This document shows positions 1-64,000 of a DNA stretch of 64,000 nt, in pieces. This DNA is from Olivibacter sitiensis DSM 17696 (GTDB lineage: Bacteria > Bacteroidota > Bacteroidia > Sphingobacteriales > Sphingobacteriaceae). Under the pieces are notes generated by a model. That model did not search any database. It saw nothing but the letters and a program-made list of their open reading frames with translations, and was not told where the DNA came from. Each line of letters starts with the position of its first letter. The first letter of the stretch is position 1. The translations under genes and the position numbers were made by a program. The DNA lies in NCBI RefSeq assembly GCF_000427965.1, contig NZ_ATZA01000014.1, forward strand, positions 1-64,000. Reading direction: 5' to 3'.

Positions 1-1
1 C

Positions 2-256
2 ATCGCAAAGAAACTGGAGGCCGATTTCTTCTTCGCCCACCCCTATTCCTCTTGGGAAAGGGGACTCAACGAATACACCAACAAGCTTATCAGGCAGTAT
101 ATACCGAAAAAGCAGCCCTTTGAACAATTCAATGAACAGGATATCAGAAAGATACAGCACAAAATCAATGCAAGGCCAAGAAAAAAACTAGATTACCAAA
201 ACCCCAAGAGCATTTTTTATGCTACCTTAGACCAAAATGTTGCATTGGTGAGTTGA
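2..256 (+). CDS. IS30-family transposase, C-terminal part (cut by window start)
   Basis: An open frame runs from the window edge to a TGA at 254-256 (85 codons visible). It contains HPYSSWERGLNEYTN, then IRQY and NARPRKKLDYQNPKSIF. This is the usual end of an IS30-family DDE transposase, including the ERG.NE segment that carries the catalytic Glu. The N-terminal DNA-binding part lies outside the window, so intactness cannot be judged. In this family the right inverted repeat usually lies at or just after the stop, and the sequence at about 238-263 is the place to look. The 3' end shows no damage. Confidence 0.85.
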   Translation: MAKKLEADFFFAHPYSSWERGLNEYTNKLIRQYIPKKQPFEQFNEQDIRKIQHKINARPRKKLDYQNPKSIFYATLDQNVALVS

Positions 257-311
257 ATCTACCGTGACGTACAAATCAGTTTTCGATATAAATAATATGC
301 GATAGGAATGC

Positions 312-319
312 TATATTTG
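312..319 (+). promoter_or_regulatory. Possible -7 box (TATATTTG) upstream of the sensor kinase
   Basis: The 8-mer fits the Bacteroidetes sigma-ABfr -7 consensus TAnnTTTG and lies about 100 bases before the kinase start. No clear TTTG -33 element is seen at 17-20 bases upstream, so this is only a weak call. Confidence 0.3.
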
Positions 320-423
320 CTCGGGCTTATGTCATTAAAGGCTATCCTGAACCTATAAAAAAAGGATGTTTTTTAATGGAAGATGATATGATAAGAAATT
401 CCGTTCAATAAACTGCATCGATC

Positions 424-2319
424 ATGTGTGTTTCTGTTTTTTTAGCCTTTGTTTTCAGTTATGGTTTTGCCCAAGATCTTCCTCATTCGTCTCATACGGA
501 TTCTTTGTACGAGCAAGCTTTTGCATTAATTAGCGCCGATACTATGAAGGCCGATTCCTTGATTGAAAAAGCCATGCACCTTAGCCAGGTACGTAAAGAT
601 ACTTTAGGCATAATCGACGGATATTATTACAAAGGCTGTCTTTTGGATCATCAAAGCCATTTGGATAGCGCGATAATATATCTAGAACAATCTAGGGCGG
701 GCTATGAACGTCTAAAGGTATATAATACCAATTTGGCCAATAATTATGGCCGGTTGGGACTTTTGTACGATAAGAAAAACCAATATAAACTCGGCTTAGA
801 AGCGTTGTTGAAAGGGCTTTCCATTGCAGTGGAAAATAAGCAAAACTTATCTGTTATCAGACTAAACAATGTGCTCGCAATGCATCACAATGATTATACG
901 GGCAATTATAAGCAGGCTATAGCGCATTTAAACAAGGCGGAAGAGATGGCCATTAAGGAGAAAGAAAGCATGTTGTTAGGCCATATTTACCTGCAATATA
1001 GCTTGAGCTATAACCTGCTAAAAAATCTGAATGAGGCACTTTCCTATACCAAAAAATCGGCTCAAGCCTTTCAAAAAGTAAAGAGTAAATACAATCTGGC
1101 AAGGGTATGGCTTACGCAGGCTGGCATCTTCGAGAAAATGGATGATGTAAGGTCATTGGACTCAGTTATGGACAAGCTAAGGCCTGTAATGACCGACTAC
1201 ACGGCCAATTTGCAATTAATGGCCAAGTATGAGGAATACCGTGCCGTGTCGTTTTATATGAAAAAAGAGTACCAAAACGCTTTAGAACGGGCATTGGCGT
1301 GTGAGAAATATATGCGTCTTGGTGGGCAGGACCGGGATGAGCAGACAATCCGTCCCATGTTGATCAAGCTATATTACCTTTTGGGTATGCGTGAGCAAGG
1401 TGATTCGTTGTTCACGAGGTATAGCACGGTCAATGACAGTGTGTTTTCGCAACATGCCATTGCTAGCGATACCGAAATGCGCAGTAAATACAATGCCGAA
1501 CAGCAGGAGAAGGAAATTGAGTTGCAACGATTGGCGATTAAAAATGCTAGTATTGTCCGCACTGCCCTGATAGGTGCCGGTATTTTTCTTCTGATACTGG
1601 CTGCTTTTTTTCTCCTTAGGGCTAAGGAGAAAGAACGTGCAAGTGCTGTGCTGACCCTGAAAAACGAAGAAATCGAACGCAAGAACGAGCTATTGGTCAA
1701 GATAAACGCACAAAATGAGACCCTTCTGCGGGAGATCCATCACCGTGTGAAAAACAACCTGCAAATGATTACCAGTCTGTTCAACATGCAGTCGCGACGG
1801 ACACATAGCCCCGAAGCACTCAGTGCGCTCAACGAAGGCAGGAGTCGTCTCAAGAGCATAGCCCTTATTCACAATAAATTATATCAGCAAGACAGGCTGA
1901 ACAGGGTGAATGTACAAGAATATATTCAGCAATTGAGTGATTATTTGCTGGGACTATATCAGGGAGACGAGTCGAAGATTGCCGTTGAAGTAGCTGCAGA
2001 AAAGATCGAATTGGATGTAGACACGGCAGTGCCTCTGGGGTTGATCGTTACCGAGCTTTTTACCAATTCGCTGAAATATGCCTTTACGAAGCATGAAGAA
2101 GGGATTATCAAGATAAAGATAGATCATCAAGACGAAGGGTATTGCATGGAGTTTTCCGATTCGGGAGAAGGTATTCCGGCAGATGTCGACCCTGTACATA
2201 GCAATACGCTTGGATTGCGCCTGGTGCGAGACCTTACGCAACAATTGTCCGGAGTTTTCCAGTATAAAAACGAAGGAAAAGCCGTGTTTTTCGTTCGTTT
2301 TAAGGAACAAATTGTATGA
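424..2319 (+). CDS. TPR-containing sensor histidine kinase (HisKA_2 family)
   Basis: Residues 1-16 look like a signal peptide ending at GFAQ. About residues 25-360 form helical TPR-like repeats, probably periplasmic. A single membrane helix follows at about 378-398, then a short coiled coil. The phospho-acceptor segment REIHHRVKNNLQ (His439/440) marks the HisKA_2 type. The ATPase domain shows VTELFTNSLKYAF (N box), DSGEGIP and LGLRLVRDL. The start at 424 is the first possible ATG, because an in-frame TAA at 409-411 closes the frame upstream. The stop overlaps the following response regulator by 4 bases (ATGA), so the two are translationally coupled and almost certainly form a two-component pair. 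The signal is unknown. Confidence 0.9.
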   Translation: MCVSVFLAFVFSYGFAQDLPHSSHTDSLYEQAFALISADTMKADSLIEKAMHLSQVRKDTLGIIDGYYYKGCLLDHQSHLDSAIIYLEQSRAGYERLKVYNTNLANNYGRLGLLYDKKNQYKLGLEALLKGLSIAVENKQNLSVIRLNNVLAMHHNDYTGNYKQAIAHLNKAEEMAIKEKESMLLGHIYLQYSLSYNLLKNLNEALSYTKKSAQAFQKVKSKYNLARVWLTQAGIFEKMDDVRSLDSVMDKLRPVMTDYTANLQLMAKYEEYRAVSFYMKKEYQNALERALACEKYMRLGGQDRDEQTIRPMLIKLYYLLGMREQGDSLFTRYSTVNDSVFSQHAIASDTEMRSKYNAEQQEKEIELQRLAIKNASIVRTALIGAGIFLLILAAFFLLRAKEKERASAVLTLKNEEIERKNELLVKINAQNETLLREIHHRVKNNLQMITSLFNMQSRRTHSPEALSALNEGRSRLKSIALIHNKLYQQDRLNRVNVQEYIQQLSDYLLGLYQGDESKIAVEVAAEKIELDVDTAVPLGLIVTELFTNSLKYAFTKHEEGIIKIKIDHQDEGYCMEFSDSGEGIPADVDPVHSNTLGLRLVRDLTQQLSGVFQYKNEGKAVFFVRFKEQIV

Positions 2320-3002
2320 AAGATTTTTCTGTACTTATTGTTGAAGATGAGATGATTATCGCTAATGATTTGCGAGACATTCTTGAAATACTTGGTTATC
2401 AGGTTTGTGGTGTCGCCAGATCCTACGAAGAGGCCGTTGTAGCAGTCAATAGTGAAGCTCCTAACATGATTTTATTGGATGTCATGATCAGCGGGAACAA
2501 GACGGGAATAGATGTAGCCAATTATTTGAACGAACATAAACCAATACCTTTTATTTATATTACGTCGTATACAGATCAACTCACCCTCAAGCAAGCATTC
2601 CACACCAAACCATTGGGCTATCTCGCAAAACCCTTTGAGCTTAAGGATGTGAAGGTGGCTATGGCCATGGCCATTGATAAGAGCGAAAACGCAGATGAAT
2701 TCCTTTTGTTACCGGATGGGAAAAAGAAGATAAAAATATCTATTAATGAAGTCTACTATGCTGAGGCGGACGGCAATTATACCTTTATACGGATGAAAGG
2801 CAGGTCCCATTGCCTAAGAAAAACATTGAAAGACACCCTCGTCTATTTACCGGTAGAAAGAGGCTTCGTCCGGATTCATAAATCCTATGTCGTAAATCTT
2901 TTTCAAGTGAGAAAGATAGGTGCACATGAAGTGGTCATGGCCAATGAGACTGTTCTACCGGTAGGTCGTGCCTATGCCCAAGAGCTAGACCACCTTAAAT
3001 AG
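2316..3002 (+). CDS. LytTR-type response regulator
   Basis: The N-terminal receiver domain (about 1-122) has the acidic pair E10-D11, the phospho-acceptor D55 in MILLDVM, T83/S84 in YITSY and K105 in AKPF. The C-terminal part (about 130-228) is a LytTR DNA-binding domain, with EVYYAEADGNYTFI and FVRIHKSYVVNL. It shares a 4-base overlap with the kinase gene upstream, so it is the cognate output. LytTR regulators bind short direct repeats in promoters; no target is evident here. The neighbouring acetyltransferase-like gene on the same strand could be a target or a co-transcribed gene, but this is inference. Confidence 0.92.
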   Translation: MKDFSVLIVEDEMIIANDLRDILEILGYQVCGVARSYEEAVVAVNSEAPNMILLDVMISGNKTGIDVANYLNEHKPIPFIYITSYTDQLTLKQAFHTKPLGYLAKPFELKDVKVAMAMAIDKSENADEFLLLPDGKKKIKISINEVYYAEADGNYTFIRMKGRSHCLRKTLKDTLVYLPVERGFVRIHKSYVVNLFQVRKIGAHEVVMANETVLPVGRAYAQELDHLK

Positions 3003-3175
3003 AAATGTCGCTATCATCTTTCTCCTTGTGATGTTGTTCATGTACAACAATCGGTTGTTTGCATGCGCTATTCTTTAAGGTTTTTATATTTCTGTTTATT
3101 TGCTATCTTATTGATATCTAAATGGCTATGGGCAAGTAAGCGGTGCTTTCTTGTTTTGCAAACACAACGTAAACT

Positions 3176-3856
3176 ATGGAAACAACAGCCCAATCGATTT
3201 CTTTTTTGAGCAATTTCAAGGAAAACAAAGAATTGATCGCTGAAATTCTGGAACTGACCTTACCAAGTTATGTTTCGAATGCGCAATTGATAGACCGCGA
3301 GATTATGCATAACAGGGACATCTACCTCATTCGATCTGATGAGGGGGAGTTGTTGGCCTTTTTTATGGTCAATTTTGAGTCCCTCGGTTCGGAGGAGACC
3401 TTTTACCTGGGCCTGAGTGCCTGCCGGGAAGAGCATAAAAGTAGAGGTTTGGTAAAGTCCTTGTATATGAAGTTTCTGGAAGATTGTCGCAGCAAAGAGA
3501 GGCTTCATGAGAAGAAATATTTGCTTTGGTGGACTACCGCAACACCAGTGGTGTATTACTGGTTCAATAAACATGTGGCTCGTGTTCAGCCCGATATGGA
3601 TGGCGCATATGATGAGCTAGGGAAGCATTATGCCATCAAGATCATAGGCGAAAAATTTCGTCATATCGTCGTCGATGAGGTACATCCATTTATATTAAGA
3701 AAGGTCGCTGAGGAAACCAATTATTCCGAGCAGGAGAAGATGCGATTGAAAGAGGTGGCCAATAGGTTGAATTTTGATATCTTCGATCGTTTTTTACTGG
3801 ACGAAGCAGGGGGTGACCGGTTCTTGATGATTGGCTACGCACCGGATAATGTATAG
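3176..3856 (+). CDS. GNAT-like acetyltransferase family protein (hypothetical)
   Basis: This 226-residue soluble protein has no signal peptide. Around residues 55-115 it has a pattern like the GNAT core: a strand (ELLAFFMVNFE), a second strand (TFYLGLSACREEH), then KSRGLVKSLYMKFLEDC. That last segment resembles the acetyl-CoA-binding R/Q-x-x-G-x-G/A loop and helix, although the second glycine is missing. The C-terminal third matches no domain I know. It lies 173 bases after the response regulator, so it may be transcribed separately. Its 3' end is only 10 bases from the end of the convergent five-gene operon. Confidence 0.45.
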   Translation: METTAQSISFLSNFKENKELIAEILELTLPSYVSNAQLIDREIMHNRDIYLIRSDEGELLAFFMVNFESLGSEETFYLGLSACREEHKSRGLVKSLYMKFLEDCRSKERLHEKKYLLWWTTATPVVYYWFNKHVARVQPDMDGAYDELGKHYAIKIIGEKFRHIVVDEVHPFILRKVAEETNYSEQEKMRLKEVANRLNFDIFDRFLLDEAGGDRFLMIGYAPDNV

Positions 3857-3866
3857 CAATAGATGG

Positions 3867-6395
3867 CTAATGTATTTCTACATCTTTGAGTAAGCTGATA
3901 GCTAGCGCATCTACCCACATCGCAAACTGACTGCCCTTTTGCATCACCATATAAGGATGACGATTGATCAAGCCTTTGCTATGATGGGTTGACTTGCCAT
4001 GCCCTTGACGATCATCATGGCATGCCCAATTCATCAGGCAAGTAACCTTCCTAACATCATAATCGAGTGTGTTTGTCAGTATCTGGCACAAGTTTTCCCA
4101 TTCCTGTTGGTCATGGTCTACAGGTTCGCCAAGCAATTGCAGGGCTTGATGCCTTATATTCCTAAACGGACTTGTTTTAAAAGCGTGGGCTACTAGATTA
4201 TCACCGGTCAAATGATGATAATGTTCCAACACCAATTGCTTAAGGTAGGGCCCCACGACATTGGGGTCATGCATGAGTATATCCTTTAGGCGCTGAGCAA
4301 CGGTAAAATGATGTATAGGGAAAATCTTTTTCAATTTGCTTTCCTGCTGGTCAAAGGGAAGTGGCTCCAATAGAGGCAGAACTAGCTCTTTCAGGCTATC
4401 GTCCAAAACAGCATCCAACAACTCCAGAGCAAAAAAATGGTTTTCCTCGTTCTGTCCTTTTACCGAAAGGATGTCATAGGCAACTTGGATGTTCCTTGCC
4501 GACTCGGCACTATACACCTTCAATAACAAAAAAAGCAGTTGTCGCAAAGCACGAAGGAGGTGGTTTATCTCGTTCATGAGCGTGCTATCATTCAAATATT
4601 GTAGATCTCGTTTTGTGCTTAGCGTCCATGCCATTTCCGTACAGATCTGTTCACATAGTGTGGCAATGCGGAAACGAAAAGCTTCATCTATAGCCATGTT
4701 GGATTGGTTGGCAGTTCTGGTCAAGATTATTCTAAGCGAAAGATCCGATGCATTCCAATAGGTGTCAAAGGAATGGATATTCCATTGAAATGCCGTTTGC
4801 CCGATATATTTTAGCGTGCTGAGCCGTGAGAAAAAAGAAGGCATTCTATAATAGGACTGTTCCAATTTATGAAGCAAGGTGTCGTTGTTTGAGGAAAAAT
4901 GATGGTCCTGTGCAATCGCGGGCAAATAGCAGCGAATGGCTTCTGTTAGCTCATTTTGTTGATGGGCCAAATGGAATGCCTCTTGCAATTTTTCTCCTAG
5001 ATTCGAAGAAAAAAACAGGTCGGTCAAAGGAGGAACGGAAGAAGTAAGCGCCCGCTCTTTATGTGGTCTTAGCGTAGTCAGATAGACTTCAAGTTTTCCT
5101 TTATAATGTTTATAGAGCTTGAGGGTTGCCCCGGCCCATAGGACACTGGTGAGAAAACAGATAAGTGCCACATAGGATAGAAAGTCTAATAGATTGTCAT
5201 GTGCTATTACATTGGATAGCAATAATAAGATTACTCCAGCCAAAATGGCGCTAATCTGGTTAAGAATACCCTCAATGTTGGCTTCAATCTGCAGACGTTC
5301 CAATGGCCCGGTAGCCTGATAGATAACTTTTGTGGCTGGCGTCGTGATTGCCCTTCTTATTACGCGTTCGCACCATTTGGCAATGAAGACAAAAGCAATC
5401 AGAAATATGGGGTTATGCCATCCTAGGCCACTACCAGCGGCAAAACCAAAGGAGAGAAGCAGCGAAATGGGTAATAGCAATATGGCAAATTTAATGCCTT
5501 TGGCAAGGATGATACTTCCCGAAAGTAAGGAAAAAAGCAACTCTCCAAATTTCACTATACTAAAGAAAACGGCCAATATGGTAGTTATAGCTATTCCGGT
5601 ATGTTCCGATAGCATACCAACGGATAGCAAATAGCTATAGTCCGTGAAGTAGATCGCTCCTACCGAGATGATGGTGACTACACCAATAGCGATATAAAAG
5701 CGGTCGTTTAGAAAGAAAGATAGGTCTATTCTCTTTCCATAGCTGCTTCTCGTTTTATGGCCCTTGAGCTGTTCGGGTTGACGTGCATGTAGTAGTATTA
5801 AGGGAATATAGCTCATTAGCACAAATAGCGCGGACATGGGAAAGAGGTAATAAATATGATCGAGCCATAAGATAATGAACGGAGTGGTCAGATAGGCGAT
5901 TATGGACGCAATGATCTCGCCCGAGCTTACGACAGCCAGTAGGCGTTTGCTTTGCGAAAGGTTGAACAGCTTGGCGCAGATGGCAAAGAAATTAAGCGAG
6001 AAGATGACCGTGATGGGCATATTGAAAACAAAGCCAAGGTAGGCAAGATACAAGTGAGCTTCTTTGTGACTATCGTAGGTAAGATAGCACGCAAACATCA
6101 AAAGGGATACCAAACAGAAGATGATGATATTCTCGGTATAGTTGCGTAAGATCGTGTTTTTCTGCTGCCGAAGCTGATATATCTTCAACAAGAAAAAGCC
6201 CACCGTGCCCGATAGAATATAGGCTATCGGAAGGCTATTGATGTCCGTATTGCTGATAAGAAAAGTATTGACCGCCACGAAATAGTAAGACAACGAACAG
6301 CCTGTAATGAGCGATAGCAGGAACAGGAGTGCAAACGATCTTTTTTCATCGGCACTTCGAAACAATCGGTTGGCATAACTATTCCATGTTTTCAT
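3867..6395 (-). CDS. NTT/MFS-like membrane transporter with large soluble C-terminal region
   Basis: This 842-residue protein has many membrane helices in residues 20-430. The pattern LFNLSQSKRLLAVVSSGE recalls the nucleotide-transporter (TLC ATP/ADP antiporter-like) superfamily, in which a conserved Lys-Arg lies before a glycine-containing helix. Residues 440-842 are soluble and helix-rich, with no recognised catalytic motif; a HEAT-like solenoid is possible. It is the last gene of the minus-strand operon, 5 bases after the TonB-dependent receptor, so the two may move a common ligand across the outer and inner membranes. The substrate is unknown; nucleotide transport is only a family-based guess. 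Confidence 0.6.
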   Translation of the reverse strand: MKTWNSYANRLFRSADEKRSFALLFLLSLITGCSLSYYFVAVNTFLISNTDINSLPIAYILSGTVGFFLLKIYQLRQQKNTILRNYTENIIIFCLVSLLMFACYLTYDSHKEAHLYLAYLGFVFNMPITVIFSLNFFAICAKLFNLSQSKRLLAVVSSGEIIASIIAYLTTPFIILWLDHIYYLFPMSALFVLMSYIPLILLHARQPEQLKGHKTRSSYGKRIDLSFFLNDRFYIAIGVVTIISVGAIYFTDYSYLLSVGMLSEHTGIAITTILAVFFSIVKFGELLFSLLSGSIILAKGIKFAILLLPISLLLSFGFAAGSGLGWHNPIFLIAFVFIAKWCERVIRRAITTPATKVIYQATGPLERLQIEANIEGILNQISAILAGVILLLLSNVIAHDNLLDFLSYVALICFLTSVLWAGATLKLYKHYKGKLEVYLTTLRPHKERALTSSVPPLTDLFFSSNLGEKLQEAFHLAHQQNELTEAIRCYLPAIAQDHHFSSNNDTLLHKLEQSYYRMPSFFSRLSTLKYIGQTAFQWNIHSFDTYWNASDLSLRIILTRTANQSNMAIDEAFRFRIATLCEQICTEMAWTLSTKRDLQYLNDSTLMNEINHLLRALRQLLFLLLKVYSAESARNIQVAYDILSVKGQNEENHFFALELLDAVLDDSLKELVLPLLEPLPFDQQESKLKKIFPIHHFTVAQRLKDILMHDPNVVGPYLKQLVLEHYHHLTGDNLVAHAFKTSPFRNIRHQALQLLGEPVDHDQQEWENLCQILTNTLDYDVRKVTCLMNWACHDDRQGHGKSTHHSKGLINRHPYMVMQKGSQFAMWVDALAISLLKDVEIH

Positions 6396-6400
6396 ATACG

Positions 6401-9031
6401 CTAATTTCCGACATTGAACAGCAACTTGGCCATAATTACCCTGCCCATTTGTGGTACTCTGGAACTTTGTATCCCGCTAGCCGCCCTTACGCCTGGCGAA
6501 TAGTAGAATCTATCCGTAAGGTTTGTCCCCGATAGCTGCAGGCTTGCCTGGCGGAGCATTTTATAGGTAAGACTTCCGTTAATTAAGAGATATCCAGGAG
6601 TTTTGGTGTATGGACTGGCACTGATGGTCGTATTTGACCCAACAGGCTTATCTCCTACGAAGTTTGCCCGCAGATTGACGTTCAGCTTGTCTTCCATCAG
6701 TGACAGGTTGATGCCCACATTTGCCGATAGGTCGGCTATGTCCCCTACTCGGATCTTTCTTTCCGCTCCATCTACGTTTCTAATGCTCTTGGGATTTGCC
6801 CAAGTTGCGTTAGCATATAGGTCTATTTGTTTGTTAAATTCATATTGTCCGGAAAGTTGGATGCCCTGGAGATGCGATTGACCAATAGCTTGATATTGGG
6901 TAGTACTGATACCCATCGTATCCACATTTACCGTGCCCAGGATATTGTTATAGGAAGCATTGTAGTAAGCGATTTCCAGGGAAGTTTTGCTTGAGAGCAG
7001 GTACCTGGCAGACAATTCCCTGTTTTTTACCCTTTCTGGTTCCAGTGTGGGGTTGTTGATGAGACGGGCAGACGATATGGCAAATTTATTGTACACGGAA
7101 GCATCTAGAAAGGCTTCTGAATAAATAGCCTTAAAGATAAAGCGTCCGGGATAATAGATGGCTGTTACCCTCGGATTGAATACCGATCCATAGCCATAAA
7201 TGCTATTGATTCTATTGTTATCTAGTCGTCCACCGGCGGAGATGTTCAATTTTTTGGCTTCGTTTTGATAGCTCAGTTGTCCATACACCCCTAAATCGAG
7301 AATGGAGTAGTAGTTGCCTCCAGCAATGCTGTCACTTGCCACCCCATGGGTGATGGGATCAGGGACAGTGGCGTTGACATAATCGCCCTGCAACAAGCCG
7401 TTCCTGATCTCAACGCCCATATTGAGGTCCATTTTTTCATTGATAGTATAATTGAACCTGTTCTCCATACGGAATTGCTTGGATTGTTGGGAGTAGTAAT
7501 TGGGACGAAAATAGGGCATGTCGCCTTGCATTAGATCTACGAAACCAAGCCCACCATTTGCAAATCCATAATACCTGGTGGTGACGGTGTTTTTCCCGAA
7601 GTCACTTGTTCTGAAATAGGTGAAGTGGGAGAAAGAGAGGCGATTGAAGAGGTTGCGATCATATCGAACATAATAATTGTGCTGTCTTACCTCCCACTTG
7701 GAGAGGTCGGAATTGAGCGCATAATAGAGATCGGTATAGTCTGGCCCCGCGCCTTCAGACCAATATTGGTAATCCAGTCCTATTTTGATATCTCCAAAAT
7801 TTACTTTGGCAGAGATGTAATTGTCGTTAACGATATCGCTAAATTTATGGCTGAAGTTGCCATAGCCTTGATGGTAAAGCGATTGATCTAATGAATCGGC
7901 AAGGGATATGGCCCTGGCCGTCGGGACCAGTAGAGAACCATCTGCGCTGGTAGTGAACAATTCCCCCTGCGGGTCATAGGTAGCGTATTGCGCCGCCAGT
8001 TCTGGCGAATAGTTGGCGGAGAATCTGTTGAAGTAGTTGTTTGCGCCAAAATAATCTGACTGCCATTGTCCGTCCCAATCGGGAAATGAGGAAAGATCTG
8101 TGTCGTGCCCCTTAAATCGGCGCGCGGTGATGGCCACGAAGAGGTCTTTGTTCTTTGCACTGAACGTGGCGTCGCCAAAATGATTTCCACCATTGGCAAT
8201 GCCTGCCTGTCCCGTGAGCAGATACCTGCTTTTTTCATCATTGCTCGGCTGATTTATGGCATCTTGGTCAAAATAATCCTCAGCGGTTTTGGTGATGACA
8301 TTCACCACTCCAGTGAAGGCATTGGCACCGTAAATGGTGGAGGCGGGACCATATATAATCTCCACTCGTTTTATGTTGCTCAGTGGGTATTGCCTGGATA
8401 TGAACGCCGCGTTGGACCACATCTCATTGTTCTCCACCCCATCAATTAACAACAAGGTACGGTCTGTATTGGCGGCCGATCGATAACCTCGTTGGTACAT
8501 CACGGCATAGGAAAGTCCCGATGTGAGCGAGATGTCAAAGCCTGGAATATCGTTGAACAATTGCTGTAGATCGGTGTATCCTCGTTTAATGATATCCTCG
8601 TCACTGATAATCTGCATGGTGGCAGGTGCCAGCTCGATGCGTTCTGCTTTCTTCGATACCGAGGAGGTGAGGTTGGCCCTCATGCGCGATCGAACATGAC
8701 CTACAGCGGTACGAAATCGATCCGGGTCTCGTATATCTGCCTCAAAATTGTTCTTTAGCAGTAGCAGTTGTACAATATGTTTGTCGGCCATTTCTATAGA
8801 GTCCATGGCTAGGTAAGACATGGAGATGAGCCGAAATGCCTGGACCTTTTCATCGAAGTTCATGGCTTTGCTGTCCAGGCAGCCCCTAAGCAGTCGGATT
8901 CCTTCCTCAAACCTACCTATTTCATAAAGCCGTTCCGCATCGCCTATGGACATAGGACCGCATTCTTGTCCAAAGCCCTTTACTAGGAGACCAAAAAGCA
9001 AACATATCGTATAAACATATTTCCTGATCAT
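6401..9031 (-). CDS. TonB-dependent outer-membrane receptor with N-terminal TPR-like segment
   Basis: This 876-residue protein has a signal peptide (about 1-21, ending KGFGQ). A short helical segment (about 25-110, TPR-like: DAERLYEIGRFEEGIRLL) takes the place of the usual carboxypeptidase-like domain. The plug follows (about 130-250: PATMQIISDEDI, TLLLIDGVENNEMW, IEIIYGPASTIYGANAFTGV). The rest is a beta-barrel ending in VIMAKLLFNVGN, a typical barrel signal. It is not a SusC type and has no SusD partner. Its start overlaps the stop of the STAND gene by one base (TAATG), which implies translational coupling. Its presence in an operon with TIR and STAND proteins is unusual. Confidence 0.88.
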   Translation of the reverse strand: MIRKYVYTICLLFGLLVKGFGQECGPMSIGDAERLYEIGRFEEGIRLLRGCLDSKAMNFDEKVQAFRLISMSYLAMDSIEMADKHIVQLLLLKNNFEADIRDPDRFRTAVGHVRSRMRANLTSSVSKKAERIELAPATMQIISDEDIIKRGYTDLQQLFNDIPGFDISLTSGLSYAVMYQRGYRSAANTDRTLLLIDGVENNEMWSNAAFISRQYPLSNIKRVEIIYGPASTIYGANAFTGVVNVITKTAEDYFDQDAINQPSNDEKSRYLLTGQAGIANGGNHFGDATFSAKNKDLFVAITARRFKGHDTDLSSFPDWDGQWQSDYFGANNYFNRFSANYSPELAAQYATYDPQGELFTTSADGSLLVPTARAISLADSLDQSLYHQGYGNFSHKFSDIVNDNYISAKVNFGDIKIGLDYQYWSEGAGPDYTDLYYALNSDLSKWEVRQHNYYVRYDRNLFNRLSFSHFTYFRTSDFGKNTVTTRYYGFANGGLGFVDLMQGDMPYFRPNYYSQQSKQFRMENRFNYTINEKMDLNMGVEIRNGLLQGDYVNATVPDPITHGVASDSIAGGNYYSILDLGVYGQLSYQNEAKKLNISAGGRLDNNRINSIYGYGSVFNPRVTAIYYPGRFIFKAIYSEAFLDASVYNKFAISSARLINNPTLEPERVKNRELSARYLLSSKTSLEIAYYNASYNNILGTVNVDTMGISTTQYQAIGQSHLQGIQLSGQYEFNKQIDLYANATWANPKSIRNVDGAERKIRVGDIADLSANVGINLSLMEDKLNVNLRANFVGDKPVGSNTTISASPYTKTPGYLLINGSLTYKMLRQASLQLSGTNLTDRFYYSPGVRAASGIQSSRVPQMGRVIMAKLLFNVGN

Positions 9032-12000
9032 TATTGACGTATATTGTTGCTTAGAGATACCGACAAAATAACTTCCCGATTTTCTTCTGGAAACTTCACC
9101 AAAGTTGTGCGAACGGCCATAGCAGAGGCAAACTTTGGTGAAGTTTTTAAGCTTCGAATTAGGGAAGTTATTTTGTCAAGATTACTTAGACGCAGTTCAT
9201 TAAAAAGACTAGCCATATTCGTATAATAGCCTATGATGTTCCTGTCCTCACTGCAGGAATAAATATTGCTGCCATTCGCCGTATAGGCTATTCCGTACAC
9301 CCATTGATTATGTCCTTTGATAGACAATACGTTTTCAGTCGTGTTCCTGGTCGTGATCAGATGGTTGAAGTCCCACAATTTGACGGTCTGGTCGCTACTG
9401 GCTGTCGCTAATTGTACATGATCATGGCGACCCGGCCGGAATTGTATGTCATTAATGGCCGAAGCATGCAGATTGAGAAATATCGGATTGCTATCCTTTT
9501 TGATGTTCTTCACCCAAAGGCGGCCGTCGGTACAGCCAGCCAACAGGTAAGTCTCCGATGGATCGATGGCAATGCTGCTGATTCTTGCTTTTATCTCGTA
9601 CATGGCCTTTGGTGTATCTGGTATGTCCTGGCCTTTTTCATAATAAAATATTTTATTGCTGGTGGACAGGAAAACGCCCTCCTTGGTTGTGGTCAGATCG
9701 GTTAGGTTATTGGTAGGAGTGTAAGTTTGCTGTACGATTCCAGTAGGTGTGCTTTGGAAGGAGGCTACGCCAGCATTGCTAATGGCAATTAGCTTACCGT
9801 CTGGTGAGTAAACAACAGCCTTGCCAATTCCCTGTATTTTGCTCCGATATTTTTCCTGTAATGCGCCTGTTTTCTTTTGCAATTGGTAGGTGATAATCGT
9901 TCCACTGGCTGTGATTACGGTGAAGTCGTTGGTCGCTTGCATAGGCACTATGGAACGGATATCTTCGCGTAGGTTCTGGCTGTTTAGCATGGTGAGCCGT
10001 CCATTGTTGGTTTGCGAAATGATCAATCTGCCCGATTCGTCTCCAGATATAATGAGTTGAGCGTCAGTATGAAAAACAATGGATTTTATAGGGGCTTGGT
10101 GTCTGCTGAAGCGATTTTCAAATTGGATTTGATTTTCCCAGTTTTTGTAAAGTGCAGCGTAGATGTCATTGTCTTGCTCTGCACCTTGATTGTTCTTGTT
10201 TAAGGTGTAGGCCTGTAGGGCCATTTGCTTGCTTTCATCATAGAGATGTTCATCCAATTTTACCAAAGCCTCGTAGGCGAGATTATGGGCAAGGGCCAAA
10301 TCTTTGAGCCTGGAGGAAAGCTGTGTTTGCTCCTTGGCTATTTGTTCGTTCTGCTGGGCCAGGCCTGTTTGGCGTTGTGCTATTTCTTGTTGCTGTTGGG
10401 CCAGTCTGGCATTTCTCTCGGCAACGCTTCGCTGATCGAATGCGTATAGCCGTTGTTCATCGGCAATGTTTTTTTGCGCAAGAGCCTCTTTCTCCTTGCT
10501 TTCGGCCCGTTTGGTCTCTTCCAGTGCAAATTCCTTTTGAATGAGCGCTTGCTCCTTGTTCTCCTCTGCAATCTGTTGTTGCCGTAGCGCTTCTTCGCGC
10601 TGTTCCAGGGCCTCTTTTCCCCTGTTTTCAGCTATAGCCGTCTGCCTATTGGCCTCGTTGCGCAGCTCAAAAGAATAAATGGCAAGGAATATGGCAGCCA
10701 AGGCTATCAGGGAAATAATTCCTACCGTTCGGCGTGCGCGAAATAATTTTTGTTTCTGAAGTTTCTCCTTATGTTCTATCTCGAGGATATATTGTTGCTT
10801 GCTATGTTCCAGAAACAGCATGGCCTTTTCGTACAGTTCATTATACCTGCTAGCCCACACCTTGTTTGGCTTGTGTTCTTCTTGCCACTTGAGGGCCAGT
10901 TGCAATTCTGGACCGCTCAGCAGTGCGCCGCTTCCTATTTCATAGTGTTGTGCAGATTCGCATAGGCGAAGATAGATTTGTCTAGACTCGTTTTCATCTT
11001 CAACCCAGGCAATAAGTCGTTCCCATACCCGCATTAGGCTTTCGTGGGAGATGTCTATAATGGTATCGGGTGCAAGCGGGACGATATAGGGCGGCATAAG
11101 AAAAGCCCTTCCGTTTTTTCTGAAAACCTCTATGACGTGAATCAGCTCGTCAATGGAGCATTCGGCCAGTGCGGCAATTTCCTTCAACTCCCTGGGCCGT
11201 CTGATGCCTGCACTGTTGATACCCTTGTCGGTGAGTGCCTTGAACATGATTTGGCAAATATGACGTTGCTGATCGTCACCCAATTCGCCATAGGCCTCTT
11301 CGGCGTGTAAGGAGAGGGCTTGCTGCATGGTACCTATGCGTTCATAATCGTCTACGTCAATAGGTGGTGGATCCTGTTCATTCGCTTCGCTCGAGTACCA
11401 CAGGTCCCAGGTTCTCATGAGGGCATGTTGCAGTATCGGTAATTGGTCGGGGTTGTCCCCCATATCGTTGAGCAATAAGTTGAGCAACCTGTTGCTGATG
11501 TGGCCTCCAGCCACGGCAATTGGGCCACTTATGGCTTCCTTGCGTTCATCTCGGGTCATTCTGGGCACCAAGTATTGACCTTGGTTGATGGCTTCTGGAA
11601 GCCCCCTGAATTCGGTACATTCGCCCAAGAAATCCGAACGCATGGTTAGCACCACATAAATGGGGTACTGACTTTGGTTGACGGCTTGCAGCAATAGGTT
11701 GACAAAGGCTATTGAATCTCGCTTGCCCGCGCCTGCCTGTTTTTCGTACTGGCTAAAACGGAAGATTTCTTCAAATTGGTCTACTAATATCAGCAGGTTT
11801 TGGCTATGGTCTATACCCGATTGCCTATAGGCTTCTATCAGGCCATTGCCACTTCGCCGCAAGGTGCTTTCATTGATGGCCGCAAAAGTAAGATAGTCTT
11901 CATCGGGCATTTCGTCGTACAGCATACCTCCCTGCGCAAGCGCCTTGGCCAGGTTTCCTATGGGATCATTGCCTGGACGGAAGGAGCATATCTTCCAGCG

Positions 12001-12234
12001 AGAACCAGATCCAGACATGAAGCCGCTATGTAAGGCAGGGATTAAACCCGATTTTACCAAAGATGATTTCCCGCTTCCTGAAGAGCCTACTACGGCTAGG
12101 AAGCGAACTATTCTGAGCTTCTTCAGCAATTCGTCTATCTGTTTCTCCCTTCCAAAGAAGATAATGTCCTCGTGCTCTTCAAAAGCACGGAGACCTGGAA
12201 ACGGATTTATGTATGACGCTGTATCACTGTTCAT
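9031..12234 (-). CDS. nSTAND1-type NTPase with membrane helix, coiled coil and WD40 repeats
   Basis: This 1067-residue protein opens with NPFPGLRAFEE and FFGRE, the start of the novel-STAND-1 NTPase. Walker A is GSSGSGKS (50-57) and Walker B is LLILVDQFEE (147-156). A winged-helix-like region follows to about 480. A hydrophobic helix at about 505-525 suggests membrane anchoring. Residues about 528-690 are a long Glu/Gln/Ala-rich coiled coil. At least five WD40-like repeats occupy about 700-1010, for example ATASSDQTVKLWDF. STAND proteins oligomerise on ligand sensing by the repeats. The last residues, about 1020-1058, are encoded by a large palindrome. The gene starts 9 bases after the TIR gene, so they are probably partners. 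Confidence 0.9.
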   Translation of the reverse strand: MNSDTASYINPFPGLRAFEEHEDIIFFGREKQIDELLKKLRIVRFLAVVGSSGSGKSSLVKSGLIPALHSGFMSGSGSRWKICSFRPGNDPIGNLAKALAQGGMLYDEMPDEDYLTFAAINESTLRRSGNGLIEAYRQSGIDHSQNLLILVDQFEEIFRFSQYEKQAGAGKRDSIAFVNLLLQAVNQSQYPIYVVLTMRSDFLGECTEFRGLPEAINQGQYLVPRMTRDERKEAISGPIAVAGGHISNRLLNLLLNDMGDNPDQLPILQHALMRTWDLWYSSEANEQDPPPIDVDDYERIGTMQQALSLHAEEAYGELGDDQQRHICQIMFKALTDKGINSAGIRRPRELKEIAALAECSIDELIHVIEVFRKNGRAFLMPPYIVPLAPDTIIDISHESLMRVWERLIAWVEDENESRQIYLRLCESAQHYEIGSGALLSGPELQLALKWQEEHKPNKVWASRYNELYEKAMLFLEHSKQQYILEIEHKEKLQKQKLFRARRTVGIISLIALAAIFLAIYSFELRNEANRQTAIAENRGKEALEQREEALRQQQIAEENKEQALIQKEFALEETKRAESKEKEALAQKNIADEQRLYAFDQRSVAERNARLAQQQQEIAQRQTGLAQQNEQIAKEQTQLSSRLKDLALAHNLAYEALVKLDEHLYDESKQMALQAYTLNKNNQGAEQDNDIYAALYKNWENQIQFENRFSRHQAPIKSIVFHTDAQLIISGDESGRLIISQTNNGRLTMLNSQNLREDIRSIVPMQATNDFTVITASGTIITYQLQKKTGALQEKYRSKIQGIGKAVVYSPDGKLIAISNAGVASFQSTPTGIVQQTYTPTNNLTDLTTTKEGVFLSTSNKIFYYEKGQDIPDTPKAMYEIKARISSIAIDPSETYLLAGCTDGRLWVKNIKKDSNPIFLNLHASAINDIQFRPGRHDHVQLATASSDQTVKLWDFNHLITTRNTTENVLSIKGHNQWVYGIAYTANGSNIYSCSEDRNIIGYYTNMASLFNELRLSNLDKITSLIRSLKTSPKFASAMAVRTTLVKFPEENREVILSVSLSNNIRQ
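9062..9177. repeat. 116-bp nested inverted repeat in the 3' end of the STAND gene
   Basis: Outer arms 9062-9077 (GACAAAATAACTTCCC) and 9162-9177 are perfect 16-bp reverse complements. Inner arms 9091-9106 (AAACTTCACCAAAGTT) and 9131-9146 are also perfect over 16 bp. A less matched spacer lies between them, and the loop is 24 bases. The unit lies within the last 50 codons of the STAND-WD40 gene and ends 30 bases before the TonB receptor start. In the mRNA it would fold into a very stable stem. It could be a palindromic insertion that became coding, or an RNA element that tunes downstream expression. Confidence 0.85.
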
Positions 12235-12243
12235 GTCCTTGCT

Positions 12244-13740
12244 CTATAGTTTGGATAATAACTGTTTCAACTGTTGCTCTGGAAGTCCTGATAATCCATT
12301 TATAACTTCGGCTCCCAAGCTTCTGAGGCGCGTCTTGGCCGTACTTTCGGGCGGTGCCACGTAGATGGCCTTCAGGGCTATAGGGCTTGTTCTTCCATAT
12401 CCGTTGATTTTCATGAAATCGCGCATTTTCGACCGTAGCCAAAATTCACTGGCATCTTTGTAGAAGATAATTGCCCCTTTGCATGTCTTCAGGTTTTCGA
12501 TATGGTCTTCCCTGATGACCGACTCATCTCCCTCAAACATGGGGATGACCACCTCAAATCCCTGGTCGAAAAGAAAATCTTCCAAAGGAGCTATGGCTTC
12601 CACATCCTGCATATCACAAATGAGGTAGATAAGCTTTGCCTCGCTATCTACAGGCGTTGCGGGCTGCGAAAGGACTTCCTTTTCCTTGATGAAGCGAAGC
12701 TTGTCCATCACCACTGCCTTAAAATCTTCCAACGTACTTTGTACCAAGTCGGCTCCGACGATACCATCTGCCCCCCTATTCAGCCTGTTTATGAAGGCCA
12801 TCTGCCTTTCATCGTGGGGGTCGCATCCTTCTGGGATCCATATCAGCCTAGAGATATTGGTGGTGGCACTGTGCGCTGACGCGATTTCGTTTTGAATCTC
12901 CACGATAGACTTTTGGCTTCCTTCGGGTACTACGCCGTAATTTTCGCCGATCAAATGAATGGAAAGGGTCGATTCTCCCAGGTATTTTTTGACGCTCTCG
13001 TGCAATGGGGGAGCCATCAGCGGAAGCTGCTTGTCTGGAAATATTTGGTACCCGAAATCTTGCAGTTCTCTCTTGAGGCTGTCTCTGAACTCTTGCGTGT
13101 CATAACTGGATTCTGCTAAGAATACCTTGGTTTTCTGTGATACGGTAGACTTTAGAGCGTTGGGTTGGGAAGAGGTGCTAACGGCTATGGGTTCACTCAA
13201 ACTCTCCAAAAAGGCACAGATATCGTGAGCCAGATCGTCCAGTTTTTCCCAATAGGCCATTTCGCTCTGTTGCCCAAAAGCTTGGTTATATTCTTTTATC
13301 CGGCCAGTGGACGGGTCTACATGGTAAAACTCATAGCCGAGCACGTTTTGGATTTTTTCCGGATGTTGTTCTATTCGGACAGGCGTTTTAATTATCTTAA
13401 AGATTCTTGCTCTGTTGTTTATATTAAATCCAATATTCTGTTGACATTTCTCGTAAAACTCATCTACCTCCCTGAGGCACCATTCCGACTTCACATACCG
13501 GGGAGTCAGAATGGAGATCATGATCGCCACTTCATGGAATTGATCGAGTATCTGCTGGTCGAATAGGTGGTTACCCTGCAAGGCGGGGTCGCGCCATATT
13601 ACCGGTCGTCTCCCAAGCAGCTGTGCCAGACGGATATCTAGCGCCCGATGAAACTCGGAGATCCAACCTTTTTGATTGACAATCAACGATTCGTCATCTA
13701 TATGGGCATAACTGATAAAGAGATCTGTTTTGAATGTCAT
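12244..13740 (-). CDS. TIR-domain protein with two further TIR-like/DUF4062-like domains
   Basis: This 498-residue protein lacks signal and membrane segments. Domain 1 (about 3-130) is a clear TIR domain: DLFISYAHIDDES, VIWRDPALQGN, ILTPRYVKSEWCLREVDEF. E91 sits where NAD-cleaving TIRs carry their catalytic Glu. Domain 2 (about 205-335: KTKVFLAESSYDTQEFRDSL, LSIHLIGENYG) resembles DUF4062/TIR-like folds. Domain 3 (about 365-470: LIYLICDMQDVE, CKGAIIFYKDASEFW) is another alpha/beta TIR-like unit. It lies between the TrkA/RyR gene (22-base gap) and the STAND gene (9-base gap). The likely role is effector or adaptor of the STAND sensor, with NAD cleavage or signal production inferred from the TIR domain only. 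Confidence 0.85.
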   Translation of the reverse strand: MTFKTDLFISYAHIDDESLIVNQKGWISEFHRALDIRLAQLLGRRPVIWRDPALQGNHLFDQQILDQFHEVAIMISILTPRYVKSEWCLREVDEFYEKCQQNIGFNINNRARIFKIIKTPVRIEQHPEKIQNVLGYEFYHVDPSTGRIKEYNQAFGQQSEMAYWEKLDDLAHDICAFLESLSEPIAVSTSSQPNALKSTVSQKTKVFLAESSYDTQEFRDSLKRELQDFGYQIFPDKQLPLMAPPLHESVKKYLGESTLSIHLIGENYGVVPEGSQKSIVEIQNEIASAHSATTNISRLIWIPEGCDPHDERQMAFINRLNRGADGIVGADLVQSTLEDFKAVVMDKLRFIKEKEVLSQPATPVDSEAKLIYLICDMQDVEAIAPLEDFLFDQGFEVVIPMFEGDESVIREDHIENLKTCKGAIIFYKDASEFWLRSKMRDFMKINGYGRTSPIALKAIYVAPPESTAKTRLRSLGAEVINGLSGLPEQQLKQLLSKL

Positions 13741-13762
13741 GGCACAAAAATGTTTGGCTGTA

Positions 13763-15709
13763 TCAATGATCGATTAGGGCTTGCAGCAAAGGGATGAGCA
13801 AAAACATATTGATGTCTTTTTCCTTCTCTCTGTCGCTTAGCTTCTCATATGGAATCAATTGATCATGGATTTTGAGGATGTCTTTCAATATCTTGGCATC
13901 CTCATGGGGTTCTTTCAACGATCCGTACTTGAAATTGAACACCATTTTTTCGGCACTCCACCTTTTGTGTTCCATAGGAGCCAGCTTTGGAAAGAAATGC
14001 AGGATATTTTCTTGGTTGATAGGCTTACAGCCCATCTGCTGGAGCAAGTGGATTTTTAATTTCACTTGGCGTGCGGCATATCTGTTGGAATCTTTTTTCC
14101 TATTGGTAAGCCTAGACCACCTTTTGTTGATGGAGAAATGCCTGTCCAGTTCTGCATGGGGGATGGATAGCAAGCCAGATAGGTAGTCGATGACGTGTGC
14201 TTCTATTTCCTCCTCGTTTATATGATCTTTGCTGTGGGGCAAATCGAGTAAAGAGGATTGGATTTTTTGTAATACTTTGCGAGTAACCATCAAATCTAGG
14301 TTTGGATAAAGCGTGCACAATTCCCCTTCGAATTCGTATTTTACAGAAAAGAAATAGTTGATGACCCTTGCCATTAGGTCAGTAGTGGCTGTTTCTTCCA
14401 AGAGATTTTTTGCAGTACAAGTGTCACTTATCAATGAGATGGTTTGAATATTCAGGTGTTTGTTGAATGTGCTTTTGAACTGTCCCTCAGATGTAGGGGT
14501 CTTATTGATTAGGGCTATGAGTTCGTTTGACTCAGGTACGCACATGACAATGGGAGCCTGAGAGATATTTAAGGTTTGGGCATAGTAAAACTGCCGAAAA
14601 CTGGTGGCTGCCGTGAGCAATGCGGCATCGCGCTCACCGAACATATACATTACCTTGGCTTTACTTAGTTTCTCGATATCCTTCTTTGACCAGGTAAAGT
14701 TGGCATAAAATACGGAGTTGAGTAACTTCACCGGTATCAGTTCTATATATTCATTGTAATAGGGATATTTGAACGAAAAGTGGTTTAAACAGGTTTCTGC
14801 ATCTTGATCCACCAAATAGATTTTGAGATTGCCCATTTCGGGATAATGGCTCAATATGATGTTCTCCAGTAGGAAGTATTCGGTAGTTTTGGTAAAGCCG
14901 AAAACGGCAATGGCAAATTCCTCTTCCCTGTCTCGCAAGTCCAGGTAATGATGCGGAGGATATTGGTCATATATCCGTTTTGCCGCAAGTTGATGTATAT
15001 TGAACGTTTCCAGGTCGTAATGCTCATGCTCGTTCATGATATCGAAATAGTCTTTCAGCACATGGTTGTTGTCTGTATCATTGGCCAACACTTGGAGCTT
15101 AAGCGGTTTCTGTCCTTTGCCTGGATGTAGAAAAGCTATGCTTTGCGAGAGGATACGTATATTATCGGTATCGTTGGGTGTGGCAATAATGCAGGCCGAT
15201 GCTTGCTTTAGGGCGGCAATTTTGCCGATTTTTTCATTTGTAAGTTCGGTATGAATGATCTGTGCCCTTTTTTGGCGACGTTTTAGCGAAAAAGAAATGG
15301 ACGCATGGTCATCTACAAAAACTACTTTTTTGCCTTCATCGATCAATTGTTTGGCAATGGACCTGGTAATGTGGTTAAAAGGAATGAGTACCGTATGGCC
15401 TTTAAAGAAATTACTGATCTTGTAGGCTTGCCAATGTTTGTGGAGATAGGTGAACGTGAGCGCAAAGATTCCAAACAGAAAGATGATGGCAGCCAGAAAC
15501 TCGGCAATGAATAGATACACGTTGTGTATCTCCGCGTCGGCATGATGGAGAAAGAAGAGTAGGGTGACCGCATACAGGGCTCCCCATAGACTGAAGTGGT
15601 CATCCAGTAACTGTGAATAGCCTATGCATCCCAATATGAAGACAATAAGAATACTGGCAAAAATTATCAAAGGATGAATTTTGATAGGCGAAGACGGAGC
15701 ACTACTCAT
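13763..15709 (-). CDS. Membrane-anchored TrkA_N-like protein with C-terminal RyR-like domain
   Basis: This 648-residue protein has three hydrophobic helices in residues 10-92, like a short ion-channel unit, but no TVGYG-type selectivity filter is visible. Two Rossmann-like units follow. In the first (about 105-240: HTVLIPFNHITRSIAKQL, KVVFVDDHA) the glycine-rich loop is degenerate; in the second (about 263-400) FAIAVFGFTKTTEYFLL keeps only part of it. The C-terminal 80 residues (MEHKRWSAEKMVFNFKYG, then LSDREKEKDINMFLLIPLL) resemble the bacterial RyR (ryanodine-receptor-type) domain. It is the first gene of the five-gene minus-strand operon and could be a membrane effector or nucleotide sensor. 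The RyR call is by motif resemblance. Confidence 0.7.
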   Translation of the reverse strand: MSSAPSSPIKIHPLIIFASILIVFILGCIGYSQLLDDHFSLWGALYAVTLLFFLHHADAEIHNVYLFIAEFLAAIIFLFGIFALTFTYLHKHWQAYKISNFFKGHTVLIPFNHITRSIAKQLIDEGKKVVFVDDHASISFSLKRRQKRAQIIHTELTNEKIGKIAALKQASACIIATPNDTDNIRILSQSIAFLHPGKGQKPLKLQVLANDTDNNHVLKDYFDIMNEHEHYDLETFNIHQLAAKRIYDQYPPHHYLDLRDREEEFAIAVFGFTKTTEYFLLENIILSHYPEMGNLKIYLVDQDAETCLNHFSFKYPYYNEYIELIPVKLLNSVFYANFTWSKKDIEKLSKAKVMYMFGERDAALLTAATSFRQFYYAQTLNISQAPIVMCVPESNELIALINKTPTSEGQFKSTFNKHLNIQTISLISDTCTAKNLLEETATTDLMARVINYFFSVKYEFEGELCTLYPNLDLMVTRKVLQKIQSSLLDLPHSKDHINEEEIEAHVIDYLSGLLSIPHAELDRHFSINKRWSRLTNRKKDSNRYAARQVKLKIHLLQQMGCKPINQENILHFFPKLAPMEHKRWSAEKMVFNFKYGSLKEPHEDAKILKDILKIHDQLIPYEKLSDREKEKDINMFLLIPLLQALIDH

Positions 15710-15881
15710 AGATAAATGGTGTTCTATTGTTTCAGTAAAAATCTAATTCTATAAAGTTTAAGCCAACTATGATATGCTTTCCTCTTTAGGCTTAGAGCAA
15801 TAATAGCTTATTCCTTGCTTGTGGGCAAAGCAGTGTGTACGAACGACCTGATTTTGTGGGTGAATGCGAAAAGGCGGACGG
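15710..15881 (-). promoter_or_regulatory. Region holding the promoter of the five-gene operon
   Basis: This 172-base gap lies between the lacI-type gene's 3' end and the TrkA/RyR start, so the promoter of the minus-strand operon must be here or inside the neighbour. No clean TAnnTTTG box is seen on the minus strand. A partial palindrome (CTCTTTAGGCTTAGAG, 15782-15797) is the only visible motif. Confidence 0.3.
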
Positions 15882-16919
15882 CTATATCTTCGATACGATA
15901 CCTATGTTATTATTGTAGAAATTGGCTTTGAAAGTAATTGCCTGGGGCACTATTTCCCTGTTTTTCTGGATATCCTCAATCAAACCTATCAAGGTTTCGG
16001 CAGCCTTAGCACCGATATCAAAAGCAGGTTGCCTAATGGCGGTGAAGTTTTTTTGCAACTGATAGAGTACCTCATTGTTGGAGAAACCAACGATCTTGAA
16101 GTTGGGATTGCTATCGCCCAGTTTAGTCAAGGCGGTAATGATTCTCGTGCTAAGTCTGTCACTGGCAATTAAAAGTGCGTCGATGCGGTGCTGGTTTTCC
16201 AGTAATTTACTGATTATTTCGTCAAGTTCCTGTTGTACCTGTCCGCCGTGTTGACAGAAAAATATCAGACTGCGGTCATAGGCTATCCGATGTGCATCAT
16301 GAGCCCTTTTATAACCTGCCAATCTTTCCTCGGTAATGGAAAGATGGGGGGCATTGCCTATAAAAGCTATGCGACGGAGATCGCTCTCGATCAATTGATC
16401 GACAGCCTGCTTTGTGATGGCAAAATTGTCGATATTGATGACATGGGTGTCGATGATATTGGAGACCCTATCGAAGAAAACGATGGGCAAGCCCAGTTCA
16501 TATACTCTCTTGATATGTTCGAAATCCGTTGTTTCTGCAGAAAGGGAGATGAGTAAGCCGTCGATAGATCTATTGGCAAGGTGATTTATGTTTAACACTT
16601 CTCTTTCGTACGAATCGTGACTTTGGGAGATGAAGATGTGATATCCCTGGCTGTAGGCTACTGACTCCATGCCGTTTATTGCTTGCGAGAAGAAGCTATT
16701 CGCTACTTCCGATACCATCACCCCAAGGGAATAGCTCCTTTGCTTTCTTAGTCCAAGCGCAATGGGATTTTTCTTGTAGTTATTGCTTTGAGCATACTCC
16801 AAAACCCGCTTTTTGGTTTCTGGATTTACCTCATAACTGTCGTTCAGTGCCCTAGAAACAGTGGAAGGAGATAAATGGAGTGCCTCGGCAATATCCTTTA
16901 TGGTGATAGGCTTATACAT
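15882..16919 (-). CDS. LacI-family transcriptional regulator of the pectin locus
   Basis: This 345-residue protein has the LacI helix-turn-helix at its N terminus (ITIKDIAEALHLSPSTVSRA) and the hinge region (NPIALGLRKQRSYSLG). A periplasmic-binding-protein-like sensor domain covers about 60-340. It is transcribed away from susC, with a 218-base shared control region. Palindromic sites matching LacI-type operators lie in that region and before three more pectin genes, so it is the likely specific regulator of the locus. The effector is probably a galacturonate-pathway intermediate; this is inferred from context only. Confidence 0.88.
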   Translation of the reverse strand: MYKPITIKDIAEALHLSPSTVSRALNDSYEVNPETKKRVLEYAQSNNYKKNPIALGLRKQRSYSLGVMVSEVANSFFSQAINGMESVAYSQGYHIFISQSHDSYEREVLNINHLANRSIDGLLISLSAETTDFEHIKRVYELGLPIVFFDRVSNIIDTHVINIDNFAITKQAVDQLIESDLRRIAFIGNAPHLSITEERLAGYKRAHDAHRIAYDRSLIFFCQHGGQVQQELDEIISKLLENQHRIDALLIASDRLSTRIITALTKLGDSNPNFKIVGFSNNEVLYQLQKNFTAIRQPAFDIGAKAAETLIGLIEDIQKNREIVPQAITFKANFYNNNIGIVSKI

Positions 16920-16999
16920 GTTGCTAGTCTTGTTTGCTCAAAAATACGGAAAATATCACGGTATGGAAATACAAGCCGCAATTTCTATGCTTGGAACTT

Positions 17000-17023
17000 G
17001 CAATCGTTACCGAAAACGTTGCC
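17000..17023. promoter_or_regulatory. Predicted LacI-family operator between lacI and susC
   Basis: The site reads GCAATCGTT, then six bases, then AACGTTGCC. It shares its half-site with the sites at 30934-30963 and 32610-32633: on the opposite strand it ends AACGATTGC exactly as they do, with about 19 of 24 positions matching the 30.9-kb site. It lies 81 bases before the regulator gene and 115 before susC, fitting control of both. Confidence 0.65.
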
Positions 17024-17137
17024 GTAACTTTTTATAGATAAGCCTCGAGCTTTCATTACTAATTGCCTAACATTGCGCTCAGAAACCAATTATTGGACTT
17101 TGGCCGATGATAACTGAATGATTTTAAAACCAAAATT

Positions 17138-20100
17138 ATGATAAGAAACCTATTTTTATCGTTATGCTTTTTTGTATATACACTCCATTCTTTTGCGCAG
17201 TCACGCAAAGTCTCTGGACTGATAAAGGATGCAGAAACTAGCGATGGCTTGCCCGGCGTTTCCGTATTGATCAAGGGGTCTAATGGCGGTACCCAAAGCG
17301 ATGCGAAAGGGGCGTATTCCATTACTATTCCCGATGGAGAGGTAACCCTTGTCTTTCGTTTCATGGGCTATAAGCAACAGGAAATTGCCGTACGGGACAG
17401 GAAAGAAATCGATGTCCTGATGGAATCGGATGCTAACGTATTGGACGAAGTAGTAGCCATTGGCTACGCCACGGTGAGCAGGAAAGACTTGACAGGATCG
17501 GTTTCCTCCGTTGGCGAGCGCCAATTGAGGGATATTCCCCTGAGTTCGGCGGCAGAAGCCTTGACAGGTCGCTTGGCGGGGGTCAATGTCGCTACAACCG
17601 AGGGATCCCCGGGAGCAGATGTGACCATCCGTGTGCGTGGGGGAGGCTCTATTACCCAGGACAATACACCGCTCTACATCGTGGATGGGATTCAGGTGGA
17701 GAACGCTTTGTCCATATTGTCACCGCAGGAAATAGAGAGCATAGACGTGCTGAAAGATGCAGCCTCTACCTCCATCTATGGTGCTAGAGGAGCCAATGGG
17801 GTAGTTGTCATCACAACCAAAGGTGGCAAGGGCATGCCCACGCAAATCAGCTACAACGGTTTTGTGGGAATGCGCAACATTACGAACCAATTGGATGTAA
17901 TGGATCCGTATGATTTTGTGATGTATCAATATCAAGCCTACAATTTCAATACGAACGAACAGACCAGAAACAGCTTTCGCGACACGTACGGACGATGGGA
18001 AGATTTGGAGCTATATAGGCAAATGCCTTTTCGCAATTGGCAGCAGGATGTCTTTGGGAGGGATGCTTGGGGACAGACACATATCCTGTCTCTTACGGGG
18101 GGCGATGAGAAAACCACTTTCAATGCCAGTATCAACCATACTGATGAAAATGGTATCATGTTGAACTCCGGTTTCAAGCGTACCCTGGCGGCACTGAAGT
18201 TGGACCATAATGTCTCCAAAAAACTCAAAGCAGGCGCCTCTGCGCGCTATAGCAGCCAATTGGTAGAAGGGGTGGGTACCTCCGCCACGGGCGGCCAAAG
18301 CAATAACCGTTTGCGCAACTCCGTGCGTTATATCCCGTTCGTTGCACCCGGAATGGAAGCCATGGTGGACGAATTTGATCCTGATTTTGCCAACCAGACA
18401 AATTTGGTCAATCCGGTATTATTGGCTAATAACGAAATCCGGGAGGATACACGAAACAATCTGATCCTCAATGGTTATTTTAATTATAATATCATCAAGA
18501 ACCTGACTTTTCGCAGTACTTTCGGGTACAATAAAAACTGGCGGGACAACAATGTGTTCAATGGCAGCGTGACGGGTTTGGCACGGCAAAATGCCAATAA
18601 ACCGGTGGTGGATTTGAGACGCTCGGAATCAGATGCCATCACCTTTTCAAACACCTTGTCCTATCGTTGGAATATAGACAAGCGGCAACGTGTGGATGCC
18701 CTGCTGGGACAGGAAATATATGAGATACGCGATTTTGCGCACAATAGCTTGGTAAAGTGGTTGCCCGAGGAAATCACGGCCAAAGAGGCCTTTGCCGGTA
18801 TTCAAAGGGCTACGCCAGGACCGGGGCAGATCCAGGATGCGCCTACTACCTTTCAGTCAACGCAGAAACTGTTTTCCTTGTTTACTAGGTTAAACTATAG
18901 TTTTGGCGATCGGTATCTCGCTACCTTCTCACTGCGTAGGGATGGTTCGTCCTTGTTCTCTCCGGAGAACAGGTATTCCTATTTCCCGTCTGCGGCATTG
19001 GCATGGCGGCTTTCCGAGGAGCAATTCATGCAATCGACAAAAAATTGGTTGTCAGATCTCAAGCTTCGCTTTAGTTACGGTAGCTCGGGCAATAACCGTA
19101 TCGGGCTAGACCGTTTCAAAACCATGTACAATATCAGCGGCAATTATGCCTATGCGTACGAAGACAATCTGACGCCGGGTCTGGCACCGGACTATTTGGC
19201 CAACCCCAATTTGAAGTGGGAGACCACCGTTTCCCGAAACCTGGGGTTGGATTTCGACCTCTTTAAGGGGCGGTTGAGTGCTTCGGTTGATGTATATACC
19301 AATAGTGTGAAAGATTTGCTGTTGGATGCCCGTATACCTACGTCCAGTGGTTATATTACCCAGTTCCAGAATATAGGTGAAACGCAAAATAAGGGATTGG
19401 AGATACAGTTGTCGTCCATTGTTGTGGATAAGGCGGATTTTAGCTACAGTGCCAATTTCAATCTCTCGTTTAACAGGAACAAGATCGTCAGCCTGGGCAT
19501 TAATCCAGACGGCAGCCAAAGGCAATCTTACTTGGAACGATCGGGCTGGGTGAGTACTGCCTTTGAAGATTTTATGGTGGAGGTAGGGCAACCCATTGGT
19601 CAATTCTATGGTTATGTGACCGATGGTTACTATCAGTTAGAGGACTTTGACTACAACGCTACTACCGGGGCCTATACGCTACGGGCAGGGGTTCCCAATA
19701 GCAGAAACGTGGCCTTGGGAAACAGGGAACCTCAGCCAGGTGACCTGAAACTGATGAAACTAACCGATGATGACAACATGATCATCGGTGCGAATGATAG
19801 GACCGTACTGGGCAATGCTCAGCCGAAGTTCATCGGGGGGCTCAACCAGCAGTTCCGTTACAAGGACTTCGATATGAGTGTGTTTATGAATTGGTCCGTT
19901 GGCAACAAGGTATACAATGCCAATAAGATAGAGTTTACCACACAGTATCTGTATCGCGATAATAACATGCTGTCTACCATGAACGATAGGTGGCAATGGT
20001 ATGATGGCAGCGGTTTGTTGGTAACTGATCCGGCTGCGTTGGCAGCGATGAACGAAAACACCACCATGTGGACGCCTCCGCTAGGGCAGTATTTCCTACA

Positions 20101-20365
20101 TTCCTGGGCCGTTGAAGACGGGTCTTTCCTTCGGATAAGCAATGTTACCTTGGGCTATTCCCTACCCAAGCAATTGCTGAACCGCATCAAGATAAAGCAG
20201 TTGCGCGTATATGGGACGGTAAACAACCTTTGGACCATTACCGGATATTCTGGATATGATCCGGAGGCCAATACCCGGCGTTCCAACCCTTTGACGCCCG
20301 CTGTCGACTATGCGGCATACCCACGGAGCCGTTATGTGGTCGCCGGTGTTAACCTGACTTTTTGA
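17138..20365 (+). CDS. SusC-type TonB-dependent transporter (pectin oligosaccharides)
   Basis: This 1075-residue protein has a signal peptide (about 1-21, SFAQ) and a carboxypeptidase-D-like regulatory domain (about 22-105: VSGLIKDAETSDGLPGVSV). The plug follows (about 115-235: LTGSVSSVGERQLRDIP, AEALTGRLAGVNV, PLYIVDGIQV, LKDAASTSIYGARGANGVV). The rest is a beta-barrel ending in RYVVAGVNLTF. Such proteins import glycan fragments through the outer membrane together with a SusD lid. It is followed 18 bases later by susD. It faces away from the LacI gene, with an operator-like site in between. The substrate is inferred from the enzymes of the locus. Confidence 0.95.
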   Translation: MIRNLFLSLCFFVYTLHSFAQSRKVSGLIKDAETSDGLPGVSVLIKGSNGGTQSDAKGAYSITIPDGEVTLVFRFMGYKQQEIAVRDRKEIDVLMESDANVLDEVVAIGYATVSRKDLTGSVSSVGERQLRDIPLSSAAEALTGRLAGVNVATTEGSPGADVTIRVRGGGSITQDNTPLYIVDGIQVENALSILSPQEIESIDVLKDAASTSIYGARGANGVVVITTKGGKGMPTQISYNGFVGMRNITNQLDVMDPYDFVMYQYQAYNFNTNEQTRNSFRDTYGRWEDLELYRQMPFRNWQQDVFGRDAWGQTHILSLTGGDEKTTFNASINHTDENGIMLNSGFKRTLAALKLDHNVSKKLKAGASARYSSQLVEGVGTSATGGQSNNRLRNSVRYIPFVAPGMEAMVDEFDPDFANQTNLVNPVLLANNEIREDTRNNLILNGYFNYNIIKNLTFRSTFGYNKNWRDNNVFNGSVTGLARQNANKPVVDLRRSESDAITFSNTLSYRWNIDKRQRVDALLGQEIYEIRDFAHNSLVKWLPEEITAKEAFAGIQRATPGPGQIQDAPTTFQSTQKLFSLFTRLNYSFGDRYLATFSLRRDGSSLFSPENRYSYFPSAALAWRLSEEQFMQSTKNWLSDLKLRFSYGSSGNNRIGLDRFKTMYNISGNYAYAYEDNLTPGLAPDYLANPNLKWETTVSRNLGLDFDLFKGRLSASVDVYTNSVKDLLLDARIPTSSGYITQFQNIGETQNKGLEIQLSSIVVDKADFSYSANFNLSFNRNKIVSLGINPDGSQRQSYLERSGWVSTAFEDFMVEVGQPIGQFYGYVTDGYYQLEDFDYNATTGAYTLRAGVPNSRNVALGNREPQPGDLKLMKLTDDDNMIIGANDRTVLGNAQPKFIGGLNQQFRYKDFDMSVFMNWSVGNKVYNANKIEFTTQYLYRDNNMLSTMNDRWQWYDGSGLLVTDPAALAAMNENTTMWTPPLGQYFLHSWAVEDGSFLRISNVTLGYSLPKQLLNRIKIKQLRVYGTVNNLWTITGYSGYDPEANTRRSNPLTPAVDYAAYPRSRYVVAGVNLTF

Positions 20366-20383
20366 TAAGATAAAGAAATTTGA

Positions 20384-22258
20384 ATGATACTAAAATATTA
20401 TATCATGAGCGTATTAAACTATAAATCAAAATACCGTCTCTTTCAATCAGGAGGCAAATACGTCTTTTGTATGTGTGTGCTGGTTGTTATGGGGATGAGC
20501 GGTTGCAAGGACTATCTCGAGATAGACAACCCCTCTACCATATCCGATGCACGTGTGTTCAATAGTACTTCATATACTTTTTCGGCATTGACGGGTGTCT
20601 ATAATAGGCTGATGGGGGATGATGCCTATGGAAGTAGACTTTCCATTATCTATCCCTTTTCTACGGAAGATTTTCGAGTGGGGGGCGACTACAACCCATT
20701 GGATAGGCGTGGAGTAGGAGGTTATATGGCCAGCCCGCAGAATACAGAGTTGAATAACCCTTTCAACCAATTGTACGAGGGCATAGAACGGGCCAATATG
20801 TGTATCAGATTCATCCCTGAATCAGAAGTGTTTAGAACGGGAAGCGCATCGGAGCAAGAGTTGATGAACACTTATCTAGGGGAGGCGCTGACATTGAGGG
20901 CGTGGTTTTTCCACGAATTGATCCGTAATTGGGGCGATGTGCCGGCACCTTTCGAGCCCGCATCATATACGCCTGACCTGTTTCTGCCCAAAGAAGACAA
21001 GGACGTGATTTACGACAAGGTGCTGGAAGATCTGGCCCGTGCCAGCGAACTGGTGCCTTGGCAGAGTGAGTCGGGCAACCCATCCTCGCGACTGACGAAA
21101 GAAGCTGTAAAAGCTATTCGTGCCCGTTTGGCCTTGGCCCGTGGAGGATATTCCTTGAGGAGAGATGGTAATACCATGCAAAGGAGGGAAGATTACCTCC
21201 AATATTACCAAATGGCCCACGACGAATGTCTGTCTATTATCGAACATGGTGGGCATCGTCTGAATCCGGTGTTCGAAAACGTGTTCCGTTTCCTGCATTC
21301 CGGAGGCAATCTAGACAATACCAATGAGGTGATTTTCCGTGTGGGTGCTTTTGGTGGGGGCTCCCGTACAGATAGTAAGCTGGGTTATGCCAATGGTATA
21401 CGGATCAATACCAATTCAAGTTATGGCCAGGCAAATGGGGGAACCGTGGCCAACGTCACTTTCTTTTATGAATATGAACCCAATGACCAAAGACGCGACG
21501 TTACATTGGCTTTCTTTGAGATAGATGATCAAGACCGGAAGACCTTTCAGGCCTCCAACAACCTCAGGGACGGTAAATTCAGGAAATATTGGACCAATGT
21601 GCGCGACGCTTCCCAGAGCCTTGGTGTAGATTGGCCCATGATCAGGTATTCCGATATACTATTGCTGTTTGCTGAAGCGGACAACGAATTGAACGGGGGG
21701 CCTTCGGCACAAGCTATCGAAGCCTATGACGAGGTTCGGGCCAGGGCCTTTGGCGTGGAACGGTCGGATTTGAGCCCCGCCCCATCAGATTATACGGGAT
21801 TTTTCAATGCCATCAATCGGGAACGGATGTTGGAATTTGCCGACGAGGGTATTCGTAAGTACGATTTGATCCGTTGGAACCTGCTGGGTAGCATGATAGA
21901 TGAAACCCGCAACAAATTGAGGCAGTTCATGAATAGGGAAGGTCAATATAGCAATGTGCCACAATACGTGTATTATAGGCCCACGGCATTTCAGAATGCC
22001 TCTTCTACAGATGATGAGGTGGCTAGTCTCGATCTATACGGCGGCAACATCAATCAGGTACTGTTTACGCCAGGTCCTACCAGTACCCCTACGGGCTATT
22101 CCAGGGTAAGCTGGTCACTTGGTGTCAACGAGGACCTTATCACGGGGCCATCGCGCGGATTTGCCATAGGTTTTCAACCCAACAAGAGCGAGCTGTTGCC
22201 TATTTATAGTGAGATCGTGAGTCAAAACTATAACCTGACTCAAGATTATGGTTACTAA
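20384..22258 (+). CDS. SusD/RagB-type surface glycan-binding lipoprotein
   Basis: This protein has 624 residues, or 617 if translation starts at the ATG at 20405. The lipobox is MGMSGC, followed by KDYLEIDNPSTISD, the usual SusD beginning. The N-terminal TPR-like region includes ANMCIRFIPES and YLGEALTLRAWFFHELI. The C-terminal RagB signature is AINRERMLEFADEG with YDLIRW. It sits on the cell surface and closes over the SusC barrel to deliver oligosaccharides. The 18-base gap to susC shows co-transcription. Confidence 0.95.
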   Translation: MILKYYIMSVLNYKSKYRLFQSGGKYVFCMCVLVVMGMSGCKDYLEIDNPSTISDARVFNSTSYTFSALTGVYNRLMGDDAYGSRLSIIYPFSTEDFRVGGDYNPLDRRGVGGYMASPQNTELNNPFNQLYEGIERANMCIRFIPESEVFRTGSASEQELMNTYLGEALTLRAWFFHELIRNWGDVPAPFEPASYTPDLFLPKEDKDVIYDKVLEDLARASELVPWQSESGNPSSRLTKEAVKAIRARLALARGGYSLRRDGNTMQRREDYLQYYQMAHDECLSIIEHGGHRLNPVFENVFRFLHSGGNLDNTNEVIFRVGAFGGGSRTDSKLGYANGIRINTNSSYGQANGGTVANVTFFYEYEPNDQRRDVTLAFFEIDDQDRKTFQASNNLRDGKFRKYWTNVRDASQSLGVDWPMIRYSDILLLFAEADNELNGGPSAQAIEAYDEVRARAFGVERSDLSPAPSDYTGFFNAINRERMLEFADEGIRKYDLIRWNLLGSMIDETRNKLRQFMNREGQYSNVPQYVYYRPTAFQNASSTDDEVASLDLYGGNINQVLFTPGPTSTPTGYSRVSWSLGVNEDLITGPSRGFAIGFQPNKSELLPIYSEIVSQNYNLTQDYGY

Positions 22259-22288
22259 ACTTATTCGTGAAAATTAAAGACTTTGACC

Positions 22289-23890
22289 ATGCGCAATAAC
22301 TATATTTTGATATTAACGGCATTTGTGGGGATGATGTCATCCTGCAAGAATGACCTTGATCATGCATTTAATCCGGATCGCCTGTTCATGCCGTCCGGGA
22401 CAATCAGTGCCACCAGCGGCGAGCTGGAGGCCCTACTCACATGGGGAAGAGCATTGAACACCGTAGATGATACCTATGAGGTGCAGGTATCGATAGATAG
22501 CCTCTTTGTAGATGAGGGCGATATTCACCTGACTCGCAGCACGGATACCACGGGTATTCGCTTTACGGGCGAGGATATTGTCGTCGGCCAGTATTACTAT
22601 GCTCGTGTCAGGACGGAGGGTAATAACCAGAGTGCTAGTTCCAATTGGTTGCACAGTAGCCGTTTTCGGGTCATTGGAGAACAGTATTTCTTGCCTATCA
22701 ATATGGCAACGGATGTTACGCCTGGTTCCGTATTGCTTAGATGGAGAACATCTACAAGCCTTACGACCATCAAAGCGGAGAAACGAAACGCCAATGGTAC
22801 CTATGAGGAAGTAACTACTTATAATTTGACACAAGAGGATCTGGCCGAGGAATCATATCGTTTCACGGAACTGGACGCGGCTACCACGTATCGCTTTACG
22901 ATCTTTGAAGATCAGCTACAGAAAGGACAATTGGAAGTGACCACCAGAGAGGCCTTGGATGGTACCATTATCGACCTTACCACTTTCTTGGATAGACCCA
23001 ATGTGCTACGTGATACCTTGATAGACCCCTCACTTCCTGCAGGAAGTATCATTAAGTTGAAACGTGGCGTCACCTATGACATTGGTAGCACCGTAAACTT
23101 GACCAAGTCCGTCACCATCATGTCTGACGATGAAGACTTCAGCGAAGGAAAAGCAATCATTAGCATTTCCGGTCAGCTTGTCTTGGGCAATGGCTCTTCC
23201 GTTGCGTTTGTCCGTATGGAAGACGTGGAAGTAGTGGGCAATGGCGGCAATACCACGAGCAATTACCTGTTTTATATGCAATATGCCTCTCAATTGGATG
23301 AACTGACGCTAACGAATATTGATATTCGTGGGTTTAGGGGAGGCGTTCGCCTGGCCAATGTGGCTGCTACTTTGGCGGAACTTTCCGTTGAGGCCGCCCG
23401 GGTCAGCGAGATTTCCGATTTCTCGTTTGTCCGTGTGCAGGGAACGAGCGCTCGGATAGACAAGATGCGCATTGCCAATAGTACTTTCTATAGGATGGAG
23501 CGCTTCATACAAAATCAGGGAAGTGCAGCGACTTCGGTGGTCATTGAATCCAATACCATCTACGCCGCTCCTAGCGGAAGCAATGTACTGATGGACTTCA
23601 ATTCCGTAGTTTCTACAGAGGGTTATACGATTCGTGACAACATCTTTGGTCCGCACTATGCTGCCGGTACGGCATCACAGATGATTCGCGTCAACGGTGG
23701 GGCCATTAGCGCTAGCAACAACTATGCGACGTCCGATTTTGTTGCGGGTAGTAATCCGCTTTCGGGATTGATCATCTATGGTCGGGCATCCAACGAGTTA
23801 TTCAGCAATCCTGCAAATGGCGATTTTACTATTATCGATCAGGCATTTCCTGGACGGAATACAGCAGGTGATCCACGTTGGCGCCAGTAA
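22289..23890 (+). CDS. Surface lipoprotein with fibronectin-III-like and beta-helix domains (SusE/F position)
   Basis: This 533-residue protein starts at the ATG at 22289; a TTG two codons earlier is also possible. The lipobox is MMSSC, then KNDLDHAFNPDRLF. Residues about 40-220 look like two Ig/FN3-type beta-sandwiches. From about 225 onward the Asn-rich short repeats (VVGNGG, IRDNIFGPHYAAGT) suggest a pectate-lyase-like right-handed beta-helix, as in DUF4957/DUF5123 proteins of pectin loci. No catalytic set is evident, so binding of pectin at the surface is more likely than cleavage. It is co-transcribed with susCD. Confidence 0.75.
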   Translation: MRNNYILILTAFVGMMSSCKNDLDHAFNPDRLFMPSGTISATSGELEALLTWGRALNTVDDTYEVQVSIDSLFVDEGDIHLTRSTDTTGIRFTGEDIVVGQYYYARVRTEGNNQSASSNWLHSSRFRVIGEQYFLPINMATDVTPGSVLLRWRTSTSLTTIKAEKRNANGTYEEVTTYNLTQEDLAEESYRFTELDAATTYRFTIFEDQLQKGQLEVTTREALDGTIIDLTTFLDRPNVLRDTLIDPSLPAGSIIKLKRGVTYDIGSTVNLTKSVTIMSDDEDFSEGKAIISISGQLVLGNGSSVAFVRMEDVEVVGNGGNTTSNYLFYMQYASQLDELTLTNIDIRGFRGGVRLANVAATLAELSVEAARVSEISDFSFVRVQGTSARIDKMRIANSTFYRMERFIQNQGSAATSVVIESNTIYAAPSGSNVLMDFNSVVSTEGYTIRDNIFGPHYAAGTASQMIRVNGGAISASNNYATSDFVAGSNPLSGLIIYGRASNELFSNPANGDFTIIDQAFPGRNTAGDPRWRQ

Positions 23891-23921
23891 TGGCGTGGTT
23901 TTTTGATAAAAAGCCTATTAT

Positions 23922-25568
23922 ATGATAAGTAAACTGAAAATAGTTGGATTCATATTGTCGGTTCTTGGCCTTTTGTCCCTTGGGCAAAGGGCCAAGCTCG
24001 TTGTGTGGGTGGTGGGCGACTCTACCATGGCCATCAAGGCCGCCAACAAATATCCCGAAACAGGTTGGGGTGTGCCTTTTGCGAATTATTTTGATGATCG
24101 GGTGCGGGTAGAAAACAAGGCCATGAACGGTCGTAGTACCAAGTCCTTCATTGATGAGGGAAGGTGGCAATATGTGTGCGAAAATTTGAAGCAAGGGGAT
24201 TATGTGTTCATCCAGTTTGGGCACAACGACGAAAAAATGGATAAGCCCGAGGTAGGGACATCGTTGCACGAATACCAGTACAATCTTTCCTTTATGATTG
24301 GTCAGGTTCGTGACAAAGGAGCTTTTCCCATCCTGCTTACGCCCATTGCCAGAAGGAATTTCGTCAATGGCCGGTTGCAGGATACCCATCGCGATTACCC
24401 CAAGGCCATGAAACAGGTGGCCGACAGCTTGGACGTCCCGTTGATTGATATGACAGCGATGTCCAGTGAGTTTTTGTCCTCATTGGGAGCAGATGCCTCG
24501 AAGGAGCTATTCCTGCACTTGGAGCCGGGAGATAAAAATTATCCGGAAGGGGTGGCGGATGATACCCATCTCAACGAGGCAGGTGCAAAGGCCATTGCCG
24601 ATCTTGTAGTAGATGGGTTGAGGTCCAATGGTATACCATTGGTGGCTTTTCTCAAGCAGAGCAGCACCCTGGTGGTAGCACAGGACGGTACCGGTGACTT
24701 TACTTCTGTGCAGCAGGCCATAGATGCTGTTCCGGACGATAGCCCGGAGGAACATACCATTTATATCAAGAAAGGTATTTATAAGGAACGCTTGGTACTA
24801 CCGGCTTCCAAAAAGCGTGTCAAGATGATCGGAGAAGATGTGAATGCAACGGTGCTGACCTTTGACAATTACGCATCCAAGGTAGATGAGTCGAACGGCA
24901 AGCCATTTGGTACCACGGGTTCATCCAGTTTTTTTATCTATGCCGATGATTTCGTGGCGGAGAACATCACTTTCGAGAACAGTGCCGGCCCCGTAGGGCA
25001 AGCGGTTGCCGTGAACGTCGTGGGCAATCGGGTAGCATTCCTGCACTGCCGTTTCTTGGGCTTTCAGGACACGCTCTATACCAAGGGACCACAGGACGAT
25101 GCCCGCTACCAAAGCTTGCAGTACTACAGGGACTGCTACATCGAAGGGACGGTCGATTTTATATTTGGTGCCGCTACCGCCTATTTTGAAAATTGCATAC
25201 TATTCAGCAAGTCTGCCGGATATGTGACGGCTGCTTCTACGCCGCAGGATAGGCCCTACGGCTATGTGTTCCATCAGTGCCGGTTGGAGGGAACTGCCCC
25301 CGAGCAGTCGGTCTATCTGGGTAGGCCTTGGCGGCCTTACGGGCACGTCGCTTTTATTGACTGTTTCTTGGGGGGCCATATCAAGCCAGCGGGTTGGGAC
25401 AATTGGGGAAACAGCGCGAACGAGCAGACTGCAAATTATGTTGAGTACAATAGCCATGGTCCCGGCACTTCAGCGACCAGGGTACCATGGTCCACGCAAC
25501 TATCGCCTACAGAAATTGGGAAGTATGCCAAGGAAAAGGTTTTGGCGGGCTGGGACATGAAATTTTAG
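23922..25568 (+). CDS. Bifunctional rhamnogalacturonan acetylesterase (CE12) - pectin methylesterase (CE8)
   Basis: This 548-residue fusion has an N-terminal signal. Residues about 25-245 are an SGNH hydrolase of the CE12 type: VVGDSTMA (nucleophile Ser), NGRSTKSF, GHND and DDTHLNEAGA (Asp-His). Residues about 250-548 are a CE8 pectinesterase: VVAQDGTGDFTSVQQAIDAV, FQDTLY, GTVDFIFGAA and YLGRPWRPYG, with both catalytic Asp and the Arg present. The enzyme would remove acetyl and methyl groups from pectin, probably in the periplasm. It ends the susC operon, 8 bases from the end of the convergent GH28 gene. Confidence 0.92.
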   Translation: MISKLKIVGFILSVLGLLSLGQRAKLVVWVVGDSTMAIKAANKYPETGWGVPFANYFDDRVRVENKAMNGRSTKSFIDEGRWQYVCENLKQGDYVFIQFGHNDEKMDKPEVGTSLHEYQYNLSFMIGQVRDKGAFPILLTPIARRNFVNGRLQDTHRDYPKAMKQVADSLDVPLIDMTAMSSEFLSSLGADASKELFLHLEPGDKNYPEGVADDTHLNEAGAKAIADLVVDGLRSNGIPLVAFLKQSSTLVVAQDGTGDFTSVQQAIDAVPDDSPEEHTIYIKKGIYKERLVLPASKKRVKMIGEDVNATVLTFDNYASKVDESNGKPFGTTGSSSFFIYADDFVAENITFENSAGPVGQAVAVNVVGNRVAFLHCRFLGFQDTLYTKGPQDDARYQSLQYYRDCYIEGTVDFIFGAATAYFENCILFSKSAGYVTAASTPQDRPYGYVFHQCRLEGTAPEQSVYLGRPWRPYGHVAFIDCFLGGHIKPAGWDNWGNSANEQTANYVEYNSHGPGTSATRVPWSTQLSPTEIGKYAKEKVLAGWDMKF

Positions 25569-25576
25569 AATTCATT

Positions 25577-27073
25577 TCATTTATATACAATGGCCGCTTC
25601 CATCGTTTTGCTAACGGTGGGTTTAGGTGCTATGACACGTACGTTCTTGAAAAATATGTTCTCTGCCTGTTCTCCTACCACACCTTCCCCAGCCTTTATC
25701 TCTACGTTCTCAAAGTAGAGGTCGTGGATTTTTTGTTCCGGCAGGCCGCGGATCAGCATGGCTGTCTTGGCTTCGGTGCATTGCACGTTCTTGATGTGGA
25801 AGTCGGTAAAGTGCGGGATTTTCTGTCCCGTATGCTGGGCAGCCTTGGTCTCGTCCGTGCTGCCAACGGGTGCATCGCTGTAGTAGGTGTCGAAGAGGAT
25901 GGCCTCGTTCAGGATCTTGGGCATGCGGATGTCCTCTATGTAGATCTGGCGCACCAGGCCGCCCCTGCCAGTATTGCTCTTCACGCGGATACCGATATCC
26001 GTGCCGTCAAAGGTGCAGTTGCTCACATAGATATTGCGCATGCCGCCATCGGTATTGCTGCCGATGACAAAACCGCCGTGCCCCTCGTTCACCGTACACT
26101 CGGCAATGATGGCATTTTCCAGTTTGGCTTCGCCGTCTGTCGCATCACCACTCGATTTCATGCAGATGCCGTCGTCTCCGGCATTCACCTTGCAATGGTA
26201 GATGATGACATTCTTGGAGGCACTAATGTCTATGGCATCGCCATTTTGTGCCCAGCTGGGATTGTACACGGTGACGTTACGGATGATGAGGTTGGTGATC
26301 TGCTTGGGATTGATGGAGAAATGGGGTGAGTTGAGAAAAGTGGGGCCATCAATAAGCAGGTTCTTCACTTTGGATAGCGTGAATAGCTTTGGGCGCAGAA
26401 AGTCCCTCGCAGGCAGGTAATCCTCAGCTGTGGCATTGCCTTTCTTTTCCAGTTGCTTGACATATTCTACCCCATCCATGGCCTCTTGGCTGGGCCACCA
26501 AACTTTGCCGTCGTCGCCAAGGACACCTCCAGAGGCTACCAGATTTTCCCACTGGGCCTCACTTACCTTGAATTTCTTGACGGGGCGCCAGGCGTCGCCT
26601 GAACCATCGAATATCCCCTTGCCGGTAAATGCCACGTCTTGTAGGTTATCGCCCCAAAGCGGTGGTGTCACGTCAAACTTGCCCTTGCTGTATTCCCTCA
26701 TCGGGTATTGTGTCCTATCTGGGGTAAACAAGACGGTGGCTCCCTCTTCTACATGGAAATCCAGCTTGCTCTTGATCTCGATCGGCCCCGTAAGCCAGAT
26801 GCCTTTGGGGACGATAAGCCTGCCCCCACCGGCAGCTTCACAGGCGGCAATCGCCTTGGCAAAGGCCTCCGTGTTGAGGGTCTTGCCATCGCCAATGGCA
26901 CCATAGTCCGTGATGGAAAATGGGCGACGGGGAATATTGGGCTCGGGCACCGCAGGCATATCAAAAGGAGCTTTTTGGATATAATGGGCAATCTCTCGCT
27001 CTTGGGCTATCAGCATAGAGCAAACGGAGATGAGGAGTAATGGAACCAAGTATATTTTTATGTTGTAAGTCAT
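25577..27073 (-). CDS. GH28 polygalacturonase-type glycoside hydrolase
   Basis: This 498-residue protein has a signal peptide (about 1-23, SMLIAQ). The GH28 beta-helix shows the start motif ITDYGAIGDGKTLNTEAFAKA. Catalytic segments are NGDAIDI, NAGDDGICMKS (paired Asp), NEGHGGFVIGS and GIRVKSN (Lys for substrate binding). It hydrolyses homogalacturonan or unsaturated-free galacturonate ends, probably in exo mode and in the periplasm. A 129-base gap with two operator half-sites precedes it, so it may have its own regulated promoter inside the minus-strand operon. Confidence 0.93.
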   Translation of the reverse strand: MTYNIKIYLVPLLLISVCSMLIAQEREIAHYIQKAPFDMPAVPEPNIPRRPFSITDYGAIGDGKTLNTEAFAKAIAACEAAGGGRLIVPKGIWLTGPIEIKSKLDFHVEEGATVLFTPDRTQYPMREYSKGKFDVTPPLWGDNLQDVAFTGKGIFDGSGDAWRPVKKFKVSEAQWENLVASGGVLGDDGKVWWPSQEAMDGVEYVKQLEKKGNATAEDYLPARDFLRPKLFTLSKVKNLLIDGPTFLNSPHFSINPKQITNLIIRNVTVYNPSWAQNGDAIDISASKNVIIYHCKVNAGDDGICMKSSGDATDGEAKLENAIIAECTVNEGHGGFVIGSNTDGGMRNIYVSNCTFDGTDIGIRVKSNTGRGGLVRQIYIEDIRMPKILNEAILFDTYYSDAPVGSTDETKAAQHTGQKIPHFTDFHIKNVQCTEAKTAMLIRGLPEQKIHDLYFENVEIKAGEGVVGEQAENIFFKNVRVIAPKPTVSKTMEAAIVYK

Positions 27074-27111
27074 AAGTTACGAATTGGCTTATTGTAAAAG
27101 TAGTCATTAGC

Positions 27112-27165
27112 GCAATCGTTTCTAGCTGATCAGGGCAAAAATTGTGCAATCGTTTCCGTAAGATC
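27112..27165. promoter_or_regulatory. Two operator half-sites upstream of GH28
   Basis: GCAATCGTTTC occurs at 27112-27122 and again at 27146-27156, 34 bases apart. Both match the nine-base half-site of the predicted LacI operators; only the second keeps part of the spacer (CGG on the minus strand). They lie in the gap before the minus-strand GH28 gene, which suggests an internal regulated promoter. A TACTTTTA -7-like box is nearby, but no matching -33 box is seen. Confidence 0.5.
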
Positions 27166-27201
27166 GCTTGATTTTGCCTTTTCTTTGGGCATTGAAAGCG
27201 G

Positions 27202-28110
27202 TTATTTGGTGTCAAGCCTATTTATGAAGTTGACAATCGTCTCTATCATGGAGTCAAACCAAGGGTGGAAAAACCAAAACGGATGTGGAGCATCATCGAA
27301 GGTTCTTGTTTCATGGTAGATGCCCCATTGGTCCATAAGGCGGATGGCATCATCACGTCCAGCGTGGAATCGTGGAATAGAGCTGTTGATGAAGAGCATG
27401 GGAGGGGTGTGTGCATGGATGTGCGTGAGGGGAGAAGCCTCTTCCCAGGTCTGCGGCCTTGCCTCATAGGTGCCACCAAGCCATTGTGCTGCCATTTCCC
27501 CTTCGGCAGATTCGGGATGTTTAAAGGCCATGATGCCATCTATGTTTACGATGGCATTGATATGGCTTTTGCTTGTCAGCCCCACAAGGGAGGCCAATTG
27601 TCCTCCTGAAGAACAGCCCAAGATGACGATGTTGGCGCTGTCCAATTGCCAGTGGGAGGCGTTATCACGTATCCAGCTAATCAAATCCTTCAGATCGTCT
27701 ACGGCCGCGGGGTAGGTAGCCTCCAACGACAGACGGTATTCGGGGCTAAATACGGCATATCCCCTTTTTGCCATGGCAACGGCCATATCCTTGTTCTGCG
27801 ATTTATCGCCCGAACGCCAACCGCCGCCATGTACCATGATGATCACTTGTTTCTCGGGATCTACGCTGGGCCGATAGATGTCTACGGACAGGGTGCGACC
27901 GCCGATGGTTTTATAGGGTACGTCATTGGACAGGGCAATGCCTGTTGGATCTTGGGTAGCCACCTCGATGTACGGCCGGTATCGGCGCTCTTTCTGAAAG
28001 GTAGCAGATAAGGTAAAGGAGGTGTCCCTGGGAATGGGATCCTGTGCCATTAGTGCCAATGGCTGTCCGTATGGGATGCAGATGAATAGTAATGCGACTA
28101 TTTTTTTCAC
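27202..28110 (-). CDS. Alpha/beta-hydrolase esterase (probable pectin-locus deacetylase)
   Basis: This 302-residue protein has a signal peptide (ALMAQ at about 18-23). The oxyanion motif is HGGGWRSGDKSQN and the nucleophile elbow is GCSSGG. The acid and His are probably in the C-terminal part (HAGRDDAIRLMDQ; DDAPHPFW). It matches the BD-FAE/hormone-sensitive-lipase-like secreted esterases found in polysaccharide loci. The context suggests removal of acetyl groups from pectin fragments in the periplasm, but the substrate is not shown by sequence. It follows GH43 by 48 bases. Confidence 0.8.
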   Translation of the reverse strand: MKKIVALLFICIPYGQPLALMAQDPIPRDTSFTLSATFQKERRYRPYIEVATQDPTGIALSNDVPYKTIGGRTLSVDIYRPSVDPEKQVIIMVHGGGWRSGDKSQNKDMAVAMAKRGYAVFSPEYRLSLEATYPAAVDDLKDLISWIRDNASHWQLDSANIVILGCSSGGQLASLVGLTSKSHINAIVNIDGIMAFKHPESAEGEMAAQWLGGTYEARPQTWEEASPLTHIHAHTPPMLFINSSIPRFHAGRDDAIRLMDQWGIYHETRTFDDAPHPFWFFHPWFDSMIETIVNFINRLDTK

Positions 28111-28158
28111 GCTGTTATTCTATTGGTATGCAATATATTGAATCTTTTGAATCGATGG

Positions 28159-29787
28159 TTATTTGCTTATACGGAACCAATCGTAGTCGCCCCAGCCGGC
28201 ATCGTTTATGCTTCCTTCCCTTTGGCTGAAGAGCCCCAGCTTGGCACCGATCCAATGGCCCTCTCTGGCAGTGAAGCTTTGCGGGATGGGAGTGAATTGC
28301 CGGTTGTCCATGCTGTAGCTGAACTGGCACTTGGCATCTGAGGTGACCTTGACGCGCAGGTATAGGGTATTGGTGTCTACTTTCCTGATTTTTGTTTCCT
28401 GCTCGGTAGCGCCCTTATCTGCTTTTAGCGCTTGGCCATAGACCAGATAAAGGCCATCGTCTTCCTTTTTCAGGGCGATGTAGGCATAGTCACGTCCCAT
28501 GACTATCAGTCCGGACCGTTCACCGAGGAGCTTTTCGTTGGCCGTGAAACGGAGCTGGGTCGTAGCCGTGAACGATTCGGTGGGGAATTTTTGCAGCAGC
28601 ACATTGGGCAGGTCGCGCAGGTTCTTGCCTTCATCGGGTAGAGGCTGCGTATAGAGTCGCAGGCTGCCCTTGCTTTTGTCCAGAAAGGCCCAAGTGGCCC
28701 GTGGGTTGGCGGGCCATTGCCACTGCTTGCCGAGTTCCAGGCCGTCAAATTCATCGCTTTCCACCGGGGTTACCGATGGATAGCTCTTGCCTATGTTTGG
28801 TTTTGTATGGGTGAGCACGGGCTCTCCCGTCATGCTGCCCTTGGGCGCCCTACCGATGACGGGCCAATCATCGACCCATTGCAGGGGCTGTAGATGTACC
28901 ACGCGGCCGATGACGCCCTTGTCCTGAAAGTGCATGAACCAATCTTCGCCACGGGGCGTGTCTACCCAGCCTCCTTGGTGCGGGCCATTGATGGGGCTGC
29001 TCCCTTGGTGCATGGCCACATGTCGTTCATAAGGGCCATAGATGTGCCTGGAGCGCAATGCGAGCTGCCAGCCGGTGGCGACTCCACCAGCGGGGGCGAA
29101 GATGTAGTAATAGCCATTGCGCTTGTACAGCTTGGGGCCCTCCACGGTAGGGTCCAGTTCGTGGCCGTCATAGACCAATACCCCTTGATCCAAGGTTTTC
29201 GTGCCGTCTGCCGTCATCCTTTTGATGGCCAGTACGCTTTTGATACCTGCCCGGCTGCCTGCAAAGCCGTGCACGAGGTAGGCACTCCCATCTTCGTCCC
29301 AAAATGGACAAACGTCAATGATGCCCTTGGCGGCCTCTACCAGCACGGGCTCGTCCCAAGGCCCGGCGGGGTCTTGGGATTTGATCATATAGATGCCGAA
29401 ATCCGGATCGCCGTAATAGATATAGAATTCACCTTGGTGATGGCGCAGCGAGGGAGCCCACACGCCATCGCCGGGGCGGGTTTTGGAGAAGTGCTCATAG
29501 GGAGGCTGACGCAAGAGGGCATGGCCTATGATGGTCCAGTTGACCAAATCCTTGGAATGCAGGATGGGAAGCCCGGGCACGGCGTCGAAACTGGATGCCG
29601 TGAGGTAATAGTCTTCGCCTACACGGATGACATCCGGGTCGGAGTAGTCCGCATCGATCACTGGGTTTTTATATTTGCCGCTGCCCAAATCGGGAGACCA
29701 GACCTTTGAAACATAGGGCTGATCTTGGGCCTGTGCCAAGCTGAACGGGATAGCAAGGGAAAGAAATAAGTGGGGTAATAACTTCAT
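28159..29787 (-). CDS. GH43 glycoside hydrolase with C-terminal beta-sandwich
   Basis: This 542-residue protein has a signal peptide (SLAQAQ). The five-bladed GH43 propeller covers about residues 30-330: DADYSDPDVIRVGEDYYLTA (base Asp), IDVCPFWDEDG and TVEGPKLYKRNGYYYIFA (acid Glu). The C-terminal sandwich (about 345-542: SDEFDGLELGKQWQWPANP, ending in GWGDYDWFRIS) is the GH43 accessory domain. Likely activities are alpha-L-arabinofuranosidase, beta-xylosidase or exo-galactosidase on pectin side chains. Its start overlaps the pectinesterase stop by 4 bases (ATGA), so the two are coupled. Confidence 0.9.
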   Translation of the reverse strand: MKLLPHLFLSLAIPFSLAQAQDQPYVSKVWSPDLGSGKYKNPVIDADYSDPDVIRVGEDYYLTASSFDAVPGLPILHSKDLVNWTIIGHALLRQPPYEHFSKTRPGDGVWAPSLRHHQGEFYIYYGDPDFGIYMIKSQDPAGPWDEPVLVEAAKGIIDVCPFWDEDGSAYLVHGFAGSRAGIKSVLAIKRMTADGTKTLDQGVLVYDGHELDPTVEGPKLYKRNGYYYIFAPAGGVATGWQLALRSRHIYGPYERHVAMHQGSSPINGPHQGGWVDTPRGEDWFMHFQDKGVIGRVVHLQPLQWVDDWPVIGRAPKGSMTGEPVLTHTKPNIGKSYPSVTPVESDEFDGLELGKQWQWPANPRATWAFLDKSKGSLRLYTQPLPDEGKNLRDLPNVLLQKFPTESFTATTQLRFTANEKLLGERSGLIVMGRDYAYIALKKEDDGLYLVYGQALKADKGATEQETKIRKVDTNTLYLRVKVTSDAKCQFSYSMDNRQFTPIPQSFTAREGHWIGAKLGLFSQREGSINDAGWGDYDWFRISK

Positions 29788-30815
29788 TTCGTCGTATTGT
29801 CTTGAGGTTTATAATCTAATGCCAAGTTGCCTTTAGGGGGGCTCCATCTGGAGCCGCCCGCAAAGATCTTTGCGGGCACATATGCTTTTGCTTCCTTTTT
29901 GTCCAATTGGTGACTCCAACTTACCCTGTTGCTTGCTATCGCGCCAGGCCCTTTACTGTTGTATTCGGCATAAAAGGCCGTTTTTTCATTCTCGGTATTG
30001 CGCCAGTTGTCCCAGCCTTCTGGGCGGATATGTGCGCCTAATTGGCAGTTCAGGAATACGGTTTTGGCGTATGGTCTCCATGGTCTTCCAAGGAATACCT
30101 TGGTGGCTTCGGGCGCAGCCGTCAGTCGGCACTCTCGAAAGACAAAGCCAAAGGCCTGTGCCTGGGGTGTTGCCGCTGCCGTGATGTAGGAATTGGAAAG
30201 GCTATGGATGGTACAACGGTCAAAAAGAGCCGTAGCCCGGCCGAAAATAAAATCCGTGGTGCCCTCGATATAACAGTCCAGATAGTATTGTCTACTTCCC
30301 TCGGCAGCAGGGAGCAGCGTATCCTGGTTGCCAAGGATGCGGCAATTGTAGACCATGATCCTGTCACCCTCTACGTGCAGCGCCACCGCCTGCCCCACAC
30401 GGCCGGCCTCATTGAGGATGGTGAGGTTGGCCAACTGGACATCGTTTCCCGCTACCAATAAGGTATAGGAAGTAAAAGTGCTGAATTTCCTGCTGGAGTC
30501 ACTGGACATCGGCTTGCCGGAGTAATCATCCCATCCGATAATGGTCGAATCACGTGCTTCGCCGACCAGGGTGATGTTGCTTTTCCAACTGGGGATGGAC
30601 ACTTTTTCGTTGTAACGTCCCTTGGCAATATAGATGACCACTCGTTCCGGAGAAAGATCCCGCACGGCATCGATAGCCTCCTGAATGGTACGGTAATCGG
30701 CCCCTCCTCTTTGGTCGACATAAAGGGTCTTTGCATATACGGACGGGCTGTAAAGAGCCCATCCTAGCAATAGGTAAATCCATATGGGATAAGTAAAATG
30801 TACTTTATGTGTCAT
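29784..30815 (-). CDS. CE8 pectin methylesterase
   Basis: The start at 30815 gives 343 residues and a good signal peptide (YLLLGWALYSPSVYA). The longer frame back to 30977 has no signal and runs over the promoter, so I reject it. CE8 motifs are VDQRGGADYRTIQEAIDAV, GNQDTLLPA, GTTDFIFGRAT and FLGRPWRPYAKTVF, with both catalytic Asp and the Arg present. It demethylates homogalacturonan and so opens it to the PL1 and GH28 enzymes. It is the first gene of the minus-strand operon with GH43, the esterase and GH28. It is the locus's second CE8 beside the CE12-CE8 fusion. Confidence 0.92.
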   Translation of the reverse strand: MTHKVHFTYPIWIYLLLGWALYSPSVYAKTLYVDQRGGADYRTIQEAIDAVRDLSPERVVIYIAKGRYNEKVSIPSWKSNITLVGEARDSTIIGWDDYSGKPMSSDSSRKFSTFTSYTLLVAGNDVQLANLTILNEAGRVGQAVALHVEGDRIMVYNCRILGNQDTLLPAAEGSRQYYLDCYIEGTTDFIFGRATALFDRCTIHSLSNSYITAAATPQAQAFGFVFRECRLTAAPEATKVFLGRPWRPYAKTVFLNCQLGAHIRPEGWDNWRNTENEKTAFYAEYNSKGPGAIASNRVSWSHQLDKKEAKAYVPAKIFAGGSRWSPPKGNLALDYKPQDNTTK

Positions 30816-30883
30816 AATCGTAGGCCTATGCAGCGCATGTGCAGCATTACTATATTGTGCATTGGTATAGCTTACCGAGGCAG

Positions 30884-30915
30884 TAAAGGTAATGTATTTT
30901 TGCAATCGGTTGCAA
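30884..30915 (-). promoter_or_regulatory. Candidate promoter of the pectinesterase operon
   Basis: On the minus strand TTGC (30912-30915) lies 20 bases before TACCTTTA (30884-30891), close to the Bacteroidetes TTTG-N17-20-TAnnTTTG pattern. The -33 box overlaps the LacI-type site at 30901-30914, which fits repression. The start codon is about 70 bases downstream. Confidence 0.45.
30901..30914. promoter_or_regulatory. Classical LacI-type operator TGCAATCGGTTGCA
   Basis: This near-perfect palindrome with a central CG fits the general LacI-family pattern GCAAnCGnTTGC. It overlaps the proposed -33 box of the minus-strand pectinesterase operon and lies 20 bases from the larger palindrome at 30934-30963. 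Confidence 0.55.
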
Positions 30916-30933
30916 GAAGGTGTCGAAACAATC

Positions 30934-30963
30934 GCTGCAATCGTTATCGGCAACGATTGCAGC
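30934..30963. promoter_or_regulatory. Large LacI-type operator palindrome between pectinesterase and PL1
   Basis: Twelve-base perfect arms (GCTGCAATCGTT and its reverse complement) are separated by six bases. This is the best copy of the motif seen before susC, before GH28 at 32.7 kb and as half-sites before the other GH28. It sits in the divergent control region, so it can regulate both the minus-strand CE8-GH43-esterase operon and the plus-strand PL1 gene. Confidence 0.75.
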
Positions 30964-31088
30964 TTTATTGGAGACAATTCGCCTACCTTTCTGTCCTGTT
31001 GCCTAATATTGCACCCTCAAGTCTTTCCTGTCTTCGTAAGGAAAGATAGGGGGATGCCAATTAATAAATTATTGATAAATACCAAATT

Positions 31089-32576
31089 ATGATGAAAGTA
31101 GTATGCTATTTGTGCCTATTGATTTTCTTGTCGTTCATGGTTTTTGCCTGTTCCAAAGGCGAGGAGATAAATTCCGATATACCGGAGGAACCGAGTGGTC
31201 CAGAGCTCCCCGATGAAGAAGCTTTGGCATTTCCGGGTGCCGAGGGCTTTGGTAGGGCGGTTACCGGTGGCCGGGGTGGCCGGGTGATCAAGGTTACTAA
31301 TCTGGATGACAATGGTCCTGGTAGCTTAAGGGCGGCCGTTGAAGCCACCGGTGCCCGGATAGTCGTTTTTGAGGTTGCGGGAAATATCAAATTAAGTTCA
31401 AATCTGGTGATTCGAAACAGCGACTTGACCATAGCAGGACAGAGTGCGCCCGGCGATGGGATATGTGTCCAGAATTATCCGGTGATAGTCAACTCCGATA
31501 ATATTATTATCCGCTTCATGCGGTTTCGTATGGGCGATTTGGCCAATGTTGAGGGGGATGCCCTTGGCGGATATGAACGCAAGGACATCATTGTAGACCA
31601 CTGTTCGATGAGTTGGTCTACGGATGAATGTGTTTCTTTTTACAATAATGACAATTTCACGCTGCAATGGTGTATCATTTCAGAAAGCCTGCGTCTTTCT
31701 GCCCATGATAAAGGCGCGCATGGCTATGCAGCTATTTGGGGCGGCAAGCACGCCAGTTTTCATCACAATCTTATTGCACATCACGACAGCCGCAACCCAC
31801 GTTTTGGCGAAAGGGAGGGTAGTGCATACGCCCTGACCGATCTGGTGGACTATCGTAACAATGTGATATACAATTGGGGAAGCAATAGTGCCTATGGCGC
31901 AGAAGCGATGAACATCAATATCGTGAACAATTATTATAAACCTGGTCCAGCTACTCGGAGCAGTGTGCGTGATAGGTTATTCGCCGCTGATAAGTATGCC
32001 GGTAATGCGTCATCACCTATCTATGATACCTGGGGCAGGTTCTATATTGCAGGCAACGTGGTGGAAGGAAGTAGCGAACCCAGTAATGACAATTGGAGTT
32101 ACGGTGTTTTCAACCAGTTTCATTCACGTTACGTACCGGTGAGCGAAGCCGATAAGCAAGGAATGCGGTTGGCAAATGCCCTCCCCATTGAAGACAATGT
32201 GGAAACGCACGCGGCAAACGTGGCTTATGACCTGGTACTGGAATGGAGTGGAGCCCGCTTGCATAGGGATGCGGTAGATAATCGGATTGTCGCTGAAGTG
32301 ATGAACGGTACATTTACCTATGAGGGGTCCAGTGGTGATGAACGGAGCAAAAGCGGTATCATTGATAGTCAGGAGGACGTAGGTGGATGGCCCTTGTTGC
32401 AGGCAGGTACCGTGCCACAAGATAGCGACGGCGACGGCATACCCGATGAGTGGGAGCAGGCCAACGGCCTCAACCCAAATAGTAACGATGCGGCGGGACA
32501 TCAATTGAGTAAGGTGTATTCCAACGTGGAAGTCTACTTGAACAGTTTGGTAGCGGATATTATGGCAAGGAAGTGA
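31089..32576 (+). CDS. PL1 pectate lyase, surface lipoprotein
   Basis: This 495-residue protein has the lipobox FMVFAC, so it is probably anchored and possibly surface-exposed. The PL1 beta-helix spans about 45-420: FPGAEGFGRAVTGGRGG, DHCSMSWSTDE, and LIAHHDSRNPRFGERE with the likely catalytic Arg. The C terminus has a calcium-binding DSDGDGIPDEWEQANGLNP repeat and then YSNVEVYLNSLV, a common tail of Bacteroidetes PL1 lyases. It cleaves demethylated homogalacturonan to unsaturated oligomers, feeding GH105. A second ATG lies one codon in (31092). Confidence 0.9.
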   Translation: MMKVVCYLCLLIFLSFMVFACSKGEEINSDIPEEPSGPELPDEEALAFPGAEGFGRAVTGGRGGRVIKVTNLDDNGPGSLRAAVEATGARIVVFEVAGNIKLSSNLVIRNSDLTIAGQSAPGDGICVQNYPVIVNSDNIIIRFMRFRMGDLANVEGDALGGYERKDIIVDHCSMSWSTDECVSFYNNDNFTLQWCIISESLRLSAHDKGAHGYAAIWGGKHASFHHNLIAHHDSRNPRFGEREGSAYALTDLVDYRNNVIYNWGSNSAYGAEAMNINIVNNYYKPGPATRSSVRDRLFAADKYAGNASSPIYDTWGRFYIAGNVVEGSSEPSNDNWSYGVFNQFHSRYVPVSEADKQGMRLANALPIEDNVETHAANVAYDLVLEWSGARLHRDAVDNRIVAEVMNGTFTYEGSSGDERSKSGIIDSQEDVGGWPLLQAGTVPQDSDGDGIPDEWEQANGLNPNSNDAAGHQLSKVYSNVEVYLNSLVADIMARK

Positions 32577-32609
32577 GGGCTGGAAAAATTGCGGGAGTCT
32601 TCCGAAATC

Positions 32610-32633
32610 GCAAACGTTGCCGACAACGATTGC
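32610..32633. promoter_or_regulatory. Predicted LacI-family operator upstream of GH28 (32.7 kb)
   Basis: The site reads GCAAACGTT, six bases, AACGATTGC. It differs from the 30.9-kb palindrome only at arm position 5 and in the six-base spacer. Its right end forms the -33 box of the downstream promoter, so bound repressor would block polymerase. Confidence 0.7.
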
Positions 32634-32658
32634 ATACTTTCATGGGAGTCAATCTTTG
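32630..32658 (+). promoter_or_regulatory. Candidate promoter for GH28-GH105-uxaBAC
   Basis: TTGC (32630-32633) and AATCTTTG (32651-32658) are 17 bases apart, close to the Bacteroidetes consensus. The operator at 32610-32633 overlaps the -33 box. The GTG start of GH28 follows 57 bases downstream. Confidence 0.5.
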
Positions 32659-32714
32659 TATCCCCCAAATATAGAACTAACATTGTATAGCTAAAATTAT
32701 AAATAAAGGATAAC

Positions 32715-34364
32715 GTGAAGAGAAGAAACAAATGGTATTGGATTTTGGGTATGTTGGTAGGAATGGGCACGGCAAGGGCACAGTCTTTTCCCGAGTTCCC
32801 GGTGGTTAATATACAAGAAACATCCTTTCCAAAGGATACATTTGATATTCAGGGATATGGTGCAAAGATTGGACTATTGAACACCCAAGGCATTCAACAG
32901 GCCATTGATGCATGCCATCAGCAAGGAGGAGGCGTGGTACTTGTGCCTGCCGGATTGTGGTTTACGGGCCCCATCGTGCTGAAAAGCAATGTCAATTTGC
33001 ATTTGGCAGAAAATGCCCTGTTGCAGTTCACGGACGACTTTGACCAGTACCCGCTGGTGGCTACCAGCTGGGAGGGTATTGAACAGATGCGCAACCAGTC
33101 GCCCATATGGGCGAAAGGCGCACAAAATATCGCCATCACGGGCAAAGGCATCATCGATGGTAACGGAGATGCCTGGCGAATGGTGAAAAAAGGGAAATTG
33201 ACCGAGTCGCAATGGAAGAAATTGGTGGCAAAGGGCGGTGTGCTCAATGAGAAAAAGGATACCTGGTATCCCTCGGAAAGTTCGCTGAAGGGATCGAAAT
33301 ACCAAGACCCTGGCGAGCTAAGCAATGATAAAAATCAGGAGTTTTACCAAGAAATAAAGGATTTCTTGAGGCCCAATCTCATTCTTTTGGAAAGCTGTAA
33401 GCAGCTATTATTGGAAGGGGTTACCTTTCAGAACTCACCGGCCTGGAATATCCATCCCCTAATGAGCGAGGATATCGTGGTGCGCAACGTCAATGTCCGC
33501 AATCCGTGGTACTCCCAGAATGGCGATGGTATCGACATCGAATCGTGCAGGAATGTACTGGTGGAGAACAGCCAGTTCGATGTGGGCGATGATGCCATAT
33601 GTATCAAGAGCGGGAAGAATGAAGCAGGGCGGAAAAGGGCTATGCCTACCGAAAACGTGTGGATAAGGAACAATACGGTATATCATGGGCATGGCGGAGT
33701 AGTCATAGGAAGCGAAATGAGCGGAGGCGTGAAAAACTTGTACGTGTCCAACTGTACGTTCTTGGGTACCGACATAGGTCTTCGTTTCAAAACCGCTCGG
33801 GGAAGGGGCGGTATCGTAGAGGATATTTACATCAAGAATATCTATATGAAGGACATTCCCGGCGAGGCCATATTGTTCGATATGTACTATGAGGCCAAAG
33901 ACCCGCTTCCTCTGGAAGGGGAAGGACGTACTCCTCCCAAAGTGCAAACACTTCCTGTGACCGATGCCACGCCGCAGTTCAAAAACTTTTACCTCTACGA
34001 TATTTTTTGCGATGGTGCACAAAAGGCGTTTTTCGTGCGTGGCGTACCCGAGATGCACGTGAAGAATATCACCGCAGAGAAATTGTACATCAAGGCAGAG
34101 GAAGGGCTCGATATTCAGGAAGCTTCCAACATCGTGATCCGTGATAGCTATTTTGAGATAAAGTCCAAGGATAATTTGATTTACCTGTTGAACAGCGACC
34201 ATGTAGTATTCGACAAGGTTCGATCTCCAAGCCCGGTAGCGTACCTCGTGCATGTGCAGGGAGAGCGCAGCCAGGGTATCGTCCTCCGTAATTTGGATGT
34301 ATATGCCGATAAGGTCAAGACAGATTATGGCGCTCCCAATGGTGCAATAAATAGCAGTAAATAG
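32715..34364 (+). CDS. GH28 polygalacturonase-type glycoside hydrolase (second copy)
   Basis: This 549-residue protein starts at GTG with AAAGGA upstream; the start is supported because it yields a full signal peptide (about 1-23, TARAQ). GH28 motifs are NGDGIDI, DVGDDAICIKS (paired Asp), HGHGGVVIGSEM and LRFKTARGRGG. It shares its layout with the 25.6-kb copy, including the insert QWKKLVAKGGVL, so the two are paralogues. It opens the plus-strand set that runs through GH105 to uxaC. Probably a periplasmic exo-polygalacturonase. Confidence 0.93.
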   Translation: MKRRNKWYWILGMLVGMGTARAQSFPEFPVVNIQETSFPKDTFDIQGYGAKIGLLNTQGIQQAIDACHQQGGGVVLVPAGLWFTGPIVLKSNVNLHLAENALLQFTDDFDQYPLVATSWEGIEQMRNQSPIWAKGAQNIAITGKGIIDGNGDAWRMVKKGKLTESQWKKLVAKGGVLNEKKDTWYPSESSLKGSKYQDPGELSNDKNQEFYQEIKDFLRPNLILLESCKQLLLEGVTFQNSPAWNIHPLMSEDIVVRNVNVRNPWYSQNGDGIDIESCRNVLVENSQFDVGDDAICIKSGKNEAGRKRAMPTENVWIRNNTVYHGHGGVVIGSEMSGGVKNLYVSNCTFLGTDIGLRFKTARGRGGIVEDIYIKNIYMKDIPGEAILFDMYYEAKDPLPLEGEGRTPPKVQTLPVTDATPQFKNFYLYDIFCDGAQKAFFVRGVPEMHVKNITAEKLYIKAEEGLDIQEASNIVIRDSYFEIKSKDNLIYLLNSDHVVFDKVRSPSPVAYLVHVQGERSQGIVLRNLDVYADKVKTDYGAPNGAINSSK

Positions 34365-34385
34365 CACAATGAAAAAGGCAGGCAC

Positions 34386-36308
34386 ATGAAAGGAAAGGCA
34401 AATTTAGGCTTATTTGGCATATGGATACTATCGCTCCTGATGCTTTGCGTCAGGGGTGTGGCACAGGATAAACTTCGATACAGTGAGCTCTTGTCCGAAC
34501 GAGCGATGACCTTATGGCCAGACAGCTTTGCCCTGGATGGGGGCAAGGCCAAATGGAGCTACGATCTGGGCGTTATACTCAAAGGAATGGAACAGGTGGG
34601 GCTGGCCGATGGCAACAGCAAATGGTTTTTCTACATGCAGTCCATGATGGACCACTATGTGCAGGAAAATGGGGAGATAAAGGGCTATGATCCCAAGGCT
34701 TTCAATATCGATTACGTGAACAACGGTAAGGTATTGCTCACGCTCTATCGCGTCACGGGAAAGAAAAAATACCTCTTGGCCGTGCAGCAGTTGAGAAAGC
34801 AATTGCGCGAGCATCCGCGCACGCGAGAGGGGGGCTTTTGGCACAAGGAAATATATGAGCACCAGATGTGGTTGGACGGCCTATACATGGCGCAGCCTTT
34901 CTACGCCGAATATGCCCAGCTTTTTGGTGAAGATAGCATATACGACGACGTGGTAAAGCAGTTTACGCTCATGGAAAAGCATGCCGTGGACGAAAAGAGC
35001 GGTCTGCTGTACCATGGTTGGGACGAATCTAGGCAGCAGAAGTGGGCAGATCCTCAAACGGGCCGGTCGCCCAATTTCTGGGGCAGGTCCATGGGATGGT
35101 TTGGCATGGCCCTGGTAGACGCGTTGGATTATTTTCCTCACGATCACCCCAAAAGGGACACGTTGATAGCCGTGGCTGCACGCTGGGCTTCGGCCATAGC
35201 GGCTGTTCAATACAAAGACGGTCTGTGGTACCAGGTATTGGATATGCCCGAACGGGAAGGAAATTATCCGGAATCTTCGGCTTCGGCAATGATCGTCTAT
35301 GCACTGGCCAAGGCGCAACGGTTGGGATATATAGATGATAGGTACGACGCCGCAATAAAAAAAGGTTACCGTTCCATCATCCGGCAATTTGTTTACGTTG
35401 ATGCCGATGACCACTACAACCTGAAAGGCACCGTAGCGGTATCTGGCCTAGGCGGGGAAAAAAACTATAGAGATGGTTCGTTTGATTACTATATAAGCGA
35501 GCCTGTCATCCAAAATGACCCAAAGGGTATCGGCGCATTTATCCTCTGTGCTTCGGAAATGGAACTTCGGCAACTGCCCAAATACGGGAATGGGAAAAAG
35601 GTCGTCCTAGATTACTATTATAACCGCGAATGGAGAAAAGGAGCAGACGGTCGTAACGTGCGCTACCATTACACATGGGAGGATAGGGCAAATAGCGGAT
35701 ATTCATTGCTGGGATACCTATTTAACAGCTATGGTGCCGAAACCGACTCCCTGGCCCAGAAGCCTACGAAAGCAAACCTGGAAAATGCTGCGGTGTACAT
35801 CATAGTGGATCCCGACACGGAAAAGGAAACCGAACAGCCTAATTTTATCGAAGAAACCGAAATGGAAACCTTGGTAGATTGGGTTAGCCGTGGTGGTGTA
35901 CTGGTCTTGTTGGCAAACGATAATGGCAATTGCGAGTTGGACAGGTTCGATGAGCTGGCATCGCGTTTTGGCATAAGTTTCAACAAGGACAATGCGCTTA
36001 TGGTCAAAAACGATGATTTCTCCCAAGGGACGGTGTACACCTCCAAAGGAGACGTGTTTAAAAGCTGGTATCCCATCTACATCAAAGAGATCAGTACGCT
36101 ATCGGTACACAAACCCGCCAAGGTGATATTGAAGCATTTAGATGCCGAGGTGATGGCCGTATCCAAGTACGGCAAAGGAGCAGTGTTCGTACTGGGAGAT
36201 CCTTGGATTTATAACGAATATTTGGATGGACGTAAGCTCCCAGCAAGTTTAAAGAATTATCAAGCAGCGCATGACTGGGTAGTTTGGTTGTTGAGACATG
36301 CCAGGTAA
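34386..36308 (+). CDS. GH105 unsaturated galacturonyl/rhamnogalacturonyl hydrolase with C-terminal DUF4350-like domain
   Basis: This 640-residue protein has a signal peptide (GVAQ). Residues about 30-440 form the alpha/alpha-barrel of GH105 (YteR/YesR): FNIDYVNNGKVLL, HQMWLDGLYMAQPFYAEYA (catalytic Asp), FWGRSMGWFGMALVDAL and YPESSASAMIVYALA. Residues about 450-640 are an alpha/beta domain (AAVYIIVDPDTEKE, WVSRGGVLVLLAND, KGAVFVLGDPWIYNEYL) like DUF4350/GATase-like folds. The GH105 unit removes the unsaturated end sugar left by the PL1 lyase. The role of the second domain is unknown. It lies 21 bases after GH28. Confidence 0.88.
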   Translation: MKGKANLGLFGIWILSLLMLCVRGVAQDKLRYSELLSERAMTLWPDSFALDGGKAKWSYDLGVILKGMEQVGLADGNSKWFFYMQSMMDHYVQENGEIKGYDPKAFNIDYVNNGKVLLTLYRVTGKKKYLLAVQQLRKQLREHPRTREGGFWHKEIYEHQMWLDGLYMAQPFYAEYAQLFGEDSIYDDVVKQFTLMEKHAVDEKSGLLYHGWDESRQQKWADPQTGRSPNFWGRSMGWFGMALVDALDYFPHDHPKRDTLIAVAARWASAIAAVQYKDGLWYQVLDMPEREGNYPESSASAMIVYALAKAQRLGYIDDRYDAAIKKGYRSIIRQFVYVDADDHYNLKGTVAVSGLGGEKNYRDGSFDYYISEPVIQNDPKGIGAFILCASEMELRQLPKYGNGKKVVLDYYYNREWRKGADGRNVRYHYTWEDRANSGYSLLGYLFNSYGAETDSLAQKPTKANLENAAVYIIVDPDTEKETEQPNFIEETEMETLVDWVSRGGVLVLLANDNGNCELDRFDELASRFGISFNKDNALMVKNDDFSQGTVYTSKGDVFKSWYPIYIKEISTLSVHKPAKVILKHLDAEVMAVSKYGKGAVFVLGDPWIYNEYLDGRKLPASLKNYQAAHDWVVWLLRHAR

Positions 36309-36314
36309 TAGCAG

Positions 36315-37871
36315 ATGGTGGTACAGCGAAAAATGGAAAAGAAAAGAGATTTTTTAAGTAAGGCATGGTTGGAGGGAAACGAGTTGATCCCCGATATTCC
36401 CCCTTTGCCAAAGGCTTGGGATCGTATCCCGGAGCGTGTCCTGCAATTTGGAACCGGCGTGCTTTTGAGAGGTCTGCCCGATTATTTTATTGATAAGGCA
36501 AATAAGCAAGGCAAACGTCAGGGACGTATTGTGGTGGTAAAGTCTACGGACGGTGGGGTAGATGGATTTCATAGGCAGGATAACCTATATACGGTATGTG
36601 TCAGGGGAATAGAAAATGGGGAGACGGTAGACCGTCTGATGATCAATAGCAGTATCAGCAGGGTCTTGTCTGCCAAAGAGGAATGGAGGGAAATTTTGGA
36701 TTTGGCCAGTTCGCCTTCCATGGAAATCGTTATTTCCAATACCACTGAGGTCGGTATCGTGCTGGATCATAGGGATATGGTGCAGCACGAGCTGCCATTT
36801 TCCTATCCGGGGCGTTTGTTGGCCTTGTTGTACCGGCGTTTCCAGCACTTCGGAAACGCGGAGGATAAGGGACTGGTCATATTGCCCACGGAACTCATCG
36901 GCAACAACGGCGATGAGCTACGGAAGATCGTTCTGCAGTTGGCAAAGCACCAGACTCTGGGGGAGGAGTTTTTGGAATGGCTACTTGGGGCAAATGACTT
37001 TTGCAATACCTTGGTGGACCGCATCGTGCCGGGTAGCCTGTCGACAGAGTCGTACCGGCTAGTAGCTGACAAATTGGGCTATGAGGATAGACTGATGATC
37101 ATGGCCGAGCCATTTAGGCTTTGGGCCATAGAGACCTCCGAAAAGCGGGTGAGCGACAAGCTGTTTTTTGCAACTGTCGATGAAGGAATCGTTGTGGTCA
37201 GCGATATCACCAAGTTTAAGGAACTAAAATTGAGGTTGCTGAATGCCACGCATAGCCTTTGTTGCGGGCTGTCATCGCTGTTGGGCTTTTACACCGTGAA
37301 AGCTGCGATGGAAGATGGCCCGATGAAGCATTTTGCCCGCACCTTAATGATGGAAGAGATCGTCCCTTCGGTTTGTAGCGGAGATATCTCCAGAGAAGAA
37401 GCAGAGCGATTTGCCCAGCAGGTGCTGGATCGGTTCTCAAACCCCTTCCTACAGCACAAATGGCATCAGATAGCATTGAACTATACCTCCAAGATGAACG
37501 CACGTGTTTTTCCCTTGGTTACCAGCTATATGGGCAAATTGGGTAAAGTCCCCGATTTGATGGCCATTGGAGTGGCTGCATTCATATATTATATGAAGTG
37601 TCATCAAGAATCCGACGGGAAATTTGTAGGATTTGATAGCCAGGACACCTACTTTATACAAGATGAATACGCCCATTTATGGTGTACTTACTGGAATGGG
37701 GCAAAGGATGAAACGGAGTTGATAGCGCATGTTTTTGCCGATACCAAACTGTTTCATACCAAAGTCCCAACAGCCTTTATAGACAAGGTTGCCGAATATT
37801 TAGCTGCGATGACGCAGGGCAAGGCAAGCTTTCTGATTGAATCGACCTATAACTTAAATCGTACTTGTTAA
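36315..37871 (+). CDS. uxaB: Tagaturonate reductase (altronate oxidoreductase)
   Basis: This 518-residue protein (512 if started at the ATG at 36333) belongs to the mannitol-dehydrogenase/altronate-oxidoreductase family: VLQFGTGVLLRG (NAD-binding loop), ISNTTEVGIVL, LPTELIGNNGDELRK and LLNATHSL. It reduces tagaturonate to altronate with NADH in the cytosol, the second step of galacturonate breakdown. It starts 6 bases after GH105 and abuts uxaA. The order uxaB-uxaA-uxaC completes conversion of galacturonate to 2-keto-3-deoxygluconate. Confidence 0.93.
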   Translation: MVVQRKMEKKRDFLSKAWLEGNELIPDIPPLPKAWDRIPERVLQFGTGVLLRGLPDYFIDKANKQGKRQGRIVVVKSTDGGVDGFHRQDNLYTVCVRGIENGETVDRLMINSSISRVLSAKEEWREILDLASSPSMEIVISNTTEVGIVLDHRDMVQHELPFSYPGRLLALLYRRFQHFGNAEDKGLVILPTELIGNNGDELRKIVLQLAKHQTLGEEFLEWLLGANDFCNTLVDRIVPGSLSTESYRLVADKLGYEDRLMIMAEPFRLWAIETSEKRVSDKLFFATVDEGIVVVSDITKFKELKLRLLNATHSLCCGLSSLLGFYTVKAAMEDGPMKHFARTLMMEEIVPSVCSGDISREEAERFAQQVLDRFSNPFLQHKWHQIALNYTSKMNARVFPLVTSYMGKLGKVPDLMAIGVAAFIYYMKCHQESDGKFVGFDSQDTYFIQDEYAHLWCTYWNGAKDETELIAHVFADTKLFHTKVPTAFIDKVAEYLAAMTQGKASFLIESTYNLNRTC

Positions 37872-37873
37872 AA

Positions 37874-39517
37874 ATGAGACAGCGTGTATTGAAGATTCAT
37901 CCCAAGGACAATGTGCTGGTCGCCTTGCAGGATTTGCGTCAGGGAGAACTTATCGTATATGAAGAGAAGGAATACCTTTTGGTAGAGGACGTACCCGCCA
38001 AGCATAAGTTCTACATGCAAGATATGGCAGTGGGCGAGGAGGTGTTGATGTACGGTACCTTAGTGGGCAAGGTTCAGGTTCCCGTGCAGATGGGACAGCG
38101 AATGAGCACGGAAAATTTGAGGCATGCTGCAGCACCTTATTCTTATCGTCCATACCGTTACGAATGGCATAGGCCCGATGGGGCTATGTTTGAGGGGATG
38201 ACCTTCAACGGTTATCATAGGCGCGACGGTAGGGTGGGAACGGCCAATCATTGGCTGTTTATACCCATGGTGTTTTGCGAAAACAGGAACCTGGATGTCC
38301 TCAAGGAGGCATTGCTGGATAATTTAGGCTACTCGGTCACGGATAGGTATAAGCTGCGCGCATCGATGCTTCGGAAGTTATATTTGGAGGGGAAAGATAT
38401 TGCTAACGCAGACCTACAAATTGTAGAGGATACGGCTCCCGTAGGGCGCTTGTTCGAAAACGTTGATGGTATTAAATTCCTTAACCACGAGGGCGGTTGC
38501 GGGGGTATCAGACAGGACGCTGCCATACTGGGCAAATTGCTTTCTGCCTATGCCGATCATCCCAATGTGGCGGGCGTCACCGTATTGAGCTTGGGGTGTC
38601 AGAATCTGCAGGTGAAAGATTTTCTGGATGATCTATACCGGCGCAATCCGCTATTCGATAAGCCACTGTATGTCTTCGAGCAGCAGCAGAGTGAGAGTGA
38701 GGAATGGATGATTACAGAAGCGATGCGTAAGACCTTTGAAGGGCTGGTGGAAGCCAACAAAGTGACAAGAAGTCCAGCGCCATTGAGCGCACTTACGCTT
38801 GGTGTAAAATGCGGTGGGAGTGACGGATTTAGTGGCATATCCGCCAATCCGGCCGTGGGGTATTGCGCTGACCTGTTGGTTGCCCTTGGTGGCAAGGTCC
38901 TATTGGCCGAATTTCCCGAGCTATGTGGTACCGAGCAAGACATGATAGATAGAACGGAAGACGAGGCTGCAGCAAGGAAATTTATCCGTCTAATGGAAGC
39001 TTATGGACGTGCAGCAGAAGCGGTTGGTTCGGGTTTTCACATGAACCCCTCTCCGGGCAATATAAAGGACGGCCTTATTACCGATGCGATCAAGAGCAAC
39101 GGGGCAGCCAAGAAAGGCGGCACTTCGCCTGTGGTAGATGTACTTGATTACACCGAGCCAGCTGTAAAGCCCGGATTAAACTTGGTTTGTACGCCCGGTA
39201 ATGATGTGGAGGCTACCACGGGCAAAACCGCTAGCGGAGCAAATCTTATCCTTTTTACCACGGGCTTGGGAACACCTACGGGCAACCCGATTTGTCCGGT
39301 CATAAAGGTAGCTACGAATTCCAAGCTAGCTGATCGCATGAAGGACATTATCGATTTCGATTGCGGCCCTATCATTGCCGGAGAGAAGAGCATTGCTCAA
39401 ATGGGCGAAGATATGCTACTGTACTGCATAAAGGTAGCCAGCGGAGAGGTGGTGCCCAAGGCGGTTTCCTTGCAACAAGATGATTTTATCCCGTGGAAAA
39501 GAGGTGTTAGCCTATAA
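37874..39517 (+). CDS. uxaA: Altronate dehydratase
   Basis: The ATG at 37874 gives 547 residues; a TTG at 37865 would overlap uxaB and is less likely. The N-terminal SAF domain covers about 1-95 and the dehydratase part about 105-547. Key segments are GYHRRDGRVGTANHW, HEGGCGGIRQDA, LGVKCGGSDGFSGISANPAVG and TTGLGTPTGNPICPVIK. The enzyme dehydrates D-altronate to 2-keto-3-deoxygluconate and typically needs iron. It lies 2 bases after uxaB. Confidence 0.95.
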   Translation: MRQRVLKIHPKDNVLVALQDLRQGELIVYEEKEYLLVEDVPAKHKFYMQDMAVGEEVLMYGTLVGKVQVPVQMGQRMSTENLRHAAAPYSYRPYRYEWHRPDGAMFEGMTFNGYHRRDGRVGTANHWLFIPMVFCENRNLDVLKEALLDNLGYSVTDRYKLRASMLRKLYLEGKDIANADLQIVEDTAPVGRLFENVDGIKFLNHEGGCGGIRQDAAILGKLLSAYADHPNVAGVTVLSLGCQNLQVKDFLDDLYRRNPLFDKPLYVFEQQQSESEEWMITEAMRKTFEGLVEANKVTRSPAPLSALTLGVKCGGSDGFSGISANPAVGYCADLLVALGGKVLLAEFPELCGTEQDMIDRTEDEAAARKFIRLMEAYGRAAEAVGSGFHMNPSPGNIKDGLITDAIKSNGAAKKGGTSPVVDVLDYTEPAVKPGLNLVCTPGNDVEATTGKTASGANLILFTTGLGTPTGNPICPVIKVATNSKLADRMKDIIDFDCGPIIAGEKSIAQMGEDMLLYCIKVASGEVVPKAVSLQQDDFIPWKRGVSL

Positions 39518-39540
39518 GTAAAACAACATAATTGGAGAAC

Positions 39541-40953
39541 ATGAAAGATTTTTTGGATGACGATTTTTTGCTGAAGAGCAAGACTGCCCAGGTATTGTAT
39601 CACGAGTATGCCAAACAAATGCCAATCATCGATTACCATTGCCATTTGCCGCAGCAACAGATTTACGAGAACACGCAATTCGAAAATATAAGTCAGGTGT
39701 GGCTCAATGGCGACCATTATAAATGGAGGGCCATGCGTACAAACGGGGTGGATGAATCCTATATTACGGGTGATAAACCAGATCGGGAAAAGTTCAGGAA
39801 ATGGGCAGAGACGGTACCGTATACCATGCGCAATCCATTATATCACTGGACCCATTTGGAGCTGCAGCGCTATTTTGGTATAAAAGAAGTGCTTAATGGC
39901 GATAGTGCCGATCGTATCTACGACAGGTGCAAGGAACGTCTGGGAGCGGATAGCCATCGCGTGCGCGGATTGTTGGCACAAATGAACGTGAAAAAAATCT
40001 GTACCACGGACGATCCCATCGACGATTTGGCCATTCACCGGTCGTTGAAGGCAGATCCCTCTTTCGATATGGGTGTTTTTCCCGCATTTAGACCCGACAA
40101 GGCCATGGAAGTGCGCGATGTAAAGCAGTTTGCCGATTACGTGGCAAAAGTCGAGGCGGTTACCAATGTTTCTGTAGAAACGTTCTCCGATTACTTGTCG
40201 GCATTGAAGAAAAGACACGATTTCTTCCATGAACAAGGGGCTCGGTTGTCCGACCACGGTTTGGAAGAAATATATGTAGAGGAATATACGGAGCAAGAAT
40301 TGGAGCTCATATTCCAAAAAGCCTTGAAAAAAGAACTTTTGAGCGAACTGGAGCAGCGCAAATTTAAATCGGCCATGCTGGTCTATTTTGCGGAATGGGA
40401 CCATGAAAGGGGATGGGTACAGCAGTATCACCTCGGAGCCTTGCGCAACAACAATAGCCGCATGTTATCCTTGCTAGGTCCCGATACCGGATGGGACTCT
40501 ATCGGCGATTTTTCGCAAGCAAGGGCGTTATCCAAGTTTCTCAATAGGTTAGATGGAAATAATAGACTGGCAAAGACTGTCTTGTATAACCTAAATCCGG
40601 GCGACAATGAACTGATGGCTACGATGATCGGCAATTTCAACGATGGTTCTGTCGCGGGCAAGATTCAGTTTGGTTCGGCATGGTGGTTCTTGGATCAGAA
40701 GGACGGGATGACGAAGCAGATCAATGCCATCAGCAATATGGGGTTATTGAGCCGTTTTATAGGAATGTTGACGGACTCCAGAAGTTTTCTTTCCTTTCCA
40801 AGACATGAATATTTCCGCCGGTTGCTGTGCGATTTGTTTGGCGATGACATTGAACAGGGAGAATTGCCCAACGATTTGCCATGGATAGGCAAAGTGATAC
40901 AGGATATCTGTTTCAATAATATTCATGGGTATATAGACTGGCCAAAGCCGTAA
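39541..40953 (+). CDS. uxaC: Uronate isomerase
   Basis: The ATG at 39541 gives 470 residues; a TTG three codons upstream is an alternative. Family motifs are IIDYHCHLPQQQI (metal-binding His-x-His), CTTDDPIDDL, FPAFRPDKAM and QFGSAWWFLDQKDGM. It isomerises galacturonate to tagaturonate (and glucuronate to fructuronate), the first cytosolic step. A terminator-like hairpin with a T run covers its stop codon, closing the pectin locus. Confidence 0.96.
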   Translation: MKDFLDDDFLLKSKTAQVLYHEYAKQMPIIDYHCHLPQQQIYENTQFENISQVWLNGDHYKWRAMRTNGVDESYITGDKPDREKFRKWAETVPYTMRNPLYHWTHLELQRYFGIKEVLNGDSADRIYDRCKERLGADSHRVRGLLAQMNVKKICTTDDPIDDLAIHRSLKADPSFDMGVFPAFRPDKAMEVRDVKQFADYVAKVEAVTNVSVETFSDYLSALKKRHDFFHEQGARLSDHGLEEIYVEEYTEQELELIFQKALKKELLSELEQRKFKSAMLVYFAEWDHERGWVQQYHLGALRNNNSRMLSLLGPDTGWDSIGDFSQARALSKFLNRLDGNNRLAKTVLYNLNPGDNELMATMIGNFNDGSVAGKIQFGSAWWFLDQKDGMTKQINAISNMGLLSRFIGMLTDSRSFLSFPRHEYFRRLLCDLFGDDIEQGELPNDLPWIGKVIQDICFNNIHGYIDWPKP

Positions 40954-40970
40954 CGGCCATTGTTTTTTTT
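40939..40970 (+). terminator. Rho-independent terminator after uxaC
   Basis: The stem TGGCC/GGCCA (40939-40943 and 40955-40959) with an 11-base loop is followed by TTGTTTTTTTT. The uxaC stop codon lies in the loop. It separates the pectin locus from the gldFG gene. Confidence 0.6.
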
Positions 40971-41000
40971 AACATAGCGGTTTTTATGTGTCATAATCTC

Positions 41001-41008
41001 TAAATTTG
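41001..41008 (+). promoter_or_regulatory. Candidate -7 box (TAAATTTG) of gldFG
   Basis: The 8-mer matches TAnnTTTG, lies just after the uxaC terminator and is 11 bases before the ATG. The -33 region is only a T run (about 40981-40985). The leader would be extremely short, which lowers confidence. Confidence 0.3.
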
Positions 41009-41018
41009 CAGATTAGCG

Positions 41019-43436
41019 ATGCATTTAATCACACTTTTCAGGCAAGAGGTCGTTACCTTATTCAATTCCTTTGCAGCATACATTGCCATTGCGTTGTATC
41101 TGTTGCTCACGGGCATGTACTGCTGGGTGTTACCATCCACTAGTGTATTGGCTGGCGGATATGCCTCTTTGGATGTGTTTTTCTATATATCGCCCTATAT
41201 ACTTTTGTTTATGGTGCCGGCCATTACCATGCATAGCATAGCGGGCGAACGTGCCGAAGGGACGCTCGTACTCCTCTTGATGAAACCTGTTGCTGGGAGA
41301 ACGCTCCTCATGGGGAAGTGGTTGGCCACTGTGGCGGTATGTATCTTCGCCTTGGTGCCTACCGGTATCTATTACATTAGTGTTTATTACCTTGGGGCCA
41401 GTATAGGTAATGTTGATTCGGGGGCTGTTGCTGGTTCGTATATCGGCTTGTTTTTATTGATAGGCAGTTTCTCGGCTATTGGCATTTTTTCTTCCGCTAT
41501 CGCTCGCAATACCATCATTGCCTATTTGCTGGGCGTTTTTTTATGCTTCGTTTTTTATGACGGAGTTGCCGTTTTCTCCGACATGGTATCTTGGCCCCCC
41601 TTGCTCACTGCGATGGATTTTCTTAGCCTATCCAACCATTACCAATCCCTGGGCAGGGGCGTGTTGGATTCGCGAGACATATTTGCTTTGTGCAGCATCT
41701 CATTGCTATTCCTGGCATTAGCTATCATGGCACTACTGCGTGGCAGGGCTGGTAAGTCTACTTGGAGAAGAGCACGTATATACGTCATCTCGCTATTTTT
41801 CGTCCTCATTGTGGGCAATATTTTAGCACATAGCTATTTTACCAGATGGGACTTTACGGCCGAGAAGCGATTTACGCTTTCGGCCAGTACCGAGGAACTG
41901 CTGTCATCCTTGGACGATGAGGTGCACATTGCCGTGTTCTTGGAAGGCGATTTGCCCACGGGGTTTAAAAGGTTGCAAACTGCCACAGCAGATATGCTGG
42001 CCGATCTAAGGGCCTACTCCGGGGGCAAATTGCATTATTCCTTCATCAACCCGCTGGAAGATGACGGCTCCCGGAACGAAGAAATCATCCATACATTGGC
42101 GTATAGGGGTATAGAGCCAGTCAATCTCAACCTGAAAACCGAAGACGGCTTGGTACAGAAAATCATTTTTCCATCGGCCGTGGTGATGCACAAGGACAGG
42201 GAAATCCCGGTCAACCTGTTGCAGCAGAAAATGTATACCGACGCGCCGGATGCGCTTAATAGTTCGATTCAGCACTTGGAATATGCCTTTGCCAATGCCC
42301 TGCATAAATTGCAGCAGGAGGAGCAAGCTACCATAGCCTTTACGGAAGGGCATGGCGAGCTGACGGACCTGGAACTGCATGGAGCCTTTCAAAGCTTGTC
42401 GCACGGCTATTTGGTAGGGCGTTTGCACTTGGATTCCATTTCCTTTGAAGATTTGCTGGGGATTAAGGTCATCGTGGTGGCTCGGCCCGAAGAAGCGTTT
42501 AGCGACTTGGAAAAGTTTAAGCTCGATTATTTCGTTCAGCATGGGGGGAATGTACTTTGGGCCATCAGTCCGTCCAGTGCCAGCTTGGATGGCTTGCGGT
42601 CTGCGGCGACTGAGATGATCGTGGCGAGGCAGATCAACCTAGATGACCTGCTTTTCAGGTATGGTATTCGTTTTCACTACGACCTGTTGGCCGATATGAA
42701 CTGCGCGCAGATACCGCTGCAGTTGGCAGGTGGCGGACAAATCCAACTAGTGCCTTGGGTGTATTACCCGCTTTTGGTGCCCTTATCTACTCATCCAATT
42801 GTGAAGGACTTGGAACTGATCAAAACCGAATTTCCCAGCACCTTGGATACGGTAATGACCAGTGTGCCCATCCACAAGCAATTCTTGCTGTGGAGCTCGC
42901 CCTACAATAAAGTGTTTGCCTTACCTAAAGCCCTGTCGTTGTCGGCCGCAGCAAGCTTTCCGGATACGGCCTCTTTCAAGGGGCCGCCAAGGCCCGTCAG
43001 TGCTTTGCTGGAAGGCAAATTTCCGTCGGCCTATCATGGACGGGCCACGCCAAAAGGGGTGCCGGCATCGATTACGTTGGCGGCCGTTGCCGCCCATGAG
43101 AGTAAGATGATTGCCCTATCTGACGGCCATGTCCTGAAAAGCCAGATGGATGCTGGCGGCAAACAGGCTTTACCCTTGGGCTGGGATAAGTACGGCCAAG
43201 TGCAGTATGGCAATAGGGCATGGCTGCAAAATATGATCGATTATCTGGCAGAAGATACAAACCTGTTGCCCTTGCGAAACAAGGATTTCAAGCTAAGGCC
43301 ATTGGACATGGTCTATGTGAGAAATCACAAAGCTACCATCCAGTTGCTCAACGTAGGTTTGCCATTGCTATTGCTGTTGTTGTTTGGGGGCATACAGCAA
43401 TATATGCGATATGGGAAATTCGGAAAATATAAATAG
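41019..43436 (+). CDS. Fused gliding-motility ABC transporter subunits GldF-GldG
   Basis: This 805-residue protein has an ABC-2-type permease in about 1-245 (six helices; AGERAEGTLVLLLMKPV is the typical ABC-2 signature). After a helix at about 255-275 comes the GldG-type substrate-binding-like domain (SYFTRWDFTAEKRFTLS, VHIAVFLEGDLPTGF, IAFTEGHGEL, VLWAISPSSASLDGL) and a last membrane helix at about 775-795. In gliding Bacteroidota GldF and GldG are separate genes; here they are one frame with no break. The ATPase GldA is not in the window. Motility cannot be concluded, since non-gliding species keep this transporter. Confidence 0.85.
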   Translation: MHLITLFRQEVVTLFNSFAAYIAIALYLLLTGMYCWVLPSTSVLAGGYASLDVFFYISPYILLFMVPAITMHSIAGERAEGTLVLLLMKPVAGRTLLMGKWLATVAVCIFALVPTGIYYISVYYLGASIGNVDSGAVAGSYIGLFLLIGSFSAIGIFSSAIARNTIIAYLLGVFLCFVFYDGVAVFSDMVSWPPLLTAMDFLSLSNHYQSLGRGVLDSRDIFALCSISLLFLALAIMALLRGRAGKSTWRRARIYVISLFFVLIVGNILAHSYFTRWDFTAEKRFTLSASTEELLSSLDDEVHIAVFLEGDLPTGFKRLQTATADMLADLRAYSGGKLHYSFINPLEDDGSRNEEIIHTLAYRGIEPVNLNLKTEDGLVQKIIFPSAVVMHKDREIPVNLLQQKMYTDAPDALNSSIQHLEYAFANALHKLQQEEQATIAFTEGHGELTDLELHGAFQSLSHGYLVGRLHLDSISFEDLLGIKVIVVARPEEAFSDLEKFKLDYFVQHGGNVLWAISPSSASLDGLRSAATEMIVARQINLDDLLFRYGIRFHYDLLADMNCAQIPLQLAGGGQIQLVPWVYYPLLVPLSTHPIVKDLELIKTEFPSTLDTVMTSVPIHKQFLLWSSPYNKVFALPKALSLSAAASFPDTASFKGPPRPVSALLEGKFPSAYHGRATPKGVPASITLAAVAAHESKMIALSDGHVLKSQMDAGGKQALPLGWDKYGQVQYGNRAWLQNMIDYLAEDTNLLPLRNKDFKLRPLDMVYVRNHKATIQLLNVGLPLLLLLLFGGIQQYMRYGKFGKYK

Positions 43437-43514
43437 CGGCAATAGAAAGCCATATTGAAAAATATCCTTAATTTCGCCTTTTTCGGCAATTTACTGTTAT
43501 AATCTGGTTGATTT

Positions 43515-44765
43515 ATGGAAGATGTGAATGAGAAAGTGAATATTGTTCTATCGGAAAGAACGAAGTATTATATTGATAGGGAAGAGAAATACAGTGCGCA
43601 CAACTACCACCCGTTGCCGGTAGTGCTAAATAAAGGTGAAGGCGTATATGTATGGGACGTGGACGGCAAGCGTTATTACGATTTTCTTTCTGGCTACTCC
43701 GCCGTGAACCAAGGGCATTGCCATCCCCATATCATACAAGCCCTCACAGACCAGGCGGCCTTGCTGACATTGACTTCGAGGGCCTTTCATAGCGATGTGT
43801 TTGGTGAGTATGCAGAATTTCTTACCAAAACATTTGGTTTTGACAAGATGCTGCCCATGAACTCCGGAGCAGAGGCCGTGGAAACGGCTATCAAGATTGC
43901 CCGGAAGTGGGGCTATCAAAAGAAGGGGATTGCCCAGAACAGGGCTAAGGTCATCACGGCCAGCGAGAATTTCCATGGTAGGACCATCAATATCGTTTCG
44001 TTCAGTACGGACGAGACGGCCAAGAACGATTTCGGCCCTTTTGTGGAGGGCTATGTTACGGTGCCCTATAACGACTTGGAGGCATTGGGAAATGCACTTC
44101 AGGACAAGGATGTGGTAGCCTTTTTGGTAGAGCCGATCCAAGGGGAGGCCGGCGTAGTGGTTCCAGACGAAGGTTACCTTGCCAAGGCTTTTGCGCTTTG
44201 TCAAGAGAACAATGTCTTGTTTATTGCCGACGAGATACAGACAGGGCTGTGCCGCACGGGTAAGCTGCTTGCTTGCGACTATGAAGACGTTCATCCCAAC
44301 ATGCTGATTCTTGGAAAGGCACTCAGTGGCGGTACCATGCCGATTTCTGCCGTGCTGGCAGATGACGAGGTGATGCTGTGCCTCAAGCCGGGCGAACATG
44401 GGTCTACCTATGGCGGGAGTCCATTGGCTTCAAAAGTGGCCATCGCATCCTTACAAGTACTTTTGGAAGGCAATATGGCCGATAATGCCTATAAAATGGG
44501 CGTATATTTCAGGGAGAGATTGAAAGCTATTCAACATCCTTATATTCAAGAGATAAGAGGGAAAGGGCTCTTGAACGCATTGGTCATACAACACGAAAAC
44601 GATAATGCTGCTTGGGATTTGTGTCTTTTACTAAAAGAAAAAGGGTTGCTTGCTAAACCTACGCATGGAAATAAAATAAGGTTTGCACCTCCATTGGTAA
44701 TTACCAAAGAACAGATCGACGAATGTTTGGCTATCATCGAGCAATGCTTGAATTTGCTTGACTAG
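43515..44765 (+). CDS. rocD: Ornithine aminotransferase
   Basis: This 416-residue class-III PLP aminotransferase has motifs [65 protein letters not shown] and [16 protein letters not shown] (PLP-binding Lys). The set [10 protein letters not shown] with [16 protein letters not shown] is typical of ornithine-oxo-acid transaminase, which makes glutamate semialdehyde from ornithine. It stands alone and is convergent with the CoA-transferase gene across a 12-bp stem-loop. Confidence 0.93.
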
Positions 44766-44776
44766 CAAAGTTTAGA

Positions 44777-44809
44777 TTCTTCGAGATGGCTAATGCACAT
44801 CTCGAAGAA
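44777..44809. terminator. Bidirectional terminator-like hairpin between rocD and the CoA-transferase
   Basis: A perfect 12-bp stem (TTCTTCGAGATG and its reverse complement) with a 9-base loop lies between the convergent genes and covers the CoA-transferase stop codon. T-rich sequence is modest on either side, so efficiency is uncertain. Confidence 0.55.
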
Positions 44810-46313
44810 CTTCTTCCCCTTCTTTTTTCATGGTTTTTGTTTTCATCAAACGCGCATGAAAAGCAAAGGCTTCCTCTAGCAAATGGGGGGTCTGACCACC
44901 TACCTTTTCGCATGCCCTATTAAAATAGTCCAACAAATCGGCCTTATAATCGGGATGCGCACAATGCTCTATAATGAGTTTGGCTCTTTCCCGAGGTGCC
45001 AAGCCCCTAAGGTCGGCATAGCCCTGATCCGTTACCACTACATCCACATTGTGTTCGTTATGATCTACGTGAGAAACCATGGGTAGAACATGAGAGATAG
45101 TATCGCCTTTGGAGGCTGCTTGCGTGACAAAGATGCTGAGATGCGTGTTGCGGGCAAAATCTCCTGAACCACCTATTCCATTCATCATTTGAGAACCACT
45201 TATATGAGTAGAATTGACGTTGCCATAAATATCAAATTCAATCGCCGTATTGATGCCTATGATCCCTAATCGGCGTATAACTTCAGGTGAATTGCTGATG
45301 CTCTGAGGCCTTAGAACAATCTTGTCTCGGTATTGGTCCAGGTTATTGAAGACCCGCTCATAGCATTTTTCAGATACGGTAATAGATGCGGCAGATGCAA
45401 AATCCAGTTTACCAAGATCTATCAAATCAAAAGCACTATCCTGCAAGACCTCTGAATACATGGTAAGGTGCTCGAAATCACCCCTGCCTAGCCCTTGCAT
45501 TACCGCATTGGCAACTTTTCCAATTCCAGCTTGTAGTGGGCGGAGCGACTTCGTCAATCGTCCTTCTTTTACCTCTTTACTCAGAAATTCAATCAGATGA
45601 TCGGCAATTGCCGTTGTCTTTTCATCTGGTTCAGCAATATCTGCGGGGCTATCCTGTATATCTGAAAACACGATGGCAACTATTTTGGAAGTATCGACAT
45701 AGATCGCTTTGTCTCCTATCCGATCGTCTGGTTTCAATATCTCGATTGGTTTTCTGTCTGGATAGGCTTCGAGCTGGTAAATGTCGTGTATGCCATAAAC
45801 ATTTTCATGTACGGCGGTATTTATTTCAATAATTATTTTTTTTGCATGTTTGGCGAATATAGGGCTATTGCCCACTGAGGTCGTTGGTACAATGCCGCCA
45901 TCTTCAGCAATGAAAGCAGCCTCTATAACAGCAATGTCAATATCAGGTATGTCTCCGTCAGTCAACATTTCGCTGGTTTCACCCAGATTCTGGTCTATGA
46001 ATAATATCTCTCCTGCATTGATCTTTTTTCTCAATACAGTGTCTACCTGAAAAGGCATTCTGCGTTTCAGTACTCCAGCCTCGGCCAAGGCGCCATCTGT
46101 GTTATGCCCAAGAGAAGCTCCCGTAATAAGGGTAATGCCTATAGGACGCCTAGGAGCATCTTTGGCCAGTGCCTTAAGTATTACCTTACTGTCTCCAGCT
46201 TTGGTGAAGCCACTTGAGCCGACTACAGCACCATCATAAAAATGTTGCAAGGCAGATTCTGGATCAGTGATTTTGTCATGTAGTGTTTTTAATTTTACTC
46301 TCTCAAAATTCAT
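44790..46313 (-). CDS. Acetyl-CoA hydrolase/transferase (succinyl-CoA:acetate CoA-transferase type)
   Basis: This 507-residue protein has the Cat1/AarC/Ach1 family features: DGAVVGSSGFTKAGD near the start, GIGKVANAVMQGL, and AIEFDIYGNVNSTHISG with the Glu that forms the CoA thioester. GSGDFARNTHLSIFV and DLRGLAPRERAKLII complete the pattern. It transfers CoA between succinate and acetate, linking acetate handling to the citric acid cycle. It stands alone on the minus strand, divergent from an AraC regulator that may control it (inference). Confidence 0.9.
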   Translation of the reverse strand: MNFERVKLKTLHDKITDPESALQHFYDGAVVGSSGFTKAGDSKVILKALAKDAPRRPIGITLITGASLGHNTDGALAEAGVLKRRMPFQVDTVLRKKINAGEILFIDQNLGETSEMLTDGDIPDIDIAVIEAAFIAEDGGIVPTTSVGNSPIFAKHAKKIIIEINTAVHENVYGIHDIYQLEAYPDRKPIEILKPDDRIGDKAIYVDTSKIVAIVFSDIQDSPADIAEPDEKTTAIADHLIEFLSKEVKEGRLTKSLRPLQAGIGKVANAVMQGLGRGDFEHLTMYSEVLQDSAFDLIDLGKLDFASAASITVSEKCYERVFNNLDQYRDKIVLRPQSISNSPEVIRRLGIIGINTAIEFDIYGNVNSTHISGSQMMNGIGGSGDFARNTHLSIFVTQAASKGDTISHVLPMVSHVDHNEHNVDVVVTDQGYADLRGLAPRERAKLIIEHCAHPDYKADLLDYFNRACEKVGGQTPHLLEEAFAFHARLMKTKTMKKEGEEVLRDVH

Positions 46314-46687
46314 GTTGGTTTAACTGTTTTGGTTTTTAAAGGTACGTACGATACTTTAAAATACGTATTGCCCTTTTTATAGTTTTTAGTTTGTTTAATA
46401 TAAAGGCAATTACCTACTGTTGATCAAGTATGGATGGCAAAAATTTATATCCCTCTGATAACAAGAATGTAAAAGCTTACAAGATTATCGTTTTTCGTTG
46501 TTTTAATCTTATTGTTAGGTGTCATATTCTTATTTTATGCAGCCATTATAAAAAAATCATATATTTGGAAACTGTTAATCTAGTGTAAAACTGGTATGAA
46601 ATGGATTTTTCATCTGTAGTTTCACTGGTGAATAATTATGAATAGGAATAAATTTGGAACATCCTAAACAATATTAATAAGCACGGC
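46314..46687. other. AT-rich divergent intergenic region
   Basis: These 374 bases separate the CoA-transferase and AraC genes and hold no convincing ORF. A TAAATTTG -7-like box at 46649-46656 on the plus strand lies 32 bases before the AraC start, with a poor -33 match. A run of AAATTTTTG-like sequence near 46440-46452 on the minus strand could serve the CoA-transferase. An AraC binding site would be expected here, but no repeat stands out. Confidence 0.4.
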
Positions 46688-47488
46688 ATGGCAGGTGAAA
46701 AGTATTACATGACGGAGGTGGATGTGCATTCAGATTCCATCTATTGTTACCATAATATTATGGGGGAAGTTTTTATTCCCTTACATTCGCACAATAAGGG
46801 CCAGTTCCTGTATACAGAAGGAGGTGTGGTTTTTGTAAAAACCCCTATGAAAACCTTTTTCCTGCCTGCAAGACACTATATGTGGATTGCGCCTGGCGTA
46901 GATCATAGCATACATCCCGGTACGCCAGAAGTCATCATGCGCAATCTTTATTTCCCCGTATATGAAGATGATGATCGTTTTTATAGCAATACAGGTGTGT
47001 TCCCTGTAAGTGATCTCATCTTGCAGTTGCTTATGTTTACTGCTAGATGGCACGGTGACATCTTCAAGTCCGATAGTACGAATTATACCATACTGGAGTC
47101 CTTTAAGTTCTTATTGGAGAAAACTAGCAAATATGATTTGCCACTGGCTTTGCCCTTGGCCAAGGACGAGCGCCTCAGACAGGTGGTAAACTATTTGGAA
47201 AGCAATACTTCCGAAGACTTACTCTTCAATGATTTGGCTGCTAAATTTGGCTTTAGCCCGAGATCCCTTTCTAGGTTGTTCCAAAAGGACCTAGGGATGT
47301 CCTTCATACAATATTTTACCGTGTTGCGAATGCTGAAGGCGCTGCAGTTGTTGCTCGAGAAGGGAATGTCGGTCAATGAAGTGGCCTTAGGAGTAGGTTA
47401 TAATAGCCTGCCTACTTTCAGCAATACTTTTCAAAAAATAGTGGGCGTTCGCCCAAGTGAGTATGTGAAGCTTAAGAACGTCCTATAA
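46688..47488 (+). CDS. AraC-family transcriptional regulator with cupin-like sensor domain
   Basis: This 266-residue protein has a cupin-like N-terminal half (about 20-110: PLHSHNKGQFLYTEGGV, ARHYMWIAPGVDHSIHPG). The C-terminal AraC domain (about 165-262) has two helix-turn-helices: LLFNDLAAKFGFSPRSLSRL and MSVNEVALGVGYNSLPTFSN, ending VGVRPSEYVKL. The ligand is unknown. It diverges from the CoA-transferase gene, a possible target, and precedes dnaN by 127 bases. Confidence 0.9.
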   Translation: MAGEKYYMTEVDVHSDSIYCYHNIMGEVFIPLHSHNKGQFLYTEGGVVFVKTPMKTFFLPARHYMWIAPGVDHSIHPGTPEVIMRNLYFPVYEDDDRFYSNTGVFPVSDLILQLLMFTARWHGDIFKSDSTNYTILESFKFLLEKTSKYDLPLALPLAKDERLRQVVNYLESNTSEDLLFNDLAAKFGFSPRSLSRLFQKDLGMSFIQYFTVLRMLKALQLLLEKGMSVNEVALGVGYNSLPTFSNTFQKIVGVRPSEYVKLKNVL

Positions 47489-47615
47489 AGAAAATTTCAG
47501 GTCATCTGGTGCTGTTTCCCTGCTGTTGATTATTTTTGCCTTTCAACGTTTTTAAAGAATATGCCCAAAAATCTCGCATATTTTTTATATCATTGCGCTA
47601 ATATTTTTTCAGTTT

Positions 47616-48740
47616 ATGAGATTTATAGTTTCTACTTCAACCTTGCTTAAGCAGTTGCTTGCGGTAAATGGCGCATCTAGTAGCAGTACCGTATTGCCCA
47701 TTTTGGAGAATTTCCTGTTTGAGATTAAAGAGAACATCCTTACGATATCTGCTACCGATCTTCAGACGAGCATGATAACATCCTTGCAAGTGGAGTCAAA
47801 AGAAGAAGGGAAAGTGGCTGTTCCGGCTAAAATTCTGATTGAAATATTGAAGACCTTGCCAGACCAGCCAATAGCTTTTTCGGTAGATATCGATACCTAT
47901 GCGATTGAAATAAGTGCTGGGGATGGTAAATATAAGTTGAGTGGCGAAAACGCAGACGATTTCCCGAAGATACCTGTTGTGGAAAATCCTTCTGCGGTAG
48001 CTATGCCAGCTTCAGTGCTTTTGGAGGCCGTGAATAAAACGATTTTTGCGGTGAGCAACGATGAGCTTCGGCCAGCTATGACCGGTGTGCTTTGTCAGCT
48101 AACTCCGCAAAATACCACCTTTGTTTCTACCGATGCGCACAAGCTGGTGCGCTATAGAAGATCGGATGTTCGATCGGAGGCCTCTGCGTCGCTGATTTTG
48201 CCAAAGAAGGCACTGACTTTGCTTAAGAACTCTCTTCCTGCGGATGATGTAAGTGTTTCTGTAGAATATAACAATACTAGTGCGTTTTTCCGTTTTGGCA
48301 ATATCAGCCTGATCTGCCGTTTAATTGATGAACGTTATCCAGACTACGAGGCCGTTATTCCTCAAGTTAACCCCAATAAGTTGACAATAGACCGAAGTGT
48401 TTTGCTAAACACTTTGCGTCGCGTGGTTATATTTGCCAATAAGACCACGCATCAAGTAAGGTTGAAGATTACTGGCAGTGAACTGTACATTTCTTCAGAA
48501 GATTTGGATTTCTCCAATGAAGCACACGAAAGATTGTCTTGTCAGTATGAAGGTGAAGACATGGAGATTGGCTTTAATGCCAAATTCCTCATCGAAATGC
48601 TGAATAATATGGACGGAGAAGAAGTAGTTCTGGAAATGAGCACGCCCAATAGGGCTGGATTGCTATTGCCAGCATTACAGGAAGATGGAGAAAGTCTCTT
48701 GATGCTGGTGATGCCTGTGATGCTCAATAATATGGGCTAA
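47616..48740 (+). CDS. dnaN: DNA polymerase III beta subunit (sliding clamp)
   Basis: This 374-residue protein has normal clamp length and three repeated domains. Motifs are MRFIVSTSTLLKQLLAV at the start, LPILENFLFEI, VSTDAHKLVRYRRSD and the C-terminal PNRAGLLLPA with VMPVML. It tethers polymerase III to DNA. A TATTTTTG box at 47531-47538 could be its -7 element. It lies away from dnaA or gyrB here, as is common in Bacteroidota. Confidence 0.97.
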   Translation: MRFIVSTSTLLKQLLAVNGASSSSTVLPILENFLFEIKENILTISATDLQTSMITSLQVESKEEGKVAVPAKILIEILKTLPDQPIAFSVDIDTYAIEISAGDGKYKLSGENADDFPKIPVVENPSAVAMPASVLLEAVNKTIFAVSNDELRPAMTGVLCQLTPQNTTFVSTDAHKLVRYRRSDVRSEASASLILPKKALTLLKNSLPADDVSVSVEYNNTSAFFRFGNISLICRLIDERYPDYEAVIPQVNPNKLTIDRSVLLNTLRRVVIFANKTTHQVRLKITGSELYISSEDLDFSNEAHERLSCQYEGEDMEIGFNAKFLIEMLNNMDGEEVVLEMSTPNRAGLLLPALQEDGESLLMLVMPVMLNNMG

Positions 48741-48770
48741 ACCTGTTAAGCTATAATAAACGCCGCCATT

Positions 48771-49418
48771 TTGGATTTCCTTAGTTCTATTATTGATTTC
48801 ATATTGCATATAGATAGGCACCTGGATGAGATAGTGACCAGCTATCAGACTTGGACCTATGTGGTGTTGTTCCTGATCATTTTCGCGGAAACAGGCTTTG
48901 TGGTGACCCCATTTTTGCCGGGCGACTCTTTGTTGTTTGCTACGGGGGCTATCATTGCCAGTGACAACAACAACCTCGAGTTGTGGCTGATGTGGCTTAT
49001 ATTGATTGCGGCTGCCTTTTTAGGCGACTGGGCGAACTACCACATTGGTCAATATATAGGGCCTAAAGCGTTCTCTGGGAAGTATCGTTTTCTGAAGAAA
49101 GAGTATCTGTCAAAAACAGAGGCCTTTTATGAAAAGCATGGTGGAAAGACCGTGATTTATGCCCGCTTTGTACCCATTGTGCGTACGTTTGCACCATTTG
49201 TAGCGGGTATAGGCACGATGAGCTATTCAAAGTTCGCTTCTTATAATATTATAGGTGCCCTATTATGGGTTTCCTCCTTTCTCGTCATTGGTTATTTTTT
49301 CGGAAATATCCCCGTCGTGAAAACCAATTTCACCTTGGTGGTTTTTGCCATCATTCTACTTTCCGTCATCCCTCCTTTTATCGAAGTCATTAGAAGTAAA
49401 AGAGAAGGAAAAAAATAA
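48771..49418 (+). CDS. DedA-family membrane protein
   Basis: This 215-residue protein starts at a TTG 30 bases after dnaN; no in-frame ATG exists before the second membrane helix, so a non-ATG start is needed to give the normal family length. DedA motifs are FAETGFVVTPFLPGDSLLF, FLGDWANYHIGQYIG and FVPIVRTFAPFVAGIG, followed by membrane helices. DedA/VTT-fold proteins act as lipid-carrier flippases or support membrane energetics; the exact substrate is unknown. It is probably co-transcribed with dnaN. Confidence 0.9.
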   Translation: MDFLSSIIDFILHIDRHLDEIVTSYQTWTYVVLFLIIFAETGFVVTPFLPGDSLLFATGAIIASDNNNLELWLMWLILIAAAFLGDWANYHIGQYIGPKAFSGKYRFLKKEYLSKTEAFYEKHGGKTVIYARFVPIVRTFAPFVAGIGTMSYSKFASYNIIGALLWVSSFLVIGYFFGNIPVVKTNFTLVVFAIILLSVIPPFIEVIRSKREGKK

Positions 49419-49429
49419 TTTCGTAACTA

Positions 49430-49460
49430 TTTGATAGTTAATAGAAGTTTCCTATCTTTG
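49430..49460 (+). promoter_or_regulatory. Consensus Bacteroidetes promoter of the ribosomal superoperon
   Basis: TTTG at 49430-49433 and TATCTTTG at 49453-49460 are separated by 19 bases, a perfect match to the sigma-ABfr pattern TTTG-N19-TAnnTTTG. It lies 74 bases before rplC and explains high expression of the cluster. Confidence 0.8.
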
Positions 49461-49464
49461 CCGT

Positions 49465-49509
49465 CCCTTTTGAGGGGTATTATGTCTTGAACGAAGCCCT
49501 ACTGCTTCG
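49465..49509 (+). promoter_or_regulatory. Two hairpins in the rplC leader
   Basis: CCCT-TTTG-AGGG (49465-49476) would lie at the 5' end of the mRNA. CGAAGC-CCTACT-GCTTCG (49492-49509) lies 24 bases before the rplC ATG. The leader is short. Autoregulation by a ribosomal protein is possible, but no known leader motif is recognised. Confidence 0.4.
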
Positions 49510-49533
49510 ATGGACGCAAAGAAAATTAAGAAA

Positions 49534-50148
49534 ATGTCAGGAATTATTGGAAAAAAAGTAGGAATGACCAGCATTTTCGACGCCGAGGGGAAGAACGTTC
49601 CCTGTACGGTGATTGAGGCTGGCCCGTGCGTGGTAACGCAGATACGCACGGTAGAAAATGACGGTTATGAAGCTGTTCAGTTAGCTTTCGACGAAAAGAA
49701 AGAAAAGAACACTACCGCATCATTAAAGGGGCATTTCGCGAAAGCGAATACAACGCCCAAGCGTAAGTTGGTTGAATTTGGAGATTTTCCTGAGAAAAGC
49801 CTAGGGGATGTTGTAACGGTTGATATTTTCGCTGAAGGCGAATATATCGATGTAGTGGGAACATCGAAAGGTAAAGGTTTTCAGGGCGTTGTGAAACGTC
49901 ACGGTTTCGGGGGGGTAGGTGGCCAGACCCATGGTCAGCACAACCGTATGCGTGCCCCCGGTTCATTAGGCGCGTCTTCTTGGCCTTCTCGCGTATTTAA
50001 AGGGATGCGAATGGCAGGTCGTACAGGTGGCGACCGAGTCAAAGTTCAAAACTTACAAGTGTTGAAGGTGTATCCAGAACAAAATTTGCTGGTTGTCAGT
50101 GGTTCTGTTCCTGGTGCAAAGGGCTCTTACGTAATCGTAGACAAATAA
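49534..50148 (+). CDS. rplC: 50S ribosomal protein L3
   Basis: The start [15 protein letters not shown] at 49534 gives 204 residues, the normal L3 beginning; the ATG at 49510 lies in the leader hairpin and is rejected. The segment [20 protein letters not shown] is the conserved L3 loop near the peptidyl-transferase centre. It opens the S10-type cluster; rpsJ, usually just before it, is absent here. Confidence 0.97.
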
Positions 50149-50152
50149 GAAG

Positions 50153-50782
50153 ATGGAAGTACAAGTTTTAAACATTTCAGGTCAAGAAACAGGTGCCAAG
50201 GTGCAACTTCCTGAATCGGTGTTTGGAGTAAAGCCAAACGATCACGCAATTTATTTGGATGTGAAGCAATACTTGGCCAACCAACGTCAAGGGACTCACA
50301 AATCGAAACAACGTAACGAAATTGCCGGGTCAACCCGTAAATTGCATAAGCAAAAAGGTACTGGTGGAGCTCGTGCCGGTAGTATCAAATCCCCGTTGTT
50401 TAATGGTGGTGGACGTATCTTCGGACCTCAACCTCGCGATTATAGCTTTAAGCTTAATAAGAAATTGAAGGTTTTGGCTCGTAAGTCAGCATTGTCGTAC
50501 AAAGCACAAGAAAATAATATTGTGGTAATTGATGAGGTTAATTTCGACTCTATCAAGACTAAACAGTATTTGAAAATGGTGACAGATCTTAATGTTGCCG
50601 AAGAAAAGACATTGCTGGTATTGCCATCGCTCAATAAAAATGTTTACTTATCTAGCAGGAATTTGAAGAAGGCAAGGGTAATCGTAGCTTCAGACCTTAA
50701 CACTTATGAGGTATTGAACGCTACCAAGCTTTTGTTTACAACAGAGACCGTTAAAACTTTGGAGGAGGCATTGTCCAAATAA
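50153..50782 (+). CDS. rplD: 50S ribosomal protein L4
   Basis: This 209-residue protein has the L4 loop ([40 protein letters not shown]) that lines the exit tunnel. In many bacteria L4 represses its own operon through the leader. It starts 4 bases after rplC. Confidence 0.97.
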
Positions 50783-50783
50783 C

Positions 50784-51074
50784 ATGAATTGCATTCAAAA
50801 ACCCATTTTGACAGAAAAGGCATCGTTGTTGACAGAAAAGTCCAACCGTTATGCTTTCAGAGTAGATCATAAAGCCAACAAGGCAGAGATAAAAAAGGCT
50901 GTTGAGGATATGTTTAATGTGGTAGTAAAATCCGTAAATACCATGGTGGTGGTTCCGAAAACGAAGAGCCGTTATACCAAAGCTGGTAATATTACTGGTC
51001 GTGCCGCAAAATATAAAAAGGCCATCATTACTTTGAAGGATGGTGAAACTATTGACTTTTACAGTACTATATAA
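50784..51074 (+). CDS. rplW: 50S ribosomal protein L23
   Basis: This 96-residue protein has the L23 pattern KPILTEKASLLTEK and YAFRVDHKANKAEIKKAVE. L23 sits at the tunnel exit and is the docking site for trigger factor and SRP. It follows rplD after one base. Confidence 0.96.
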   Translation: MNCIQKPILTEKASLLTEKSNRYAFRVDHKANKAEIKKAVEDMFNVVVKSVNTMVVVPKTKSRYTKAGNITGRAAKYKKAIITLKDGETIDFYSTI

Positions 51075-51080
51075 TTAGAG

Positions 51081-51905
51081 ATGGCAGTTAAAAGATTTAA
51101 ACCGGTTACCCCTGGTACTCGATTCAGAATCGGGGCAGATTATTCTGCTATTACGACTAATGTTCCTGAAAAATCATTGGTTGTAAAGATCAAGAAATCA
51201 GGAGGTAGAAATAGCTCCGGTAAAATGACTATGCGTTATATCGGTGGTGGGCACAAAAAATCCTACCGCTTGATCGACTTCAAACGCGATAAAAAAGAAG
51301 TCCCAGCAAAAGTAGCTACGATAGAGTATGACCCAAATCGTACGGCTTTCATTGCTCTATTGCATTATTTAGATGGTGAAAAAAGGTATATAATTGCTCC
51401 TGAAGGTTTGCAGGTAGGCAGCACAGTCGTTTCTGGCGATAATGTTGCTCCAGAAGTAGGCAATACCTTGCCTTTGGCAAATATCCCCTTAGGATCTATA
51501 ATCCACAACATCGAGTTGAATCCTGGACAAGGAGGTTCTATAGCACGCAGTGCAGGTACTTATGCACAGCTATCTGCTCGCGACGGTAAATATACCATTA
51601 TCAAATTACCTTCTGGTGAAACACGTATGATATTGGCTACTTGCCTAGCCACCATTGGCACAGTCTCTAACGGAGAAAAGTCCAATACGGTACTGGGTAA
51701 AGCTGGTAGAAAACGTTGGTTGGGCCGTAGGCCACGTGTACGTGGTGTAGCGATGAACCCTGTAGATCACCCTATGGGTGGTGGTGAAGGAAGGGCTTCC
51801 GGAGGTCACCCACGTTCACGCAAGGGATTGTTAGCCAAAGGTTACAAGACCCGTTCCAAGAAGAAAATATCGAATCGTTACATCATTGAAAGAAGGAAGA
51901 AATAA
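51081..51905 (+). CDS. rplB: 50S ribosomal protein L2
   Basis: This 274-residue protein is L2: [14 protein letters not shown], and the conserved [20 protein letters not shown] containing the His needed for peptidyl-transferase activity. Its stop overlaps the rpsS start by one base. Confidence 0.98.
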
Positions 51906-52171
51906 TGGCTCGTTCAATTAAAAAAGGTCCTTATATCGATCATAATTTGGAGAGAAAAGTTCTTTCCATGAATGAGAGCAACAAAAAATCTGTCGTGAAG
52001 ACATGGTCAAGAAGGTCGATGATCTCTCCAGATTTCGTTGGTCATACCTTTGCAGTACACAATGGGAATAAGTTTATCCCTGTTTACGTCACTGAAAATA
52101 TGGTAGGCCATAAACTGGGAGAGTTTGCTCCGACCAGAACATTTAGAGGTCACGCTGAAAAGAAAAAATAA
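51905..52171 (+). CDS. rpsS: 30S ribosomal protein S19
   Basis: This 88-residue protein is S19: [39 protein letters not shown] and [16 protein letters not shown]. It binds 16S rRNA in the 30S head, with S13. It overlaps rplB by one base (TAATG). Confidence 0.98.
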
Positions 52172-52178
52172 TTAGGCA

Positions 52179-52613
52179 ATGGAAGCAAATAATAAAGTAA
52201 AGAAGAAAAAATCCGTACTGATAAGAGAACGGAAAGAGCAGGCTCAGAAGGGTGGTGCTTCTACTGCCAAATTGAATGATTGCCCTACGTCTCCCAGAAA
52301 GATGCGCTTGGTGGTCGATCTTATCAGAGGTGAAAAAGTCGAAAAGGCTTTGTATATATTAAAATATACCAATAAAGAAGCTGCTATACGCGTAGAGAAA
52401 CTTCTGCTATCTGCAATCAAGAATTGGGAAGCTACAAACGAAGATAAACGCGTAGAAGACAGCGAACTTTATGTAAAGGAAATATTCGTGGGAGGTGGTC
52501 GCCAATTGAAGAGGTTGAGACCCGCACCTCAAGGACGTGGATATAGGATACGCAAGCGTTCAAATCACGTAACTATTGTTATAGATAGCAAAACTACAGA
52601 ACCTAATAACTAA
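52179..52613 (+). CDS. rplV: 50S ribosomal protein L22
   Basis: This 144-residue protein is L22: [19 protein letters not shown], then [20 protein letters not shown], the loop that reaches into the tunnel. A Lys-rich N-terminal extension of about 30 residues makes it longer than the roughly 110 residues of E. coli L22; extensions of this kind occur in Bacteroidota. Confidence 0.96.
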
Positions 52614-52624
52614 TTGAAGGAGAA

Positions 52625-53440
52625 ATGGGACAAAAAGCACATCCAATAGGTAACAGATTAGGAATCATCAAAGGATGGGATTCCAATTGGTTCGGTGGCA
52701 ATAACTACTCCGACAAATTAGTTGAAGACGAAAAGATCAGAAAGTATCTTTCTGTTCGTATCGCTAAAGGTGGTGTAGCAAAAGTGGTTATCGAGCGTAC
52801 ATTAAAACGTATCACTGTAACAATTCATACGGCACGCCCTGGTATTGTCATAGGTAAAGGAGGACAAGAGGTAGATAAGATCAAAGAAGAGTTGAAGAAA
52901 ATCACTAAAAAGGATGTTCAAATCAACATATTCGAGATCAAACGTCCTGAGCTAGATGCGCAATTGGTAGCAGATGGTGTTGCCAAGCAACTGGAAGCGC
53001 GTATTTCTTTCCGCCGTGCCATGAAGACAAGCATTGCCTCTACCATGAGAATGGGCGCAGAGGGAATCAAGATTATGTGTTCTGGTCGTTTGGGCGGAGC
53101 TGAAATGGCCCGTACCGAACAATATAAGGAAGGCAGAATTCCTTTGCATACTTTCCGTGCAGATATCGACTATGCCTTGGCAGAAGCACTTACTACTTAT
53201 GGCAAAATAGGTGTAAAAGTGTGGATCTGTAAGGGAGAAGTATATGGCAAGCGTGATCTATCGCCAAATATAGGCCAAACGAACGTCAAAGGACGTAATG
53301 AAGGACCTAGTTCCTATGGTGGTGGCAATGATCGCCGTAGCGGAGGTAGAGGAGACCGTCGTAACGACCGCCGTGGCGGAGGAGGACAAGGCGGCCGTGG
53401 AGGCAACCGTGGTGGAGCACCAAAAGGTAGAAATAATTAA
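52625..53440 (+). CDS. rpsC: 30S ribosomal protein S3 with Gly/Arg-rich tail
   Basis: This 271-residue protein is S3: [20 protein letters not shown], the KH domain loop [15 protein letters not shown], and [19 protein letters not shown]. From about residue 220 a low-complexity tail rich in Gly, Arg, Asp and Asn (repeats such as [14 protein letters not shown]) extends about 50 residues. An AAGGAG just before the ATG is a clear Shine-Dalgarno site. Confidence 0.97.
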
Positions 53441-53489
53441 TTGGTATTGACTATCGTCGAAATAGACGGCAATTAAATAATTTATAGAA

Positions 53490-53912
53490 ATGTTACAGCC
53501 AAAAAGAACGAAGTTCAGAAAGATGCAAAAAGGCCGCATGAAGGGTAATGCCGGACGTGGTGCTGAGCTTTCTTTTGGATCATTCGGCATAAAATCATTG
53601 GAACCAGCGTGGATCACTAGCCGCCAGATCGAAGCTGCGCGTATTGCAGTGACACGTTATATGAAACGTGAAGGACAGGTTTGGATTCGTATATTCCCTG
53701 ACAAGCCAGTTACCAAAAAACCTGCGGAAGTACGTATGGGTAAAGGTAAGGGTGCTCCCGAATATTGGGTAGCTGTGGTTCGTCCAGGACGCATTCTTTT
53801 TGAGGCAGAAGGTGTGCCTTTGGAGGTAGCTAAAGAGGCTTTGCGCTTGGCTGCTCAAAAACTGCCGATTCAAACTAAGTTTGTTATACGTAGAGATTAC
53901 GTAGAAGCATAA
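53490..53912 (+). CDS. rplP: 50S ribosomal protein L16
   Basis: This 140-residue protein is L16: [19 protein letters not shown] and [20 protein letters not shown]. It organises the A-site of the large subunit. A 91-base gap to rpmC follows with no clear gene. Confidence 0.97.
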
Positions 53913-54003
53913 GATCATGCTGTTTTCGAGAAGAGGGCGACCTGCCGTTACCAGGTTCAACAACAGCTCTCCTATTATGGAAACAGATTAATATTGATAA
54001 AAG

Positions 54004-54234
54004 ATGAAAAATTCAGAAATCTTAGAATTGTCAAACGAGGATTTGGTGGAGCGCATCAAACAAGAGAAAGCCAATCTTCACAAATTAAAATTCGCTCATG
54101 CTGTTTCGGCTATCGAGAATCCATTGAGGATTAGGGCAGCTAGAAAATTGGTGGCTCGATTGAGTACCGAATTGTCTGCACGCAGGAATGCGGAAGCAAA
54201 AAAGAAGCAGGAAACAGCCGCTGAAGCACAATAA
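54004..54234 (+). CDS. rpmC: 50S ribosomal protein L29
   Basis: This 76-residue protein is L29: MKNSEILELSNEDLVERI and NPLRIRAARKLVARLSTEL, with a short Ala/Lys-rich C-terminal tail. It lies beside the tunnel exit and precedes rpsQ, the standard order. Confidence 0.95.
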   Translation: MKNSEILELSNEDLVERIKQEKANLHKLKFAHAVSAIENPLRIRAARKLVARLSTELSARRNAEAKKKQETAAEAQ

Positions 54235-54248
54235 ATTTTTAAGTCGAA

Positions 54249-54503
54249 ATGGAAAGAAATTTAAGGAAAACAAGAATCGGCTTGGTAGTAAGCAACAAGA
54301 TGAACAAGTCTATAGTAGTGGCAGTTGAGCGTCAAGTGAAACACGCTATCTATGGCAAGTTTGTAAAGAAAACTACCAAATTTAAAGCTCATGACGAGGA
54401 AAATACTTGCGGTATCGGCGATAAAGTATTGATAATGGAGACTCGTCCGCTGAGTAAGACAAAAAATTGGAGACTAGTTGAAATTTTAGAAAGGGCTAAG
54501 TAA
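54249..54503 (+). CDS. rpsQ: 30S ribosomal protein S17
   Basis: This 84-residue protein is S17: [20 protein letters not shown] and [20 protein letters not shown]. It is a primary 16S rRNA binder, one base before rplN. Confidence 0.96.
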
Positions 54504-54504
54504 G

Positions 54505-54873
54505 ATGTTACAACAGGAATCAAGGCTCAATGTAGCCGACAACAGCGGGGCTAAAGAAGTTTTAGTCATTCGTGTATTGGGCGGTACCGGAAAGCGTTAT
54601 GCATCTATAGGCGACAAGATCGTTGTGACCGTCAAAAGTGCTATCCCTTCTGGAAATGTCAAAAAAGGAACAGTTTCTAAGGCCGTAGTCGTTAGAACGA
54701 AAAAGGAAATCCGCCGTAAGGATGGATCTTATATTCGTTTTGATGACAATGCAGCCGTATTATTAAACAATCAAGATGAACCGCGCGGTACACGTATTTT
54801 TGGTCCAGTGGCCAGGGAACTTCGTGAGAAGCAGTTCATGAAAATCGTATCATTAGCACCGGAGGTCTTATAA
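54505..54873 (+). CDS. rplN: 50S ribosomal protein L14
   Basis: This 122-residue protein is L14: [20 protein letters not shown] and [20 protein letters not shown]. It is part of the inter-subunit bridge with 16S rRNA. Confidence 0.98.
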
Positions 54874-54874
54874 A

Positions 54875-55201
54875 ATGGCAAAGATTAAATTGAAAATCCG
54901 TAAAGGCGATGTGGTACAGGTCATTGCTGGCGACTCAAAAGGTACTCAAGGAAAGGTACTGGAGGTAATTGTTGCCAAAAATAGAGCAATAGTTGAGGGT
55001 GCTAATTTGGTGTCCAAACACACTAAACCTAGTGCTACCAACCCTAATGGAGGTATAATAAAGAAAGAAGCTTCTATTCACATATCTAATTTGACCCTTC
55101 TGGATCCTAAATCCGGAAAACCTACTCGTGTAGGCCGTCAAAAGAACAGTGATGGTAAGTTAGTTCGTATAGCAAAAAAATCAGGGGAGGAAATTAAGTA
55201 A
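54875..55201 (+). CDS. rplX: 50S ribosomal protein L24
   Basis: This 108-residue protein is L24: [20 protein letters not shown] is the KOW motif and [18 protein letters not shown] follows. It is an assembly initiator of the large subunit. Its stop overlaps the rplE start by one base. Confidence 0.97.
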
Positions 55202-55770
55202 TGGCGTACGTACCGAGATTAAAGGACAAATATAACAATGATATTCGTGCAGCGCTGAAAGAGAAATTTCAGTACTCCAGTATCATGCAAGTTCCAAAAC
55301 TTACTAAGATTTCGATCAATCAAGGTGTGGGTGGAGCTACAACTGACAAGAAATTGATCGAGATTGCAATATCTGAAATGACTACCATATCAGGACAGCA
55401 GGCTATAGCAGCTAAGTCTAAAAAAGATATCTCCAACTTTAAGCTGCGTAAGGGTATGCCTGTGGGTGTATACGTTACTTTGCGTGACTCAAAGATGTAT
55501 GAGTTTTTGGATAGATTGATCGCCGTGGCTCTCCCACGAATTCGTGATTTTAAAGGAATCAATGATAAAGGATTTGACGGACATGGCAATTATACGTTAG
55601 GTGTGACAGAGCAGATCATATTCCCAGAAATAAATATTGATAAAATCAATAAAATTATGGGAATGGATATTACCTTTGTAACCACTGCAAAAACCGATGT
55701 CGAAGCGTTGGAATTGCTGAAACAGTTTGGATTACCATTTAAGAATCAAAATACAAATACAAATGGCTAA
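55201..55770 (+). CDS. rplE: 50S ribosomal protein L5
   Basis: This 189-residue protein is L5: [40 protein letters not shown] and [12 protein letters not shown]. It binds 5S rRNA. The 3' end overlaps the rpsN start by 8 bases. Confidence 0.98.
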
Positions 55771-56032
55771 AGAAGGAATAAAAGCACGTGAAGTGAAACG
55801 TGCAAAATTGGTAGCTAAATATGCTGAAAAGCGTGCTGCGCTGAAAGCTGCAGGCGATTATACAGCATTGGACAAACTGCCAAAGAACGCTTCTCCAGTG
55901 CGTTTGCATAACCGTTGCAAACTTACTGGTCGCCCAAAAGGTTACATGCGCCAATTTGGCATATCTCGTGTAACTTTCAGGGAGATGGCGCTTGCTGGGA
56001 AAATCCCGGGAATAAAGAAGGCATCTTGGTAA
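55763..56032 (+). CDS. rpsN: 30S ribosomal protein S14 (zinc-free form)
   Basis: The start at 55763 ([17 protein letters not shown]) gives 89 residues, standard for the long S14; the frame also opens at 55727 inside rplE, which is rejected. The C terminus is [20 protein letters not shown] with no CxxC pairs, so it does not bind zinc. It overlaps rplE by 8 bases. Confidence 0.96.
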
Positions 56033-56066
56033 TACAATAATTGCTTATTTATTGAAGAAGTTGCTT

Positions 56067-56100
56067 TTGAGACGTGTCTTAATAAAAAGGCACGTCTCAA
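56067..56100 (+). promoter_or_regulatory. 14-bp stem-loop between rpsN and rpsH
   Basis: The arms TTGAGACGTGTCTT (56067-56080) and 56087-56100 pair fully with one G-U, around a 6-base loop. No T run follows, so it is not a standard terminator. It lies in a 140-base gap inside the spc part of the cluster, where S8 and L5-S14 are usually contiguous. It may be an attenuator or an RNA processing site. Confidence 0.7.
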
Positions 56101-56172
56101 TCTATTGAATTCACAGATAGCAGGTCTTTGCCCACGGAGGGAAAGGAGATACCACTATCATAATTATAACAA

Positions 56173-56571
56173 ATGAATACAGATCCAATAGCAGATTACC
56201 TTACAAGAGTAAGGAATGCCATTAAGGCCAACCACAGGGTTGTAGAAATTCCTGCATCAAACCTTAAGAAAGAAATTACTAAAGTTCTTTTCGATAAGGG
56301 TTACATTACGAACTATAAGTTTGAAGAAGTAGGTCCTCAAGGTTCTATAAAGATTGCCTTGAAATACCACCCGATAACTAAAGTTCCTGCTATTCGCACA
56401 TTGACTCGTGTGAGTAAACCAGGTTTGAGAAAGTATGCAGGTGTAGACAGTATACCACGCGTTTTGAATGGTTTGGGCATAGCCGTTTTGTCAACTTCTA
56501 AGGGAGTGATGACAGACAAGGAAGCTCGTAACCTAAATATCGGTGGTGAGGTTTTATGTTACGTTTATTAA
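56173..56571 (+). CDS. rpsH: 30S ribosomal protein S8
   Basis: This 132-residue protein is S8: TDPIADYLTRVRNAIKANHR and the C-terminal GIAVLSTSKGVMTDKEARN. It is a primary 16S binder and, in E. coli, the translational repressor of the spc operon. It follows the 140-base gap holding the 14-bp stem-loop. Confidence 0.97.
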   Translation: MNTDPIADYLTRVRNAIKANHRVVEIPASNLKKEITKVLFDKGYITNYKFEEVGPQGSIKIALKYHPITKVPAIRTLTRVSKPGLRKYAGVDSIPRVLNGLGIAVLSTSKGVMTDKEARNLNIGGEVLCYVY

Positions 56572-56587
56572 TCGGGAGGAAAACACA

Positions 56588-57145
56588 ATGTCAAGAATTG
56601 GAAAAGCACCAATCGCTATCCCTGCGGGAGTAACAGTTACCGTATCAGATAAGAATTTGGTGACAGTAAAGGGACCTAAAGGTGAATTGTTGCAACAGAT
56701 TGATTCAGCAATTACCGTAACCCAAGAGGACGGTCATATTTTGGTGAAGCGTCCTACGGATAACAAAAGGCACAAGTCATTGCATGGGCTCTATCGTGCA
56801 TTGATCAACAATATGGTGGTAGGTGTGACAGAGGGGTATAAAACCACGCAAGAGCTAGTAGGTGTAGGTTACCGTGCTTCTCATCAAGGAAGCACATTGG
56901 ACCTGACTTTGGGATATTCGCATCACATTGTTATGGTGTTGCCAAAAGAAGTCAAAGTAAGCACTACAGCAGACAAGGGTAAGAATCCTACTATCACATT
57001 GGAATCTATTGACAAGCAATTGCTTGGTCAGGTAGCCGCGAAGATTAGATCTCTACGTGCTCCTGAGCCTTATAAAGGAAAAGGTATTAAATTTGCCGGT
57101 GAAGTACTGAGAAGAAAAGCAGGAAAGTCAGCATCTAAAAAATAA
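56588..57145 (+). CDS. rplF: 50S ribosomal protein L6
   Basis: The start at 56588 ([19 protein letters not shown]) gives 185 residues, the normal length; a frame opening at 56543 lies inside rpsH and is rejected. A GGAGG (56575-56579) precedes it, a strong Shine-Dalgarno site that is rare in this window. The C-terminal motif is [20 protein letters not shown]. Confidence 0.97.
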
Positions 57146-57150
57146 TCATC

Positions 57151-57504
57151 ATGGCAGGAAATAAAGTATCTCGCAGAGAGCGAATCAAAAAAGGTATCAG
57201 AAAAACATTACATGGTTCCACTGAACGTCCTCGTCTATCTGTTTATAGAAGCAATAAAGGGATCTATGCACAGATTATCGATGATGTTGTTGGCAAAACC
57301 TTAGTATCAGCATCTTCACTTTCGAAGGATTTTAGTGCTTCAGGTACTAAAATTGAGCAATCTAAAGCCGTTGGTAAGTTGGTGGCTGAAAAGGCAAAGG
57401 CTGCTGGAATCAGCAAAGTTGTATTTGACCGTAATGGTTATTTGTACCACGGACGAGTTAAGTCATTGGCTGAAGGGGCTCGTGAAGGCGGTTTAGACTT
57501 TTAA
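57151..57504 (+). CDS. rplR: 50S ribosomal protein L18
   Basis: This 117-residue protein is L18: [20 protein letters not shown] and [20 protein letters not shown]. It binds 5S rRNA together with L5. Confidence 0.97.
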
Positions 57505-57517
57505 TTTATAAAAAGAG

Positions 57518-58036
57518 ATGTCAATTAACAATATAAAAAGAGTTAAATCGAGCGAAATTGAATTGAAAGATCGCTTGGTGAGTATACAGCGTGTTGCCAA
57601 AGTTACCAAAGGTGGACGTACATTTAGTTTTTCGGCCATCGTAGTTGTTGGTGACGAAAACGGTGTGGTTGGTTATGGGCTAGGCAAGGCGAAGGAAGTA
57701 ACTGAGGCCATTGCAAAAGGCGTGGATGATGCGAAGAAGAACTTGATTAAAGTTCCTGTCATAAAAGGAACCGTTCCTCATCCTCAATTGGGCAAATTCT
57801 CGGGTGGGTCCGTTTTGATTAAGCCCGCTGCCAGTGGTACTGGTGTTTTGGCTGGTGGAGCGATGCGGGCGGTACTAGAGAGTGCCGGCGTAACGGATGT
57901 ATTGGCAAAATCAACAGGATCTTCCAATCCGCATAATGTGGTAAAGGCTACGATAGATGCATTGACTAAGATGCGCGATGCCTATACTGTCGCCCAGCAC
58001 CGTGGGGTAGATTTGAATAAAGTTTTTAACGGATAA
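57518..58036 (+). CDS. rpsE: 30S ribosomal protein S5
   Basis: This 172-residue protein is S5: [40 protein letters not shown] and [19 protein letters not shown]. It forms part of the mRNA entry site and affects decoding fidelity. Confidence 0.98.
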
Positions 58037-58041
58037 TCATT

Positions 58042-58221
58042 ATGGCAAAGATAAAGATCACTCAGATTAAAAGCGTTATCGATAGGCCTGAGCGCCAAAA
58101 GAAAACGATGGTTGCCTTGGGCTTAACCAAGATTAATAAATCGGTTGAATTAGAGGCGACACCTTCAGTAATCGGTATGGTTAGAAAAGTGAACCACCTA
58201 GTTGCTATAGAAGCCATATAA
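58042..58221 (+). CDS. rpmD: 50S ribosomal protein L30
   Basis: A 59-residue frame starts 5 bases after rpsE: MAKIKITQIKSVIDRPERQK, then MVALGLTKINKSVE and GMVRKVNHLVAI. Length, sequence and place between rpsE and rplO identify L30. Confidence 0.96.
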   Translation: MAKIKITQIKSVIDRPERQKKTMVALGLTKINKSVELEATPSVIGMVRKVNHLVAIEAI

Positions 58222-58234
58222 TTCTGGTTTTTCT

Positions 58235-58279
58235 CTTGAACAACTCCTATCATCTGAATTGTGTGGGGAGTTGTTCAAG
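58235..58279 (+). promoter_or_regulatory. 13-bp stem-loop between rpmD and rplO
   Basis: The arms CTTGAACAACTCC (58235-58247) and 58267-58279 are perfect reverse complements with a 19-base loop. They lie in a 138-base gap in which no gene is seen. No T tract follows. It may stabilise or divide the transcript. Confidence 0.65.
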
Positions 58280-58359
58280 TAGATTTTAGTTAATACATGT
58301 TTAATCGTTGTCCCTGATTAGTGAAAGCGAAGGGCAACATAAAGGGAAAGAGTTTAATT

Positions 58360-58806
58360 ATGAACTTGTCAAATTTAAAACCTGCTAAAGGTTCAACGAA
58401 ATCTAGAAAGCGTATAGGTCGCGGTCAAGGATCTGGTCGTGGAGGTACATCTACACGTGGACATAAAGGAGCAGGATCTCGTTCTGGCTATAGCCAAAAA
58501 ATTGGTTTTGAAGGTGGTCAAATGCCTTTGCAACGTCGTGTTCCGAAAGTTGGTTTTAAGAATATCAACAGAGTCGAGTATGTGGGTATCAATTTGGACG
58601 TCATCCAACAACTGGCTGAGAAATTGAATGTGACTAAATTCGATTTTGATACGTTTAAAGCACATGGTCTTGTGTCAAAAAGTGATTTGGTAAAGATTTT
58701 GGGTCGCGGAGAATTGAAAGCTAAACTTGAAATAAAAGCACATGCATTTTCTGCCTCTGCGCAAGAAGCTATTGAAGCAGTTGGCGGGTCTATCGAAAAA
58801 CTTTAA
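58360..58806 (+). CDS. rplO: 50S ribosomal protein L15
   Basis: The start at 58360 ([20 protein letters not shown]) gives 148 residues, normal for L15; the GTG at 58321 adds a non-conserved stretch. Core motif: [20 protein letters not shown]. It is an assembly protein of the large subunit, 3 bases before secY. Confidence 0.96.
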
Positions 58807-58809
58807 TAG

Positions 58810-60153
58810 ATGAAGAAGCTGATCTCAACCTTAACCAATATTTGGAAAATCGAAGATTTAAGAACGCGTATCTTAAATACGCTTTTGTTTCTTTTGATTT
58901 ATCGGATAGGGTCGCACATTGTATTGCCGGGGATCAATCCAGCGGCATTGCAGTCCGAAGCTAAAGACGGGCTTATTGGTCTGTTGAATATGTTTGCAGG
59001 AGGGTCATTTAGCCGTTCTGCCATATTTGCTTTGGGGGTGATGCCCTATATCTCTGCTTCTATTGTTGTACAATTGCTAGGTATTGCTGTTCCTTATTTT
59101 CAAAAGTTGCAAAAGGAGGGAGAGAGTGGTCGCAAGAAAATGACTCAAATAACCAGGTACCTTACTTTGGTTATCACCTTGGTGCAAGCGGTCGCTTACG
59201 TAAGATCTCAAATATCACCTGATATGAGAATGTCTGAAATAGGAGAGCCTACCTTTACCATTTTATCTACCTTTATCCTCACTGCAGGTACTATGTTTGT
59301 GATGTGGTTGGGTGAAAAGATTACCGATAAGGGAATTGGAAATGGTATTTCGCTTATCATCATGGTCGGAATCATTGCTCAACTCCCTAGCGGACTTATC
59401 AGTGAATGGGGCGCAAGAGTTGGAGGTCAAGGCGGTGGTCTTATTCCTTTCATAGTTGAATTGGCGGCATTGTTTTTTGTAGTGGTGTTTACCATTATGA
59501 TAGTTCAAGGTGTAAGGAAAATCCCTGTACAATACGCTAAGAAAATTGTCGGAAACAAGCAATATGGTGGTGTACGTCAATACATTCCTTTGAAAGTCAA
59601 TTCGGCTGGCGTAATGCCTATAATCTTTGCGCAGGCAATTATGTTTGTTCCGCTTACGTTGAGCCAGTTTTTTCCGGATATGAAGAATTCTTTTTTGGAT
59701 TCGCTGTCTAACTATACTTCTGTGACCTATAATGTGACTTTTGCGATATTGATTATCGCATTTACGTTCTTTTATACGGCAATTATGGTCAATCCTCAGC
59801 AGATGGCCGATGATATGAAGAAGAATGGTGGTTTCATACCTGGCATAAAGCCTGGTTTTGCAACGGGCAATTACATTGATGGTGTTATTTCGAAAATCAC
59901 GTTGCCTGGTTCTGTCTTTTTGGCTATTATAGCTATTTTACCTGCTGTAGCTGGTAAGTTGGGCGTTAACAGCCAGTTTGCACATTTCTATGGCGGCACT
60001 TCACTGCTTATATTGGTAGGTGTAGTACTAGACACTATTCAGCAAATAGAAAGCCATTTGTTGATGCGTCACTATGACGGATTGATGAAAAGCGGACGAG
60101 TAAAAGGACGGGCTAATGCTGTGGCAAGCGGCGTAACCGACCCAACTCTGTAA
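58810..60153 (+). CDS. secY: Preprotein translocase subunit SecY
   Basis: This 447-residue protein has ten membrane helices. Motifs: RIGSHIVLPGINPAALQ, ALGVMPYISASIVVQLLG, LGEKITDKGIGNGISLIIMVG and NPQQMADDMKKNGGFIPGIKPG. It forms the protein-conducting channel with SecE and SecG (not in the window). It starts 3 bases after rplO, the standard place. Confidence 0.98.
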   Translation: MKKLISTLTNIWKIEDLRTRILNTLLFLLIYRIGSHIVLPGINPAALQSEAKDGLIGLLNMFAGGSFSRSAIFALGVMPYISASIVVQLLGIAVPYFQKLQKEGESGRKKMTQITRYLTLVITLVQAVAYVRSQISPDMRMSEIGEPTFTILSTFILTAGTMFVMWLGEKITDKGIGNGISLIIMVGIIAQLPSGLISEWGARVGGQGGGLIPFIVELAALFFVVVFTIMIVQGVRKIPVQYAKKIVGNKQYGGVRQYIPLKVNSAGVMPIIFAQAIMFVPLTLSQFFPDMKNSFLDSLSNYTSVTYNVTFAILIIAFTFFYTAIMVNPQQMADDMKKNGGFIPGIKPGFATGNYIDGVISKITLPGSVFLAIIAILPAVAGKLGVNSQFAHFYGGTSLLILVGVVLDTIQQIESHLLMRHYDGLMKSGRVKGRANAVASGVTDPTL

Positions 60154-60159
60154 TAGAAG

Positions 60160-60954
60160 ATGTCTAAAATTATATTAAAATCGGCAGAGCAGATAGAGGG
60201 CATCCGTGAGAGCGCGCTCATCTTATCTAAATTGCTGGCTGAGATAGCTAAGGAAATAAAGCCAGGGGTGAAAACCATTTCGTTGGATAAATTGGCTTAC
60301 GATTATATCCAGGACAATGGCGGAACCCCAGCCTTTCTTAATTACAACGGGTTTCCTTATTCGCTCTGTATTTCAGTAAATGATCAGGTTGTCCATGGTT
60401 TTCCTTCCGACTATGAGCTGAAAGATGGCGATATCATCAGCGTAGATGGTGGAGTGGATTTAAAGGGCTATATTAGCGATTCGGCCTTTACATTTGGTGT
60501 AGGGGAAATTGACGACGATATCGCTCAGTTACTACGGATTACTCGAGAAAGCTTGGATAAAGGAGTTGAATTTGCCGTAAAAGGGAATAGGGTGGGCGAT
60601 ATTTCATCCGCTATACAGGATTATATTATCCCTCATGGATATGGGATTGTCCGTGAGCTTGTAGGCCATGGAGTAGGCCTTTCGTTGCACGAAAAGCCAG
60701 AAGTTCCAAACTATGGATCCCGAGGTCGAGGAGTCAAGCTTGAACTTGGAATGGTAATAGCTATAGAGCCTATGATCAATCTGGGTAAAAAAGGAGTTCG
60801 GTTTTGGGACGATGGTTGGACAGTGAGTACTGTTGATGGCAAACCTTCCGCACATTTTGAGCATACAGTTGCAATAAATAAGGGAAAACCAGATGTGTTG
60901 ACGACCTATGCTTTCGTTGATGAAGTTTTAAATAAAAAGGTTGATAATCAATAA
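60160..60954 (+). CDS. map: Methionine aminopeptidase type I
   Basis: This 264-residue protein keeps the metal ligands of the pita-bread fold: the two Asp in SVDGGVDLKGYISDSAFTF, His in ELVGHGVGLSLHEKPEVPN, Glu in AIEPMINLG and Glu in HFEHTVAI. It removes the N-terminal Met of new proteins. It starts 6 bases after secY. A promoter for infA begins in its last codons. Confidence 0.97.
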   Translation: MSKIILKSAEQIEGIRESALILSKLLAEIAKEIKPGVKTISLDKLAYDYIQDNGGTPAFLNYNGFPYSLCISVNDQVVHGFPSDYELKDGDIISVDGGVDLKGYISDSAFTFGVGEIDDDIAQLLRITRESLDKGVEFAVKGNRVGDISSAIQDYIIPHGYGIVRELVGHGVGLSLHEKPEVPNYGSRGRGVKLELGMVIAIEPMINLGKKGVRFWDDGWTVSTVDGKPSAHFEHTVAINKGKPDVLTTYAFVDEVLNKKVDNQ

Positions 60955-60971
60955 TTTTATTTTTATCTTTG
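60940..60971 (+). promoter_or_regulatory. Internal promoter for infA and the alpha-operon genes
   Basis: GTTG at 60940-60943 and TATCTTTG at 60964-60971 are 20 bases apart, close to the Bacteroidetes consensus. It overlaps the end of map and lies 50 bases before infA, so infA through rpoA can be transcribed separately. Confidence 0.65.
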
Positions 60972-61020
60972 CAACCCTGTTTGTGCAGGATGTATAATTG
61001 TATATAAATCAATAATATAT

Positions 61021-61239
61021 ATGGCTAAACAAGCCTCTATTGAACAAGACGGCATAATTAAGGAGGCTCTGTCAAACGCGATGTTTCGCGTGGAGCTTGA
61101 AAACGGACACGAAATTATAGCGCATATCTCTGGAAAGATGCGTATGCATTATATCAAGATCTTGCCTGGAGATAGGGTGAAGTTGGAAATGTCTCCTTAT
61201 GATTTGTCTAAAGGAAGAATTACTTATAGGTATAAATAG
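61021..61239 (+). CDS. infA: Translation initiation factor IF-1
   Basis: This 72-residue protein is a single S1-like OB fold: [40 protein letters not shown] and [15 protein letters not shown]. It binds the 30S A site during initiation. Confidence 0.98.
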
Positions 61240-61281
61240 GCACCTTGAAGTGCTTGAAAAACTTTAAAATAAATAGAACTG

Positions 61282-61398
61282 ATGAAAGTTAGAGCATCTA
61301 TAAAAAAGCGTAGTGCTGATTGTAAGATCATACGTCGCAAAGGAAAGGTTTTTGTGATAAACAAAAAGAATCCTAAATTCAAACAGCGTCAAGGATAA
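61282..61398 (+). CDS. rpmJ: 50S ribosomal protein L36
   Basis: A 38-residue frame reads [20 protein letters not shown] and ends [10 protein letters not shown], the L36 pattern. Only one Cys remains, so the zinc site of the C+ form is missing. It lies between infA and rpsM as usual. Confidence 0.96.
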
Positions 61399-61414
61399 GG
61401 AATTTCAGATGGTG

Positions 61415-61466
61415 GATTTTAGATTTACGGTTGCTGATAAACATCGGTATTCATCAATCTAAAATC
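61415..61466 (+). repeat. Inverted repeat between rpmJ and rpsM
   Basis: The arms GATTTTAGATT (61415-61425) and 61456-61466 are perfect 11-bp reverse complements with a 30-base loop. The right arm continues as a short direct repeat (TAAAATC twice). The AT-only character and place suggest a small dispersed intergenic repeat rather than a regulatory hairpin. Confidence 0.6.
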
Positions 61467-61500
61467 TAAAATCGTATATCAGAAAATCGTAAATAGAAGT

Positions 61501-61878
61501 ATGGCAAGAATAGCAGGTATAGATTTACCAAGAAACAAAAGGGGCGTAATTGGCCTTACCTATATCTATGGTATAGGAAGATCTACAGCTCAAAAGATTC
61601 TAGCTGAAGCAGGAATCGACGAGAACCTAAAAGTTCAAGATTGGAACGATGAGCAATTGACGGCAATTCGTACAATAATCAACGATCAAATTAAGGTGGA
61701 AGGAGCTTTGCGCTCTGAAGTACAACTTAACATTAAGCGTTTAATGGATATAGGTTGTTATCGCGGACTTCGTCATCGTAAGGGATTACCTTTGCGTGGG
61801 CAGAGAACCAAGAACAATTCCCGTACTCGTAAGGGAAAACGCAAGACAGTTGCTAACAAGAAAAAAGCTACTAAATAA
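61501..61878 (+). CDS. rpsM: 30S ribosomal protein S13
   Basis: This 125-residue protein is S13: [34 protein letters not shown] and [20 protein letters not shown]. It contacts tRNA and the large subunit from the 30S head. Confidence 0.98.
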
Positions 61879-61894
61879 TAATTAATACAATACA

Positions 61895-62284
61895 ATGGCT
61901 AAAACTAAAAAAGTAACCAAGAAGCGTATTGTAGTGATTGAACCTGTAGGTCAGGCTCATATCAACGCAACTTTCAATAACATTATTGTCACTTTGACCA
62001 ATAATTCAGGTCAGACCATATCTTGGTCTTCTGCTGGAAAGATGGGCTTCAAGGGTTCTAAAAAGAACACTCCTTATGCCGCTTCTCAAGCAGCTGCAGA
62101 TTGCGGTAAGGTGGCCCATGATTTGGGATTGCGTAAAGTTGAGGTTTTTGTAAAGGGACCTGGTGCCGGTCGCGAATCGGCTATCCGTACTCTTCAAACC
62201 CAAGGTATTGAGGTAACTACTATCAAGGATATCACTCCACTGCCTCACAACGGTTGTCGCCCTCCAAAAAGAAGAAGGGTTTAA
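61895..62284 (+). CDS. rpsK: 30S ribosomal protein S11
   Basis: This 129-residue protein is S11: [40 protein letters not shown] and [19 protein letters not shown]. It lies in the 30S platform. Confidence 0.98.
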
Positions 62285-62315
62285 GTTTAATTAACGGAAT
62301 TTAAAGATAAGATTC

Positions 62316-62332
62316 TTTCGCAACTGGCGAAA
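62316..62332 (+). promoter_or_regulatory. Small hairpin upstream of rpsD
   Basis: TTTCGC-AACTG-GCGAAA forms a 6-bp stem with a 5-base loop, 20 bases before the rpsD ATG. S4 is the repressor of the alpha operon in E. coli and B. subtilis, so this is a place to test for S4 binding. Confidence 0.35.
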
Positions 62333-62352
62333 TGATACTTTAAAAAAAGAAA

Positions 62353-62961
62353 ATGGCAAGATATACTGGACCAAAGTCCAAAATAGCACGCAGATTCAGG
62401 GAGCCTATATTCGGACCTGATAAAGCATTGGAACGTAAGAATTACGGACCTGGAATGCACGGCCCTTCTAAGCGTCGTGGCAAACAATCTGAATACGCTG
62501 TTCAGTTGCAAGAAAATCAAAAAGCAAAATATACGTACGGAGTTTTAGAACGTCAGTTCTCGAATCTGTTCGATAAAGCGTCTTCCAAAGTAGGTATTAC
62601 TGGTGAGAACCTCCTTAAGTTTTTGGAAGCACGTTTGGACAATACCGTTTATAGACTAGGTATTGCACCTACTAGATCTGCCGCTCGCCAATTGGTGGGA
62701 CATAGGCATATCACTGTAAATGGATCGGTAGTGAATATTCCTTCCTATAGCTTGCGTCCTGGAGATGTCATTACGGTGCGCGAAAAATCCAAATCATTGG
62801 AAGCGATTACATCTTCTGTGGCAGGTAGGAAAATAAATAAATTTAGCTGGTTGGAATGGGATGCTAATGAACTTAGCGGCAAATTCTTGAATTATCCAAA
62901 TCGTGATGAGATTCCTGAAAATATCAAGGAACAACTCATCGTCGAATTGTACTCTAAGTAA
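62353..62961 (+). CDS. rpsD: 30S ribosomal protein S4
   Basis: This 202-residue protein is S4: [20 protein letters not shown] and the S4 RNA-binding domain [20 protein letters not shown] followed by GHRHITVNG. No zinc-binding Cys set is present at the N terminus. It starts 30S assembly and often autoregulates. Confidence 0.98.
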
Positions 62962-62969
62962 CCAGTTAT

Positions 62970-63009
62970 AAGGAAAAGCAAATACTATATAAGGTACTTG
63001 CTTTTCCTT
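62970..63009 (+). promoter_or_regulatory. 12-bp stem-loop between rpsD and rpoA
   Basis: The arms AAGGAAAAGCAA (62970-62981) and 62998-63009 are perfect reverse complements, and three more pairs (TAC/GTA) extend it inward after one mismatch. It is 36 bases before the rpoA ATG. No T run follows, so it may protect rpoA mRNA or reduce read-through. Confidence 0.65.
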
Positions 63010-63044
63010 GTAGTGTTTGAAAAATAAATCTTAAATAGACATAA

Positions 63045-64000
63045 ATGGCAATTTTAGCATTTCAGAAACCGGATAAAGTTATTATGCAAAAATCCACAGA
63101 CTTTGACGGTGCGTTTGAATTTCGTCCGTTAGAGCCTGGTTTTGGAGTAACCATAGGTAATGCTCTGCGCCGTATATTGTTATCTTCTCTCGAAGGTTTT
63201 GCGATTACGTCTGTTCGTTTCTCTGGTGTTTCACACGAATTTTCTACTATTAAGGGAGTAGTTGAAGACGTGACTGAAATTATACTTAACCTCAAGCAGG
63301 TTCGTTTCAAGAAAACGGGTGAAATTGGGGATAGCGAGAAGATTTTCGTAGTACTCAATGGACAGGATCAGTTCAAGGCTGGCGACATTACTGGCTTTTC
63401 TAGCAATTTTACCGTTCTGAATCCAGACTTGGTGATTTGCAACATGGATTCTTCCGTTACACTTGAGGTCGAACTGACAGTGAATAAGGGAAGGGGATAT
63501 GTAAATGCGGAAGAAAATAAAGTAAGCGATGCTCCTGTGGGACTTATTGCTATTGACTCTATTTATACTCCCATAAAGAATGTCAAGTACACGATCGAGA
63601 ACTATCGTGTGGAGCAAAAGACGGACTATGAGAAATTGCTCTTGGATATATCTACCGATGGCTCAATCCATCCTGAAGATGCTTTGAAAGAAGCTGCAAA
63701 GATACTTATCCACCATTTTATGCTGTTTTCTGACGAGAATATCCTTTTGGAATCTCAAACAAAAGAAGAAAGCAAAGAAGTGGATGAGGAAATATTGCAT
63801 ATGCGCAAGATTTTGAAGACCGAGTTAGTAGATTTGGATCTTTCAGTCAGAGCGTTAAATTGCTTGAAGGCCGCTGATATTCGTACTTTGGCGGAGTTGG
63901 TTTCTTACGATGTAGCCGATATGTTAAAATTCAGAAACTTCGGTAAGAAATCTTTAACTGAAATTCAGGATTTGGTAAAGTCTAAAGGTTTATCCTTTGG
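63045..64000 (+). CDS. rpoA: RNA polymerase alpha subunit (3' end outside window)
   Basis: The first 318 codons are visible: [20 protein letters not shown] (dimerisation domain), then [19 protein letters not shown], and the C-terminal domain with [20 protein letters not shown] and [16 protein letters not shown]. The family has about 330 residues, so only the last dozen are missing. It ends the visible alpha operon; rplQ would be expected next. Confidence 0.97.

What the first reader, a model, noticed from the sequence alone, without database searches (positions are those of the whole stretch)
9062..9177. Nested 16-bp palindromes in the STAND gene's 3' end that read alike on both strands
Two perfect 16-bp arm pairs are nested within 116 bp. 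Because of the symmetry both strands encode peptides that begin DKITS and end REVILS. The unit encodes residues about 1020-1058, after the WD40 region, and ends 30 bases before the TonB receptor start. It could be a mobile palindromic unit that added a C-terminal tail, or an mRNA structure that sets the ratio of STAND to receptor.
Basis: seen in the sequence. Interest (0 to 1): 0.65.

Follow-up and report, generated by a model that had tools for sequence, protein, structure and literature searches.

The report
In-frame palindromic repeat lengthens STAND protein
A short folded DNA repeat that is scattered about two dozen times through this bacterium's genome, mostly between genes, has landed inside the very end of one gene without breaking it, and so appears to have given the protein a new tail of about 45 amino acids.

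Summary
The palindromes are real: the only two perfect 16-bp inverted repeats with spacers up to 150 bp in the 64-kb window, nested at 9062-9177. They are one copy of a dispersed family. A model of the inner core finds 24 places in this genome (150 of 2361 candidates scored) and none in four same-genus genomes. Sixteen of 24 cores lie within 60 nt downstream of an ORF's 3' end. The window copy is the only one found enclosed end to end in an ORF with a recognised domain. The four closest STAND homologues (51-55% identity, a like receptor gene next door) end 11-12 residues after a shared methionine; the window protein runs 60. Removing the 135 bp between two CTAAG repeats gives a homologue-like end with the same TAATG overlap. 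An mRNA role is untested. In-frame palindromes are known from Rickettsia and Coxiella: a new member of a known kind. The inner loop is inverted relative to its flanks in some copies. What mobilised the family is unknown; the one RAYT gene found carries a different repeat.

The parts
9050..9189 (-). Whole inserted unit as best bounded: direct CTAAG at 9185-9189 and 9050-9054 (minus strand); the two repeats start 135 bp (45 codons) apart
   Evidence: removing 135 bp gives a homologue-like end and the same TAATG overlap; ends compared
9062..9082 (.). Outer arm, one side (16 bp perfect, 21 nt at 90%)
9157..9177 (.). Outer arm, other side
9091..9106 (.). Inner arm, one side; part of the 58-nt core found at 24 genomic places
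9131..9146 (.). Inner arm, other side
9107..9130 (.). 24-nt loop; the matching loop is inverted relative to its flanks in some other copies
9031..12234 (-). nSTAND1-WD40 protein gene (1067 aa) interrupted near its end by the unit; by the 135-bp model residues 1016-1060 are added, followed by LSNNIRQ
6401..9031 (-). TonB-dependent receptor gene; its ATG overlaps the STAND stop (TAATG); a gene with a like N-terminus follows STAND in the homologous loci read
12244..13740 (-). TIR / DUF4062 gene upstream of STAND; a like gene precedes STAND in the three g21 homologous loci

Best explanation
The 116-bp nested palindrome is the centre of a roughly 130-140-bp REP/MITE-like repeat present in 24 or more intact and decayed copies in this genome. 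Its usual home is the gap just downstream of genes. One copy inserted into the last codons of the STAND gene. The insertion adds 135 bp (45 codons), is open in the frame it fell into, and leaves the original last residues, the stop and the stop/start overlap with the TonB receptor in place, so it lengthened the protein by 45 residues without cutting the operon. Shown: family, copy number, locations, absence of the tail in the closest homologues, the frame arithmetic. Inferred: the exact boundaries, that the copy arrived by transposition, perhaps by single-strand (HUH/Y1-type) processing of the hairpin, and that the tail is tolerated rather than needed.
For: 24 distinct places in the own genome with the core model and 18 by BLAST; 0 of 4 same-genus genomes with the model. 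16 of 24 cores lie within 60 nt downstream of an ORF 3' end, 6 of them between convergent ORFs, while about 92% of the window is covered by ORFs. Four closest STAND homologues (L027-L029, L093; 51-55%) end 11-12 residues after the shared methionine, with the next ATG 2 nt past the stop. Removing the 135 bp gives ...NMASLFNELRLSNNIRQ*. Hairpin arms co-vary across 24 copies: 91.6% of cells paired, 0 of 500 shuffles as high; pair 8-57 is T-A in 13 and C-G in 7, with 2 T-G and 2 unpaired.
Against: No consistent target-site duplication: a CTAAG pair flanks only this copy among those compared, and both ends resemble the family's own ends, so the insertion length rests on parsimony. No parent element: 12 of 15 outer-arm sites belong to known copies and the other 3 are single sites, against 1 control match. 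The one RAYT gene found is flanked by a different repeat. No strain without the insertion was available. Three more distant homologues (33-39%) have a different tail of about 60 residues, so C-terminal length varies anyway. Two of the five co-variation measures are passed by a slid control.
Confidence: 0.85

Rival explanations
1. The palindrome is kept because its mRNA hairpin between the STAND and receptor coding regions sets their relative expression (ribosome slowing, RNase III cutting, or protection of the upstream message).
For: Very stable fold (-53.1 kcal/mol, z -7.9); position 30 nt before the receptor start; arms co-vary in the family; family copies sit at gene 3' ends.
Against: The segment is inside a translated frame; no terminator-like site in 8900-9400, in a scan limited to loops of 3-8 nt; the four closest homologous gene pairs do without it; co-variation can arise from hairpin-templated repair without RNA function (inference).
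Confidence: 0.2
2. The unit is moved in trans by the genome's REP-associated tyrosine transposase (RAYT, L025), i.e. it is an atypical REP-type repeat.
For: One RAYT gene above the NCBIfam cut-off; it carries NHVH, WQ and YLHQNP, near the subclass 2.6 motifs printed in PMC6006769, a mainly Bacteroidetes subclass with atypical flanking structures lacking the GT[AG]G consensus; its flanking 148-nt unit also contains inverted-repeat hairpins; loop similarity to this family reached by 24 of 2000 shuffles of one of three flanking hairpins.
Against: The RAYT's own flanking repeat has different stems, and a genome search with it hit none of the 24 places; loop similarity is weak.
Confidence: 0.3
3. 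Ordinary coding sequence: the tail is native to the protein and the palindrome is chance or convergent.
For: Frame is open and ends in a normal stop/start overlap.
Against: The core occurs at 23 other places, mostly outside ORFs; tail absent from the four closest homologues; 0 of 20 resamples gave any 16-bp inverted repeat.
Confidence: 0.02
4. The inner core is an invertible switch: flipping it in the window copy would end the STAND frame early, giving two tail lengths in a population.
For: In four tandem paralogous sites on C42 with like flanks, one of four loops is inverted; L006 and L008 carry the core inverted relative to the unit's ends, unlike L001-L004 and L007; inverted in silico, the window core brings a stop into the frame.
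Against: The inversions seen are between copies, not within one site; no recombinase search or read data examined; slow hairpin-templated inversion would explain them.
Confidence: 0.05

Closest known systems
Rickettsia palindromic elements (RPE)
   Same: Repeated palindromic units inserted in frame within ORFs (as stated in passages of PMC3733652 and PMC6649704)
   Different: Here one of 24 copies is in a domain-bearing ORF and most others lie between genes; host looks like a Bacteroidota species rather than Rickettsia (phylum recalled from the protein types, not from a call); sequences were not compared
QMITE2 of Coxiella burnetii, C-terminal extension of EnhC (PMC5896051, passages)
   Same: Repeat of 150-190 bp, mainly 3' of genes and intergenic; an in-frame copy at a gene's 3' end presumably supplies the C-terminal 33 residues in one strain
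   Different: QMITE2 has direct repeats of 7-11 nt and contains a GTAG REP; no such direct repeat was seen as a family trait here, and no GT[AG]G in the window copy
REP / BIME / REPIN repeats with RAYT
   Same: Hairpin repeats mainly downstream of genes, some inside genes (PMC3733652 abstract and passages); in-frame REPs inside tnpAREP subclass 2.4 genes (PMC6006769 section 13)
   Different: No GT[AG]G foot in the window copy; cognate RAYT not identified
Coding inverted repeats of nematomorph mitochondria (PMC6649704, passages)
   Same: Both arms of the palindrome lie in coding sequence
   Different: There the arms encode conserved protein regions; here a tail absent from the closest homologues

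Membership tests
Canonical REP (RAYT-associated) | GT[AG]G tetranucleotide at the hairpin foot | tested here: not met
   none in 9045-9195 on either strand; other copies not scanned for it
Canonical REP (RAYT-associated) | Copies flank a RAYT gene (REPtron) | tested here: not met
   the one RAYT locus found carries a different repeat; a draft assembly could hide another
Canonical REP (RAYT-associated) | Palindromic, multicopy, mostly extragenic at gene 3' ends | tested here: met
   24 places, 16 within 60 nt of an ORF 3' end
MITE | Terminal inverted repeats, 70-300 bp, no coding capacity of its own (wording of PMC3733652) | tested here: met
   16-bp perfect outer arms, about 130-140 bp; five copies with both arms at 0-1 mismatch and a sixth, C57, with degenerate arms
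MITE | Target-site duplication | tested here: inconclusive
   CTAAG pair at the window copy only
MITE | Parent insertion sequence with the same ends | tested here: not met
   no pair of outer-arm sites (0-1 mismatch) around a larger body in this assembly; more diverged ends not searched
In-frame coding palindrome (RPE-like behaviour) | Repeat inserted in an ORF without breaking it | tested here: met
   open frame, 45 codons, four closest homologues lack it
In-frame coding palindrome (RPE-like behaviour) | Recurrent insertion in many different ORFs | tested here: not met
   1 of 24 copies found end to end in a domain-bearing ORF; one 76-aa ORF around another copy was not tested
In-frame coding palindrome (RPE-like behaviour) | Host protein remains functional | not testable with these tools
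   needs expression and assay

The most novel reading that the evidence does not exclude
A previously undescribed, species-restricted family of nested palindromes whose inner core flips in place, one copy of which has been recruited as an invertible C-terminal tail of a STAND protein, so that the same DNA hairpin would both alter the end of a likely immune sensor and tune the receptor gene that starts 30 nt further on.
Probability: 0.05. Interest if true: 0.8.

Novelty: new member of a known kind. Interest (0 to 1): 0.42.

Why it matters
It is a clear case of a hairpin repeat becoming protein: relatives show the gene without it, two dozen sister copies show the repeat mostly outside genes, and the operon's overlapping stop and start are intact. 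It adds a case in a large-genome bacterium to those described in intracellular bacteria such as Rickettsia and Coxiella. The sister copies with inverted cores give material for asking how palindromes flip and keep their arms matched.

Tried and rejected
Rfam over 8500-9700: only two chance-level matches, both below gathering score. Named scans: 51 pattern stretches but no relative of STAND in genome contigs, and no exact match to the core pattern in genome contigs or viral contigs; the tool says the own genome may be left out of these. The weak BLAST hit in G002 (E 8e-4, 34 nt) falls at the start of an ORF and was judged chance. The weak model hits in G031, G036 and G015 (E 1.5e-4 to 8e-3, 37 nt) were not read further. 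A strict loop pattern found only three members of the same family. Coding-friendly design of the unit was rejected: three open frames is met by 293 of 2000 palindrome-preserving shuffles, though by only 45 of 2000 plain ones. The AlphaFold model of the last 378 residues (4-sequence alignment; the five models' mean pLDDT runs from 48 to 78) is confident for the propeller in the best model, but the last seven 10-residue blocks have pLDDT 36-66; as no other sequence in the alignment carries the tail, this says little about its fold. PADLOC: no hit for STAND or the receptor, one weak hit (18 bits) for the TIR gene. A search for a named STAND/TIR/TonB system listed three papers, none with the TonB term; listing only, not read. 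The 2002 Rickettsia palindrome paper is not held; RPE statements come from passages of other papers.

Full report
What is there. On the minus strand the window carries a TIR/DUF4062 gene (12244-13740), an nSTAND1-WD40 gene (9031-12234, 1067 aa) and a TonB-dependent receptor gene (6401-9031). The last part of the STAND gene contains two nested, perfect 16-bp inverted repeats, outer arms 9062-9077 / 9162-9177 and inner arms 9091-9106 / 9131-9146. They are the only perfect 16-bp inverted repeats with a spacer up to 150 bp in the window, and 20 Markov resamples gave none. As single-stranded RNA the region folds at -53.1 kcal/mol (z -7.9, 0 of 200 shuffles as low) and as DNA at -32 kcal/mol (z -7.5, 0 of 200).

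A dispersed family. BLAST of 9040-9200 against the own genome (5.05 Mb, 110 contigs) gave 23 matches at 18 distinct places. A covariance model of the 58-nt inner core, built from 18 copies, gave 44 matches, which are 24 distinct places (20 of them also match on the other strand). Only 150 of 2361 first-look candidates were scored, so 24 is a lower bound. By BLAST 1 of 40 relatives had a match, a weak one (E 8e-4, 34 nt) in G002, one of the four same-genus genomes. With the model, 0 of 4 same-genus genomes and 3 of 26 other relatives had one, all three 37 nt long and weak; there too only 150 candidates per genome were scored. Six copies keep both outer arms: C16, C30:25142, C46, C78:82978 and C78:110082, and C57 with degenerate arms. 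Others keep one arm, traces or only the core.

Where the copies lie. I read the surroundings of all 24 (ORFs of at least 70 aa called mechanically, no curated annotation; tallied by eye from that table). Sixteen of 24 cores are within 60 nt downstream of an ORF 3' end; six of these lie between convergent ORFs. Six of 24, the window copy included, overlap some mechanical ORF. In C46 and C32 the recognised domain starts at ORF residue 31 or 53, after the unit, so the true start is probably later. In C78:82978 one ORF matches an acetyltransferase family only from residue 107 and below its cut-off, and the other, of 105 aa, has no Pfam match. In C38 a 146-aa ORF has no Pfam match. In C30:25142 a 76-aa ORF, not tested against Pfam, runs through the unit. 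Only the window copy was found enclosed end to end in an ORF with a recognised domain. About 92% of the window is covered by ORFs of at least 100 aa, so the family as a whole avoids genes.

The gene before the insertion. In 121 family genomes (own included) 62 matched the STAND query at E <= 0.001, most over a small part only; five besides the own genome matched at E <= 1e-100. In a second, overlapping sample of 300 genomes of the order, 8 including the own matched at E <= 1e-50. I read the gene end and junction in seven loci (an eighth, L031, runs off the fetched stretch). The four closest (L027, L028, L029, L093; 51-55% identity) end ...TSMAGIYKSLTTDKN* or similar, 11-12 residues after the methionine shared with the window protein, which itself runs 60 residues past it. 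The next ATG lies 2 nt past the stop and opens an ORF whose N-terminus resembles the window receptor's (judged by eye; no family search was run on it). The three g21 loci also have a TIR-like ORF upstream resembling the window's (by eye). None of the four has the 45-residue segment. Three distant homologues (L030, L094, L095; 33-39%) have a different tail of about 60 residues; L030's does not align with the window's (the other two were not compared). In the window, CTAAG occurs at 9185-9189 and again at 9050-9054 (minus strand), 135 bp apart. Without those 135 bp the protein would end ...YYTNMASLFNELRLSNNIRQ* and the stop would overlap the receptor start as it does now. The simplest history is one in-frame insertion of 45 codons (residues 1016-1060). 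CTAAG is not proven as a target duplication: none of the other copies whose ends I compared shows a matching pair, and both ends look like the family's own.

Arms and loop. Across the 24 cores the stem stays paired in 91.6% of cells (0 of 500 shuffles as high), and the covariation score (0.123) is above all 500 shuffles and all six slid controls. Against this, the number of pairs changed on both sides (6; 1 of 500 shuffles) is passed by one slid control (7), and the number of further pair types (12; 10 of 500 shuffles) by another (14). Pair 15-50 is unpaired in 7 copies. Relatedness can also inflate the scores. The 8-57 pair switching between T-A (13) and C-G (7) is the clearest sign of matched arms. 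On C42 four tandem paralogous ORFs (they look like ABC permeases; recalled, not searched) each carry a core in like flanks, and in one of the four the loop is inverted (alignment scores with the other three -4 to -2.5 forward and 2 to 8 inverted; 16 to 26 forward among the other three). L006 and L008 also have the core inverted relative to the unit's ends, unlike L001-L004 and L007. So the core can flip, presumably by hairpin-templated repair or strand switching (inference).

What moves it. One Y1/RAYT gene was found in the genome. Its NHVH, WQ and YLHQNP motifs are close to subclass 2.6 as tabulated in PMC6006769, mainly Bacteroidetes, with atypical flanking structures that also occur elsewhere in the genome (passages, and sections 13 and 25 read). 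But its flanking 148-nt unit is a different repeat, a search with it hit none of the 24 places, and the loop resemblance is weak: 24 of 2000 shuffles as good for one of three flanking hairpins; the other two (scores 17 and 20 against 19) were not shuffled. No pair of outer-arm sites encloses a larger body, so no parent insertion sequence was found. The canonical REP foot is absent from the window copy. I therefore call the unit REP/MITE-like and file it under neither.

Known precedents. In-frame palindromes in Rickettsia genes (passages of PMC3733652 and PMC6649704), in-frame REPs in tnpAREP genes (PMC6006769), and the Coxiella QMITE2 unit that presumably supplies the last 33 residues of EnhC in one strain (PMC5896051 passages). 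The last is the closest in form: a mainly 3'-flanking palindrome that became a C-terminal tail. The listings of my literature searches showed no description of this family, but they cover open-licence papers only and the organism's name is not known to me.

Effect. Translation through the unit is expected from the open frame; protein data are lacking. The best structure model is confident for the propeller and not for the tail (pLDDT 36-66), which says little because no other sequence in the alignment has the tail. An effect of the hairpin on expression of the receptor remains possible and untested. The most likely reading is a tolerated, selectively near-neutral extension (inference).

Noticed in passing
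L088 (G000:C42:2500-15500): Four tandem paralogous ORFs (ABC-permease-like by recall) each with a core copy just past the 3' end in like flanks; the loop of one (L088:10162-10219) is inverted relative to the other three.
   Followed up: partly
L025:1287-2439 (G000:C15): The one RAYT gene found in the genome is flanked by its own array of 148-nt units with inverted-repeat hairpins, with further copies elsewhere in the genome.
   Followed up: partly
window 6401-13740: TIR/DUF4062, nSTAND1-WD40 and TonB receptor look like a conserved gene set in genus g21 and, for STAND and receptor, g15, but no STAND homologue was found in the four same-genus genomes: patchy, perhaps horizontally spread.
   Followed up: partly
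L020:1488-1500 and L092:2057-2066: In two copies (after a DnaJ-like ORF, name recalled, and on C1) the stop codon TAG appears to be part of the unit's own TAGTAAT-like end.
   Followed up: no
L004:1500-1890: A full copy abuts a 105-aa ORF with no Pfam match whose beginning is unit-encoded; possibly the remnant of a gene truncated at the unit.
   Followed up: no
L010, L011, L015 flanks: Another short repeat with a form like TGCCTGACGGCAGTCAGG lies near several copies.
   Followed up: no
L008:1816-2073: A copy near a contig end lies about 230 nt from the end of a DDE transposase ORF (DDE_Tnp_1_2).
   Followed up: no
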